Of a DNA stretch of 37,845 bases, positions 1 through 37,845 are shown in pieces. The notes under the pieces are model-generated. The model made no database searches, was not told where the DNA came from, and saw only the letters and a list, made by a program, of their open reading frames with translations. A program made the position numbers and the translations under genes. This stretch comes from a virus. Location: the IMG/VR virus record IMGVR_UViG_3300006853_000713, positions 1 through 37,845 of that record; one strand, given 5' to 3'. Positions within the stretch are counted from its first letter, which is position 1; each line of letters begins with the position of its first letter.

Positions 1-1965
1 CCCTGTTGGCATGTCCGCGGCCACGATATTGGATGCCGCCTGCCCGCTGCCGGACCCTGTGAAGATCATGGTTGCCGTACCAGCCGAAAATCCGCACGTC
101 ATTTCGGTGTAGTTCGTCTTGGTAATCCCGTTCCAGCGCAGGCCTCCACGCTGAACCGACGGCGATGCGGCAGCCGTAAATGGAGAACCGGTGATCTGCG
201 CATTGCCACTCGCTGACGTGTGTGTGAACGCGCTGAATGAGACATCTATCTGGTATGTGACGCAGTTGCCTACCTTCGTCCCGAACGCAAGTTGAATGTT
301 GTACGTCCCCGCCCAATCACCCGCGGCTGCAAATGAGAACACCGGCGTGAAGGTGAACTCTTCGTAGTCGTCAAGGGTATTGGCATTGGCCGAAGCGCTC
401 TGCGATGCCGGGAATGCGATCTGCCCGCCAGTCAGATTTGTCGTACCTGAAAGCGTCGCGGCTGAAATCGTCGGCGATGTGCCGAACACGGCGGCACCCG
501 ATCCCGTTTCATCGGTCAGCAGCGCTGCGAGCTGCGCGGACGTCATAGGTGTGAGCGCTACCGATCCCTGCCACACACCATTGGCGCCATCATAAACCAG
601 ATCGACGTGATAGCCTGGACGCACGGTGATGTTCTGCCCGCCGAAATAGAAGCGGCTTCCGACAGACGAAGAGCCGCTGCTGTCGACAAGGACCTGATCT
701 TGCGCGCCGGCGTTGATCCATCGCAGATTGCGGCCATCCCATCCCTTCGCAAGGCCCGTGAATTGCCGAGAGGCATCGGTCGAAACGCGCAGCGCCTTCG
801 CATAGGCCAGATCGGTCGGGCTATAGTTGTTTTGGTTGGCCGTGACCTGCGTTGGGGTCACTACATAGGAAAGCTGCAGGTCAATGCTTGTGCAGTTGAC
901 AAATCGAACATCGGTCCCACCACCCCAGTTCGTTGCAGCAAACGATACGCGCTGCATGTCCTCAAGATCGAGCGAATAGGTCAGGCCAGCATCGAACTGA
1001 CAGGCCCCGCCAGAGAGCAAGTGCCCATAGCTATTGCCTCCAATCGCCTTGATACCGGCGCCGGAACCGCCGAAGTGGCAACCGGCAATAATGATGTCGC
1101 CGACATCTTCGGTCCCATCACCATACTGAATGCCAGCAACACTCGTCTTGAAAGTACAGCTTGTTATGGTGTTGCCAGTTCCCGAACCCTTGGTGAAGTA
1201 GAGGCCACGCTCGACCGTCTGCTGAAATTTCAGATTGGTGTAAGTGTTCCAGTTGTTTTCGCTGACCGCAGTTACATCCTTGATACCGGAATCGGTGTTC
1301 CAGAAGCGCAAGTTCAAAAAGCTATTATCTTGAATGAACTCGTCGCCCATCAACAGGATGCCGGCCTCACCAGTCACGTCGCTGTCGCCAAGTAAGCCGA
1401 GGCTTTCGATCGTGACGCGAGTTATTTCGCCACCACTGGAGTCGAGTGTCAGCAGCGGAATGGCGTTCTCCGAAAAGAACAGCGTTGAGTCATTCACGCC
1501 GCATAACTTCTTCCCGTTGAATGAGGCCGTCATCGTCACGCCGGCAACGAACTGGTGATTCTGCAAGATCATCACGCTCTTGCCGGAGTCGATCGCCGCC
1601 TGCACGACCGCATCATCATTGGCGGTGCCGACCGGCCCGAACATTTCCGGCGTGACCCATGCATCGCCGAGCCCGAAGTCACCTTCTGCGCCGCGGCCCA
1701 CCGCCACGTATCGAAACGTGTCGACCACCACGCCTGAGATCAGCAATTCGACCTGATAGGCGCCACCAATAACGTGGACGCGAATCTTTCCGTCGGCGAA
1801 GAAGCCGCCAACCGTCGGGTTGGAAATCTGCGTATTGCCGTCGCGGTCGGAATACAGAACGGCCAACGGCTGACCAGCGATCTCCCGCTTCACGCGGATA
1901 TCAACGTTCGTCAACAGGTTTCCGCTGGCATCGATTGCTCGATGCTGAAGAGCTGCATAGGCCAT
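1..1965 (-). CDS. Tail fibre / beta-helix receptor-binding protein, 3' end cut by window edge
   Basis: I read this minus-strand frame codon by codon from the ATG at 1965 to position 1 and found no stop, so it is at least 655 codons and runs off the window. The N-terminal part (about residues 1-100) is a short fibre-attachment region. Residues 109-126 (FGPVGTANDDAVVQAAID) resemble the opening of pectate-lyase-like phage beta-helix proteins, usually FGAxGDGxxDDxxAIQAAI. The middle is rich in Gly/Asn/Thr/Val, as in right-handed beta-helices. Near residue 528 the motif LDDYEEFTFTPV matches a segment recurrent in the distal part of phage tail fibres. It starts 11 bp after the tail-tip gene, so it is co-transcribed, and its position at the end of the tail module fits a host-recognition protein. 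Whether it carries a depolymerase activity cannot be told from this. Confidence 0.8.
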   Translation of the reverse strand, partial: MAYAALQHRAIDASGNLLTNVDIRVKREIAGQPLAVLYSDRDGNTQISNPTVGGFFADGKIRVHVIGGAYQVELLISGVVVDTFRYVAVGRGAEGDFGLGDAWVTPEMFGPVGTANDDAVVQAAIDSGKSVMILQNHQFVAGVTMTASFNGKKLCGVNDSTLFFSENAIPLLTLDSSGGEITRVTIESLGLLGDSDVTGEAGILLMGDEFIQDNSFLNLRFWNTDSGIKDVTAVSENNWNTYTNLKFQQTVERGLYFTKGSGTGNTITSCTFKTSVAGIQYGDGTEDVGDIIIAGCHFGGSGAGIKAIGGNSYGHLLSGGACQFDAGLTYSLDLEDMQRVSFAATNWGGGTDVRFVNCTSIDLQLSYVVTPTQVTANQNNYSPTDLAYAKALRVSTDASRQFTGLAKGWDGRNLRWINAGAQDQVLVDSSGSSSVGSRFYFGGQNITVRPGYHVDLVYDGANGVWQGSVALTPMTSAQLAALLTDETGSGAAVFGTSPTISAATLSGTTNLTGGQIAFPASQSASANANTLDDYEEFTFTPVFSFAAAGDWAGTYNIQLAFGTKVGNCVTYQIDVSFSAFTHTSASGNAQITGSPFTAAASPSVQRGGLRWNGITKTNYTEMTCGFSAGTATMIFTGSGSGQAASNIVAADMPTG

Positions 1966-1976
1966 GGATTGATTGC

Positions 1977-4268
1977 CTAGTTTGCTGTTCCGCCGCGGCG
2001 ATCGCCGGGTGATCCAATCGTCGTCACAAAGCTGATGCCGTCGATGGCAAGGCCGGGAGAGCCGCCGGAACCACCTGCGCCGGTCGAACTCGCGCCAGCC
2101 GCGCCTGCGAGGCCGGGGCCACCGCCATCCCCGCCATCGCCAATCGTGCCGGCGCTGTCGCCGCCCTGGCCTCCAGCCTCAGTCGTGCCGGGAGCACCCG
2201 GCTGTCCAAGGCTTCCGCTGCCGGTACCGTTCGCCCCCCCGGCGCCGGGCAATTGACCAGCACCGCCGCCACCACCACCGCCCGTTGGGATGCCCGCACC
2301 CGCGCCACCGGCACCGCCGCCGCCGCCGAAGATTTCACCGGAGGTGTCCGTGAGGTTGATCGCCTCACGCGTGAACAGCGCGACGCCACCGACGCTGCCG
2401 GCTACACCAGCGCCGCCAACCGCGTTACCGCCCCGACCACCGGCACCGCCGGTGCCCTGAATGCGGCCAAGGTTGATGACATTGATGGTGGGGCTCCCGG
2501 CCCATGTCCCGACATCGAACGCCGGCAGCGATGTATCGACCGAACCGACGATGACGCCTTCCGCGATCGTGCATGTGACCGTCTGGCCCAGCTCGAGCGG
2601 CGGAAAGATCGAGTCGTGAACCTCCTGCAAGTTCACGTTGTTGATGTTGGAGTCGATGATGATCTGACGGTCGGTCAGATCATCTTCCGACGCCGCGAAT
2701 CGCATCTCTTCGGCATCGACATGGATCGTTGCCGGGCCCGGCTGCAGACGGATTATCTGTATCGGCACGTCATCGGCGGCGCCGAACTCATCCTGCAGAT
2801 TGCGCCATTGCAGCCGATAGCCGACGCCGAGCTCCGGGACGGTAACGCTGCGGCGCATGACATCGAAACCGAACCGCCGCGGCGCGTCGCGGTAACGTGA
2901 GAGGACAATCGTGCCGAGCCGTTCGGCGATGGTCCGCCCCAGCGCCGGAATCCAGCGCGCATAGATTTTCTTGATCGCCTGCGCGCCGTAATCTTCCTCC
3001 GCTTCGGTATCGATCGACTCGGCGGTGGAACGATAGTTGTCGGGATCATCGACGCGCTTGGTCGGGTCGATCTGCCCGAAGTACACCTGTACCCGCGACA
3101 CGCGCTTCTCAGGCTGATCGGCAACCGACAGCATTGCCGGCCGCATGGTGTTGGATTCCGAGAATCGATCAGCATCGGTAACGATCGGGCGCAGCACCTG
3201 AAGCCTGATCTGCTGGCCGACATTGTCATCCCAGATCGCCAGCGCCGCCTGCTCGGTCACCTCCGAGATCAACTTATTGACCGGTGTTGGCTCAGCGATC
3301 GTCGCCGTGTAGAGCCGGTTCAAATAGGTGCCGGTTTCGACCAGCCACGCCGACCGCTGGACGTAGCCCGCCGGCGTATCGGTGAAATCCTCAGCCAGAT
3401 CGGCGATGATGTCGGCCGGGTCCCGCGCCGCGAACCGAAGGCAAAGCTGCACCCTGTCTTGCTCGGAATGCGATGACGCCACCGTGCCAAGTTGCGCCCG
3501 CGTTATCGTCAGCGCATCGCCGGACCGCGTGAATGAGCATATCTCATTGCCGCCGATATTGGCGTATCCAGACGCCGGATATTCGGCGTTGCCGATCCCC
3601 GATGGCGACAGCGTCGCAGCAGTGTCGTTGTCGTCAATCGCGGCAACCAAAAATCCGTTCGACAGCACCGGCGCTTGCGCGCGGTCACCATCCAGGAACT
3701 TCAGCGCGTCCTTCGCCGTGATTGAGAATTTGCCTTCGGACGTCGGGCCCTCGATCGATTCAATGAAGAAGTGCCGCGTCTCCATTTCCGCAATCGTCTG
3801 ACCGACAAACCCGGAGATCCAACGCAGCGCCCTGCCCCGCAGGAACGGTTGCCGCGCCCGGAACTTCCCCCACATCGACCCCTGCCGATAGGGATCGTAA
3901 TCGCGCTCTGAGTGATACTTGTCGAAACCTGGCCCGGTGTCCGAATGCGGATGATCGAGGAAGGTGACCTTGAGGCTGGCGCGCTGGCCAAGATTCTCGC
4001 CGAGCGACACAGCAGCCGGCGAGAACTCCGGAACGCCAGCAAGATTGGGCAGCGCTTCGATGCTCCGCGGTAGGTATGCCGTAGCCACGGCGAAGCGCAG
4101 TGTCACGTCCTGCAGATCGATATTGTCCCGATCCTGACAGGTCGCGATCGAATTGAAGCACTTGTCGTCACCCGTCGCCGGGATCGATGCCGTGCACGGC
4201 GCCACGCCATAGGTCAGCGAGCAGACCGGAATATCGATCTCGATATAGGTCAGCGCCTCGTTGCTCAT
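1977..4268 (-). CDS. Tail tip / central baseplate protein with polyglycine C-terminal domain
   Basis: 763 residues. It follows the tape measure and distal tail genes, the place of the tail hub or tip-attachment protein in siphoviruses. The N-terminal and central parts (about 1-600) are mixed alpha/beta with no motif I can name with certainty. From about residue 605 to 763 the protein becomes extremely glycine-rich, with runs such as GGGGGAGGAGAG and GGGGGGGAG broken by short hydrophobic or polar stretches. Polyglycine-helix sandwich domains of this kind are known in some phage adhesins (the gp38 type of T2-like phages), where the loops contact the receptor. The start overlaps the stop of the upstream gene by 4 bp (ATGA). 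Role as tip protein is inferred from order; the glycine domain is seen directly. Confidence 0.8.
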   Translation of the reverse strand: MSNEALTYIEIDIPVCSLTYGVAPCTASIPATGDDKCFNSIATCQDRDNIDLQDVTLRFAVATAYLPRSIEALPNLAGVPEFSPAAVSLGENLGQRASLKVTFLDHPHSDTGPGFDKYHSERDYDPYRQGSMWGKFRARQPFLRGRALRWISGFVGQTIAEMETRHFFIESIEGPTSEGKFSITAKDALKFLDGDRAQAPVLSNGFLVAAIDDNDTAATLSPSGIGNAEYPASGYANIGGNEICSFTRSGDALTITRAQLGTVASSHSEQDRVQLCLRFAARDPADIIADLAEDFTDTPAGYVQRSAWLVETGTYLNRLYTATIAEPTPVNKLISEVTEQAALAIWDDNVGQQIRLQVLRPIVTDADRFSESNTMRPAMLSVADQPEKRVSRVQVYFGQIDPTKRVDDPDNYRSTAESIDTEAEEDYGAQAIKKIYARWIPALGRTIAERLGTIVLSRYRDAPRRFGFDVMRRSVTVPELGVGYRLQWRNLQDEFGAADDVPIQIIRLQPGPATIHVDAEEMRFAASEDDLTDRQIIIDSNINNVNLQEVHDSIFPPLELGQTVTCTIAEGVIVGSVDTSLPAFDVGTWAGSPTINVINLGRIQGTGGAGGRGGNAVGGAGVAGSVGGVALFTREAINLTDTSGEIFGGGGGAGGAGAGIPTGGGGGGGAGQLPGAGGANGTGSGSLGQPGAPGTTEAGGQGGDSAGTIGDGGDGGGPGLAGAAGASSTGAGGSGGSPGLAIDGISFVTTIGSPGDRRGGTAN

Positions 4269-5092
4269 TCAACGATGCCGCCCATCTCGATCGTGACCGC
4301 ATTGCGCCCCGTAACCATCGACACCGCCGGCACCGGGTCTTTGGTCAGCCAGGCGAACGCGACCTCGTAGGGATAATCTTCCGGCGACCACGCGAAGAAG
4401 AACGGAACATCGCGCTGCGCCGCCACCACGAACGGGTCGAAATAGGTCCGATACCAGTCCGGATGGAAATGCTTGAACGTCGCCGACGAACCCTCGACCC
4501 ACTGGCTGGTGATAATCCGGCCGATGAACTGGCCGCGGTGGCTCATCCCATTGAGCGCTTCGGTCTTGCGCGCGAACTTCGGCGGCGTGAAGTCCTGCCC
4601 GACATCGAAGCCGCGCTCGACACGCAGCAGCTTGCCGGCGTACATCACCGCGATGCGCGCCGGCTCATCGCCCTCCGCGAGCTTGAGCCGCAGATCGACC
4701 AGCGAAGCACCAGTGAACACCATCAGGATGGGGGAATCATCCGCCGGAATGAAAGGCGCGATGACTTCAACGAAGCCCGCGCCGATGTCGATCTCGACGG
4801 ATACCGCGATGCCGGCTGATCCCAGGTTGTGACCGGCGAGACCTACCCCGTCGACCTCCACCATCGTGTTGAGCGAAGCCGTAACGTACTGCTCGGTCGT
4901 GTCTTCCGCGCGCCAACCTTGCAAGTCGATCGTCGATGGATTCGCAAGGTTAGTGGCGGGATAATCCAGTTCTTCGGTATCGGCGGCGATGTTCGCTACG
5001 GTTACAAGGCTGTCCCACAGGATCAGCGGGACCCCATCACCGAAAGCCTCATCGGCATCCGAGAGAACAAGGTTCGGAGCAATGACCAGCAT
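4265..5092 (-). CDS. Distal tail protein-like structural protein
   Basis: 275 residues, between the tape measure and the tail-tip gene. Its composition is beta-rich, with alternating hydrophobic residues through about 60-240, and it has no signal peptide or membrane segment. In siphovirus tail modules this slot encodes the distal tail protein or a first hub component linking the tube to the tip. I see no catalytic motif. It abuts the tape-measure stop (both share position 5092) and overlaps the next start by 4 bp, so translation is probably coupled. The assignment rests mainly on gene order. Confidence 0.7.
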   Translation of the reverse strand: MLVIAPNLVLSDADEAFGDGVPLILWDSLVTVANIAADTEELDYPATNLANPSTIDLQGWRAEDTTEQYVTASLNTMVEVDGVGLAGHNLGSAGIAVSVEIDIGAGFVEVIAPFIPADDSPILMVFTGASLVDLRLKLAEGDEPARIAVMYAGKLLRVERGFDVGQDFTPPKFARKTEALNGMSHRGQFIGRIITSQWVEGSSATFKHFHPDWYRTYFDPFVVAAQRDVPFFFAWSPEDYPYEVAFAWLTKDPVPAVSMVTGRNAVTIEMGGIVE

Positions 5093-6987
5093 CAGGCGAC
5101 CTTGAAGGTGATGCCGCGATCGTTGAGCAACGAAGACAGCGCGGGCGCGATCTTCTCGGCCATCGGCCGGGAGATTTCATCGAACCGGAAGACGATCTCT
5201 TGCATGGGGCCGCCGCCCGCGCCGCGGCGCTGGTCAGGCCCCTCGCCCGGCCGCCAGATGTCGATTTGTTCGCCCGGGGAAACGCGAGCCTGCAACAGCT
5301 GCGAATCCGTCCCCGAGAACATGCCTGGGACACGCATCGCGCCGCCGCCCGCGAATGCCGGCAGCTTCTGCCCTTTGATCGCAGAGACGGCCTTCGCGCC
5401 GGTCGCGAGAACCGTCGCCCATGCCGCGATGTTGGCGGGGAATGGCAGCTCGAGCGCCTTGGCGGCGCCGGTCCACATCGAGATCACCGCCTGGAATCCG
5501 CCGGCGATCTGCGAGATGCGCGCCATCTTTTTGTTCTCGGCACCGAACGCACCAGCCGCATCGGAGATCGAGCCCGCAATCGACGCGCCGGCAATGTCCC
5601 ATGCGGTCCCGGCCTCGACGGCGAGCTTGCGCTGCGCCCGCGCCGCCGTATCTGTGCTGATCGCCTGCGCGTCCAACAGCTGCTGGATCCGCATCAGCTT
5701 CTGTTCATACGCATCCCACGGGGCAAGATTCTCTTGCTGAAGCTGCGCCCCTTTGAACAGCAAAAGCTGCTGGTTGAGCCGCTGCAGCGCGGGCGACAGC
5801 AGGTCGAGAGTTACGCGCCCCTCCGCGCCCTTCTCGCCGAACAGCTTCATGCCGTGGGCGGCTTCAGGGAAGCCCTCGGCCAGCAACTGGAATTCGCCGC
5901 GAGCAAGCTGCGTCTTGAACTGCAGCTCGCGCATTGACTCCGCAAGGATGCGCGCCTTGTTGGCGGCGTCGGGATCAATCTCCGGCTCACCCCCACGCGG
6001 CTTGGCGTTGACCGTGATGCGCGTCGGCGCCCGATCAGGCTCACCGGCCCCGATCAGGCCCCCGACCGCGCCGAGCCCAGCGCCAACCACCGCACCGCCG
6101 CCGCCGGCAAGGCGACCAACCTTCGCACCAGCCCACGCGCCCGCGAGCGCAGCCGACACCTGCAGGATGGTCTGCTTGTTGTCGACCATCCACTTGACGG
6201 CTTCGCCCAGGTTCTTGCCGAACTCCTTGACGCCATCCTGAAACGCCTGCGAGGTCATCACCTCGCGTAACGCGGTGATGCCCGGCAGTAGGCCCGATGT
6301 CAGATTGACGCCGGCAACCTTGAGCGACTTGCCGATGCGCTCGAATTCGTCGTCGGCCTTGGCGGCCTTCGCTATCGTCTCGTCGGACAGGATGAAGCCG
6401 AGGCGGCGCGCCTCTTCGGCGTATTTGTTGAGTCCGGCCGCACCCTCCTTCAGAACAGGCAGCAGCTTTGCGCCAGTCTTGGAGAAGAACTCAGCAGACA
6501 GCGCCGCTTGTTGCATCGGGTCTTTGACCCGCGAAATGCGCTCGGCAAGAATCTTGAAGACTTCATCGGGAGTCTTTCCCTTGATGTCGGCCAGCGTCAG
6601 GCCGAGCTTCCCAAGAGAATCCGACGCAGCAGTGTTGCCCGCCTTGACCTCGCCAAGGCGCTTGTTCATCTGCTCGAGCGCCTTGCCGAAGTCCTCCTGG
6701 CTCACGCCCGCGAGGCTTGCGGCATAGGCAAGCTCCTGCAGCTTCTCGACGTTGATGCCGAGCCGCTGCGACATATCATCGAGCGACGCGCCATAGGCAG
6801 CGGCGCTCTTGGTCAGCGCGACGATCGCGCCAACCGACAGCACACCCGCAATGGCTGCACCGGCCTTCTGCAGGCCGGCGCCGAACTTGGCAAAGCGCTT
6901 CTCTGCATCGGTCAGGCCCTTTTCAAAGAGCCCGGAATCGATGCCGAGGATAACGCGCAATGCGCCGATGATCGAACCACCAGCCAT
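5092..6987 (-). CDS. Tail tape measure protein
   Basis: 631 residues. The N-terminus (about 1-60) is an alternating Gly/Ala and amphipathic helix segment with the word FEKGLTDAEKRFAKFGAGLQ, typical of tape-measure openings. A long helical region follows, then a glycine/alanine-rich hydrophobic stretch at about 273-316 that could be membrane-active, and a further helical C-terminus. Tape-measure length sets tail length; using the usual rule of about 1.5 angstrom per residue this would give a tail near 95 nm, on the short side. The ATG at 6987 lies just after the stop of the second chaperone frame. Position after the chaperone frames and length make the call secure. Confidence 0.92.
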   Translation of the reverse strand: MAGGSIIGALRVILGIDSGLFEKGLTDAEKRFAKFGAGLQKAGAAIAGVLSVGAIVALTKSAAAYGASLDDMSQRLGINVEKLQELAYAASLAGVSQEDFGKALEQMNKRLGEVKAGNTAASDSLGKLGLTLADIKGKTPDEVFKILAERISRVKDPMQQAALSAEFFSKTGAKLLPVLKEGAAGLNKYAEEARRLGFILSDETIAKAAKADDEFERIGKSLKVAGVNLTSGLLPGITALREVMTSQAFQDGVKEFGKNLGEAVKWMVDNKQTILQVSAALAGAWAGAKVGRLAGGGGAVVGAGLGAVGGLIGAGEPDRAPTRITVNAKPRGGEPEIDPDAANKARILAESMRELQFKTQLARGEFQLLAEGFPEAAHGMKLFGEKGAEGRVTLDLLSPALQRLNQQLLLFKGAQLQQENLAPWDAYEQKLMRIQQLLDAQAISTDTAARAQRKLAVEAGTAWDIAGASIAGSISDAAGAFGAENKKMARISQIAGGFQAVISMWTGAAKALELPFPANIAAWATVLATGAKAVSAIKGQKLPAFAGGGAMRVPGMFSGTDSQLLQARVSPGEQIDIWRPGEGPDQRRGAGGGPMQEIVFRFDEISRPMAEKIAPALSSLLNDRGITFKVA

Positions 6988-6990
6988 GGA

Positions 6991-7260
6991 TTATCCGGAT
7001 TGCTGTTGCTGTGTTGCGGTATCAGCCACGGTGCCGCCGAACGCGACCGTGATCATCTTTGCGATGTTGATCATTTCGTCCTGCGTCTGGGCGCGTCGCT
7101 TCTGACTGGGGGTCTTGCTCAAGAGCTTTTCGAGCTTCGGGAATTCGGGCGAACCCTTGGACTTGAGCGGCCACCGCGCGAGCGCACCGGTGTGCCAGGC
7201 GAGCGAAATTCGCTCGTTGTGCAGGCGCAGGAACCGTTCGGCATGCGCGGCGAACGTCAA
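6991..7260 (-). CDS. Second tail-assembly chaperone frame (rcc01693/TAC type), start uncertain
   Basis: The only conventional start is a TTG at 7260, giving 89 residues, but the frame is open upstream to a TGA at 7381-7383. Read from there it contains YDWPGLC... and DEDDFWRRTPRQIAL, the hallmark of the small alphaproteobacterial tail chaperone family found after gp10 in gene transfer agents (usual form DWPxLxxxGLxxLxLxPxxFWxLTPxELAL). So the conserved part lies 5' of any ATG, GTG or TTG in this frame. Either it is made by -1 frameshifting from the overlapping first chaperone gene (7302-7703), or a non-standard start is used, or one base has been lost near 7344-7346. It directly precedes the tape measure, the expected location. 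Confidence 0.7.
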   Translation of the reverse strand: MTFAAHAERFLRLHNERISLAWHTGALARWPLKSKGSPEFPKLEKLLSKTPSQKRRAQTQDEMINIAKMITVAFGGTVADTATQQQQSG

Positions 7261-7301
7261 GGCAATCTGGCGCGGCGTCCTGCGCCAGAAATCATCCTCG
7301 T

Positions 7302-7703
7302 CTAGTTCAAGGCTTTGCCAGGTTCGGCAGAGTCCGGGCCAGTCATATCCTGACCCGGCTTCGGAGGGTGGCCGCCGGTTTCACCCACCTCCTGATCAGG
7401 GAACGCGCGCGCGAACGCGAGCATGAAGATTTCCAGCACCGCGAAGATTCCGCCGGCATCAATGATCAGTTCGCCGGCCGCCTTCACGTCAATGTCGGGG
7501 TGCTTCTCTTTCAAGCCCGCCCACAGGAACAGACGCATCAGGCTTAGTGAGCAGGTCGCGCGGTTGTTCAACTGCTCAAGCAGGACAAGCACGCCCTTCC
7601 CGGTCGCCTCTTCGACGTTGCAGATGGCGTCAGCCGAAAGACGCAAGGTGAAGGATTTCTCCCCCACCCTGAACTCGACTTCACCCTTGTGCGGATTGGC
7701 CAT
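7302..7703 (-). CDS. Tail-assembly chaperone (GTA gp10-like, TAC family)
   Basis: 133 residues beginning MANPHKGEVEFRVGEKSFTL, then RLSADAICNVEEATGKGV. This matches the pattern of the gene-transfer-agent gp10 family of tail chaperones, small proteins that start with a beta-strand pair and a helix containing N-x-x-E. It lies between the tail tube gene and the tape measure. The last 25 or so codons overlap the second chaperone frame in the -1 register. In lambda-type phages two such frames are joined by programmed frameshifting to make a G and a GT form in a fixed ratio; here that is an inference. Confidence 0.82.
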   Translation of the reverse strand: MANPHKGEVEFRVGEKSFTLRLSADAICNVEEATGKGVLVLLEQLNNRATCSLSLMRLFLWAGLKEKHPDIDVKAAGELIIDAGGIFAVLEIFMLAFARAFPDQEVGETGGHPPKPGQDMTGPDSAEPGKALN

Positions 7704-7706
7704 CGG

Positions 7707-8126
7707 TTACGCGAACGTCGGCTTTCCGGAAATCTTGTACGTCGACGAAGCGGTCATCTTGTCTGGGACCGAAGTGTCCGGCTCGAAGCCGGTCTGGAAC
7801 GCAGCAAATCCCCAGATCTGACCGGTCGTGAACACCACTTGCTTGTTGCCGACGACGTCAGTATCGAACTGCTGCATCATCAGCAGCGTAGCGGCGCTAC
7901 CCGGTACGAAGTTGAGCTCGATGCTCACCTCACCGCCGTCCTTGAGACCCGGGATGAACTCTTTCCACTTCTCCGGGCTTTCGGTGTGGGTCGCCTCCAC
8001 CGGATCGCGCGACAGGTTCGGCGGCTTGATCGATGTGACTTCCGCCACCGTGGTGAATACTTCCGGCGTGGCGCCATTGCCGATCTTGAACAGCGTGCCA
8101 TGACCAATTGCAGCCTGCGTCGTCAT
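7707..8126 (-). CDS. Major tail tube protein
   Basis: 139 residues. It reads as a typical small tail-tube protein: an N-terminal MTTQAAIGHGTLFKIG, a strand-rich core, the segment SPEKWKEFIPGLKDGGEVSIEL (the EF-IPGL-DGGE pattern recurs in tube proteins of this type), and the C-terminal AFQTGFEPDTSVPDKMTASSTYKISGKP. It precedes the tail chaperone pair, the standard order. A clear ribosome binding site (AAGGAG) lies 7 nt before the ATG. It would polymerise into the hollow tail tube around the tape measure. Confidence 0.87.
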   Translation of the reverse strand: MTTQAAIGHGTLFKIGNGATPEVFTTVAEVTSIKPPNLSRDPVEATHTESPEKWKEFIPGLKDGGEVSIELNFVPGSAATLLMMQQFDTDVVGNKQVVFTTGQIWGFAAFQTGFEPDTSVPDKMTASSTYKISGKPTFA

Positions 8127-8202
8127 CGCGGCTCTCCTTCGTATCTATTGTGAGGGGTGTCCGCGATGACCCAGCGGAACGGGAATCGAGTCGGATCAGC
8201 GA

Positions 8203-8616
8203 TTACGCAGAGACGCCGGAATAGTTCAGGCTGAGCCGCAGTACGGATGTCGACGTAGCGAGGCCGATCAGCACGTAGTATTCACCGGTGCCGACATCCG
8301 CCACCGGGGCAATGCCGCCGGCCGTGGCGCCGGATAGATAGTAGGAGATGCCAGCGGTCAGGGTTGCGCCCAGCGTCAGGTCGCCCTTGGTCTGCACCGC
8401 AAGCGGCTGATTCAGTGAAGCGCTGTTGAGCGCGATGCCGCGCGGGTTGCGCGCCGCGGCCGTTGCCGCATCGGCATCGGCCTTCATGTAGAGATTGGTG
8501 GATGAATCGAGATAGACCACCTGGCCGGCGGTTATGGTTTCACCGGCGTGGCCGTTCTCGACAATGGCATTGGAGCCCTTGACGCAGTTTGCAGCGGTAA
8601 CGGACAGATCAGCCAT
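8203..8616 (-). CDS. Small capsid decoration-like protein (DUF2190-like)
   Basis: 137 residues, beta-rich, with repeated short strands separated by glycine (AGETITAGQVVYLD, GDLTLGATLTAGISYYLSG). This layout resembles DUF2190 and related capsid-cement proteins of phages. The gene is preceded by a good ribosome binding site (CAGGAG). Its place is a little unusual: such proteins normally sit beside the major capsid gene, but here it stands between a tail-completion gene and the tail tube. An alternative is a tail-tube-associated or fibre-like structural protein. Confidence 0.65.
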   Translation of the reverse strand: MADLSVTAANCVKGSNAIVENGHAGETITAGQVVYLDSSTNLYMKADADAATAAARNPRGIALNSASLNQPLAVQTKGDLTLGATLTAGISYYLSGATAGGIAPVADVGTGEYYVLIGLATSTSVLRLSLNYSGVSA

Positions 8617-8642
8617 TTGAATTGCTCCTGGTTAAACGCGGT

Positions 8643-9104
8643 TCAACGCTTTTTCATCTTCGCCAACAGACGCGCGGCCTTGCGTGCGGCGCGCTCTGCA
8701 GCCGCTTCGATCTGACTCCAGATGCGATCCTTGAGACCATCGGTCACGCGCTGCTTGTTCGCGTCCCATGCCGGTCGAAGATGTGGATGCGCAACCTGAT
8801 GCGCGTTGCCAAATTCCGTCTGTACGGACTTCGCATGCGGCATTGGGCCAACGAACACCTCGACGTCGGATTCCTTCTTGTGCAGCTTCTTCTGACGGCG
8901 TGAGAGCTTGGTTCCCACCGTGTAGCTGTCGGCCAGCAGGCCGGACAGCCGCGGCGCCAGCGCTTCACCCGCGCGGGCAATCCATTCGCCGACTTCCTTC
9001 AACGCACGCAGCAGGATGTTCTTGGCGGTCGCCTTCTTCAGGTCACGCAACGCCTCCTGGCATTCTTTCAGGCCCTCGATCTGGAAGCGCTGGCGGATCG
9101 CCAC
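8643..9104 (-). CDS. HK97 gp10-like tail-completion / neck protein
   Basis: 153 residues beginning MAIRQRFQIEGLKECQEALRDL, with the mid segment GLLADSYTVGTKLSRRQKK and a basic, helical C-terminus. The opening pattern (x-I-x-G-L-xx-L-xx-L-xx-L) and the RLSG...L turn are typical of the HK97 gp10 family, which sits at the head-tail interface. The start codon is GTG with GAGGAA 10 nt upstream. Surrounding genes are the adaptor and minor tail-completion proteins, which supports the call. Confidence 0.78.
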   Translation of the reverse strand: MAIRQRFQIEGLKECQEALRDLKKATAKNILLRALKEVGEWIARAGEALAPRLSGLLADSYTVGTKLSRRQKKLHKKESDVEVFVGPMPHAKSVQTEFGNAHQVAHPHLRPAWDANKQRVTDGLKDRIWSQIEAAAERAARKAARLLAKMKKR

Positions 9105-9107
9105 CGA

Positions 9108-9548
9108 TCATCGTTCCTCGTAGACGATGAAATAGTCGCGACTGACGCGATTGAGCTCGGCCACGTCGTCGTAATCCTCGCGCTCGCTTTCGAAGAAGAT
9201 GCCTTGGATGGTCACGGCGGCGGCACCCGAACCCATCACGCCGCGGAACCCATCGATGCGCTCTTTCACCAAATTTGCGAGCGACACCGCACCCGGGATC
9301 GTCTTCGACCACGCGTCTATCTGCATACGCACACGGGCAAGCCCTGACGGCCCTTCCATGTGGTGATCACCTTCACCCGATACGCGGGTGTAGACGATCG
9401 AATCCTTCTTGATCCCCGCCGGCAGGCGCATCGGGAAGATGCGCGAGCCGCCGTTCTGCAGTATGACGGCGCCCTCGACCGCGGCGCTGATTCCTGCATC
9501 CGCCATCAGATAGGCGAACAGTGCGGGGCGGATATCCTTGATCGTCAC
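9108..9548 (-). CDS. Tail-completion / terminator protein (DUF3168-like)
   Basis: 146 residues, starting IKDIRPALFAYLMADAGISA, with a run of strands through the middle (SIVYTRVSGEGDHHMEG, ARVRMQIDAWS) and the C-terminal DDVAELNRVSRDYFIVYEE. This is the pattern of DUF3168 proteins, which cap the tail tube and join it to the connector. Start is GTG, overlapping the upstream stop as GTGA, so translation is probably coupled. Gene order (adaptor before, gp10-like after) agrees, although gp10-like and DUF3168 are more often in the reverse order. Confidence 0.8.
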   Translation of the reverse strand: MTIKDIRPALFAYLMADAGISAAVEGAVILQNGGSRIFPMRLPAGIKKDSIVYTRVSGEGDHHMEGPSGLARVRMQIDAWSKTIPGAVSLANLVKERIDGFRGVMGSGAAAVTIQGIFFESEREDYDDVAELNRVSRDYFIVYEER

Positions 9549-9928
9549 GATGTGACGTCCGAACGGAGGCGGGTCTTCACGGACAGATCAGCCTCGCGAC
9601 CCACCTCATCCGAATGCAGGATGTCGTAGATCCGGTTGGTCGCCGGCTCCTGCACATTCGCGCTGTAGCCGTCGACCGGATAGATGATGCGATCTTTGGG
9701 GCCGAGCGGCCGCGACGCCGATGCGATCACATGAAAACGGAAGGTAAAGGTGACCTCCTGCGAGGCAACCTCCTGTGCCTTGGCTTCGCGCTCATCACCG
9801 CGCGTCGGCGCGACGTGTGCAAAAGCCTTGAACGCGAGATCGGTCCACGCTTCGACTTCGGAACCATCCGTCGCCTGCGTCACCGTCTTGCGCTGGATAA
9901 TGATCTGCCGATCGTAGCGGCGCTGCAT
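9545..9928 (-). CDS. Head-tail adaptor protein (SPP1 gp16 / HK97 gp7-like)
   Basis: 127 residues. It opens with RYDRQIIIQRKTVTQATDGSEVEAW, the signature of the phage head-tail joining family (R-I-x-I-Q-R...D-x-x-G...W), continues with an AKAQEVASQEVTFTFRFH strand and ends with a NRIYDILHS segment, equivalent to the usual xxYxIxxV. These proteins form the ring below the connector. It overlaps the preceding connector gene at 9928 (TGATG). Confidence 0.85.
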   Translation of the reverse strand: MQRRYDRQIIIQRKTVTQATDGSEVEAWTDLAFKAFAHVAPTRGDEREAKAQEVASQEVTFTFRFHVIASASRPLGPKDRIIYPVDGYSANVQEPATNRIYDILHSDEVGREADLSVKTRLRSDVTS

Positions 9929-10512
9929 CAGAAACGAATCCTACGCCAGGGGGCGATCAGCGCATCAACCGCAAGCGGCATCTGGTTGACTATGTTGCCG
10001 ACTTGCACGGCTGACGGATTGTCGAACCAGTGCCGCACCAGCAACAGGATGGCCTGCTTGATCGGCGCCGGCACCGCAGCGGCGTCGGCGTAGCCCGCGA
10101 CATATGTCACGCGAACCGCCGGCCGCTCCACGTGGAGGTTGGGGAACGAATACGTCGAGATGAACTCGACGTAGGGACCAAGCCCATCTTCCAGAAGCGC
10201 ATAGTTCGGCGCGCTGATCGTTTGCTCGACGTCGCTTTCGTCGTCGTATTTCACGCTAGTGATTGCGCTCACCGGGGCCAGCGGCAATCGCAGGCACCGG
10301 CCACCGAACCGATCGAAGTCCTGGCGCCAGGTCTGCGGCATCAGCGCGCGACCAAGGACACCCGTCCACGCGTCCAGATGCGAAACTGCCGCTTCGATCA
10401 GCGCCGTGATCAGATCGTCCTTATCGGAGTAGCTGATGTCGAGCGCGGCTTTGGCCTGTGTGAGCGACACAGGCGTCGTATTCGGCGCAACGGTGCGAAC
10501 TGGGCGATACAT
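9928..10512 (-). CDS. Head-tail connector protein (HK97 gp6-like)
   Basis: 194 residues from the ATG at 10512, which overlaps the upstream stop (TGATG); a TTG three bases earlier is less likely. The N-terminal half is the helical gp6-type connector: PVSLTQAKAALDISYSDKDDLITALIEAAVSHLDAWTG. The rest is strand-rich. The C-terminal part ends in helices (QAILLLVRHWFDNPSAV). This is the usual dodecameric ring protein attached to the portal. Confidence 0.85.
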   Translation of the reverse strand: MYRPVRTVAPNTTPVSLTQAKAALDISYSDKDDLITALIEAAVSHLDAWTGVLGRALMPQTWRQDFDRFGGRCLRLPLAPVSAITSVKYDDESDVEQTISAPNYALLEDGLGPYVEFISTYSFPNLHVERPAVRVTYVAGYADAAAVPAPIKQAILLLVRHWFDNPSAVQVGNIVNQMPLAVDALIAPWRRIRF

Positions 10513-11282
10513 CAAGCCTGCTCCCGCACCAGCCGGTTTGGATGCTGGCTGTGGTCGTATCGCTTTTCGATATCCTCAGCGGTCGGCATGTCGGCGCGTT
10601 CGATCATTTCCAGCTTCACGCGCCCTTCTTCACCGTCGCGGAAGTGGACGTCGACGCAGTCGTAACCGTAGAGCCGATCACGATCGGTCGCGCAGGCGTC
10701 CATCAGCGATGACGTGTCCGGAATGGTGATTGCGATGCCCCGCGCCGCGGCGATGCCCAACCAGAATTCGACGCAGGCCCGCCCCTGCTCCGCGTGGTGC
10801 GAATTCGCGAGCGTGTAATCGAGCCCGAACGGCGATATGCGCTGCACCCCGATGTGGATCGCGTAAGCGACGGCATAGGCCGCGGTTGAATTGAAGTATG
10901 GGGCGCCACCGTTGGCGTCGCCGCTGCGGTTCAGCACGTCCTCGAGCGGGAACGGGACCATGCCCGGATAGCCCTCGCGGACCACGCTGGTATAGATCGG
11001 GCCTGGATGCGTCTTGAGCCAGCGCACCATGGCGGCGATGTTGCCGTCCGGCCGCGCTGCGGCGCGCGCTTCCTGCACCCGGATATCGTCCATGTGGAAG
11101 ATGCGATTGCAGCGCAGGACATCGCCCATGGCGTTGATGCCCCACACCTCGTCGCAATACGCGGACACCCCACCGAGACGGCGGGTCAGCTCGAAGAATG
11201 TCGCGCACGACGGCCCAAGGCCAACGACGGCGACGTGCGCCGGCACCTGAGGCGCCGGCGCGTTTGGTGTAGCGTCGGTCAC
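10512..11282 (-). CDS. Rossmann-like protein embedded in head module (MptE/DUF115-like fold), function unknown
   Basis: 256 residues. A Pro/Ala-rich N-terminus is followed by a clear Rossmann-type strand-loop-helix, HVAVVGLGPSCATFF (about residues 16-30), then YCDEVWGINAMGDVL, in which a WGxN word follows the second strand, and DACATDRDRLYGYDCVDVHF towards the end. This arrangement is reminiscent of DUF115/MptE-like or sugar-processing Rossmann proteins. I cannot name an activity. It lies between a small head protein and the connector, with 4-bp overlap to the latter, so it is expressed with the virion genes. It is not a standard structural component, so it may modify the virion or be a moron. 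Confidence 0.6.
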   Translation of the reverse strand: MTDATPNAPAPQVPAHVAVVGLGPSCATFFELTRRLGGVSAYCDEVWGINAMGDVLRCNRIFHMDDIRVQEARAAARPDGNIAAMVRWLKTHPGPIYTSVVREGYPGMVPFPLEDVLNRSGDANGGAPYFNSTAAYAVAYAIHIGVQRISPFGLDYTLANSHHAEQGRACVEFWLGIAAARGIAITIPDTSSLMDACATDRDRLYGYDCVDVHFRDGEEGRVKLEMIERADMPTAEDIEKRYDHSQHPNRLVREQA

Positions 11283-11693
11283 TTACGCGACCGGCGCGCG
11301 CGACGGCTTGCTGAGAACAGCAACCGCGCCAACAATCGCGGTCGCGGTGCCGAGGCCATACAGGCGGATTTTCAAGTACCGCTTGTTGCCGATGTAGCCG
11401 ATACGGCTGACGCCGGCCGCAGTCAGCGTGAGTTTCTGGCCAGACTCCGTACCGAGCAAATCGGCATCGGCAACCGACGTGAAGGAGTCCCCAGTGGCCG
11501 CCGCCTCGAAGATCACCGGGTTGATCGTGTCCGCAACCGACGCGCTGGCGCCGGACTGAAACACGAATTCCACAGCCTCGAAGCCTCGTCGATCGAGGAT
11601 GCCGGAGAGTTTGCCGTTGGCGGCACCCGTGGTGCCGATCGCCTGCGGCGTGATGGCGTTCAGCACGCTGATGTTGTTGTGCATGTCACGCAT
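11283..11693 (-). CDS. Small head / capsid-associated protein
   Basis: 136 residues from the ATG at 11693, chosen over an upstream start because AGAAAGGAA lies 7 nt before it and the extra N-terminal residues look non-coding. The sequence (MRDMHNNISVLNAITPQAIG) continues with a beta-rich core with FEAVEFVFQSG and KRYLKIRLYG. Small proteins with this ISVxxAIxPQxI opening follow the major capsid gene in many alphaproteobacterial siphophages. Probably a decoration or head-completion protein; the exact role is unknown. Confidence 0.7.
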   Translation of the reverse strand: MRDMHNNISVLNAITPQAIGTTGAANGKLSGILDRRGFEAVEFVFQSGASASVADTINPVIFEAAATGDSFTSVADADLLGTESGQKLTLTAAGVSRIGYIGNKRYLKIRLYGLGTATAIVGAVAVLSKPSRAPVA

Positions 11694-11766
11694 TGACTTG
11701 TTCCTTTCTGAAATGTGTTTGCGTTGCGAGAGGAACCGGCGGCCGAGGCCGCCGGCCAATGCGCGC

Positions 11767-13125
11767 TTATGAGGTGCCGAACTTCATCAGCTTGAGCGCC
11801 TCGAAGTTCACGAGCCCGCCGCCAGTACGCTTGCGGGTATAGAACTTGATGAAGGGCTTCGACGTGAACGGATCACGCAGCACGTTGATGCCCTGACGAT
11901 CGACGATCTGGTACGCGGCGCCGAGATCACCGAATGCCAGCGAGTAACTGTTCGCAGCGAGCGCCGGCATATCCTCCATGCGCGCCACCGGATAGCCGGC
12001 GATGCGCTCCGGTTGGCCGGCCTGGAACGACGGCTCCCAGAGATACGCGGTGCCGGTGCCCGACACCTTGAACTGGCGGATTTTCGTGATCACCGAACGC
12101 CGCGTGAAGAACGCCGCGTTGGTGAGGTACTGGTTCTTGAGCAACCCGATCAGATCATAGATCTTGTCGCCCTTGTCGGCCGCGGCGAAGTCCGAGCTGA
12201 CACCGGTCGCCAGATAGCCAATCTGACCCCAGGTCACGCCGGAGCCAGAATCGGCAGTCTGCGTGTAGCCAAGAGCGAAGCCGCGGATTTTGGCGGAAGC
12301 GCCCGTGACGAACTCGTTGTTCTCGAAGCGACCGAATTTGTCGGCCACCTTGTCGGCCAACCAACCCTCAACGTTGAAGGCGACGTCGTCGAGCGCCTGC
12401 TGGGTGGTCTTCGGCTCGGTGTCGATCCAGTGGACCGGGATGCTCCACTTGCCGATCTGCGGCGTGGTGGTGTCGGACCCCTGGGTCTGCTCACCGGCAT
12501 AGCCGGCGCCGGCCTCGCCCAGGTCTTCGATGCCTTCTAGGGCGTCGGTCGTGATCGACTGGATGGAGGCGTACTGACGCACAGGGCTCGTCTCGTACAC
12601 CTTCTTGACGATCCGCCCGGTAACGTCGGGCGTAACCCAGTAGCCGCCGTCGGGGTCCGAGCCCACCGACAGGGTCTTGACCTCGTCCGCGGTAAGGCTG
12701 TCCTTGCCTTCACGCAGATAGCGGGTTGCCGCCGACTTGTAGGAATCCATGCCGGCCATATCGAGCGGCGTGAACTGGCGCTTGCGATCGGACGCGAGCC
12801 CGGCCAGCGAGGCATTGAAGGTCGCCAGGTCGACCAGCTTCTTGGCTTCGGCTTCGCTGCCGGCACTGGTGATGCCGAGGCGATTCAGCTTCAGCTCGAG
12901 CGCCTCGCGCTCTTTGCGCTCATTGATGAGCGCCGTATCGATCTTGGCTTTGGCTTCGACCGCATCGTCGAGCGACTTCTCGATCTTTACCAGACGCTCG
13001 GTAAGAACGCCGTCGGCGCCGCCGAGCTTCTTCACTTCGGCCTGGATCTCGCCCATCGTGCCCTTGAAGGCCTCGAAGGCTTCGCCCTGCTTCGTCAGCA
13101 GCGCTTCAATGTTTTCCGGAGGCAT
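11767..13125 (-). CDS. Major capsid protein, HK97 fold with delta domain
   Basis: 452 residues. The first 110 or so are a charged helical coiled coil (EAFKGTMGEIQAEVKKLGG... KERE...LELKLNRLG), the scaffolding delta domain removed by the prohead protease. The mature part shows the standard HK97 features: LSVGSDPDGGYWVTPDVTGRIV at the start of the domain, the E-loop region, NQYLTNAAFFTRRSVITKIRQ, and AFGDLGAAYQIVDRQGINVLRDPFT near the end. AAAGGATAG precedes the ATG. It follows the protease by 6 nt, standard order. This is the most abundant virion protein. Confidence 0.95.
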   Translation of the reverse strand: MPPENIEALLTKQGEAFEAFKGTMGEIQAEVKKLGGADGVLTERLVKIEKSLDDAVEAKAKIDTALINERKEREALELKLNRLGITSAGSEAEAKKLVDLATFNASLAGLASDRKRQFTPLDMAGMDSYKSAATRYLREGKDSLTADEVKTLSVGSDPDGGYWVTPDVTGRIVKKVYETSPVRQYASIQSITTDALEGIEDLGEAGAGYAGEQTQGSDTTTPQIGKWSIPVHWIDTEPKTTQQALDDVAFNVEGWLADKVADKFGRFENNEFVTGASAKIRGFALGYTQTADSGSGVTWGQIGYLATGVSSDFAAADKGDKIYDLIGLLKNQYLTNAAFFTRRSVITKIRQFKVSGTGTAYLWEPSFQAGQPERIAGYPVARMEDMPALAANSYSLAFGDLGAAYQIVDRQGINVLRDPFTSKPFIKFYTRKRTGGGLVNFEALKLMKFGTS

Positions 13126-13131
13126 GGTTGC

Positions 13132-13821
13132 CTATCCTTTCGGGGTGAGAACTTCGATGTTGCGGCGGATCAGCGCCGCGATGGCCTCGCCATTGCCGTC
13201 CTCATCCCGAGGCTCCGACTTGAAGCCGCCAGCGGCGATAGCTTTGGCGGCAGCATGCGAGTAACCGCCTACATCCCGTAGGAAGTCCTCGAATTCACGA
13301 ATCGTCTTGATGTCACCCGACTTGACGGCGCCGATGCGCGCCTTGTCGTTCATCGGGAACGTGACGATCGAAACTTCGATAAGGTCCAGACTCTTGATCG
13401 TGCGGCGAGGCTCTGTCGGCTTGGTACCGAGCACGAATTCCTTCACGCGATAGCCGATCGACAGGCCATCAAGCGATCCGGCCTTCATGCCCTCGTAGAT
13501 GTATTGCCCCCGCTCCGTACCGAGCGCGAACAATTCACCCTCAAGCTTGAGCCCCTTCGAATTCTCTTCCATGTCGGTGTATCGGCCGACCGGAAGCATA
13601 TCCATCGCGCCACCAAGGAAGCCGCCGCCGTGCTGCAGCAGCATCGGCGGAAACTTGCCCTTGTCCTGCCATTCGCGCAGCGTGTCGCGGAACGCGCCTT
13701 TCTCGATGACGTCGCCGCCACCATCCCTGTTGCCGGTGACCCCGCCATAGCCGGAGAAAACCCCGGCCTTGTCCGCGGCGAACTTCACCTCACGCATGTC
13801 AAGGCGAAGGTGGTCCATCAT
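13132..13821 (-). CDS. Prohead maturation protease (HK97 family, S78/U35)
   Basis: 229 residues. Family landmarks are visible: FSGYGGVTGNRDGGGDVIEKGAF near the N-terminus, the likely catalytic His in LLQH (about residue 64), the likely catalytic Ser in LDGLSIGY (about residue 120), and LIEVSIVTFPMN. The C-terminal IREFEDFLRDVGGYSHAAAKAIAAGGF is the usual tail of the family. It cleaves the delta domain of the capsid protein during assembly. Start ATG overlaps the portal stop by 4 bp. Confidence 0.95.
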   Translation of the reverse strand: MMDHLRLDMREVKFAADKAGVFSGYGGVTGNRDGGGDVIEKGAFRDTLREWQDKGKFPPMLLQHGGGFLGGAMDMLPVGRYTDMEENSKGLKLEGELFALGTERGQYIYEGMKAGSLDGLSIGYRVKEFVLGTKPTEPRRTIKSLDLIEVSIVTFPMNDKARIGAVKSGDIKTIREFEDFLRDVGGYSHAAAKAIAAGGFKSEPRDEDGNGEAIAALIRRNIEVLTPKG

Positions 13822-15068
13822 GCGTCTCCCGGATTAGGTCGCTCACCCTGCTTGGGGGCCGTGGGCTTCGCTGGTTGCGGCAACTTGTCGGCCTCGGGAT
13901 CGTCGGAACGATCCATGTCTTCGAAGTCGCGCACTTCGTTCTGCGTGCCCCAACCCTTGGCGCCACCGGCGCCGAGCATCTTGGCGTAGTATTCGGCCTT
14001 GGCCTGCGGCGCCGTGCTCATCAGCGCGTTGACGATGAACTTGGTGTAATAACCCGCGCGCAATTCTTCATCAGACAGCAGGTTGATGTTGGCGCTCTGC
14101 GAGATGCGCCGATACCAAGGATCAAGCGTGTAGGTCTTGTGGGCCTGGAAGAACTCCGATGCGCTCGCGAATGTCGGAGACTGATCACCAGCATGCCCGA
14201 CCATGATCGGCCACACGCGATAGAAGCGGCAGATTTCCTCGATCTCGAATTTCCGCGTTTCGATCAATTGCTGATCGACCGCCGACATCATGACGCGCTT
14301 GAAGTCCGCGCCCATGTCGAGGATCATCGGCTTGCCGGCACGCTCCCCGCCAGGCAGATGCTTGTCCATCCAGCCTGCAAGAAACTCGAATTTATCAGCG
14401 CTCAATCTATCCTTGACGCTGTAGGTTGCCGTCGTCTGCGGCCCGTTCTTCTGCGCGTCGCTCTGCCCTTGCTCGAGCGATGAGGCCAGGCCGATCGCGT
14501 TGCGCGCCAGCGCAATCGCGTCCATGCCCATCCAGCTATTCCACGACGGCCCGCGCAGATGCCAGATCGCGTCGTCAGGGAATTCTTGCTCCGCGCCGCT
14601 CTTGCCGCGCACGAAGTAATGCAGCGAATAATCATCCTTGCGCTCGACCCGCACCCGGCCCGGCTCGATTGGGATCAGCTCCCGTACTTCGCGCGCGCGT
14701 CCGACGCGGTTGACGAACACGTACGCGTTGAACGTCAGATCAAGATGGAAACTGATCGTCTCCAGGAATTCGAGCGACGTCTGCCAGCCATTCGGCTTCC
14801 GGCTGATGATGTTATGGAGCGGATGATCCGAAGCGATCTTCCGGCCGCCGGCGGCTTCCTGATAGAGCCGGAAGGGGACCGACAGGCCCTCTGCTTTCAC
14901 CCGCGCGCACGCCAGCACCGTCGAAACCTGAAGCGCAGACCACCACGTTACCGGCACGCCCGCGGATGACATGCGGCCGCCATACACTTCGCGGAACAGG
15001 TCCAGCGATGACGTCACGCTGCCCGTGGACTTCCATTGAAGCGGCCACAGTCGGTTAAGGAAGCCCAT
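13818..15068 (-). CDS. Portal protein (HK97 family)
   Basis: 416 residues. Typical features are WWSALQVSTVLACARVKAEGLSVPF at the N-terminal helix, the strands FNAYVFVNRVGRAREVRELIPIEPGRVRVE, DAIWHLRGPSW, and the C-terminal stem. A DQSPTFASASEFFQAHKTYTLDPWYRRI segment fits the family pattern of the helix leading to the clip. It forms the dodecameric DNA gate at the capsid vertex. The C-terminal 60 residues are a charged, proline-rich tail. It lies between the large terminase and the protease, as expected. Confidence 0.95.
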   Translation of the reverse strand: MGFLNRLWPLQWKSTGSVTSSLDLFREVYGGRMSSAGVPVTWWSALQVSTVLACARVKAEGLSVPFRLYQEAAGGRKIASDHPLHNIISRKPNGWQTSLEFLETISFHLDLTFNAYVFVNRVGRAREVRELIPIEPGRVRVERKDDYSLHYFVRGKSGAEQEFPDDAIWHLRGPSWNSWMGMDAIALARNAIGLASSLEQGQSDAQKNGPQTTATYSVKDRLSADKFEFLAGWMDKHLPGGERAGKPMILDMGADFKRVMMSAVDQQLIETRKFEIEEICRFYRVWPIMVGHAGDQSPTFASASEFFQAHKTYTLDPWYRRISQSANINLLSDEELRAGYYTKFIVNALMSTAPQAKAEYYAKMLGAGGAKGWGTQNEVRDFEDMDRSDDPEADKLPQPAKPTAPKQGERPNPGDA

Positions 15069-15083
15069 CAGCAGATAGCCCCG

Positions 15084-16892
15084 TTATGCTGCGACTTCCC
15101 AGAAGGATTTGCCGGGCGCGGCCTGCACAGTCGCCACCCCGATGCTCATCGCCAGGGACACCATGCCGTCGATGCGGCCCGTCGCTTTTGCCTTGTTGAA
15201 CATCCGGTGCCCCGTGCGATTCTCTTCGTAGATCACGCCGGCGGCACACGCCGTCATCACCGGATTGACCTCGATCGCGATCCGCTCTTCGAGCAATGCG
15301 GCTTCCAGCTTGTTGATCGAGTCCGGCATCCAGAGCACAAGCTCGTCCGCGCCGGTGTCTTCCTGCTTTACGTCGTCACGCTCGCCAATCTTGCGGCGGT
15401 TGAAGCCCTGCGGATGGACGACAGCGCCGGGCAACTCGGTGCCCTTCTCTGCCATCGCATCGAGCAGTTGCTCAAGCCCGTACTGGTCACACCCGATGAT
15501 CTGCGGCTGATACTTCGCGCAGATCGAAGGCAGCGCATCGGCGAGCCACGAATAGCGAATGCGCGGACCCGGCACGGCTTCCATGAAGCCTTGATCGACC
15601 CAGACGTCGTAGCGCGCCATGTCCGCTTTCGCGCGCTCCCGCAGCGTATCCTTCGGCGTCCAAAACCAAGTCTTACTGGCGAAGCGCCACTGATCCTTTT
15701 TGTTTTCCAGAAGCCATGTCAGCGTGAACGCCGTTAAGTCGCGAACGCGGGACAGGTCCAACCCCCCATAGCAGGGAATTTCGCGACGAAGCATTTCGTC
15801 GGGATCAAAGGCCTTTGCTCCGGTTGCCTGGCACGCCAGCCATATGCGTTTCGGGATCGCCGAGATTTCGCTCTGGGTCCACTGGCAAAAATTCAGCCGG
15901 CGAACCATCCCCTCTTTCGAGGGCATCCCCTTTGCTTCCGCGACCTGCTCCCGGATGTAATCGATCTGAATCGACACGCCGAGATTCGGGTTGACCTTGA
16001 TCCAGCACGCCTCGTCTTCGAACGGCTCTTCGCCTTCATCAAGCGCGCAGACGTAAGCGAACCACGTATCCGACTCTTCGACCGTCAGCCGTTCATCGCC
16101 GTGCACGACGGCGATCGAATATTCGTGCTCTGCCCAGCAAACCGATTTTCGATCAAAGCCTGAATTTGTGATCTCGAAGATCAGCGCCTGCTGGTTGCCC
16201 TTGGTGCCGGCGCGCAGCATTTCGATGACGCTATTGTTCGGGTGCTCGTGGATCTCGTCGATCAGCGCGCATAGCGGCCGGATGCCCGACTTGCCTTTCT
16301 TGTCCGACGAGATCGGCTTGAAGAAGGAACCCGACCTCGGATGCGTCAGCTCGATGACCGGGTTCTCGCCCTTGTGGCCCAGCCTCGCCTGCAGGGCTGG
16401 TGACCGCTCCCACATCGCGACCGCGTCACGGAACAGGATGTTCGCCTGATCCATGTCGGTCGCCGCGGAGTAGACTTCCGCGCGCAGCTTTTTGGTGAAG
16501 CCGTGCATGTAGTGGCCGATGCCGGCCGCCATCGGCGACTTGCCGGAACCCTTGCCAATCTCGCAATACCCGCGGCGGAATCGCCGAAAGCCCTTCGCGT
16601 TTTTCCATCCGAACAGCGAGCCGATGATGAACGCCTGCCAAGGCTGCAGGATGAACGGGACGGCCTTGCTGGTTGCTACACCCTCGTCGCCTTTCTCTTC
16701 GATCTCGACCGTGAGCACGGTCGCGAAGAACCGGATGGCGCGTTGTGCTTCCTCGACATCGAACCGCAGCCCGCGCTGGCCACCGATCTCCAAATCTTTC
16801 AGGTGCCGCCGGCAAGCGGCGCGGACGTGCGGCCCCGCGATGATCTCACGCTTGACGACAGCGACCGCATAGGCGGTCGTTTGATCTTCCAC
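15084..16892 (-). CDS. terL: Terminase large subunit
   Basis: 602 residues, GTG start. The ATPase domain has Walker A GKGSGKS at residues 113-119 and Walker B LCALIDE at 207-213, followed by the nuclease domain with GGLDLSRVRDLTAFTL and IIGCDQYGLEQLLDAM as acidic clusters. The C-terminal GRIDGMVSLAMSIGV is a typical large-terminase ending. The length fits the HK97-type (Terminase_1-like) family. It packages the genome into proheads through the portal and cuts concatemers. Spacing to the small terminase is 3 bp, to the portal 15 bp. Confidence 0.95.
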   Translation of the reverse strand: MEDQTTAYAVAVVKREIIAGPHVRAACRRHLKDLEIGGQRGLRFDVEEAQRAIRFFATVLTVEIEEKGDEGVATSKAVPFILQPWQAFIIGSLFGWKNAKGFRRFRRGYCEIGKGSGKSPMAAGIGHYMHGFTKKLRAEVYSAATDMDQANILFRDAVAMWERSPALQARLGHKGENPVIELTHPRSGSFFKPISSDKKGKSGIRPLCALIDEIHEHPNNSVIEMLRAGTKGNQQALIFEITNSGFDRKSVCWAEHEYSIAVVHGDERLTVEESDTWFAYVCALDEGEEPFEDEACWIKVNPNLGVSIQIDYIREQVAEAKGMPSKEGMVRRLNFCQWTQSEISAIPKRIWLACQATGAKAFDPDEMLRREIPCYGGLDLSRVRDLTAFTLTWLLENKKDQWRFASKTWFWTPKDTLRERAKADMARYDVWVDQGFMEAVPGPRIRYSWLADALPSICAKYQPQIIGCDQYGLEQLLDAMAEKGTELPGAVVHPQGFNRRKIGERDDVKQEDTGADELVLWMPDSINKLEAALLEERIAIEVNPVMTACAAGVIYEENRTGHRMFNKAKATGRIDGMVSLAMSIGVATVQAAPGKSFWEVAA

Positions 16893-16895
16893 GGC

Positions 16896-17420
16896 TCAAT
16901 CGAACTCGGCGGCGGGGTCGAAGAGATCGGCCTGGCCCGGCGCCATGTTCCTCTCGTCGGTCGGGGTAAGCCCGAACATCGCCACCAGCGATCGCCACTG
17001 CCGCCACGCCTCGTTCATCTGCGCGACGTGCGGATGACTCTTGAGCTGGATCCCGTTCCGGCCCTCCACCATGTAGATCTCGGCATCGAGCCCGGGCGTG
17101 CCGGCAACGCGAGTGGCGCCGGCCTCAAGGTCGACGTCGTTTGCGGCGAAGAAAGCGCGGAACGCGCGCAGCCGCAGATTGACCCGCACCAGCTCAAGCA
17201 CCGCATCGACGAAGTGAGGCTTGAGCCGATCGAGGATCGGGTCGGCGAGCTGCCCGGCGATCCGGCCCCACTCGCGTTTCTCATCGTCAGTCAGTTTCTT
17301 CGGCCGCAACTTCAGCGCCAGTCGCCGCGCCCGGTCCTTGCGCGACTTCTCGTTCGCTTCGACACTCGCCCCTTTCATCGGAACGACGGTGCCGAGCTTT
17401 GGCTTGGCTCCCCTCATCAC
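16896..17420 (-). CDS. terS: Terminase small subunit (P27 family)
   Basis: 174 residues with GTG at 17420 or the ATG immediately after it. An upstream in-frame TAG rules out a longer start. After a basic N-terminus comes the helical region LTDDEKREWGRIAGQLADPILDRL..., characteristic of P27-type small terminases, then ...FAANDVDLEAGATRV and KSHPHVAQMNEAWRQWRSLVAMFGLTPTDE, in which the MNEA..W..FGLTP pattern is a strong family mark. It recognises the packaging site and recruits the large subunit. Ends 3 bp before the large terminase. Confidence 0.93.
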   Translation of the reverse strand: MMRGAKPKLGTVVPMKGASVEANEKSRKDRARRLALKLRPKKLTDDEKREWGRIAGQLADPILDRLKPHFVDAVLELVRVNLRLRAFRAFFAANDVDLEAGATRVAGTPGLDAEIYMVEGRNGIQLKSHPHVAQMNEAWRQWRSLVAMFGLTPTDERNMAPGQADLFDPAAEFD

Positions 17421-17530
17421 ATCACCAGTGGGCTTTCTCTATTCAATTCCACCTTTCTCAGTTTGAAGGGTGGCCGCCGGTCCCGGAACGGAGCGCTTCA
17501 GACTTTTGACCCACCCCCGGGGGAGGTGGA
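17421..17530 (-). other. Candidate packaging (cos) region between HNH and small terminase
   Basis: These 110 bp hold no gene. On the plus strand at 17511-17529 there is a GC-rich inverted repeat, CCACCCCCGGGGGAGGTGG (CCACC and GGTGG arms). In HK97-like phages with HNH endonucleases the cos site lies near the terminase and HNH genes. The location is right, but I cannot prove cutting here from sequence. Confidence 0.25.
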
Positions 17531-17887
17531 TCACCTAATTCGATTTGCTGGGTGTTTCTGATCGAGAGGCCACCCATCAAGGCCTACCTCACCACTGTAG
17601 CCACGCGACTCTTCAGCCTGCTTGGCACTGTCATGGTGGGGCTTACACAAGGATTGCCAGTTGTTGTCTGTGTCCCAGAATAGAACCTGATCACCCTTAT
17701 GCGGGATGATGTGGTCGACCACGGTGGCGGCCACGACCTTGCCCTGGGCTTGGCACATAACGCACAGCGGATGGCTGGCTAGGTAGGTAGCCCGAGCCTT
17801 GTCCCAGCGCCTGGTGTAGCCCCGCGCGCGTGCGCTACCCCTGTTCTCGAACCCCATACTAAAGGGGCCGCTGCAGTTGATGTCCAC
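17531..17887 (-). CDS. HNH endonuclease, packaging-associated
   Basis: 118 residues from GTG at 17887; an ATG at residue 11 (17857) is an equally possible start. The full HNH signature is present: CVMC (Cys42, Cys45), VDHIIPH (Asp58-His59), a central NN at 75-76, and CKPHH (Cys81, His84, His85). The fold binds a divalent metal and nicks or cuts DNA. Directly upstream of the small and large terminases, it matches the HNH proteins known to be needed for cos cleavage together with the terminase in HK97-like phages. The neighbourhood strongly favours that role over a homing endonuclease. Confidence 0.88.
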   Translation of the reverse strand: MDINCSGPFSMGFENRGSARARGYTRRWDKARATYLASHPLCVMCQAQGKVVAATVVDHIIPHKGDQVLFWDTDNNWQSLCKPHHDSAKQAEESRGYSGEVGLDGWPLDQKHPANRIR

Positions 17888-17963
17888 AGCGGCCCAAGTC
17901 TAGGGAGGAAACGCCCAAGGAGGGCTCAATCTAGGCCCGAAGGCCCACACCCTATGAACGCAA

Positions 17964-17997
17964 GAAGCCCGATGCAGGGGGGTGTGCACCGGGCTTC
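17964..17997 (-). terminator. Hairpin downstream of the small signal-peptide gene
   Basis: An 8-bp arm GAAGCCCG (17964-17971) pairs with CGGGCTTC (17990-17997), with further TGCA/TGCA pairing inside and an 8-nt G-rich loop. Read on the minus strand it follows the gene at 18027-18368 and is followed by TTGCGTT, a weak T-rich tail. A leaky intrinsic terminator is the simplest reading. Confidence 0.5.
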
Positions 17998-18026
17998 ATC
18001 ACGGAGGGGTTCAATCGGTATCGGCG

Positions 18027-18368
18027 TCAGGCGGCAAGGCGCCGAACGTGGCTGGACCTCCAGCCAGCCAAAGACGTAGGACGCACCGCAGCGCCGGAGG
18101 CGCGGGGCTTCATCGCAACGGGACGGAAGGAGGGGAATGTGCGCTTGGGCTCGATATGCGCCACCGCTGCGGGCAGCACGAACATGGGGGCATCCACGAT
18201 CATATCGAAGATGTCGAGGCCGTAGCCCCAAGCATAGTCGCCGGTCGCGGTCGTTCGATCGGGATAGTCGAGATTGCTTGCCGTGACGGTCGAGTTGATC
18301 GACATCGTGACCGCAAGGGCCATACCGACGATCATTCCCAACCTCAGGCCAAATCTGCCGTAGGCCAT
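18027..18368 (-). CDS. Small exported or membrane-anchored protein of unknown function
   Basis: 113 residues. The N-terminus MAYGRFGLRLGMIVGMALAVTM is a basic segment followed by about 15 hydrophobic residues, then a possible cleavage region ...STVTAS. It is either a secreted protein or one anchored at the inner membrane. The rest shows no motif I recognise; the C-terminal half is basic. Codon third positions are mostly G or C, and GGAG lies about 9 nt before the ATG, so the frame looks real. It sits alone between two hairpins, upstream of the HNH and terminase genes. Confidence 0.55.
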   Translation of the reverse strand: MAYGRFGLRLGMIVGMALAVTMSINSTVTASNLDYPDRTTATGDYAWGYGLDIFDMIVDAPMFVLPAAVAHIEPKRTFPSFRPVAMKPRASGAAVRPTSLAGWRSSHVRRLAA

Positions 18369-18431
18369 AGGGGAAACTCCGGGTTTTAGGAAAAGCGAGA
18401 TTCTCCAAGGGGAGATACCCTATGGAATCAG

Positions 18432-18545
18432 AAACCCCGACCTTTGGGGGCCGGGGTTTGTAAGCAGCAGCACGGGCAAATGCCCGTTTCTGTAGTGGCC
18501 TTGGCCACCGTTGAGGGCTTTGGCGAAGGGCCTCGCTGGGCGAGG
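18432..18545 (-). terminator. Cluster of three hairpins after the NusG-family gene
   Basis: Three inverted repeats stand between the NusG-type gene and the next minus gene: AAACCCC/GGGGTTT (18432-18459), ACGGGC-AAAT-GCCCGT (18472-18487), and CCTCGC-tgg-GCGAGG (18531-18545), the last starting 8 bp after the stop codon at 18553. On the minus strand the first ends GGGGTTTCTGATT; on the plus strand the second is followed by TTTCTGT. This looks like a multi-part terminator block separating the early from the late transcript. Confidence 0.55.
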
Positions 18546-18552
18546 TCGTTCG

Positions 18553-19152
18553 TTACATCGCCTCAATCTCGGACGCCGGTACGTAGACCTTGGTCGTGCG
18601 TCCGAACAGCTTCACCACCTCAACACCGATTCGGGTCTGCGAAGCAATCTCGACCACAGTACCAGTCCCCCATGAATATCCGATCAGTGGGTCGGTGAAC
18701 TCGACCCTCTGACCGACCTTGAACAGCACACCTTTGCGCTCCGGAGGAAGGTTCAGCTTGGCCTCGATCACCCGGATGGTCTCGATCTGGTCCTTGCTCA
18801 ATCTGGCGATGTCGCCATCGGTCGTTTTCAGAAAACCATGCGAGCGGATGAAATCGAGCACATCATCTCGCCGAGGATGATCGATGAAACTCTCAGGCAC
18901 GAACAGCATCCCCGGTACTACAGCCGAGAGTGACGGAACGTGCGCCCGACCTCGATACCGAATCTGCCTCGTAAAGTGTGGCCAGTACGGCGTCAGGCCA
19001 AGCTTCTCATCCATCCAATCGGCGATCTTCCGCTCACGGCTGGCCTTGACCACCACAGCGCACCACCACGGGAACAGCACGGGCGCCGACTCTGGCTCCA
19101 CGATAACCGGCAGATATGCAGCAATCGGCTTGGTTTCCGTTCGTGCCAACAT
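18553..19152 (-). CDS. Phage NusG-family transcription elongation / antitermination protein
   Basis: 199 residues from the ATG at 19152, chosen because AGGAAGGGGAGAAGG stands directly before it; longer starts overlap the upstream gene. The N-terminal half is an NGN-type domain: PWWCAVVVKASRERKIADWM, with the WW-AV-V and R-E-K pattern of NusG, and PSLSAVVPGMLFVPE, matching the usual ...PLFPGYVFV strand. Residues about 145-199 form a KOW-like barrel: FKVGQRVEFTD, then GYSWGTGTVVEI and RIGVEVVKLFGRTTKVYVP, as in NusG (V-G-x-V-xVxxGPF... and xxxV-x-LFGR). Such proteins ride RNA polymerase. Lying between the replication and late genes and followed by hairpins, it is a good candidate regulator of late transcription. 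Confidence 0.8.
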   Translation of the reverse strand: MLARTETKPIAAYLPVIVEPESAPVLFPWWCAVVVKASRERKIADWMDEKLGLTPYWPHFTRQIRYRGRAHVPSLSAVVPGMLFVPESFIDHPRRDDVLDFIRSHGFLKTTDGDIARLSKDQIETIRVIEAKLNLPPERKGVLFKVGQRVEFTDPLIGYSWGTGTVVEIASQTRIGVEVVKLFGRTTKVYVPASEIEAM

Positions 19153-19172
19153 CCTTCTCCCCTTCCTGAAAT

Positions 19173-20378
19173 CTATGCTGCGGTATCGCAGAGCGTTCCG
19201 TCTTTTCGTGGTGGCCATGGCCATGGGATTCGGAGTCCGGGTTTTGCGACCTTCCAGTCGACGAACCGACCGGGCATCGTTTCTTTCTTGATCACCTCGC
19301 CGGTGAATACATTGTAGGGTTTTGCGTGGGCGAACTCGGACCATGAGCCGCATTGCTGCGAGTGCTCATCGGCAATCGCCCACGTCGCTGGATCTGATCC
19401 GTAGAACTGCGATAGCGCGAGTTTTGCTGGCGTGAGCGGCCTTGGCAACATCAGGCCCGATCCATGGTCGGGATAGCGCCGCGGCTGCGGATCGACCTCG
19501 CCACGGATTCGAGACAGCACGCACAGCGCCTTCCATTCCTCGCTGCCTACCGCGACGAACGTCGGCGGTTCAACGGCAACAGGATCAGGCGGACAGTGCT
19601 CGGACCACGTTGGCCATGCGCCGATCTCCCGAATGAACGTTTGCGCCGATGGCTTCGATGGTGGTTTCTTCTGGCGCAGGCGATGCGCGATCAGCCCGCG
19701 CGCCGCCTTGGTGCACTTGCCTCGCTCGTCAGGCGACAGCGCTGCGAACAGCTGCTGCGCCAGCGACACCCGCACGATCGGATCACCATCCGCCTCGAAT
19801 GCGGTTTTGAATTCCTGCCAGCCTTCACATTCCACATCCGCCGTGGTGCAGCCCCCCAAAGGGGGGTTGGGGGGAATCTTTTCTGGTTCAGGTTCAGAAG
19901 TTAGGCCCTCGCCCGAGTCAGAGGGCTGGCCGAGGGCTACCATAGGGCCAGCATCGTCCTGCTCTTCGCTTAGCCCTTGCTGGCAGCTAGGGCTAATTGG
20001 AGCGCCATCGCCAAGCGCCCTCGCCTCGATTACGTCGATATCGGCGTCGGTCAGCAGCCGTATCTCGTCGGTCGTTCGCTTGCCCTTGCCTTCGCCGTTG
20101 CGGCGGCCGTTGCCATCGATCCATTGCGGGAAGCGCGCCACCGCGCCGACGTGCTCCAGCCAAGCCAGCCGCTTGCGCACGGTGTCCGCCGACAACTCGG
20201 TGTCGTCGGACAGTTGCTCGATGCCGACGAAGCAGATGCCGTCCGGATTGACGTACAGCGTCAGCATGCAGAGCACGAGTTTGGCATAGGGATTCCCGAG
20301 CCGCAGGTTGCGCGCCCAGGAATGCGCCTCGTCGGCGGCAATGCGGCGCGGCCGCGGCTTGCGTGCTGCAACGTTCAT
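19173..20378 (-). CDS. Winged-helix replication protein
   Basis: 401 residues from ATG 20378, which overlaps the upstream stop as ATGA. The N-terminal part has a winged-helix: LVLCMLTLYVNPDGICFVGIEQLSDDTELSADTVRKRLAWLEHVGAVARF (about 36-85), the usual DNA-binding module of phage initiators and repressors of the helix-turn-helix replication type. It is followed by a low-complexity linker (about 125-185, rich in Pro, Glu, Ser) and a C-terminal segment of unknown fold. With the sliding clamp nearby, it is the most likely replication initiator or helicase loader. I cannot identify a catalytic site. Confidence 0.6.
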   Translation of the reverse strand: MNVAARKPRPRRIAADEAHSWARNLRLGNPYAKLVLCMLTLYVNPDGICFVGIEQLSDDTELSADTVRKRLAWLEHVGAVARFPQWIDGNGRRNGEGKGKRTTDEIRLLTDADIDVIEARALGDGAPISPSCQQGLSEEQDDAGPMVALGQPSDSGEGLTSEPEPEKIPPNPPLGGCTTADVECEGWQEFKTAFEADGDPIVRVSLAQQLFAALSPDERGKCTKAARGLIAHRLRQKKPPSKPSAQTFIREIGAWPTWSEHCPPDPVAVEPPTFVAVGSEEWKALCVLSRIRGEVDPQPRRYPDHGSGLMLPRPLTPAKLALSQFYGSDPATWAIADEHSQQCGSWSEFAHAKPYNVFTGEVIKKETMPGRFVDWKVAKPGLRIPWPWPPRKDGTLCDTAA

Positions 20379-20614
20379 GGTTCCCCGCACATCGGCGTGA
20401 GCCCATCCGCGCGTTCCCGATCCGCATATTTCCACATGCGATAGGGAGGCTCCGGTGACGGCGGATGGACTGTGACCTTGGTTATGCCGCAGCCGTTGAG
20501 GCAGGCGCGGTGCGTCTCATCGCATTGCGATGGGGTATCGGTGCGGGCGATCGATTTTGGCTCGCCCCAGCGATGACGGCGCGTTGGTGTCGGGAGGGAT
20601 TCGACGGCGGTCAT
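20375..20614 (-). CDS. Small cysteine-containing hypothetical protein
   Basis: 79 residues from ATG 20614, which overlaps the upstream stop (ATGA). The centre contains CDETHRACLNGC, and a further Cys lies close to the C-terminus (PMCGEP), so a small metal-binding fold is possible. The tail EPPYRMWKYADRER is tryptophan/tyrosine-bearing. I recognise no family. Tight coupling with both neighbours implies it is real and co-expressed with the replication gene that follows. Confidence 0.55.
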   Translation of the reverse strand: MTAVESLPTPTRRHRWGEPKSIARTDTPSQCDETHRACLNGCGITKVTVHPPSPEPPYRMWKYADRERADGLTPMCGEP

Positions 20615-20826
20615 TGCGGCACCTTGCCGACAACACGAAGACGGCAACCGAGCAAAGTAACCTCACCTGCGATCAGATATTTGCGTACCGTCTCGCGCGA
20701 ACAGCCCCAACCGCGCGTCGACAGAATGTGCTCCACGAGCGCATCGACCTTGGTGCATGGGACCGTCATCTCGCCGGAATGCGGCGCGGCCTTCGCTTGC
20801 CTAATCAGGTTGTTGATGAAGCTCAC
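20611..20826 (-). CDS. Small hypothetical protein, possible DNA-binding
   Basis: 71 residues, GTG start preceded by GGGAGGGAAGGG. Residues about 20-60 (VDALVEHILSTRGWGCSRETVRKYLIAGEV) could form a helix-turn-helix, with GCSRETVRKYL as the turn and recognition helix; this is an inference from pattern only. It begins the sub-operon leading to the winged-helix replication gene. Confidence 0.5.
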   Translation of the reverse strand: MSFINNLIRQAKAAPHSGEMTVPCTKVDALVEHILSTRGWGCSRETVRKYLIAGEVTLLGCRLRVVGKVPQ

Positions 20827-20953
20827 GCCCTTCCCTCCCCTGTGGAGAACTGGGACAATGGGAACAACTTTGCTTGCGCAAGCGATTGCGACTCGCCGTG
20901 GCGTTGACGTCGCGGGAAGATGCGAATGTCGGGGGATGTATGCATGGCGCCCA
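20827..20953. other. Intergenic region with a perfect palindrome
   Basis: No convincing gene in these 127 bp. A perfect 12-bp palindrome GCTTGCGCAAGC lies at 20872-20883. It could be a binding site or the start of a promoter for the minus-strand gene beginning at 20826; no clear -35/-10 pair is visible. Confidence 0.35.
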
Positions 20954-21463
20954 TCAGTCGAAGTGACGAACGATGCAGGCCTTGACCAATGAGCCGGCCG
21001 TCACGCGCTCACGGCCCCGCCGCTTCGCTTCGGCGAACAGGGCCGCCCAGTCGTCACCCTCGATCCCAAACGCGATTGCGTGAGTGCCGGTGCCGTAGGT
21101 GACGCGTGGCGCACGCTGAATGTCAGCTAGATCGCCACGCGCGACGCGCTGCATAACGATGTGACTGCCGACCTCGTAGCGTGACATGCCAAGCGCATTG
21201 GCGAGCGAATCCAGCTTCTCGACGATGTCGGCCGTCAGGGAGACCGTTGTTGGTATTCGATCACTCCGCGGGCTTGTGGCCGCCACGCCTTGTGCGTTGG
21301 TCGATGGTGCGGATCGCGCCTCGATTCCGTGTTGACGGCACACCCTGTCGAACATCGAGGCGTCCCATCCGAGCTGTTGGCGAACATAATCTGCCGGCGT
21401 TCCGTTGTTGATGGAAATGCGGATCGTCGCAATCGCTTCGCGCGTGTACGGGATCATGGACAT
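20954..21463 (-). CDS. Putative ribbon-helix-helix DNA-binding protein
   Basis: 169 residues. Two parts: about 1-50 (YTREAIATIRISINNGTPADYVRQQLGWDASMFDRVCR) look like a helix-turn-helix, and about 70-110 (RIPTTVSLTADIVEKLDSLANALGMSRYEVGSHIV) have the strand-helix-helix character of ribbon-helix-helix regulators. The C-terminal part has no clear motif. It overlaps the preceding gene by 10 bp. Best guess is a phage transcription regulator or a nucleoid-type protein; no specific homologue is recognised. Confidence 0.5.
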   Translation of the reverse strand: MSMIPYTREAIATIRISINNGTPADYVRQQLGWDASMFDRVCRQHGIEARSAPSTNAQGVAATSPRSDRIPTTVSLTADIVEKLDSLANALGMSRYEVGSHIVMQRVARGDLADIQRAPRVTYGTGTHAIAFGIEGDDWAALFAEAKRRGRERVTAGSLVKACIVRHFD

Positions 21464-21798
21464 TCCCCCTCAAGACGAATTGGCGGCGCTATCGTCGGTT
21501 GCCATTTCTTCACGTCTTCGAATTCGAGCCACTTGCCGCCGCCGAAACTGTTGTGCGGCCGCGCCGAAGCGATAAGAATCCCGAGAGGCTTCAGGCGTGC
21601 ACGCAACGCAGGCATCTCGTTTTCAACGGCGTGCGCCGGCATGTTGATCGCCTTCGCGATACCGCCAACGCCGATGGCACCTTGCGCGTACGCCAGCGCG
21701 TTGAAGATGTCCGCATGCAACCGGCACAGCGCGATGAGCTTGCCTTCGCGCTGCAGTTCGCCGGTTGCGTGGTTAAAGACAAAGGCCGGCGCGCTCAT
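21454..21798 (-). CDS. Small winged-helix-like hypothetical protein
   Basis: 114 residues. The pattern PAFVFNHATGELQREGKLIALCRLHADIFNALAYAQG, then GGIAKAINMPAHAVENEMPALRARLKPLGILIAS, looks like an OmpR-type winged helix: two N-terminal strands, a helix pair, and a recognition helix followed by a wing. ATG 21798 overlaps the preceding stop. No partner sensor or receiver domain is present, so it may act as a stand-alone DNA-binding protein. Confidence 0.5.
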   Translation of the reverse strand: MSAPAFVFNHATGELQREGKLIALCRLHADIFNALAYAQGAIGVGGIAKAINMPAHAVENEMPALRARLKPLGILIASARPHNSFGGGKWLEFEDVKKWQPTIAPPIRLEGECP

Positions 21799-22337
21799 CC
21801 GCTTGTCCCCGCATGTTCGGATTGTGTCTTGCCATGCGCGAACGCCGGCACATCGTCACCACATCCCGGCCCAACTTCACCCGGCTTTCCGGCCTTGGTG
21901 AACTGCTGCCAATGCTTCCAGCCGTGAGGGCAATGAAAGCCCCACTGCCGGATGCGGGGGCCGGTGATGAAGATCGTCCAGCACGGGCCGTCGTTGAGTT
22001 CAACGCGATGCGCCGCGCTCGCGAAGCGGAATTTCATCTGACCGGCGACGCGCGGCGTCCGCACGTTGATGCCGCCCTGCGGAATCGTGTGCTCGACGTA
22101 ACCGCCATCGATCAGCAGCGAGACATTCCACCAGGGATGATCATGCAGAGCGCGATCATCGTCCGAGCGCAGGAAGTGATGGAGGTAGATATTGAAGAAC
22201 GCATTTCGTGGGATCACGAACCATCGGCGCAGGTACGGGTCTTCTGCTGACCCGATGACAAAATCAGGATCGCGCCTCGCAACAAGGCGCATCATACGCA
22301 TACGCAACCACGCGGTGATGGGTGCGGGCAGATTCAT
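21795..22337 (-). CDS. Cupin-domain protein
   Basis: 180 residues from ATG 22337, chosen because it overlaps the preceding gene's stop (ATGA). The cupin metal-binding motif 1 is HDHPWW at residues 65-70, followed by NVSLLIDGGYVEHTIP. Motif 2 corresponds to AAHRVEL (His110) and CWTIFITGPRIRQWGFHC (about 119-136). Two His plus a third His fit a mononuclear metal cupin. Similar phage cupins have no established substrate. It sits among replication and nucleotide genes, so a nucleotide or DNA modification role is possible but unproven. Confidence 0.75.
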   Translation of the reverse strand: MNLPAPITAWLRMRMMRLVARRDPDFVIGSAEDPYLRRWFVIPRNAFFNIYLHHFLRSDDDRALHDHPWWNVSLLIDGGYVEHTIPQGGINVRTPRVAGQMKFRFASAAHRVELNDGPCWTIFITGPRIRQWGFHCPHGWKHWQQFTKAGKPGEVGPGCGDDVPAFAHGKTQSEHAGTSG

Positions 22338-22690
22338 TTCGCAATCCCCAGTTGGACCTTGGCAGCATGCCGACGCGCCCATTCCTCGCGCGGTATTGCC
22401 TGAATGCGCGCAAATTCCTTGTTCGCCTCAAGGTCGGCATTGACGCCTATGTTCTCGGCGAAGGTTTCAAGGGTGATCTGCGCCTGCCCGATCTCGCGCG
22501 GTAGAGTGCCTTGCTCGCGGCTATAGACGCGGTCGACAATGGCGCGGACCCGCTCAGGCTCAAGGCCGATGGCGTGCGCAACCTCGATGGCTTCTTCGAC
22601 GAAGCGCATGGCGCGCTCGGCCGGATCGGTCGCGACGGCGCCGAAGGTCGCTTCGGCCCACTTTAAGACGTGCCTTGCTCTGCGGCTCAT
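22334..22690 (-). CDS. MazG-like nucleotide pyrophosphohydrolase-related protein
   Basis: 118 residues. The helix ERAMRFVEEAIEVAHAIG carries the EExxE set (Glu32, Glu33, Glu36) of MazG-type enzymes, and REIGQAQITLETFAENIGV supplies a second helix with Glu75 and Glu79, as in the usual EEL-D...AxxxG pattern. The C-terminal NKEFARIQAIPREEWARRHA is a familiar ending. Members of this all-helical family hydrolyse (d)NTPs to NMPs. In phages they are thought to clean the nucleotide pool or alter alarmone levels. Overlaps the cupin gene downstream (ATGA). Confidence 0.72.
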   Translation of the reverse strand: MSRRARHVLKWAEATFGAVATDPAERAMRFVEEAIEVAHAIGLEPERVRAIVDRVYSREQGTLPREIGQAQITLETFAENIGVNADLEANKEFARIQAIPREEWARRHAAKVQLGIAK

Positions 22691-22902
22691 GACCCCATGA
22701 CCTCCGCAGCGAGTTGCGACCGCTTCGCGTCCGCGAGCGCAGCCCTGCCTTTGTCTGTGATCAGTGTTCGGATCGGCCCGTCAGCGCAGAGGCCCTTGCC
22801 GACCAGCACCTCAAGACAGGCGCCGACCCACGGCGCGAATTCCGGCTCGCGCTCGCCGGCCATCATCTGCAACACGTCGACTTCGCGGGATGACAGCGGC
22901 AC
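22687..22902 (-). CDS. Small winged-helix-like hypothetical protein
   Basis: 71 residues, GTG start with GGAGG upstream. The whole chain (SREVDVLQMMAGE... PWVGACLEVLVGKGLCADGPIRTLITDKGRAALADA) reads as a MarR-like winged helix: helices, then a wing and a final helix. No family name can be given. It overlaps the next gene (MazG-like) by 4 bp and starts immediately at the ParB/MTase stop. Confidence 0.55.
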   Translation of the reverse strand: MPLSSREVDVLQMMAGEREPEFAPWVGACLEVLVGKGLCADGPIRTLITDKGRAALADAKRSQLAAEVMGS

Positions 22903-24276
22903 TCAAGCCTCCGCTTTCTGACGTTTCAGAAACCCCGGGATATCCAGTGGATGTTCCCCGTCAGGAATATGTGGGGCGGTGGACACGCTCTTTCGGTCCT
23001 GCACCGCCCCGTCGCCTTGAGTACAAGGCGACATTGCAGAGGCCTCGGGCTCATCACCGCTTGGCGCTGGAGCGGCGGTTAATGCCGGGTCTTCGCGCTG
23101 TGCCTCTGGTTCGGATTCATTGCCCCACGCATCCCAGCCTGGTCGCGCCGGTCCGCGTCGGTTCAGTTCGATCTTGGGCAGCGTGGGGAAATACTTCTCG
23201 ATCATTTCGAGGAACAGTTCGGGCTTGGCGCTGTGGCGCGTCACAGGACCGAGCAGGACGGACGTCCACTGCGTTCCCATGGCCGGCGCCGGGACATTGC
23301 CGCGCGTGCCGACGAGCAACAGCTCATGCTGATTGCGGAACCAGTAGCCGGTACCGATTTTGTCTTTCTGCCAGATGATGTGGGACTTGTAGGTGAAGCC
23401 CCAGGCCGCCATCACCTTGAGCGCGTCGGGCAGCATCGGCGCTGTCGCCCATAGGAAAAGCACGCAGTCATCAGCCGCGATAGACTTCACGTCTCGCTGG
23501 CAGATAGCATCCGTTGCGGACGTCGGGTAATGGTTGTCGGCGGAACGATCCATGCCGGTTTCGCGGCTATAGACTTCGAACCGCCATTCGGGATCGGCGA
23601 GGATGACGCCATAGCGTTTCGTGGGTAGCGCGGCCTGAATGCCACCAAGCGCGCGCTCGCGCTCTTCCCGCGCGCCCTTCTTCACCTGCGCCTTTGCGCC
23701 CTTGACGTCGCCGCTCTCGGCCTGGCGCGCGATGTCGCGCTGCTTCTCGGGCTCAAGTCGCGCCACACCTTCGGCGACCGACACCGGTAGCGCGCCACGC
23801 GCAACGGCTTCCTGCAATTCGAGCGTGCCGCGCTCCTGCACCGCTTTGGCGGAACGAACCGACCGCTCCGACACATTCATCAGCCGCGCCGCGTCGGCTT
23901 GGGTCAGATCCGGAATTTCAGTTTCAAGCGGCAAATTTGCCGCTTGTTTTTCGTCGGACTTACGGTCGCCGCCGTGCGCAAGGTTGGCGAGCTTCGCGGC
24001 GCAGAACGCGCGCTGGCTTTCGTCGAGATGCCGGCGGCGAAGGTTCTTGTCGATGACGAACGCGAGCGCGTCAGTTCCGGTAAAGTCTTCGTATCGGGGC
24101 TCGACGCCAGCCGCGATGCAAGCACGCTGCCGGTTGCGTCCGTCGAGCACCATCGCGCCGTGCAGCATGATCGGATCACGCTGGCCGCAGATCCGAATGC
24201 TGGCGACGAGCGCTTGAAACTCGTCACCCTCGATCAGCGGGAAGATGTCGGCCAGCGGATGGTGCGGATAGCTCAT
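22903..24276 (-). CDS. ParB-domain / MT-A70 DNA adenine methyltransferase fusion
   Basis: 457 residues from the ATG at 24276, which overlaps the upstream stop (ATGA). The N-terminal domain is ParB/Srx-like: LADIFPLIEGDEFQALVASI, with GRNRQRAC at 46-53 as the nucleotide-binding loop. Residues about 120-150 are an HTH (LTQADAARLMNVSERSVRSA). The C-terminal domain is MT-A70 type: YGVILADPEWRFE with the catalytic tetrad DPEW at 228-231 in place of the usual DPPW, VLFLWATAPMLPDALKVM, and FLEMIEKYFPTLPKIELNRRG. MT-A70 proteins methylate adenine N6. The combination is found in some alphaproteobacterial phages. It may methylate phage DNA against host restriction or mark it for regulation. The tail after about 385 is disordered and acidic. 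Confidence 0.85.
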   Translation of the reverse strand: MSYPHHPLADIFPLIEGDEFQALVASIRICGQRDPIMLHGAMVLDGRNRQRACIAAGVEPRYEDFTGTDALAFVIDKNLRRRHLDESQRAFCAAKLANLAHGGDRKSDEKQAANLPLETEIPDLTQADAARLMNVSERSVRSAKAVQERGTLELQEAVARGALPVSVAEGVARLEPEKQRDIARQAESGDVKGAKAQVKKGAREERERALGGIQAALPTKRYGVILADPEWRFEVYSRETGMDRSADNHYPTSATDAICQRDVKSIAADDCVLFLWATAPMLPDALKVMAAWGFTYKSHIIWQKDKIGTGYWFRNQHELLLVGTRGNVPAPAMGTQWTSVLLGPVTRHSAKPELFLEMIEKYFPTLPKIELNRRGPARPGWDAWGNESEPEAQREDPALTAAPAPSGDEPEASAMSPCTQGDGAVQDRKSVSTAPHIPDGEHPLDIPGFLKRQKAEA

Positions 24277-24572
24277 CGGTCCCACCATTTGGTCTGGACC
24301 CGCTCGACGTCGGTGTGACTGACCGCCGCGACGCCGAGCTCGGTCGCGCCATAGCCGGACCCGACAGGTTCGCCGTCTTCATTCCAGAGACCGCGATGAA
24401 ATTCAGCGAGCCCCTTGCGAGCCAACGAACGACATACGCGACGGACTTCTGCCCGCTTGAGCCTTGTGCGTTGCATCAGCGGCCGGAACGGGAAGCAACC
24501 AAAGTCGCCAGCTACCGCCGCGAGATGCGCTAGCACCTTCGCCTCGTTGCGATTGAGTTTCGGCGCCGGCAT
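24273..24572 (-). CDS. Winged-helix DNA-binding protein
   Basis: 99 residues. LNRNEAKVLAHLAAVAGDFGCFPFRPLMQRTRLKRAEVRRVCRSLARKGLAEFHRG is a clear winged-helix pattern of the MarR/LexA-like type: helix, turn, recognition helix (KRAEVRRVCRSLARKG) and wing. The rest (GSGYGATELG) completes the wing. It lies between the GapR-like gene and the ParB/methyltransferase, with overlaps on both sides. Probably an early regulator; specificity unknown. Confidence 0.6.
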   Translation of the reverse strand: MPAPKLNRNEAKVLAHLAAVAGDFGCFPFRPLMQRTRLKRAEVRRVCRSLARKGLAEFHRGLWNEDGEPVGSGYGATELGVAAVSHTDVERVQTKWWDR

Positions 24573-24850
24573 CAGTTGAGCATCCCCAGCGCCAGCATGT
24601 ACGTCTCAAGGATGGATTCATGCTCCTGCCGCTCACCCGGGTCTTCCTTCCGCATCCGGATGATCGTGCGCAGCGCCTTGACGTCGAAACCCATCGACTT
24701 AGCTTCCCCATAGACATCCTTTATGTCGTCGGAGAGGGCTTTCTTTTCTTCCTCGAGACGTTCGATTCGTTCGACGAAGGCTTTCAGGTGATCCTTGGCG
24801 AAGCGGGTTGCGGGTTGTTCGTTGGCGGATTCGGATGGTGCGGTTTGCAT
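24572..24850 (-). CDS. GapR-like DNA-binding protein (DUF2312)
   Basis: 92 residues from ATG 24850, just after GGAGGGTAGC. A longer in-frame start gives an Arg/Ser-rich stretch typical of a wrong frame. The chain [56 protein letters not shown] fits the GapR/DUF2312 family: a long helix with [14 protein letters not shown] and the basic [15 protein letters not shown]. Host GapR of Caulobacter and its relatives is an alphaproteobacterial protein that binds overtwisted DNA ahead of replication and transcription forks. A phage copy beside a sliding clamp suggests it supports phage replication. Function here is inferred from the family. Confidence 0.85.
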
Positions 24851-24851
24851 G

Positions 24852-26009
24852 TCAGCTACCCTCCATCGGCATCGAGAGGAACGTGCGCGTGTAGATGATC
24901 TTCTCCGACGCAAACTCGTTGAACAGGATGCCGCGCGCGGGGGCGTTGAAGCGGATCGACACCAGCTCCGTCTTGATTTTGCGGATGATCTTGATGAAGC
25001 TGCTGGCGTTGATCTTCTTGCTGATCTCCCCGTCGTTCCATTCGACGGCGACTGATTCCTCAGCGTCACCGGCGTCGGCATTCGCCAGCTTGAACGTGAC
25101 GTTGCCCTGTGACGTGTGGAGCGTGGCGCGCGCGCCCTCGCCTATGTTCACCAGCCTCGTGAGCGCCGCGTCCATATCCTTCACGTCAGCCACCATCGGC
25201 AGGTAGCCGTCTTCCGGGATCACGCGCATGTAATCCGGGTACTCGGCTTCGACGACTTTGGTGGTGAGGGAGATGTCGCCCACGCGGATCGTGGCGCGCT
25301 CCGGCGTGACCGATATCTCGACCTCGCCATCGGCGCCGTGGGCCAGCCGCTGCATCTCGTCGATGGCGCGGCCGGGCACGATCACGGTCGGCATTTCTTC
25401 TGCCCCATCAGGAATGTCCATCGGGACGTAGCCAAGCTCGCGCGCATCGGTTGCGACGAAGATCAGCTTGTTTCCCTTGTGGCCGCCCAGGCCGCCGTGA
25501 CCATCCGGATCTTCGATCTGCCAGCACATCCCGGCGAGATCGATGCGCGACAGCCCGTCGAGAATCGCGAACTCGCACGACGAGAGCGCCTCGTCGAATG
25601 TCTTGGCGCTGATTTTGAAAGTGACAGCGTCTTCCGGCTCCGGAAGGTCCGGGAAGTCGCTGGCAGGCAGCGCCAGCAGCCGGTAACGCGCGCGGCCGGC
25701 ACGCATGATGACGGTGCGCTGATCTTCCCACTCAAGCGTCACCTGCGAGCCCGACGGGAAGTTTGCGACCGTCGAAGCCACCAGCTTGCCCGGCACGGTG
25801 ATGGCCGGGATATTGGCGGTACCGACCACATCAGCAGGCATCACGCATGTTGCCTGCATCGTCAGATCGTTGGCCTTGATCGTGACGCTGTTCTTCCCTG
25901 CCGAGATCAGCAGATTGCCCAGGATCGGGATTGTGGGTTTCCCCTCGATTAGCCGGCTGGCGAAGCTCAGTGCCTTGGTTAGGCGGTCACGCTCTACGGT
26001 GATCTTCAC
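24852..26009 (-). CDS. dnaN: DNA polymerase III beta sliding clamp homologue
   Basis: 385 residues from GTG 26009, which overlaps the upstream stop (GTGA). It reads as a bacterial beta clamp: [34 protein letters not shown] at the N-terminus, [14 protein letters not shown], the mid motif [17 protein letters not shown], and the C-terminal ...[20 protein letters not shown], matching the usual xxYxxMPM ending. Usual length is about 365-380, so it is complete. The product would encircle DNA and tether the polymerase. No phage DNA polymerase is in the window, so it would have to serve the host replicase, or compete with host DnaN. Confidence 0.92.
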
Positions 26010-26401
26010 GCAGCATTCTCCCTGGCGCGCTTCTCGGCCATTGCGGTGGCGTATTGCCGCGCGCAATCCTCGGCGCTTTTGAACTTGGGGCGAGCGCATT
26101 GGTGTAGCGCCAGCATCATGGCGGCGTGGTCGCCCCGCCGCTGGGCGTCGTAGGCCTCGACGATCAGTTGCTCGGCGAGATTGTCCCAGTTGCCGGCGAG
26201 ATGTTGCCCGGCGTCCAACAGCAGTTCGTGGGCTCGCTCAATCTTGCCCTCCGTTGCCTCTTCGAGAATATCCGTAGCGGAGCGGGCGGCCATGCATTCC
26301 TCGCAAACTGTATCGTCGCCAAAGATATCGTCGGTATTCTCTAGCGGAGCATCGCAGTCCTCACAGAGCAGCGGTTCGCCATCGTCGTCTTGTTCACCCA
26401 C
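26006..26401 (-). CDS. Small zinc-finger-like hypothetical protein
   Basis: 131 residues from GTG 26401, preceded by GGAGATGGAAC. The N-terminus carries LLCEDCDAPLENTDDIFGDDTVCEECMAAR: two CxxC pairs separated by 19 residues, a probable zinc ribbon. The rest (residues about 45-131) is helical, with EGKIERAHELLLDAGQHL and RRGDHAAMMLALHQC. No family recognised. It overlaps the sliding clamp gene by 4 bp and belongs to the same operon. Confidence 0.6.
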   Translation of the reverse strand: MGEQDDDGEPLLCEDCDAPLENTDDIFGDDTVCEECMAARSATDILEEATEGKIERAHELLLDAGQHLAGNWDNLAEQLIVEAYDAQRRGDHAAMMLALHQCARPKFKSAEDCARQYATAMAEKRARENAA

Positions 26402-26585
26402 GTTCCATCTCCGGATTCGGATCAATCGGACGAATGATCCACAGCACGAAGGCAAGGCAGCCGATGAGGAACGCCAGCACGCACACGATCATGACCGCAG
26501 CCACGATGACGGCGGCGACAACGCCGAACATCATCGCGATCAGGATGAACAGACTTGCGATCAGGGAGGTGATGGCGATCCACAT
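26394..26585 (-). CDS. Small membrane protein
   Basis: 63 residues with two long hydrophobic segments, IAITSLIASLFILIAMMFGVV and VIVAAVMIVCVLAFLIGCLA, then a polar C-terminus DPNPEMERG. It is an integral inner membrane protein with two predicted helices. I cannot tell if it is a holin: such small two-helix proteins are seen in lysis modules, but this one lies within the early replication operon, so a role in membrane anchoring or exclusion is as likely. Overlaps the next gene. Confidence 0.6.
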   Translation of the reverse strand: MWIAITSLIASLFILIAMMFGVVAAVIVAAVMIVCVLAFLIGCLAFVLWIIRPIDPNPEMERG

Positions 26586-26589
26586 GGGG

Positions 26590-26910
26590 TCACCGGCGCT
26601 TGCGCTGGGTCTTCCGGGCCACCTTGCGTTCCAGCGCCTCGATGGTGCCGCGCATGGTGATGGCCTTGCTGTTCAGCGCGGCGATCTCGGATTTGAGGTG
26701 CGGGACGGTTTCGGAGGCGGGATTCGCGATGACGATTTGCCCCTCAGATACCGTCGTGTCGACCACGAGGCCCGTTTGCGAAGTGTAGCGAATGACGTAG
26801 TTGAACACGTCACCTTGGCGACCGGACAGCGCAACGATTAGCGCCTGCGTGTCGGCAGCGAATGGCAAATTAACCCGATCACCGATTCCATACTTCGGAG
26901 AGATGCCCAT
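26590..26910 (-). CDS. Hypothetical phage protein with C-terminal coiled coil
   Basis: 106 residues. The N-terminal half is beta-rich (KYGIGDRVNLPFAADTQALIVALSG, then YTSQTGLVVDTTVSEGQIVI), with the look of a small SH3-like barrel. The C-terminal 35 residues (LKSEIAALNSKAITMRGTIEALERK) are a coiled coil with a basic tail. GAGGAAC precedes the ATG. No named family. Confidence 0.55.
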   Translation of the reverse strand: MGISPKYGIGDRVNLPFAADTQALIVALSGRQGDVFNYVIRYTSQTGLVVDTTVSEGQIVIANPASETVPHLKSEIAALNSKAITMRGTIEALERKVARKTQRKRR

Positions 26911-27018
26911 GTGGATCGTTCCTCGTTGCGCGTTGATTGATGTTGTTCACGCATGCGGGATTGCGCTTGCGCGTTACACGGACTCAACAAGACGCAACGG
27001 GAACGAACGCGGAGACGC

Positions 27019-27183
27019 TTAAGTGTGAATCACCGCACCGTCCGTGCTCGGCTTTCTGGCGGGGCGGTCATCAGGATTCGGAATACGCACCACCAGGCCG
27101 AATGCTTCGCCGGCCGGGCGGTTGATGAATTGATGCGGCGCGAACTCCACCATCTCGATGCCTTCGCGCATATAGCTCGACAT
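27019..27183 (-). CDS. Small hypothetical protein
   Basis: 54 residues from ATG 27183, which overlaps the upstream stop (TGATG). Longer in-frame starts give low-complexity sequence. The chain MREGIEMVEFAPHQFINRPAG...FGLVVRIPN has no motif I recognise. A short beta-type fold is possible. Part of the coupled run of small genes. Confidence 0.45.
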   Translation of the reverse strand: MSSYMREGIEMVEFAPHQFINRPAGEAFGLVVRIPNPDDRPARKPSTDGAVIHT

Positions 27184-27443
27184 CACACCTTCTCCCCTTC
27201 GTGCAACGGCACGTTGTTCAGCATGTCGGTGAAGATGGAGATGTCGGTGGAGCGAAGAGGGCGGAAGCGGGTCACATCCCACTCGCGCCCGGAGCCATCG
27301 ATGTCGATGCTGCTGTAGCCGTAAGCACAGCTTGCATGGCGAACGACGTAGATTTGCCCTTTGACGAGCGGGTGTTGCCGATGCCAAGGGTTAGCTGGCA
27401 ACCTGTCGTCGACACATTCGACCTTCTGCCCAACCTCGAACAT
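27183..27443 (-). CDS. Small hypothetical protein with SH3-like pattern
   Basis: 86 residues from ATG 27443. The sequence FEVGQKVECVDDR...HPLVKGQIYVVRH...IDIDGSGREWDVTRFRPL is a recurrent small phage protein pattern, with a V-G-x-x-V-x-C-V-D-D turn and W-x-x-x-R-F at the end, and probably a small beta-barrel. The function of these proteins is not known. It starts at the preceding stop codon (TGATG). Confidence 0.55.
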   Translation of the reverse strand: MFEVGQKVECVDDRLPANPWHRQHPLVKGQIYVVRHASCAYGYSSIDIDGSGREWDVTRFRPLRSTDISIFTDMLNNVPLHEGEKV

Positions 27444-27616
27444 CACGCCGCCTCCTGCATCTGCGGTCGATTGACGATGGCGATCAGCTTGAGCTTCTGC
27501 CGCGCGCGCCAGGCGCGCATGTATTCGGCATGGCAGTCGGAGCAGAGACGCTGACCCTTCTGGGTCTTGTTGTCCTTGCGGTCGCGGGGTTTCTGGCAGT
27601 GGGCGCAGTAGCGCAT
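27443..27616 (-). CDS. Small zinc-finger protein
   Basis: 57 residues from ATG 27616. MRYCAHCQKPRDRKDNK...QRLCSDCHAEYMRAWRARQ has two CxxC pairs (CAHC and CSDC, separated by 18 residues), a typical four-Cys zinc ribbon followed by a basic helix. Such proteins are common in phages and are thought to bind nucleic acid. Overlaps the genes on both sides. Confidence 0.6.
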   Translation of the reverse strand: MRYCAHCQKPRDRKDNKTQKGQRLCSDCHAEYMRAWRARQKLKLIAIVNRPQMQEAA

Positions 27617-27837
27617 CACGCCCTCCAATACATGTGACGGGAGAAACCGTGATCGTCGGTGATGGTGACGCGCTGGACTTCGCCGCGCTCGAACATGGTC
27701 CGCAGCGCCAGCGCGATGGATTCCGGTGTCCAGCAACCGACGCGCTTGGCGATGTCCTTTGCGAGCGTCGGCACGGATGGAATGTGCGGCGTGACATCGC
27801 GGATGACGTAAAGGCCGTTGTTTGCGGCGACGGTCAT
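27616..27837 (-). CDS. Small winged-helix-like hypothetical protein
   Basis: 73 residues from ATG 27837. TPHIPSVPTLAKDIAKRVGCWTPESIALALRTMFERGEVQRVTI resembles a winged-helix: helix, turn, recognition helix, strand wing. Longer in-frame starts are low-complexity and unlikely. It is the distal-most gene before a 730-bp stretch without convincing minus-strand coding. Confidence 0.5.
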   Translation of the reverse strand: MTVAANNGLYVIRDVTPHIPSVPTLAKDIAKRVGCWTPESIALALRTMFERGEVQRVTITDDHGFSRHMYWRA

Positions 27838-28567
27838 GCGGTCACCACTGAATTTGTGCAGCCGATGCCGACGAAGGCGGCGGATCGGCACCGGCTGCTG
27901 GCGCGCCCGTGGATGCGGACACGGGTGCTGGTGAATTGGTGGGGAGCGCATTCGCGCGCTCCCCTGCTGTATGGGGCCGGCGGTTGGTGCGGAGTTTCTT
28001 CCCGTTGGCTCGCGCCGCATCCCTTGCGGGTTTGGTTATGAGCCGCCTTGTGCGCCAGCGAGCACCAACGCTCTGATGCCGACGCCCTCATGCCCTCGCC
28101 ACCTTGCGGCAAAGCCCCCTCTTGGATTGGTTGCCGGTCTCTCCCAGCTGTCAGGTTCTGCTGTATGGGATCACCTTGTACCCATCGCGCCGATTCCGAC
28201 TCGCGCAGTTCGCGATCCCGCTGCGAGAAGTTGCGGTCTCTCCCGCCGTCATGTCTACGGCCGATCTCAGCAAGGGCATCTCGACCCCTGCCGACACACC
28301 GGCCTATTACCCGCGCCCTCTGTGGTCGACATTCACCGTCAGCATGTCCGCGCGCGTCACGGTCCCGGCAGGTTACAAGGCCTTCTGTTGCCACCGGGCG
28401 TCCCCACCAATCCAAGGGGCCTTGGGGGATCAGCTCAGAAAAGAAAACGAGGCGCGTGCTGAACACCGCTTCACCCGCACCGGCCGCTAAACCGGAACGG
28501 AGGGTCCGCCACATAACGGACCGCTGGGGGCCTTGCGAGCCGTACCAGACGCCTCTCTGGGTATTGG
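27838..28567. other. 730-bp region without a convincing gene; short repeats and a possible plus-strand ORF
   Basis: The minus strand is open here but rich in Arg, Gly and Gln, and looks non-coding. On the plus strand, a frame from TTG 28104 (or ATG 28251) to TAA 28490 has more balanced composition and a G+C-rich third position, but no good start or ribosome binding site. Short repeats are present: CTGCTGTATGGG at 27964-27975 and 28158-28169, and GGTCTCTCCC at 28136-28145 and 28235-28244, the latter within an imperfect repeat of about 20 bp. A strong hairpin GGGGAGCGC/GCGCTCCCC lies at 27941-27964. It may be a decayed gene or a regulatory region. Confidence 0.4.
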
Positions 28568-28762
28568 TTATCTCGTCAACACACAGGCACCGTTGCCGCT
28601 CCATGTCGGCACCCACGATCCGCCGCGCTCGATGCAGCGCCGGACGGTCTCCGCATTGATCTGATCCAACTGATTGCAGTAGGTCAGACTGCCTCCGAAG
28701 ATGATTGCCAGCACGATCACAATAGTTGCGCAGACGGACGCCACCTCGCGAAACGAATCCAC
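28568..28762 (-). CDS. Small single-span membrane protein
   Basis: 64 residues from GTG 28762, chosen because AGGAGGC stands 4 nt upstream; an ATG farther out lacks a site. A hydrophobic segment VCATIVIVLAIIFGGSLTYC is followed by a cytosolic or periplasmic tail with IERGGSWVPTWSG and a final Cys (CVLTR). Small membrane proteins of this shape recur in phage early operons with no known role. Follows the gene upstream with an 8-bp gap. Confidence 0.6.
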   Translation of the reverse strand: MDSFREVASVCATIVIVLAIIFGGSLTYCNQLDQINAETVRRCIERGGSWVPTWSGNGACVLTR

Positions 28763-28770
28763 GATGCCTC

Positions 28771-29160
28771 CTATTCGATCCCGAGATCGAGTTGTTTCCA
28801 TTGATCAAGTTGCTGGATCGCGACGCGGCCGCGCTGCCATTCGCGCGCGAGCCGGCTCTTGCTGCCCTTGAGCAGCGCGTCGAGGACGCGCGGGCCGTCG
28901 TCACCGAGCAGCAGTTCGACGATGAGCTTGCCGGGCGTGCCCTGCCGCCCGGAGGCGTAGCGGTAGCACTGGTGAATTTCAGCGCTGGTGAGGTGATCGA
29001 GTGCAGCAGCCGGCTTGTCGCGCCAAAGCTTCTCGCACAGCGCAGAAAACCATTTGTTTTCAGGGTCAATGACCAATGAGTCACTGATTGATTTTTCGAT
29101 GGCCGATGAGTCAGCAGCAAAAATTGATCGCTGCGCTTGCGCCGGTAAGTTGCCGTGCAT
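28771..29160 (-). CDS. Hypothetical phage early protein
   Basis: 129 residues from ATG 29160; GTG 29172 is an alternative, four codons longer. GGGGGCG precedes the ATG. The chain is helical and charged (SSAIEKSISDSLVIDPENKWFSALCEKLWRDKPAAALDHLTSAEIHQCYRYASGR), with LLLGDDGPRVLDALLKGSKS towards the end. I know similar proteins only as phage hypotheticals. First gene of the leftward early operon after a 287-bp hairpin-rich intergenic region. Confidence 0.65.
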   Translation of the reverse strand: MHGNLPAQAQRSIFAADSSAIEKSISDSLVIDPENKWFSALCEKLWRDKPAAALDHLTSAEIHQCYRYASGRQGTPGKLIVELLLGDDGPRVLDALLKGSKSRLAREWQRGRVAIQQLDQWKQLDLGIE

Positions 29161-29447
29161 GAACGCCCCCACAAATACGCAACATCAAACTGGATCTGGA
29201 TTTCCTCTCCGGATACATGCCCCGACCGATCGGAGAGGAAGCGGAGCGACCCGGCAGGCAGGTAGCGTGACAGTGAGCCTGCCGGGTCGTTCTTGGTCTG
29301 TGTCTTGGAATTTGCCAACACCAAACACAGAGCCGATGCGTCGCCTGACGCATGAGGAATCGTTCCAACCGTTTCGATAAAAATTCGGAGCGGCTCGATT
29401 GAATAAGGAATGCATCCTACGGGGGCTTGCGCTGACAATGGGACGCC
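29161..29447. promoter_or_regulatory. Hairpin-rich intergenic region between divergent genes
   Basis: Four strong inverted repeats lie in 29202-29353: TTCCTCTCCG/CGGAGAGGAA (29202-29240), a 13-bp stem CGACCCGGCAGGC/GCCTGCCGGGTCG (29247-29289), TCTGTGT/ACACAGA (29297-29331, with TTGG/CCAA inside), and ATGCGTC/GACGCAT (29336-29353). No gene covers them. They separate the leftward early operon from a rightward small gene. The structures could be terminators, leader or attenuator RNA, or a replication-related element. Confidence 0.5.
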
Positions 29448-29753
29448 ATGCCGGTGAAGCGCGCCACATCGTCCGCCAGCCGATCGGCTCGCATTGCGAA
29501 GATCATCGCATCGGGCCGGAATGGCGACGTGCGCGAGGCGGCGCAGCTGGTTCAATTGCTGGCGCAGATGATCGACAGCGCAGCGATGCGCCGAGAGAAA
29601 ATCAAAACCCTGATACCCCGCGTCGCGGAGAAGCTCGACTTCGAGCAGGAGCGAACCCGCGCGATGTGGTGGCAGGAGGCAAGAAGGATCGACGCCTGGG
29701 AGATGGATGCACTGCGGAATGCGGTGCGGCAGCGCCGACGCGCGGCCAAATAA
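29448..29753 (+). CDS. Small regulatory-like protein of rhizobial phages
   Basis: 101 residues, plus strand, ATG 29448; no strong ribosome binding site. The middle and end (LIPRVAEKLDFEQERTRAMWWQEARRIDAWEMDALRNAV) show a recognisable pattern in alphaproteobacterial phages: a helix, the W-x-x-E-A-R-R-I-x-A-W-E-M-D-x-L-R run, and a basic tail. It is likely an HTH-type DNA-binding protein, on pattern only. It lies to the left of the Cro-like gene, on the opposite strand to the early operon. Confidence 0.6.
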   Translation: MPVKRATSSASRSARIAKIIASGRNGDVREAAQLVQLLAQMIDSAAMRREKIKTLIPRVAEKLDFEQERTRAMWWQEARRIDAWEMDALRNAVRQRRRAAK

Positions 29754-30007
29754 CAGCGCGGATACACGCGCAGGTAGGTAGTCCAGCGCAACTTGTGCAG
29801 CGCACGGACTCGCTATGGTTGAATTCCAGAATATTCCATAAGCAATTGATGCGACTCGATAATCTCCACCTACACGACAGGATGTCGCAGGCATTTCCCA
29901 CGCAATTAATTTGCGAGGGAAGTTGTCATAGGAAGAAGATACCTCCCTACAACAACCGTTGCGTGGGGGGGTATAATGGGAAATGTCGTGTCTTTCGAGG
30001 CGCGTCG
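29754..30007. other. AT-richer intergenic stretch
   Basis: Between the plus gene ending at 29753 and the end of the Cro-like gene at 30008 I see no convincing gene. A TATAAT hexamer stands at 29972-29977 on the plus strand but has no good -35 partner. CGCAATTAATTTGCG at 29900-29914 is an inverted repeat. A terminator for the Cro-like gene would be expected here, but none is obvious. Confidence 0.4.
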
Positions 30008-30232
30008 TCATGGGCGCGCCTCTGCTGGTTCGCGAGCCGCGAGAGCGGCTAATGTCTCAAGCGTGATCGAACTGCCGCGCTCCTTGGCGAACCGAACCAA
30101 GCCAGCCCAGTGCGACGCCGGGATGCCGCCACGGGCGCGCCAGCTGCTCACCGTAGAATCTGAAAGTTTTAATGCAGCCGCGACGCTACCGGTCCCGCCG
30201 AGGTCGTCGATGATGGAAGCGACCGTGTTCAT
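30008..30232 (-). CDS. Cro-like small HTH protein
   Basis: 74 residues from ATG 30232, chosen because a consensus-type promoter puts the transcript start right at this codon; an ATG at 30256 lies inside operator 1 and is less likely. The chain MNTVASIIDDLGGTGSVAAALKLSDSTVSSWRARGGIPASHWAGLVRFAKERG is an HTH (GGTGSVAAALKLSDSTVSSWRARG), of the YdaS/Cro-like type with the IPASHW turn. In temperate phages such proteins oppose the repressor. It is transcribed away from the repressor gene, from the shared control region. Confidence 0.78.
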   Translation of the reverse strand: MNTVASIIDDLGGTGSVAAALKLSDSTVSSWRARGGIPASHWAGLVRFAKERGSSITLETLAALAAREPAEARP

Positions 30233-30239
30233 GGAATCA

Positions 30240-30269
30240 GAAATAGTTCGCACCATGCGAACTTGTCAA
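30240..30269 (-). promoter_or_regulatory. Leftward promoter with operator O1 in its spacer
   Basis: On the minus strand the -35 is TTGACA (30269-30264), perfect to consensus. The -10 is TATTTC (30245-30240), with an 18-bp spacer that is almost entirely operator O1 (AGTTCGCA-CCA-TGCGAACT read on the plus strand at 30245-30263). Transcription would start at or beside the ATG of the Cro-like gene, so the message may be leaderless. Repressor binding would block polymerase directly. Confidence 0.65.
30245..30263. promoter_or_regulatory. Operator O1
   Basis: Perfect 19-bp inverted repeat AGTTCGCACCATGCGAACT, with two 8-bp arms and a 3-bp centre. It is the best-conserved of four copies in this control region. 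Confidence 0.75.
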
Positions 30270-30270
30270 G

Positions 30271-30289
30271 AGTTCGCAAGCCGCGAAAC
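30271..30289. promoter_or_regulatory. Operator O2 (degenerate)
   Basis: AGTTCGCAAGCCGCGAAAC: the left arm is perfect, the right arm has two mismatches to TGCGAACT. Centre is 26 bp from O1. It lies between the two divergent genes and could control the repressor's own promoter. Confidence 0.55.
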
Positions 30290-30308
30290 GACAATTCCTG
30301 TGGCCCGT

Positions 30309-30323
30309 GGTCCAATTTGGACC
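30309..30323. promoter_or_regulatory. Palindrome abutting the repressor start codon
   Basis: GGTCCAATTTGGACC, a perfect 15-bp inverted repeat, ends one base before the ATG at 30324, where the ribosome binding site should be. It differs from the O1-O4 operators. It may be a second operator or an RNA hairpin that masks the start codon. Confidence 0.45.
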
Positions 30324-30590
30324 ATGATCGACCCTCCCCAAGTCATTGGTCCGCGCCTCAAGGCATTGCGCCTCGCCGTTGAGTGCCGCACGCAGCTCGA
30401 ATTCGCCAAAGAGATTGGCGTCGAGAAAAACACCTATAATCCTTGGGAAAAAGGCACCCGCGAGCTGACCTTTGAGGGCGCCCTGCTCATCCGCAAAAGA
30501 TACAAAATCCCGCTGGATTATCTGTTCTTCGGCGAAGGCCGTGAGGACATCCCGGGCCGTATCCTGAAGAAACTACAGGAAGCTGCCTGA
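30324..30590 (+). CDS. Short HTH repressor, CI-like
   Basis: 88 residues from ATG 30324; earlier in-frame starts would run through the operators and are unlikely. VIGPRLKALRLAVECRTQLEFAKEIGVEKNTYNPWEKGTRELTFEGALLIRKRY is a standard xenobiotic-response-type HTH (HTH_3), followed by KIPLDYLFFGE, the usual family ending. There is no C-terminal peptidase domain, so it is not cleaved in the RecA manner. Flanked by four operator copies, it is the obvious lysogeny regulator of this element, though regulation by RecA would need another route. Confidence 0.75.
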   Translation: MIDPPQVIGPRLKALRLAVECRTQLEFAKEIGVEKNTYNPWEKGTRELTFEGALLIRKRYKIPLDYLFFGEGREDIPGRILKKLQEAA

Positions 30591-30597
30591 TAACAAA

Positions 30598-30616
30598 AGT
30601 TCGCACACTGCGAATT
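30598..30616. promoter_or_regulatory. Operator O3
   Basis: AGTTCGCACACTGCGAATT: left arm perfect, right arm one mismatch to TGCGAACT. Lies just after the repressor stop codon, 30 bp from the centre of O4. Confidence 0.65.
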
Positions 30617-30621
30617 TCTTA

Positions 30622-30651
30622 TTGACTTGTTCGCACGTTGCGAACTAGATT
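30622..30651 (+). promoter_or_regulatory. Rightward promoter with operator O4 in its spacer
   Basis: -35 TTGACT at 30622-30627, -10 TAGATT at 30646-30651, spacer 18 bp. Operator O4 (TGTTCGCA-CGT-TGCGAACT, 30628-30646) fills the spacer, the same layout as the leftward promoter at 30240-30269. It points to the plus-strand operon of 31.2-37.8 kb, although an opposing lipoprotein gene comes first. Confidence 0.6.
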
Positions 30652-30654
30652 TTG

Positions 30655-30666
30655 TTTCACGTGAAA
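30655..30666. repeat. Short perfect palindrome after the rightward promoter
   Basis: TTTCACGTGAAA, a 12-bp palindrome a few bases after the -10 hexamer, near the expected transcript start. It could be a separate regulator site. No partner copy seen. Confidence 0.35.
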
Positions 30667-30694
30667 ACACTCACGTGGGACAATCGCCGTGGCT

Positions 30695-31102
30695 TCAGCT
30701 AAATCCGACGCACATATTGCGGACTACGATCGGGCCCAGGTCGCCTTCGGCGACGGTCGCTTCGTTGCGCGCCACCAGATAGACGAAGTCCTTGAAGCCG
30801 GTCATCCCGCCGTAGGCGTTCTTGGCATTGACCCGGCCGCAAACCACGTCAGTGGGCTCGCCACGGGCATTCGGCATGGTTTTACGGGTGACCCGATCGA
30901 ACTTCGCACTATCCGGGTCGCGCAGCTTATCTTTGATCGCCCGCTGTGCGGACGCCAAGGCGGCGGCATCGGCCGGCCGCCGGTAGTTCGGATCCGTCTC
31001 AGGGTTTGGGGCGACCACAGGCGCGGCAACCTGCGGCGGCGGACTACCTGCACAAGCAGCAACCAGCGCGGCCGCAGCCGCGACCAGCATCACTCTCAGC
31101 AT
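30695..31102 (-). CDS. Probable lipoprotein moron
   Basis: 135 residues, start with GGGAGACTGG before the ATG. N-terminus MLRVMLVAAAAALVAACAGS is a signal peptide ending in a lipobox-like LVAAC (Cys17), so it is likely lipidated. After a Pro-rich linker, DPNYRRPADAAALASAQRAIKDKLRDPDSAKFDRVTRKTMPN... and VVCGRVNAKNAYGGMTGFKDFVYLV follow; the DPDSAKF...CGxVNAKNxYGGxxGF pattern is a recognisable small domain of unknown function in phage and bacterial envelopes. It lies on the minus strand amid a plus-strand control region, with its own promoter, as expected of a gene expressed by the lysogen. Confidence 0.72.
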   Translation of the reverse strand: MLRVMLVAAAAALVAACAGSPPPQVAAPVVAPNPETDPNYRRPADAAALASAQRAIKDKLRDPDSAKFDRVTRKTMPNARGEPTDVVCGRVNAKNAYGGMTGFKDFVYLVARNEATVAEGDLGPIVVRNMCVGFS

Positions 31103-31138
31103 AACCAGTCTCCCGTGTCGGTGCTCCGACGCGGGACG

Positions 31139-31167
31139 ATTCTACCTTGCAACTCAAGGGTGAACAA
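31139..31167 (-). promoter_or_regulatory. Possible promoter of the lipoprotein gene
   Basis: On the minus strand TTGTTC (31167-31162), 17 bp, then TAGAAT (31144-31139). -10 matches consensus in five of six positions, -35 in three. Lies 36 bp ahead of the start of the lipoprotein gene. Confidence 0.45.
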
Positions 31168-31269
31168 CGCCCTCCGGGCGTCCTGAAACTATTCGATTCA
31201 TGGGGAGGGATTTGGGGATGGCTACAGCCAGGAAGATCAAGACGAAAGCCGTCGTTTGGGTCGCGTGTC

Positions 31270-31554
31270 ATGACAGCCTCGTCTGCTCCGGTGCAAAAGC
31301 GAATTCAAAAGTGGTGCGTCCGCGAAGGCGACGAGCGCGGCCCGCTGATCGCCGTCATGCTGACCAAAGAGGTTGCACACCTACTTGCAGCCGCGCCGCA
31401 GATGCTCGCCGTGCTGATCGAAGCGCTCGATTGGAGCGTCCACTGCCGCAAGACCGGCCCGCGCGTCCCGGTCGCTGGAGGATGGGCGCACAGGCGCTGC
31501 ATCTCGGAGCAGGAACAACTCAGACAAGCCCCGAGACCCGGAGCCACCCGATGA
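31270..31554 (+). CDS. Hypothetical phage protein
   Basis: 94 residues from ATG 31270. VQKRIQKWCVREGDERGPLIAVMLTKEVAHLLAAAPQMLAVLIEALDW looks like a helical small phage protein; the AAAPQMLAxLIEA run recurs in phage hypotheticals. The ribosome binding site for this ATG is weak; a much better one (GGGGAGGGATTTGGGG) lies before an ATG at 31218 in a different frame, so the true start arrangement is uncertain. Overlaps the next gene (ATGA). Confidence 0.5.
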   Translation: MTASSAPVQKRIQKWCVREGDERGPLIAVMLTKEVAHLLAAAPQMLAVLIEALDWSVHCRKTGPRVPVAGGWAHRRCISEQEQLRQAPRPGATR

Positions 31555-32276
31555 CACCCACAGAGAAGCTGGCGGCTGAAAGGCTCGCAGGCCGCCTCAC
31601 CTGCTTCGCGGGGATCACACCAGCGAGCGGTGATGGCGGTTCGTATCTCAATGAAGAGGCCAGGAAGCTGGTGGTCGATGCTGCGGCCCATATCCGCGCC
31701 AGCACCGACAGGGCGTTACCGCTGGCGAGCAAGGAGGAGATCGCGCGGGACAACCTGCTCAAGGAGATCAACCTACTTGCCCACACGAAGGGCATAGACG
31801 CGTGGGTTCGCGACCGTCTCCAAGAGCTGCATCGGGCGGTGCGCAGGATGCAAGATGAACTCGCCCTCTCCCCGCAAAGCACCAGTGAGCCGGTAGCGAG
31901 CGAGGTCGGAATTCCGACCTCGGAACAATATCAATCACTTACAGATGCCGTCCCCACCAGTGAGCCGACGATAACGCAGCCGCCGCAGCATGGCCCATTC
32001 CATCACGTCACGCAGAACGAAAAAGACCTCTGTGGCGTATGCAACCCGCCCAAGCCGGGTCTGGTGTTGAAACAGACCGATTGGCCGCTGGTCGCGGCGC
32101 AACGTGGCATCGACCTCGCAGAAGCAGAAACGAAGATCGAATTGCTTGAGGGAGCAATCCGGCAGGCTCGCGATCTTCTGATGGAACGAAAGTACGGCAA
32201 CGAAGCTCGGTCGCCGGGGCACAACGCGCGTCTGGTGCTCGAAGCGGCGCTGTCAAGCGGTCAGCCAAACCAATGA
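31551..32276 (+). CDS. Hypothetical protein with helical N-terminus and central linker
   Basis: 241 residues. The N-terminal part (EKLAAERLAGRLTCFAG...LNEEARKLVVDAAAHIRAS) is helical. A Ser/Thr/Pro-rich linker occupies about 105-145, and a second helical segment (AAQRGIDLAEAETKIELLEGAIRQARDLL) ends the chain. An isolated CGVC motif at about 160 could be part of a metal site. I recognise no family. Start overlaps the previous stop. Confidence 0.55.
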   Translation: MTPTEKLAAERLAGRLTCFAGITPASGDGGSYLNEEARKLVVDAAAHIRASTDRALPLASKEEIARDNLLKEINLLAHTKGIDAWVRDRLQELHRAVRRMQDELALSPQSTSEPVASEVGIPTSEQYQSLTDAVPTSEPTITQPPQHGPFHHVTQNEKDLCGVCNPPKPGLVLKQTDWPLVAAQRGIDLAEAETKIELLEGAIRQARDLLMERKYGNEARSPGHNARLVLEAALSSGQPNQ

Positions 32277-32656
32277 CCGCCACCGTCACCCAATTCCCCC
32301 TGCCCGCATCAGACGCCAAAGACCTTGGCGATATCCTGATTGCAGCGAAGCGCGGCATCCAATGTGCGAAGGGGAATTTCGATCGCATGGGCGATGTCCA
32401 ATCATCGATCCTGATGATCGGGCCGCTGAACTATATCGGTGTCGCAATCGAGATGCTGGCGGCAGAGCGAACGAGCGGCGAAGCCTGGAGCCCCATCGCG
32501 ACACTGATGCACGTCGAGCCCGATATCGTTCTCTGGAATCCCTTCGACGGAAAGATTCACCCGCTCAACATCGAATGCGGCCCCCTCACCCTTGAGCATA
32601 TCCGGCAAGGGAATGTCTTCACGCATTGGCGGAAGGTGGAGCGGCCAGCGTCATGA
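32273..32656 (+). CDS. Hypothetical protein
   Basis: 127 residues. MTATVTQFPLPASDAKDLGDILIAAKRGIQCAKGNFDRMGDVQSS is not diagnostic; the C-terminal half (WNPFDGKIHPLNIECGPLTLEHIRQGNVFTHW) is beta-rich. ATGA overlap with the previous gene and with the next. No family known to me. Confidence 0.55.
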   Translation: MTATVTQFPLPASDAKDLGDILIAAKRGIQCAKGNFDRMGDVQSSILMIGPLNYIGVAIEMLAAERTSGEAWSPIATLMHVEPDIVLWNPFDGKIHPLNIECGPLTLEHIRQGNVFTHWRKVERPAS

Positions 32657-32925
32657 CCGAGCGTCCGATACAGTTTCTAAAAACCAGTCGCGGCTTCGCC
32701 CGCGGTAGTTTCGATGACCGCTATAACAGCCCGTGCTCGATCCAAAAAAGCTCGCTCGCGACCGAGGACTGCATTTGGCTGGGTTGCGACAACCCGGATG
32801 TCGACAAAGTGACCGGTCAAATTGTCGGCGCCCGCATGCACCTGACGCAATCCCGCGCCGCCGAACTAATCCCGCTGCTGCAACATTTCGTTGATACCGG
32901 CGACCTTCCGGAGCCGCAGCAATGA
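32653..32925 (+). CDS. Hypothetical protein
   Basis: 90 residues from ATG 32653. The sequence ERPIQFLKTSRGFARGSFDDRYNSPCSIQKSSLATEDCIWLGCDNPD...RMHLTQSRAAELIPLLQHFVDTG is a family seen in phage accessory regions (SRGF..F.D.YG..CSIQ.SS.A.E..IWLG..........RMHL....A..L...L..F...G). Function unknown. Overlaps both neighbours. Confidence 0.6.
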   Translation: MTERPIQFLKTSRGFARGSFDDRYNSPCSIQKSSLATEDCIWLGCDNPDVDKVTGQIVGARMHLTQSRAAELIPLLQHFVDTGDLPEPQQ

Positions 32926-32967
32926 CCATTCACCCCTTCCCCGTCCCGCCAATCGCAACACACCCTC

Positions 32968-32989
32968 AGCCTTGGGCCGGGGCTTTTTC
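32968..32989 (+). terminator. Rho-independent terminator
   Basis: AGCCTT-GGGCC-GGGGCT stem-loop (32968-32984) followed by TTTTCTTT. It ends the transcript of the small genes before it. It lies upstream of the ATG at 33027, which supports that later start for the next gene. Confidence 0.65.
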
Positions 32990-33026
32990 TTTCCGCCGTA
33001 TCCGTAACCGTAGAGTGGAGTCAATC

Positions 33027-33779
33027 ATGCGTGCCAGATTCAGCAGACTGCAGATGAGTGATATTTCCTACACGCGTCCGGAACTGAAACGCGAAGATGA
33101 TCCCGTCTTCTGGGATCGGCATCATACCGACATCGCAGCACGCGCCGCACAGCTCGAAGCGCAGCGCGTCGTGAACTGGCCACAGTCACGGCAGCGCGCC
33201 ATCCTGATGATCGCCCGAACCGATCTCGCATTGAAGGTGATCGCAGCCCTCAATGGAACGAGGGCGCATCTCCCGCGCCAGCATGACTTCGCAGCGCTGC
33301 GCAACCACCACTACGCCAGCAAGAACCTGGGCGACCGCTTCCACAAGCTGACACCGCTCGGATGGAAGGCCGCAGAGACGGCCGCCAACATCCTGGGCAA
33401 GCAACTCGGCCTGCACCATCTCACCACGAAGATGGATTCATTCTCGGAGCATCGCGCACGCTGCTGCTGTGGCTGGTCTGCATCCGTCAACCGTCGTGCG
33501 AACACGCGTGCCACCGAACGCCTTCAGCGCCAATATGAAGAACACCTGCAAAACCCCGACGCGTGGAAGCTCGCAGGCGAAGCCTCACGCAAGGTGATCG
33601 AGAACCTGTTTCCACGAAGGAACGAAGCCATCGACATCGACGATTGCGTGAACGTCTATGGCGACGGACAGGCATGGCCGCAGATCGATACGCCATGCAC
33701 GAGTCCGAAGGCACCGACGGGGCAATGCGAGTTCGGCGCTGATCCGGCGATCTGTATTCATTGTGGGAGGAAGACGTGA
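33027..33779 (+). CDS. Hypothetical protein with C-terminal cysteine pair
   Basis: 250 residues from ATG 33027. The earlier in-frame ATG is discarded because the terminator at 32968-32989 lies inside it and because GTGGAG stands before 33027. The chain is mixed, with RQRAILMIARTDLALKVIAALNGTR and GDRFHKLTPLGWKAAETAANILGKQLGLHHL helices, an internal CCCGW at about 148, and a C-terminal CEFGADPAICIHCGRKT that may bind metal. No family recognised. Confidence 0.6.
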   Translation: MRARFSRLQMSDISYTRPELKREDDPVFWDRHHTDIAARAAQLEAQRVVNWPQSRQRAILMIARTDLALKVIAALNGTRAHLPRQHDFAALRNHHYASKNLGDRFHKLTPLGWKAAETAANILGKQLGLHHLTTKMDSFSEHRARCCCGWSASVNRRANTRATERLQRQYEEHLQNPDAWKLAGEASRKVIENLFPRRNEAIDIDDCVNVYGDGQAWPQIDTPCTSPKAPTGQCEFGADPAICIHCGRKT

Positions 33780-34255
33780 AGGCATTGTCGATCCGACAGC
33801 CGTGGGCGTGGGCAATCATTCACGCCGGCAAGGAAGTCGAGAACCGCGACTGGAAGGATGATGGCCCCAGCATGCGGCAAGCCCGCACGTTGCAGAACAG
33901 CACAATCCTGATCCACGCAGGCAAGGGCATGACGCGCGGCGAGTACGAAGATTGCCTGGAGACGATGCACTACATCAGCGGCATACGACCCTTCCCGTCA
34001 GGCTTAGCGATGCCGGCGTTCACTGACCTACCGCGCGGCGGCATCGTCGGGCGCGCGAGGCTCGCCGGCATCATCCACGATCGCATCGGCATCGAGTACA
34101 CCCGAACCGACCTGACCGAAGCACGGCGCTCGCCGTGGTTCTTCGGTCCCTATGGCTTGGTGCTGACAGACGTCAGACCGCTACCATTCACGATGATAAA
34201 CGGCGCGCTCGGTTTCTTTGACGTTCGCGATAGTCTCGTAGACGAGGCGGCATAG
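33776..34255 (+). CDS. ASCH-domain protein
   Basis: 159 residues from GTG 33776, overlapping the previous stop (GTGA). KALSIRQPWAWAIIHAGKEVENRDW is the classic ASCH opening (LSIRQPWAxLIxxGxKxIExR). HAGKGM and PRGGIVGRARLAGII follow, and SPWFFGPYGLVLTDVRPLPF closes the barrel. ASCH proteins bind RNA or modified nucleosides; phage copies are common but of unproven role. With the methyltransferase downstream, recognition of modified bases is a possible link. Confidence 0.85.
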   Translation: MKALSIRQPWAWAIIHAGKEVENRDWKDDGPSMRQARTLQNSTILIHAGKGMTRGEYEDCLETMHYISGIRPFPSGLAMPAFTDLPRGGIVGRARLAGIIHDRIGIEYTRTDLTEARRSPWFFGPYGLVLTDVRPLPFTMINGALGFFDVRDSLVDEAA

Positions 34256-34300
34256 ATGCCCCGCCGCTCCCTCACAGCAAAGCAACGTGAAGAACAATGA
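34256..34300 (+). CDS. 14-codon mini-ORF
   Basis: ATG 34256 follows the ASCH stop codon with no gap, and its TGA overlaps the ATG of the next gene (ATGA). Product is 14 residues (MPRRSLTAKQREEQ), basic. It may be a coupling peptide that hands ribosomes to the next gene, or chance. Confidence 0.35.
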   Translation: MPRRSLTAKQREEQ

Positions 34301-34530
34301 GCGGCTATATCGCAATCGAGTGCGACGGCATTGATCAGGTTCACGCCAGCGGCGAAGGCACCGGCCTGCCCTACGCTACGCTGTGTGGGCTCGATGGCGA
34401 GGACAGCAAGGCCGGACAAAAAACGGTTGGCCTGCAAATCGGTGCGCGGATCAACTGCCCTCAGTGTCGCGCGCTCATCCGTGTTGCGAAGACTTATCGC
34501 CCGAAGGATTTTGAGGGCGGGCGGATATGA
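34297..34530 (+). CDS. Hypothetical protein
   Basis: 77 residues. SGYIAIECDGIDQVHASGEGTGLPYATLCGLDGED... then INCPQCRALIRVAKTYRPKDF. A CPxC pair at about 54-57 with two earlier cysteines suggests a small metal-binding domain. Similar proteins occur near phage methyltransferases, but no family name is known to me. Overlaps the genes on both sides. Confidence 0.55.
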   Translation: MSGYIAIECDGIDQVHASGEGTGLPYATLCGLDGEDSKAGQKTVGLQIGARINCPQCRALIRVAKTYRPKDFEGGRI

Positions 34531-34946
34531 CCCACACCCGCAACAACTTCACCAAGGCAACGCAGCGCGAAGCTTACGAGCGATCAGGTGGCATTTGTGA
34601 ATGCCATCTCGTCTGGCAATTACCAACCTACAAAACCGGATGCGGCGTGAAGCTCGGTCCCGGCAATGTCTTCTACGAACATATCGAACCCGATCGCCTT
34701 GGTGGATTGAACGATCTCGACAATTGCGCCGCGTTGTCGCGCACGTGTTGGAAGGCCAAGACGTCAGGCTATGACAGGCCGACGATCGACAAGAGCCGGC
34801 GGGTGCAGGATCTGGCGCGCAACATCCGCAACCCCGCGTTCCGGCCGATGGCGGGGACGAAGGCCAGCGGCATCAAACTCGGTTTCGGCAAGTCACCGAC
34901 GTGGCGCGATTCCGGCCGTCCCTTGCATGAACGGAGGAAGGGGTGA
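34527..34946 (+). CDS. HNH-like endonuclease, possibly degenerate
   Basis: 139 residues. The HNH frame is visible: FTKATQREAYERSGGICECHL, then the His of EHIEPDRLGGLNDLDNC and ALSRTCWKAKT. The last motif usually reads CxxCHxxK, with the third catalytic His; here it is CW. So the fold is likely kept but the catalytic site is altered, unless another residue stands in. Location next to the methyltransferase and ASCH genes suits DNA processing. Confidence 0.65.
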   Translation: MTHTRNNFTKATQREAYERSGGICECHLVWQLPTYKTGCGVKLGPGNVFYEHIEPDRLGGLNDLDNCAALSRTCWKAKTSGYDRPTIDKSRRVQDLARNIRNPAFRPMAGTKASGIKLGFGKSPTWRDSGRPLHERRKG

Positions 34947-35095
34947 TGGCGAAGTGCAGAGCTTGTGACGGAACGGGCAAGGCTTGGAGCTATGCACTCC
35001 AAAGATTTCATCCGTCCAAGGATTGCTTCTGGTGCAAGGGCACCGGCAAAGAGCAAACCAAAGATTCCCCCTCTCCCACCATACCGGAGGGATGA
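34946..35095 (+). CDS. Small CxxCxGxG zinc-finger protein
   Basis: 49 residues from ATG 34946, overlapping the previous stop (TGATG). Two DnaJ-type repeats are present: CRACDGTG (residues 4-11) and CFWCKGTG (27-34). In DnaJ and relatives, pairs of such repeats hold zinc. Alone, this is an unusually small protein with only two repeats. The polar C-terminus ends at a TGA three bases before the methyltransferase start. Confidence 0.7.
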   Translation: MAKCRACDGTGKAWSYALQRFHPSKDCFWCKGTGKEQTKDSPSPTIPEG

Positions 35096-35098
35096 GGG

Positions 35099-36124
35099 AT
35101 GACGGTCACCATCCTCCAAGGCGATTGCAGGGAGGTTCTTAGAACGCTGCCAGATGAATCCGTGCATTGCGTGGTGACGAGCCCGCCGTATTGGGGGCTG
35201 CGGGATTATGGCGTCTCCGGGCAGATCGGGCTTGAGGACACTTGGGCCGACTTCCTCGAGCAGATGGTCGCCGTTTTCTCCGAGGTGCGCCGCGTGCTGC
35301 GTGAAGATGGCACGTGCTGGATCAACATGGGCGACACCTATGCCGGCGGAGGCCGCGGCGGCAACCCCGGTCACTCCCAATTTCAGAAGCAGCGCCGCAA
35401 CGCCGGGTCATTGTCCGTCCGCGATCAACGCGTCGATCTCGGCAACCTGAAGCCCAAGGATTTAATCGGCATGCCATGGCGTCTCGCGTTCGCGCTGCAG
35501 GCCGATGGCTGGTGGCTGCGTCGCGATATCGTCTGGCACAAAACCAACCCGATGCCGGAAAGCGTCACCGATCGGCCGACGTGCGCGCACGAATATCTGT
35601 TCTTGATGACGCGCTCGCTTCGCTACCACTACGACGCTGAAGCGATCCTTGAGCCCGTCAGCCCCAATACGCATGCGCGGCTATCGCAGGACGTGGCCAG
35701 CCAGGTCGGCAGCGCTCGCGCGAATGGCGGGACCAAGACCAACGGCAACATGAAAGCCGTCGGGCGGACGCCAAAGACCGCCGACCACGGCACGGGCGTC
35801 AAGAATAACGACAGCTTCGCGGCGGCCACGTGCATGCCGGTCACGCACCGGAACAAGCGCACGGTATGGGCAACGAGCACCGAAGCCTTTTCAGGTGCAC
35901 ACTTCGCCACCTTCCCGCCGAAGCTGATCGAACCTTGCATCCTCGCCGGGTGTCCAAAGGGTGGCGCAGTCCTTGATCCATTTTTTGGCGCCGGGACGAC
36001 TGGCCTGGTGGCCGATCGCCATGGCCGAAACTGCATCGGGATCGAACTCAATCCCGAATACGCCGCCATGGCAGAACGCCGGATCAGGAACGAGTCCCCT
36101 CTGTTTGCGGATGTGAGGGTATGA
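35099..36124 (+). CDS. DNA methyltransferase (SPPYW type)
   Basis: 341 residues. The catalytic motif TSPPYW is at 27-32, and the S-adenosylmethionine motif DPFFGAGT at 293-300, with the SPPYW motif first and FxGxG last, the beta-type order of N4-cytosine or N6-adenine enzymes. Between these are INMGDTYAGG, LIGMPWRLAFAL, DIVWHKTNPMPESVTDRPT and EYLFLMT, all standard. No cognate restriction gene is present, so it is a solitary (orphan) enzyme, used by phages to evade host restriction or to regulate. Specificity cannot be read from sequence. Confidence 0.92.
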   Translation: MTVTILQGDCREVLRTLPDESVHCVVTSPPYWGLRDYGVSGQIGLEDTWADFLEQMVAVFSEVRRVLREDGTCWINMGDTYAGGGRGGNPGHSQFQKQRRNAGSLSVRDQRVDLGNLKPKDLIGMPWRLAFALQADGWWLRRDIVWHKTNPMPESVTDRPTCAHEYLFLMTRSLRYHYDAEAILEPVSPNTHARLSQDVASQVGSARANGGTKTNGNMKAVGRTPKTADHGTGVKNNDSFAAATCMPVTHRNKRTVWATSTEAFSGAHFATFPPKLIEPCILAGCPKGGAVLDPFFGAGTTGLVADRHGRNCIGIELNPEYAAMAERRIRNESPLFADVRV

Positions 36125-36636
36125 CAGCCCTACTATCCCCAAAAGCCGCGGCCCTTGACCTGGAGATCTCGGTCAAGACCTTGCGCGGCCACGTCGCGGA
36201 CGGCAGCATAGCGTTCATCATCGTCGGCCGGGGCAAGAAGCGCCCTCGCATCGCGTTCGATCTTCCAGATATCGAAGCCTTCAAGCGGGAGCGGTCCGCA
36301 GGCCCGCCACGGATCGAGCAGGCACCACCGGAGCCGCCAGCCCCGCCCGTCGACTTCCGTGCCTACCGCCGCAAGCACGCGCAGAAGGTCTATTTTATTC
36401 GAGCCGGCGATACGGTGAAGATCGGAATCGCCGTCGACCCCAAGATCCGGCTCGGCACGCTACAGGTCGCAAGGCCGGATAAGCTCGAGCTGCTGCTGGT
36501 GTTGCCCGGCGGGGCGAAGCGCGAGGCAAAGCTGCACGCCCGCTTCGCCGACTATGCGCTGTCCGGAGAATGGTTTCGGCTGGAAGGCGCGGTCGAACGG
36601 TTCGTCGCCGAGCGCCTATGGAAGGCGACCCAATGA
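36121..36636 (+). CDS. Excisionase-like HTH fused to GIY-YIG (T5orf172-like) nuclease domain
   Basis: 171 residues. Residues 1-55 (LSPKAAALDLEISVKTLRGHVADGSIAFIIVGRGKKRPRIAFDLPDIEAFKRER) form a MerR/excisionase-type winged HTH. A proline-rich linker follows (60-78). The C-terminal part, about 88-165, matches the T5orf172/Mug113 GIY-YIG set: VYFI at 90-93, VKIGIA at 99-104, RL at 110-111, a Glu at 135, LHARF at 138-142, and GEWF at 149-152. So the protein joins DNA binding to a putative endonuclease. It stands just upstream of the integrase, the usual place of xis. Confidence 0.8.
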   Translation: MTALLSPKAAALDLEISVKTLRGHVADGSIAFIIVGRGKKRPRIAFDLPDIEAFKRERSAGPPRIEQAPPEPPAPPVDFRAYRRKHAQKVYFIRAGDTVKIGIAVDPKIRLGTLQVARPDKLELLLVLPGGAKREAKLHARFADYALSGEWFRLEGAVERFVAERLWKATQ

Positions 36637-36839
36637 GCCGCCGACCCGCACGCTTCACGCAGGCGGACGTGGCCCGCGCCATCAAGGGCGCAAGGATGGC
36701 CGGCATTGAGGTTCGATCTGTGGAAATCGCCCGCGACGGCCGGATTTCCATCAAGGCCGGAAGCCCGCCGGTTGCGGAGGGCGACGATCTTGACCGAGAA
36801 TTGGCGGACTGGGAGGCGCGCCACTGTGGTCAAGGTTGA
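36633..36839 (+). CDS. Small integrase-associated hypothetical protein
   Basis: 68 residues from ATG 36633. RRPARFTQADVARAIKGARMAGIEVRSVEIARDGRISI is a pattern commonly seen right before alphaproteobacterial prophage integrases (a helix, then a short hairpin of strands). The C-terminus is acidic. Function unknown; possibly a directionality or DNA-bending partner. Overlaps both the HTH/GIY-YIG gene and the integrase. Confidence 0.6.
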   Translation: MSRRPARFTQADVARAIKGARMAGIEVRSVEIARDGRISIKAGSPPVAEGDDLDRELADWEARHCGQG

Positions 36840-37845
36840 GTTGAAGGGTATCCATACGGTCCACGCCCGCGGGCGCACGTACCGCTACGCCTGGCGCGGC
36901 GGTCCTGCCCTCAGCGGCGAGCCTGGAACGCCGGAGTTCAGCGCCTCTTATGCCGCCGCGATCGAGAGTCACAACGCGCCCGACACCAGCCGCTTCGCCG
37001 GCGTGGTCACCGCCTACAAGGCCAGCGCCGAATACAAGGGCCTCGCGGACTCGACCAAGAAGAACTGGGCGACGTGGCTCGATCGCATCTCCGAACACTT
37101 CGGCGAGTTGAGCGTCCGGCAATTCGACCGGCTCGACAAGATCCGGCCCATCATCCGCCAGTGGCGCAACAAGTGGGCCGAGACGCCACGGACAGCGGAC
37201 TACGGCATGCAGGTGCTGTCGCGCGTCTGCGCGCATGCGGTCGACCCGCTGGGCAAGATCGCCAGCAACCCTTGCGAGGGCATCAAGCGCCTTTACGAAA
37301 CCGACCGCTCCGAAATCATCTGGACCGACGCCGACATTGCCGAGATGAAAGCGGTGTGCTCCCCGGAGATGGCGCTCGCCATCGAGCTGGCGGGACACTC
37401 GGGCTTGCGCATGGGCGATCTGGTCAAGGTGGCGTGGTCGCACGTCGGCGAAGACGCGATCGTGCTGCGCACCGGCAAAAGCCGCCAGCGGCGGGAGGCG
37501 ATCGTGCCGCTCTACGACGGGCTGCGGGCGCTGCTGGAGCGCATCCCGAAGCGGGCCACTACGATCCTAACAAGCTCGCGCGGCAAGCCATGGACCACGT
37601 CAGGGCTGAGCACGGCTGTTCAGCGCGCGAAGGAAGCGGCGCATTGGGACGACAAGGATCTCAACTTCAACGATCTGCGCGGGACCGCGGCGACCAAGTT
37701 CTACGTCGCCGGCTTGAGCATCCGCGTGATCGCCGAGATCATGGGCTGGGAGGAAGAGACGGTCGAGAAGATCATCCGCCGCTACGTCGGTCGGACCGCT
37801 GCAATCAAGGCGACCATCGCCCACCTCAACGCGGCCAGAAAGTGA
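36826..37845 (+). CDS. int: Tyrosine integrase
   Basis: 339 residues from GTG 36826, overlapping the previous gene by 14 bp. The core-binding domain lies in about 50-155. Catalytic residues of the tyrosine family: Arg195 (SGLRMGD), Lys218 (TGKSRQ), Arg285 in NDLRG where the usual His of HxxR is replaced by Asn282, Trp308 (GWEEETVEKI, in place of the second His), and the nucleophile Tyr320 (IIRRYVG). The order and spacing are normal, so it is likely active, with variant residues at two histidine positions. The window ends exactly at its stop codon, so the attachment site lies beyond the edge. Confidence 0.9.
   Translation: MVKVELKGIHTVHARGRTYRYAWRGGPALSGEPGTPEFSASYAAAIESHNAPDTSRFAGVVTAYKASAEYKGLADSTKKNWATWLDRISEHFGELSVRQFDRLDKIRPIIRQWRNKWAETPRTADYGMQVLSRVCAHAVDPLGKIASNPCEGIKRLYETDRSEIIWTDADIAEMKAVCSPEMALAIELAGHSGLRMGDLVKVAWSHVGEDAIVLRTGKSRQRREAIVPLYDGLRALLERIPKRATTILTSSRGKPWTTSGLSTAVQRAKEAAHWDDKDLNFNDLRGTAATKFYVAGLSIRVIAEIMGWEEETVEKIIRRYVGRTAAIKATIAHLNAARK

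Follow-up and report, generated by a model that had tools for sequence, protein, structure and literature searches.

A NusG-family paralogue ahead of terminated late-operon leaders in temperate phages of Bradyrhizobium-like bacteria: a putative late-gene antiterminator

In phage lambda, Q is the last early gene, and a short leader RNA (6S) ends at the terminator tR′, directly ahead of the late genes. To our knowledge, no phage late antiterminator known so far (e.g. lambda Q) is a NusG homologue, and the NusG paralogues that have been studied work on operons of cells or plasmids. LoaP binds a UNCG-type hairpin in its leader (PMC12691694), the UpxY proteins of Bacteroides capsule operons are encoded at their own operon and prevent termination in its 5′ leader (PMC7819879), and RfaH reads the GCGGT bases of the ops element (PMC5995543). 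GafZ, which acts on the Caulobacter gene transfer agent, has a sigma-factor-like HTH, works with host NusG and is not described as a NusG paralogue (PMC11150451). As regards phages, rfaH-like genes on prophages have been remarked on (PMC7593976), a NusG-like factor was proposed to speed lysis genes in Helicobacter prophages (PMC11321410), and databases already hold phage NusG-like genes named antiterminators (PHROG 6386). In the open papers, to which our search was confined, we found no account of a NusG late-leader arrangement, nor of alpha-r8 RNAs, the family of which MmgR of Sinorhizobium is the studied member (PMC12559287), as phage late leaders.

The stretch of DNA analysed here, called the window, is 37,845 nt long (IMG/VR virus record IMGVR_UViG_3300006853_000713, positions 1 to 37,845) and, judged from its sequence, is a temperate phage. 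It carries an integrase gene and, all on the minus strand, the genes for an HNH endonuclease, the small (TerS) and large (TerL) terminase subunits, portal, protease and major head protein (Table 1). The gene of the NusG paralogue, with a strong ribosome site in front, lies 21 nt past a replication-initiator-like gene and closes the early/replication block, as an earlier note on this DNA had stated. After it, the order is a terminator hairpin with CATAGGGT, a small ORF, a second terminator hairpin with CATAGGGT, a UUCG hairpin, the alpha-r8 core, a terminator and the late operon. The earlier note had given the succession of hairpins, small ORF, further hairpin and late genes correctly, and the hairpins that it named do exist (folding z of -4.4 for 18430-18560 and of -5.9 for 17960-18005); it had overlooked the alpha-r8 element and both CATAGGGT copies, and it had put the beginning of the late operon at 17.5 kb, the actual start being the HNH ATG at about 17857. 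A longer HNH ORF, with a GTG start at 17887, begins within the terminator T2.

Table 1. Positions of the features discussed, numbered from the first letter of the window
Feature	Position	Strand	Remarks
Integrase	36706-37845		
Protein matching PHROG 4786, named cysteine dioxygenase (3e-63)	21795-22382	-	Within the early block
Replication-initiator-like gene	19173-20435	-	
NusG-family paralogue, 199 aa	18553-19152	-	NGN 30-127, KOW about 145-197
Two more GC hairpins	18460-18552	-	Directly 3′ of the NusG gene; in the hairpin cluster of the earlier note
First terminator-like hairpin (AAACCCCGGCC...GGTCGGGGTTTCT)	18432-18459	-	Then CATAGGGT at 18417-18424; unit copy 1 is 18417-18459
Small ORF, 113 aa, hydrophobic N-terminus	18027-18368	-	Inserted between two terminator-TAGGNT units
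Second terminator hairpin, T1	17964-17997	-	Then CATAGGGT at 17949-17956; unit copy 2 is 17949-17997
Leader hairpin GGGCC-UUCG-GGCC	17933-17950	-	Just ahead of the alpha-r8 core, where other phages have the GCGGTAG hairpin
suhB/mmgR (alpha-r8) sRNA-type element	17850-17932	-	GCCC-UCCUU-GGGC hairpin, UUUCCUCCCUAGACUU, terminator
Intrinsic terminator T2 of the alpha-r8 element	17865-17895	-	About 7 nt separate its end from the HNH start
HNH endonuclease, first late gene	17531-17857	-	ATG about 7 nt past T2
Terminase small subunit	16896-17420	-	Late operon
Terminase large subunit	15084-16892	-	Late operon; then portal, protease

Family searches with the product of the small ORF gave no real match. 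Genes for small, putatively exported proteins lie between the NusG gene and the late operon in the window, in L004 (2453-2854) and, as an antisense ORF after NusG, in L117 and L125; this insertion site is a moron-like slot.

The earlier note had read an NGN half and a KOW-like half from the translation of the paralogue gene, and had proposed HMM searches and structure prediction as checks; both support its reading. With the single sequence of the window protein, the match to Pfam NusG was weak (E 0.01), that to PHROG 6386, 'transcription antiterminator', reached 1.1e-9 and that to NCBIfam UpxY 5.6e-8 (32.9 bits, under the cut-off of 100); the NCBIfam LoaP model gave no match for the window protein, and other family members reach 4e-9 with it. 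PHROG 6386 was matched by 28/28 proteins of our family alignment A3, PF02357 (NGN) by 23/28 and PF00467 (KOW) by 8/28, and the profile of this alignment, compared with PDB structures, found E. coli NusG at 5.9e-30 and RfaH at 8.1e-13. The AlphaFold model of the window protein (pLDDT 86) has the NGN domain and a beta-barrel KOW domain, with strands at 149-198, and its best Foldseek matches were NusG structures (2e-8 to 4e-7). As for the alpha-helical KOW of the RfaH type, the single AF2 model shows the beta form only, and one model cannot show fold switching; the KOW domain retains the FGR motif of the housekeeping type. Host genomes carry a housekeeping NusG as well as the paralogue kind, and in the tree the four host NusG proteins form one clade (100/100) separate from the phage proteins. 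From the PHROG match, the PDB profile, the AlphaFold and Foldseek results and this separate housekeeping clade, we conclude that the window protein is a specialised NusG paralogue. In L029, L042, L076, L078, L060 and L105, the NusG-group members in the same slot match NGN alone in Pfam, and several NGN-only members end in a tail like ...RNQTLRKALGLS in place of the KOW domain.

Compared with the systems above, the locus resembles that of LoaP and the dfn/mln leaders of Bacillus in the pairing of a NusG paralogue with its own leader, in which a small hairpin and an intrinsic terminator are found, and its leader hairpin (GGCC-UUCG-GGCC) has a UUCG loop, a candidate for recognition by the window paralogue; it differs in that the window protein gives no LoaP match and that the targets would be phage late genes instead of antibiotic operons. 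With RfaH and ops the locus shares the fold, a NusG paralogue, a long foreign target operon and, in the leaders of many relatives, GCGGTAGCG, whereas the window KOW is modelled as a beta-barrel and not as alpha-helical, and the ops-like site is absent from the window and not NusG-specific. UpxY is the best NCBIfam match, but below its cut-off, and serves other operons in other hosts. The position of the last early gene and a terminated short leader RNA before the late genes are as in lambda with Q, 6S and tR′; Q, however, has no homology to NusG; it binds promoter DNA, and no such site is known at the window locus. With GafZ the locus would share the antitermination of a phage-like head/packaging operon in Alphaproteobacteria, although the window factor is itself a NusG paralogue. 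Finally, the RF00519 match, a conserved 10-mer (UUUCCUCCCU) and the terminator are those of the MmgR/suhB (alpha-r8) sRNAs, but in the window the element is the leader of a phage late operon, and its role in trans is putative.

We looked for this arrangement starting from the RNA and starting from the protein. For the RNA-first search, the 21-nt core GGGCGTTTCCTCCCTAGACTT alone was run against IMG/VR, which gave 102 loci, and paralogues at these loci were detected by an iterated NusG-family profile. A paralogue was found in 42/102 loci and in the window; it invariably lay on the strand of the RNA and upstream of it, at a distance of mostly 84-407 nt, with zero matches downstream or on the opposite strand of the RNA-first loci; this count includes close relatives, which are not independent events, and the proteins span several deep lineages. 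When only loci with at least 800 nt of upstream sequence were considered, the paralogue was present in 39/84, window included. HNH, TerS, TerL or portal genes lie downstream of many RNA-first loci. The protein-first search, a scan with the family alignment A2, gave 23 loci, 11 of them on new contigs; there the RNA core, counted as present at ≤1 substitution or one-base insertion/deletion, was found in 6, a decayed copy in 2 and none in 3. In three Bradyrhizobium/Tardiphaga genomes, 4/5 non-housekeeping NusG hits were <1 kb upstream of an alpha-r8 copy. Since several deep NusG lineages occupy the same slot, it is the slot, and not descent, that explains the link.

The Bradyrhizobium phages ppBeUSDA76-1 and ppBdUSDA122-1 both carry the NusG/alpha-r8 pair, their paralogues being annotated as 'ABC transporter substrate-binding protein' (WAX24340.1 of OP596613.1, in ppBeUSDA76-1) and 'hypothetical', respectively; among the INPHARED phages no relative of the window protein was found. 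The earlier note had called the arrangement uncommon, a view that does not hold for alphaproteobacterial phages and prophages, where it recurs in about 60 loci. The relatives, in dozens, are in Bradyrhizobium-like bacteria, and in most of them one of the terminators before the late genes copies a small RNA of the host.

A T1-type, terminator-like hairpin between gene and RNA was present in 36/43 NusG-linked loci (8% in shuffled sequence), and a T2-type one after the RNA core in 25/43 (5% in shuffled sequence), counted under a strict loop limit, so that longer loops escaped. The median gap from T2 to the next start codon was 10 nt in the NusG-linked loci, so that the space for a promoter past the last terminator, ahead of the first late gene, is small; where the alpha-r8 RNA is missing, as in L003 and L128, no more than about 20 nt separate the end of a T1-type terminator from the HNH start. 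In the window, CATAGGGT occurs only twice (0.27 copies expected), each time after a hairpin. We defined a terminator-TAGGNT unit as a terminator hairpin with TAGGNT 4-22 nt further on, and we counted these units in the 700 nt after the gene and elsewhere in the same loci. Precisely, they occurred at 1.15/kb downstream of NusG genes and at 0.0034/kb elsewhere (about 340 times less), an enrichment that is descriptive because the pattern was spotted in the same loci before counting. The unit was found in 44/64 loci, in tandem in six, window included, and also where alpha-r8 is missing (L003, L004, L174).

The TAGGNT motif may be part of a promoter or a pause/loading site. Column conservation ahead of the leader revealed no -35 element of a sigma-54/sigma-70 promoter, and the spacing from terminator stem to TAGG is mostly 11-12 nt and up to 19 nt. 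We also considered, and rejected, a hairpin strictly following each TAGGNT: only the units linked to alpha-r8 were more stably folded than shuffled sequence (mean z -2.1, n=20), which was not clearly so for those without alpha-r8 (mean z -0.7, n=12; background -0.1).

The alpha-r8 core occurs once in the window, and the element that holds it matches Rfam RF00519 with 53.8 bits (gathering score 41), a match that was also found in 8/9 of the relatives' loci tested. The RNA is missing or decayed in several phages that bear the gene, L002-L004 among them, which carry the closest relatives of the window protein, and it is present in other phages and in chromosomes that have no NusG paralogue. As each is found without the other, the alpha-r8 RNA is not a specific partner of the NusG paralogue, and we rejected the two as obligate partners; the RNA is a separable module, and what stays constant beside the NusG gene is the late operon together with the terminator-TAGGNT unit. 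L008, L018, L024, L053, L097 and others have stand-alone alpha-r8 (mmgR-like) RNAs with apparent TTGAC promoters, several of them right after capsid-type genes, which we read as phage-borne copies of the host sRNA family, independent of NusG. The alpha-r8 copies of Bradyrhizobium chromosomes (L137, L138, L139, L141) have the TAGGGTATGCGGTAG leader in common with phage late leaders, so that the phage and host versions seem to have been exchanged or to be of one origin. A 37-nt exact match to the alpha-r8 region was also present at 42325-42361 of PP395640.1 (Microcystis phage Mwe-JY08), and suggests that this record, named as a cyanophage, has an alphaproteobacterial host or is mixed.

We consider it fairly probable that the NusG paralogue is a late-gene processive antiterminator, which acts on the leader after its own gene. 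Made as the last early gene, it would travel on RNA polymerase and carry it, from a presumed start point, past the two terminator hairpins with CATAGGGT and past T2, with the transcription of the HNH-terminase-head-tail operon as the outcome. It would be loaded within the leader, where the candidate signals are the terminator-TAGGNT unit and the leader hairpin. Without the paralogue, polymerase would stop at these terminators, and the last of them would free a short alpha-r8-type RNA, in the manner of the lambda 6S RNA ending at tR′; as a guess, this RNA may act in trans on the host. An antitermination role is well supported by the conserved anatomy, namely the same strand, side and slot in dozens of very divergent phages, the terminators before the late genes and the almost complete lack of promoter space, and this anatomy suggests that these phages use NusG as the basis of a late-gene switch, in which they would differ from lambda with its Q. 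Thus, in the proposal of a NusG-type late antiterminator made by the earlier note, the paralogue call stood and the role is well supported, whereas the switching on of the late operon is what we infer from them.

The same anatomy could have other explanations. The terminators might do no more than close the early operon and a stand-alone phage alpha-r8 sRNA gene, with a paralogue that shields long phage transcripts from Rho or host NusG generally, and not at the leader specifically, and late genes transcribed from an activated promoter of their own, near TAGGNT or within HNH. The alpha-r8 elements that stand alone after capsid genes in other phages, with sigma-70-like promoters, are in favour of this, as are the host alpha-r8 copies with the TAGGGTATGCGGTAG leader and no NusG and the housekeeping-type FGR motif kept in the KOW domain; however, the strict co-location and strand would be left unexplained, and T2 ends a median of 10 nt ahead of the first late gene, and we regard this explanation as unlikely. 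With such a gap, the start of the late mRNA would have to lie in HNH or beyond it, unless T2 is read through. There may be a late promoter within HNH or past it, and we counted this against the antiterminator reading, along with the uneven occurrence of the alpha-r8 RNA and the family members in which no KOW domain is recognisable.

Loading of the paralogue at an ops-like element in the non-template DNA, as for RfaH, was considered because the leader of many relatives reads TAGGKTGTGCGGTAGCG, in which GCGGTAGCG corresponds to bases 2-10 of E. coli ops. GCGGTAG is present in 25/43 NusG-linked leaders, and GCGGT is retained in the 5′ arm even at the cost of a G-U pair with the 3′ arm. Against it, GCGGTAG is not present in the window leader, an identical ops-like leader is found in chromosomal Bradyrhizobium alpha-r8 copies with no NusG nearby, and the motif may simply be the 5′ hairpin of alpha-r8. 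On these grounds the ops-like leader is no evidence for RfaH-like loading, which we rejected as the main mechanism and hold to be quite improbable. It is also conceivable, though highly improbable in our view, that the paralogue modulates early/replication transcription, or couples transcription to translation, and that its place before the late genes reflects only the gene order of this phage lineage: its gene is adjacent to, and co-directional with, that of the replication initiator, but the slot is kept by deeply divergent NusG lineages, and terminator-TAGGNT units are a feature of the downstream side specifically.

The late antitermination proposed here could be combined with a second use of the leader, an extension that we put forward as rather doubtful. 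In the lysogen, a leader promoter would give a terminated alpha-r8 sRNA that tunes the carbon-storage/nitrogen metabolism of the host (lysogenic conversion), and on induction the paralogue, loaded at the terminator-TAGGNT unit or at the leader hairpin, would convert the same transcript into late mRNA. If true, this would be a NusG-type late switch doubling as a host-directed sRNA gene.

A phage group with late genes gated by its own NusG would, if confirmed, extend what is known both of phage late antiterminators and of NusG paralogues, and would offer in vitro studies a set of compact, ready-made target leaders. That a conserved alphaproteobacterial sRNA family is reused as a terminated leader raises the question of a common origin of alpha-r8 sRNAs and phage late leaders, and it is among the alpha-r8 leaders that copies of a host metabolic sRNA made by prophages could be sought.
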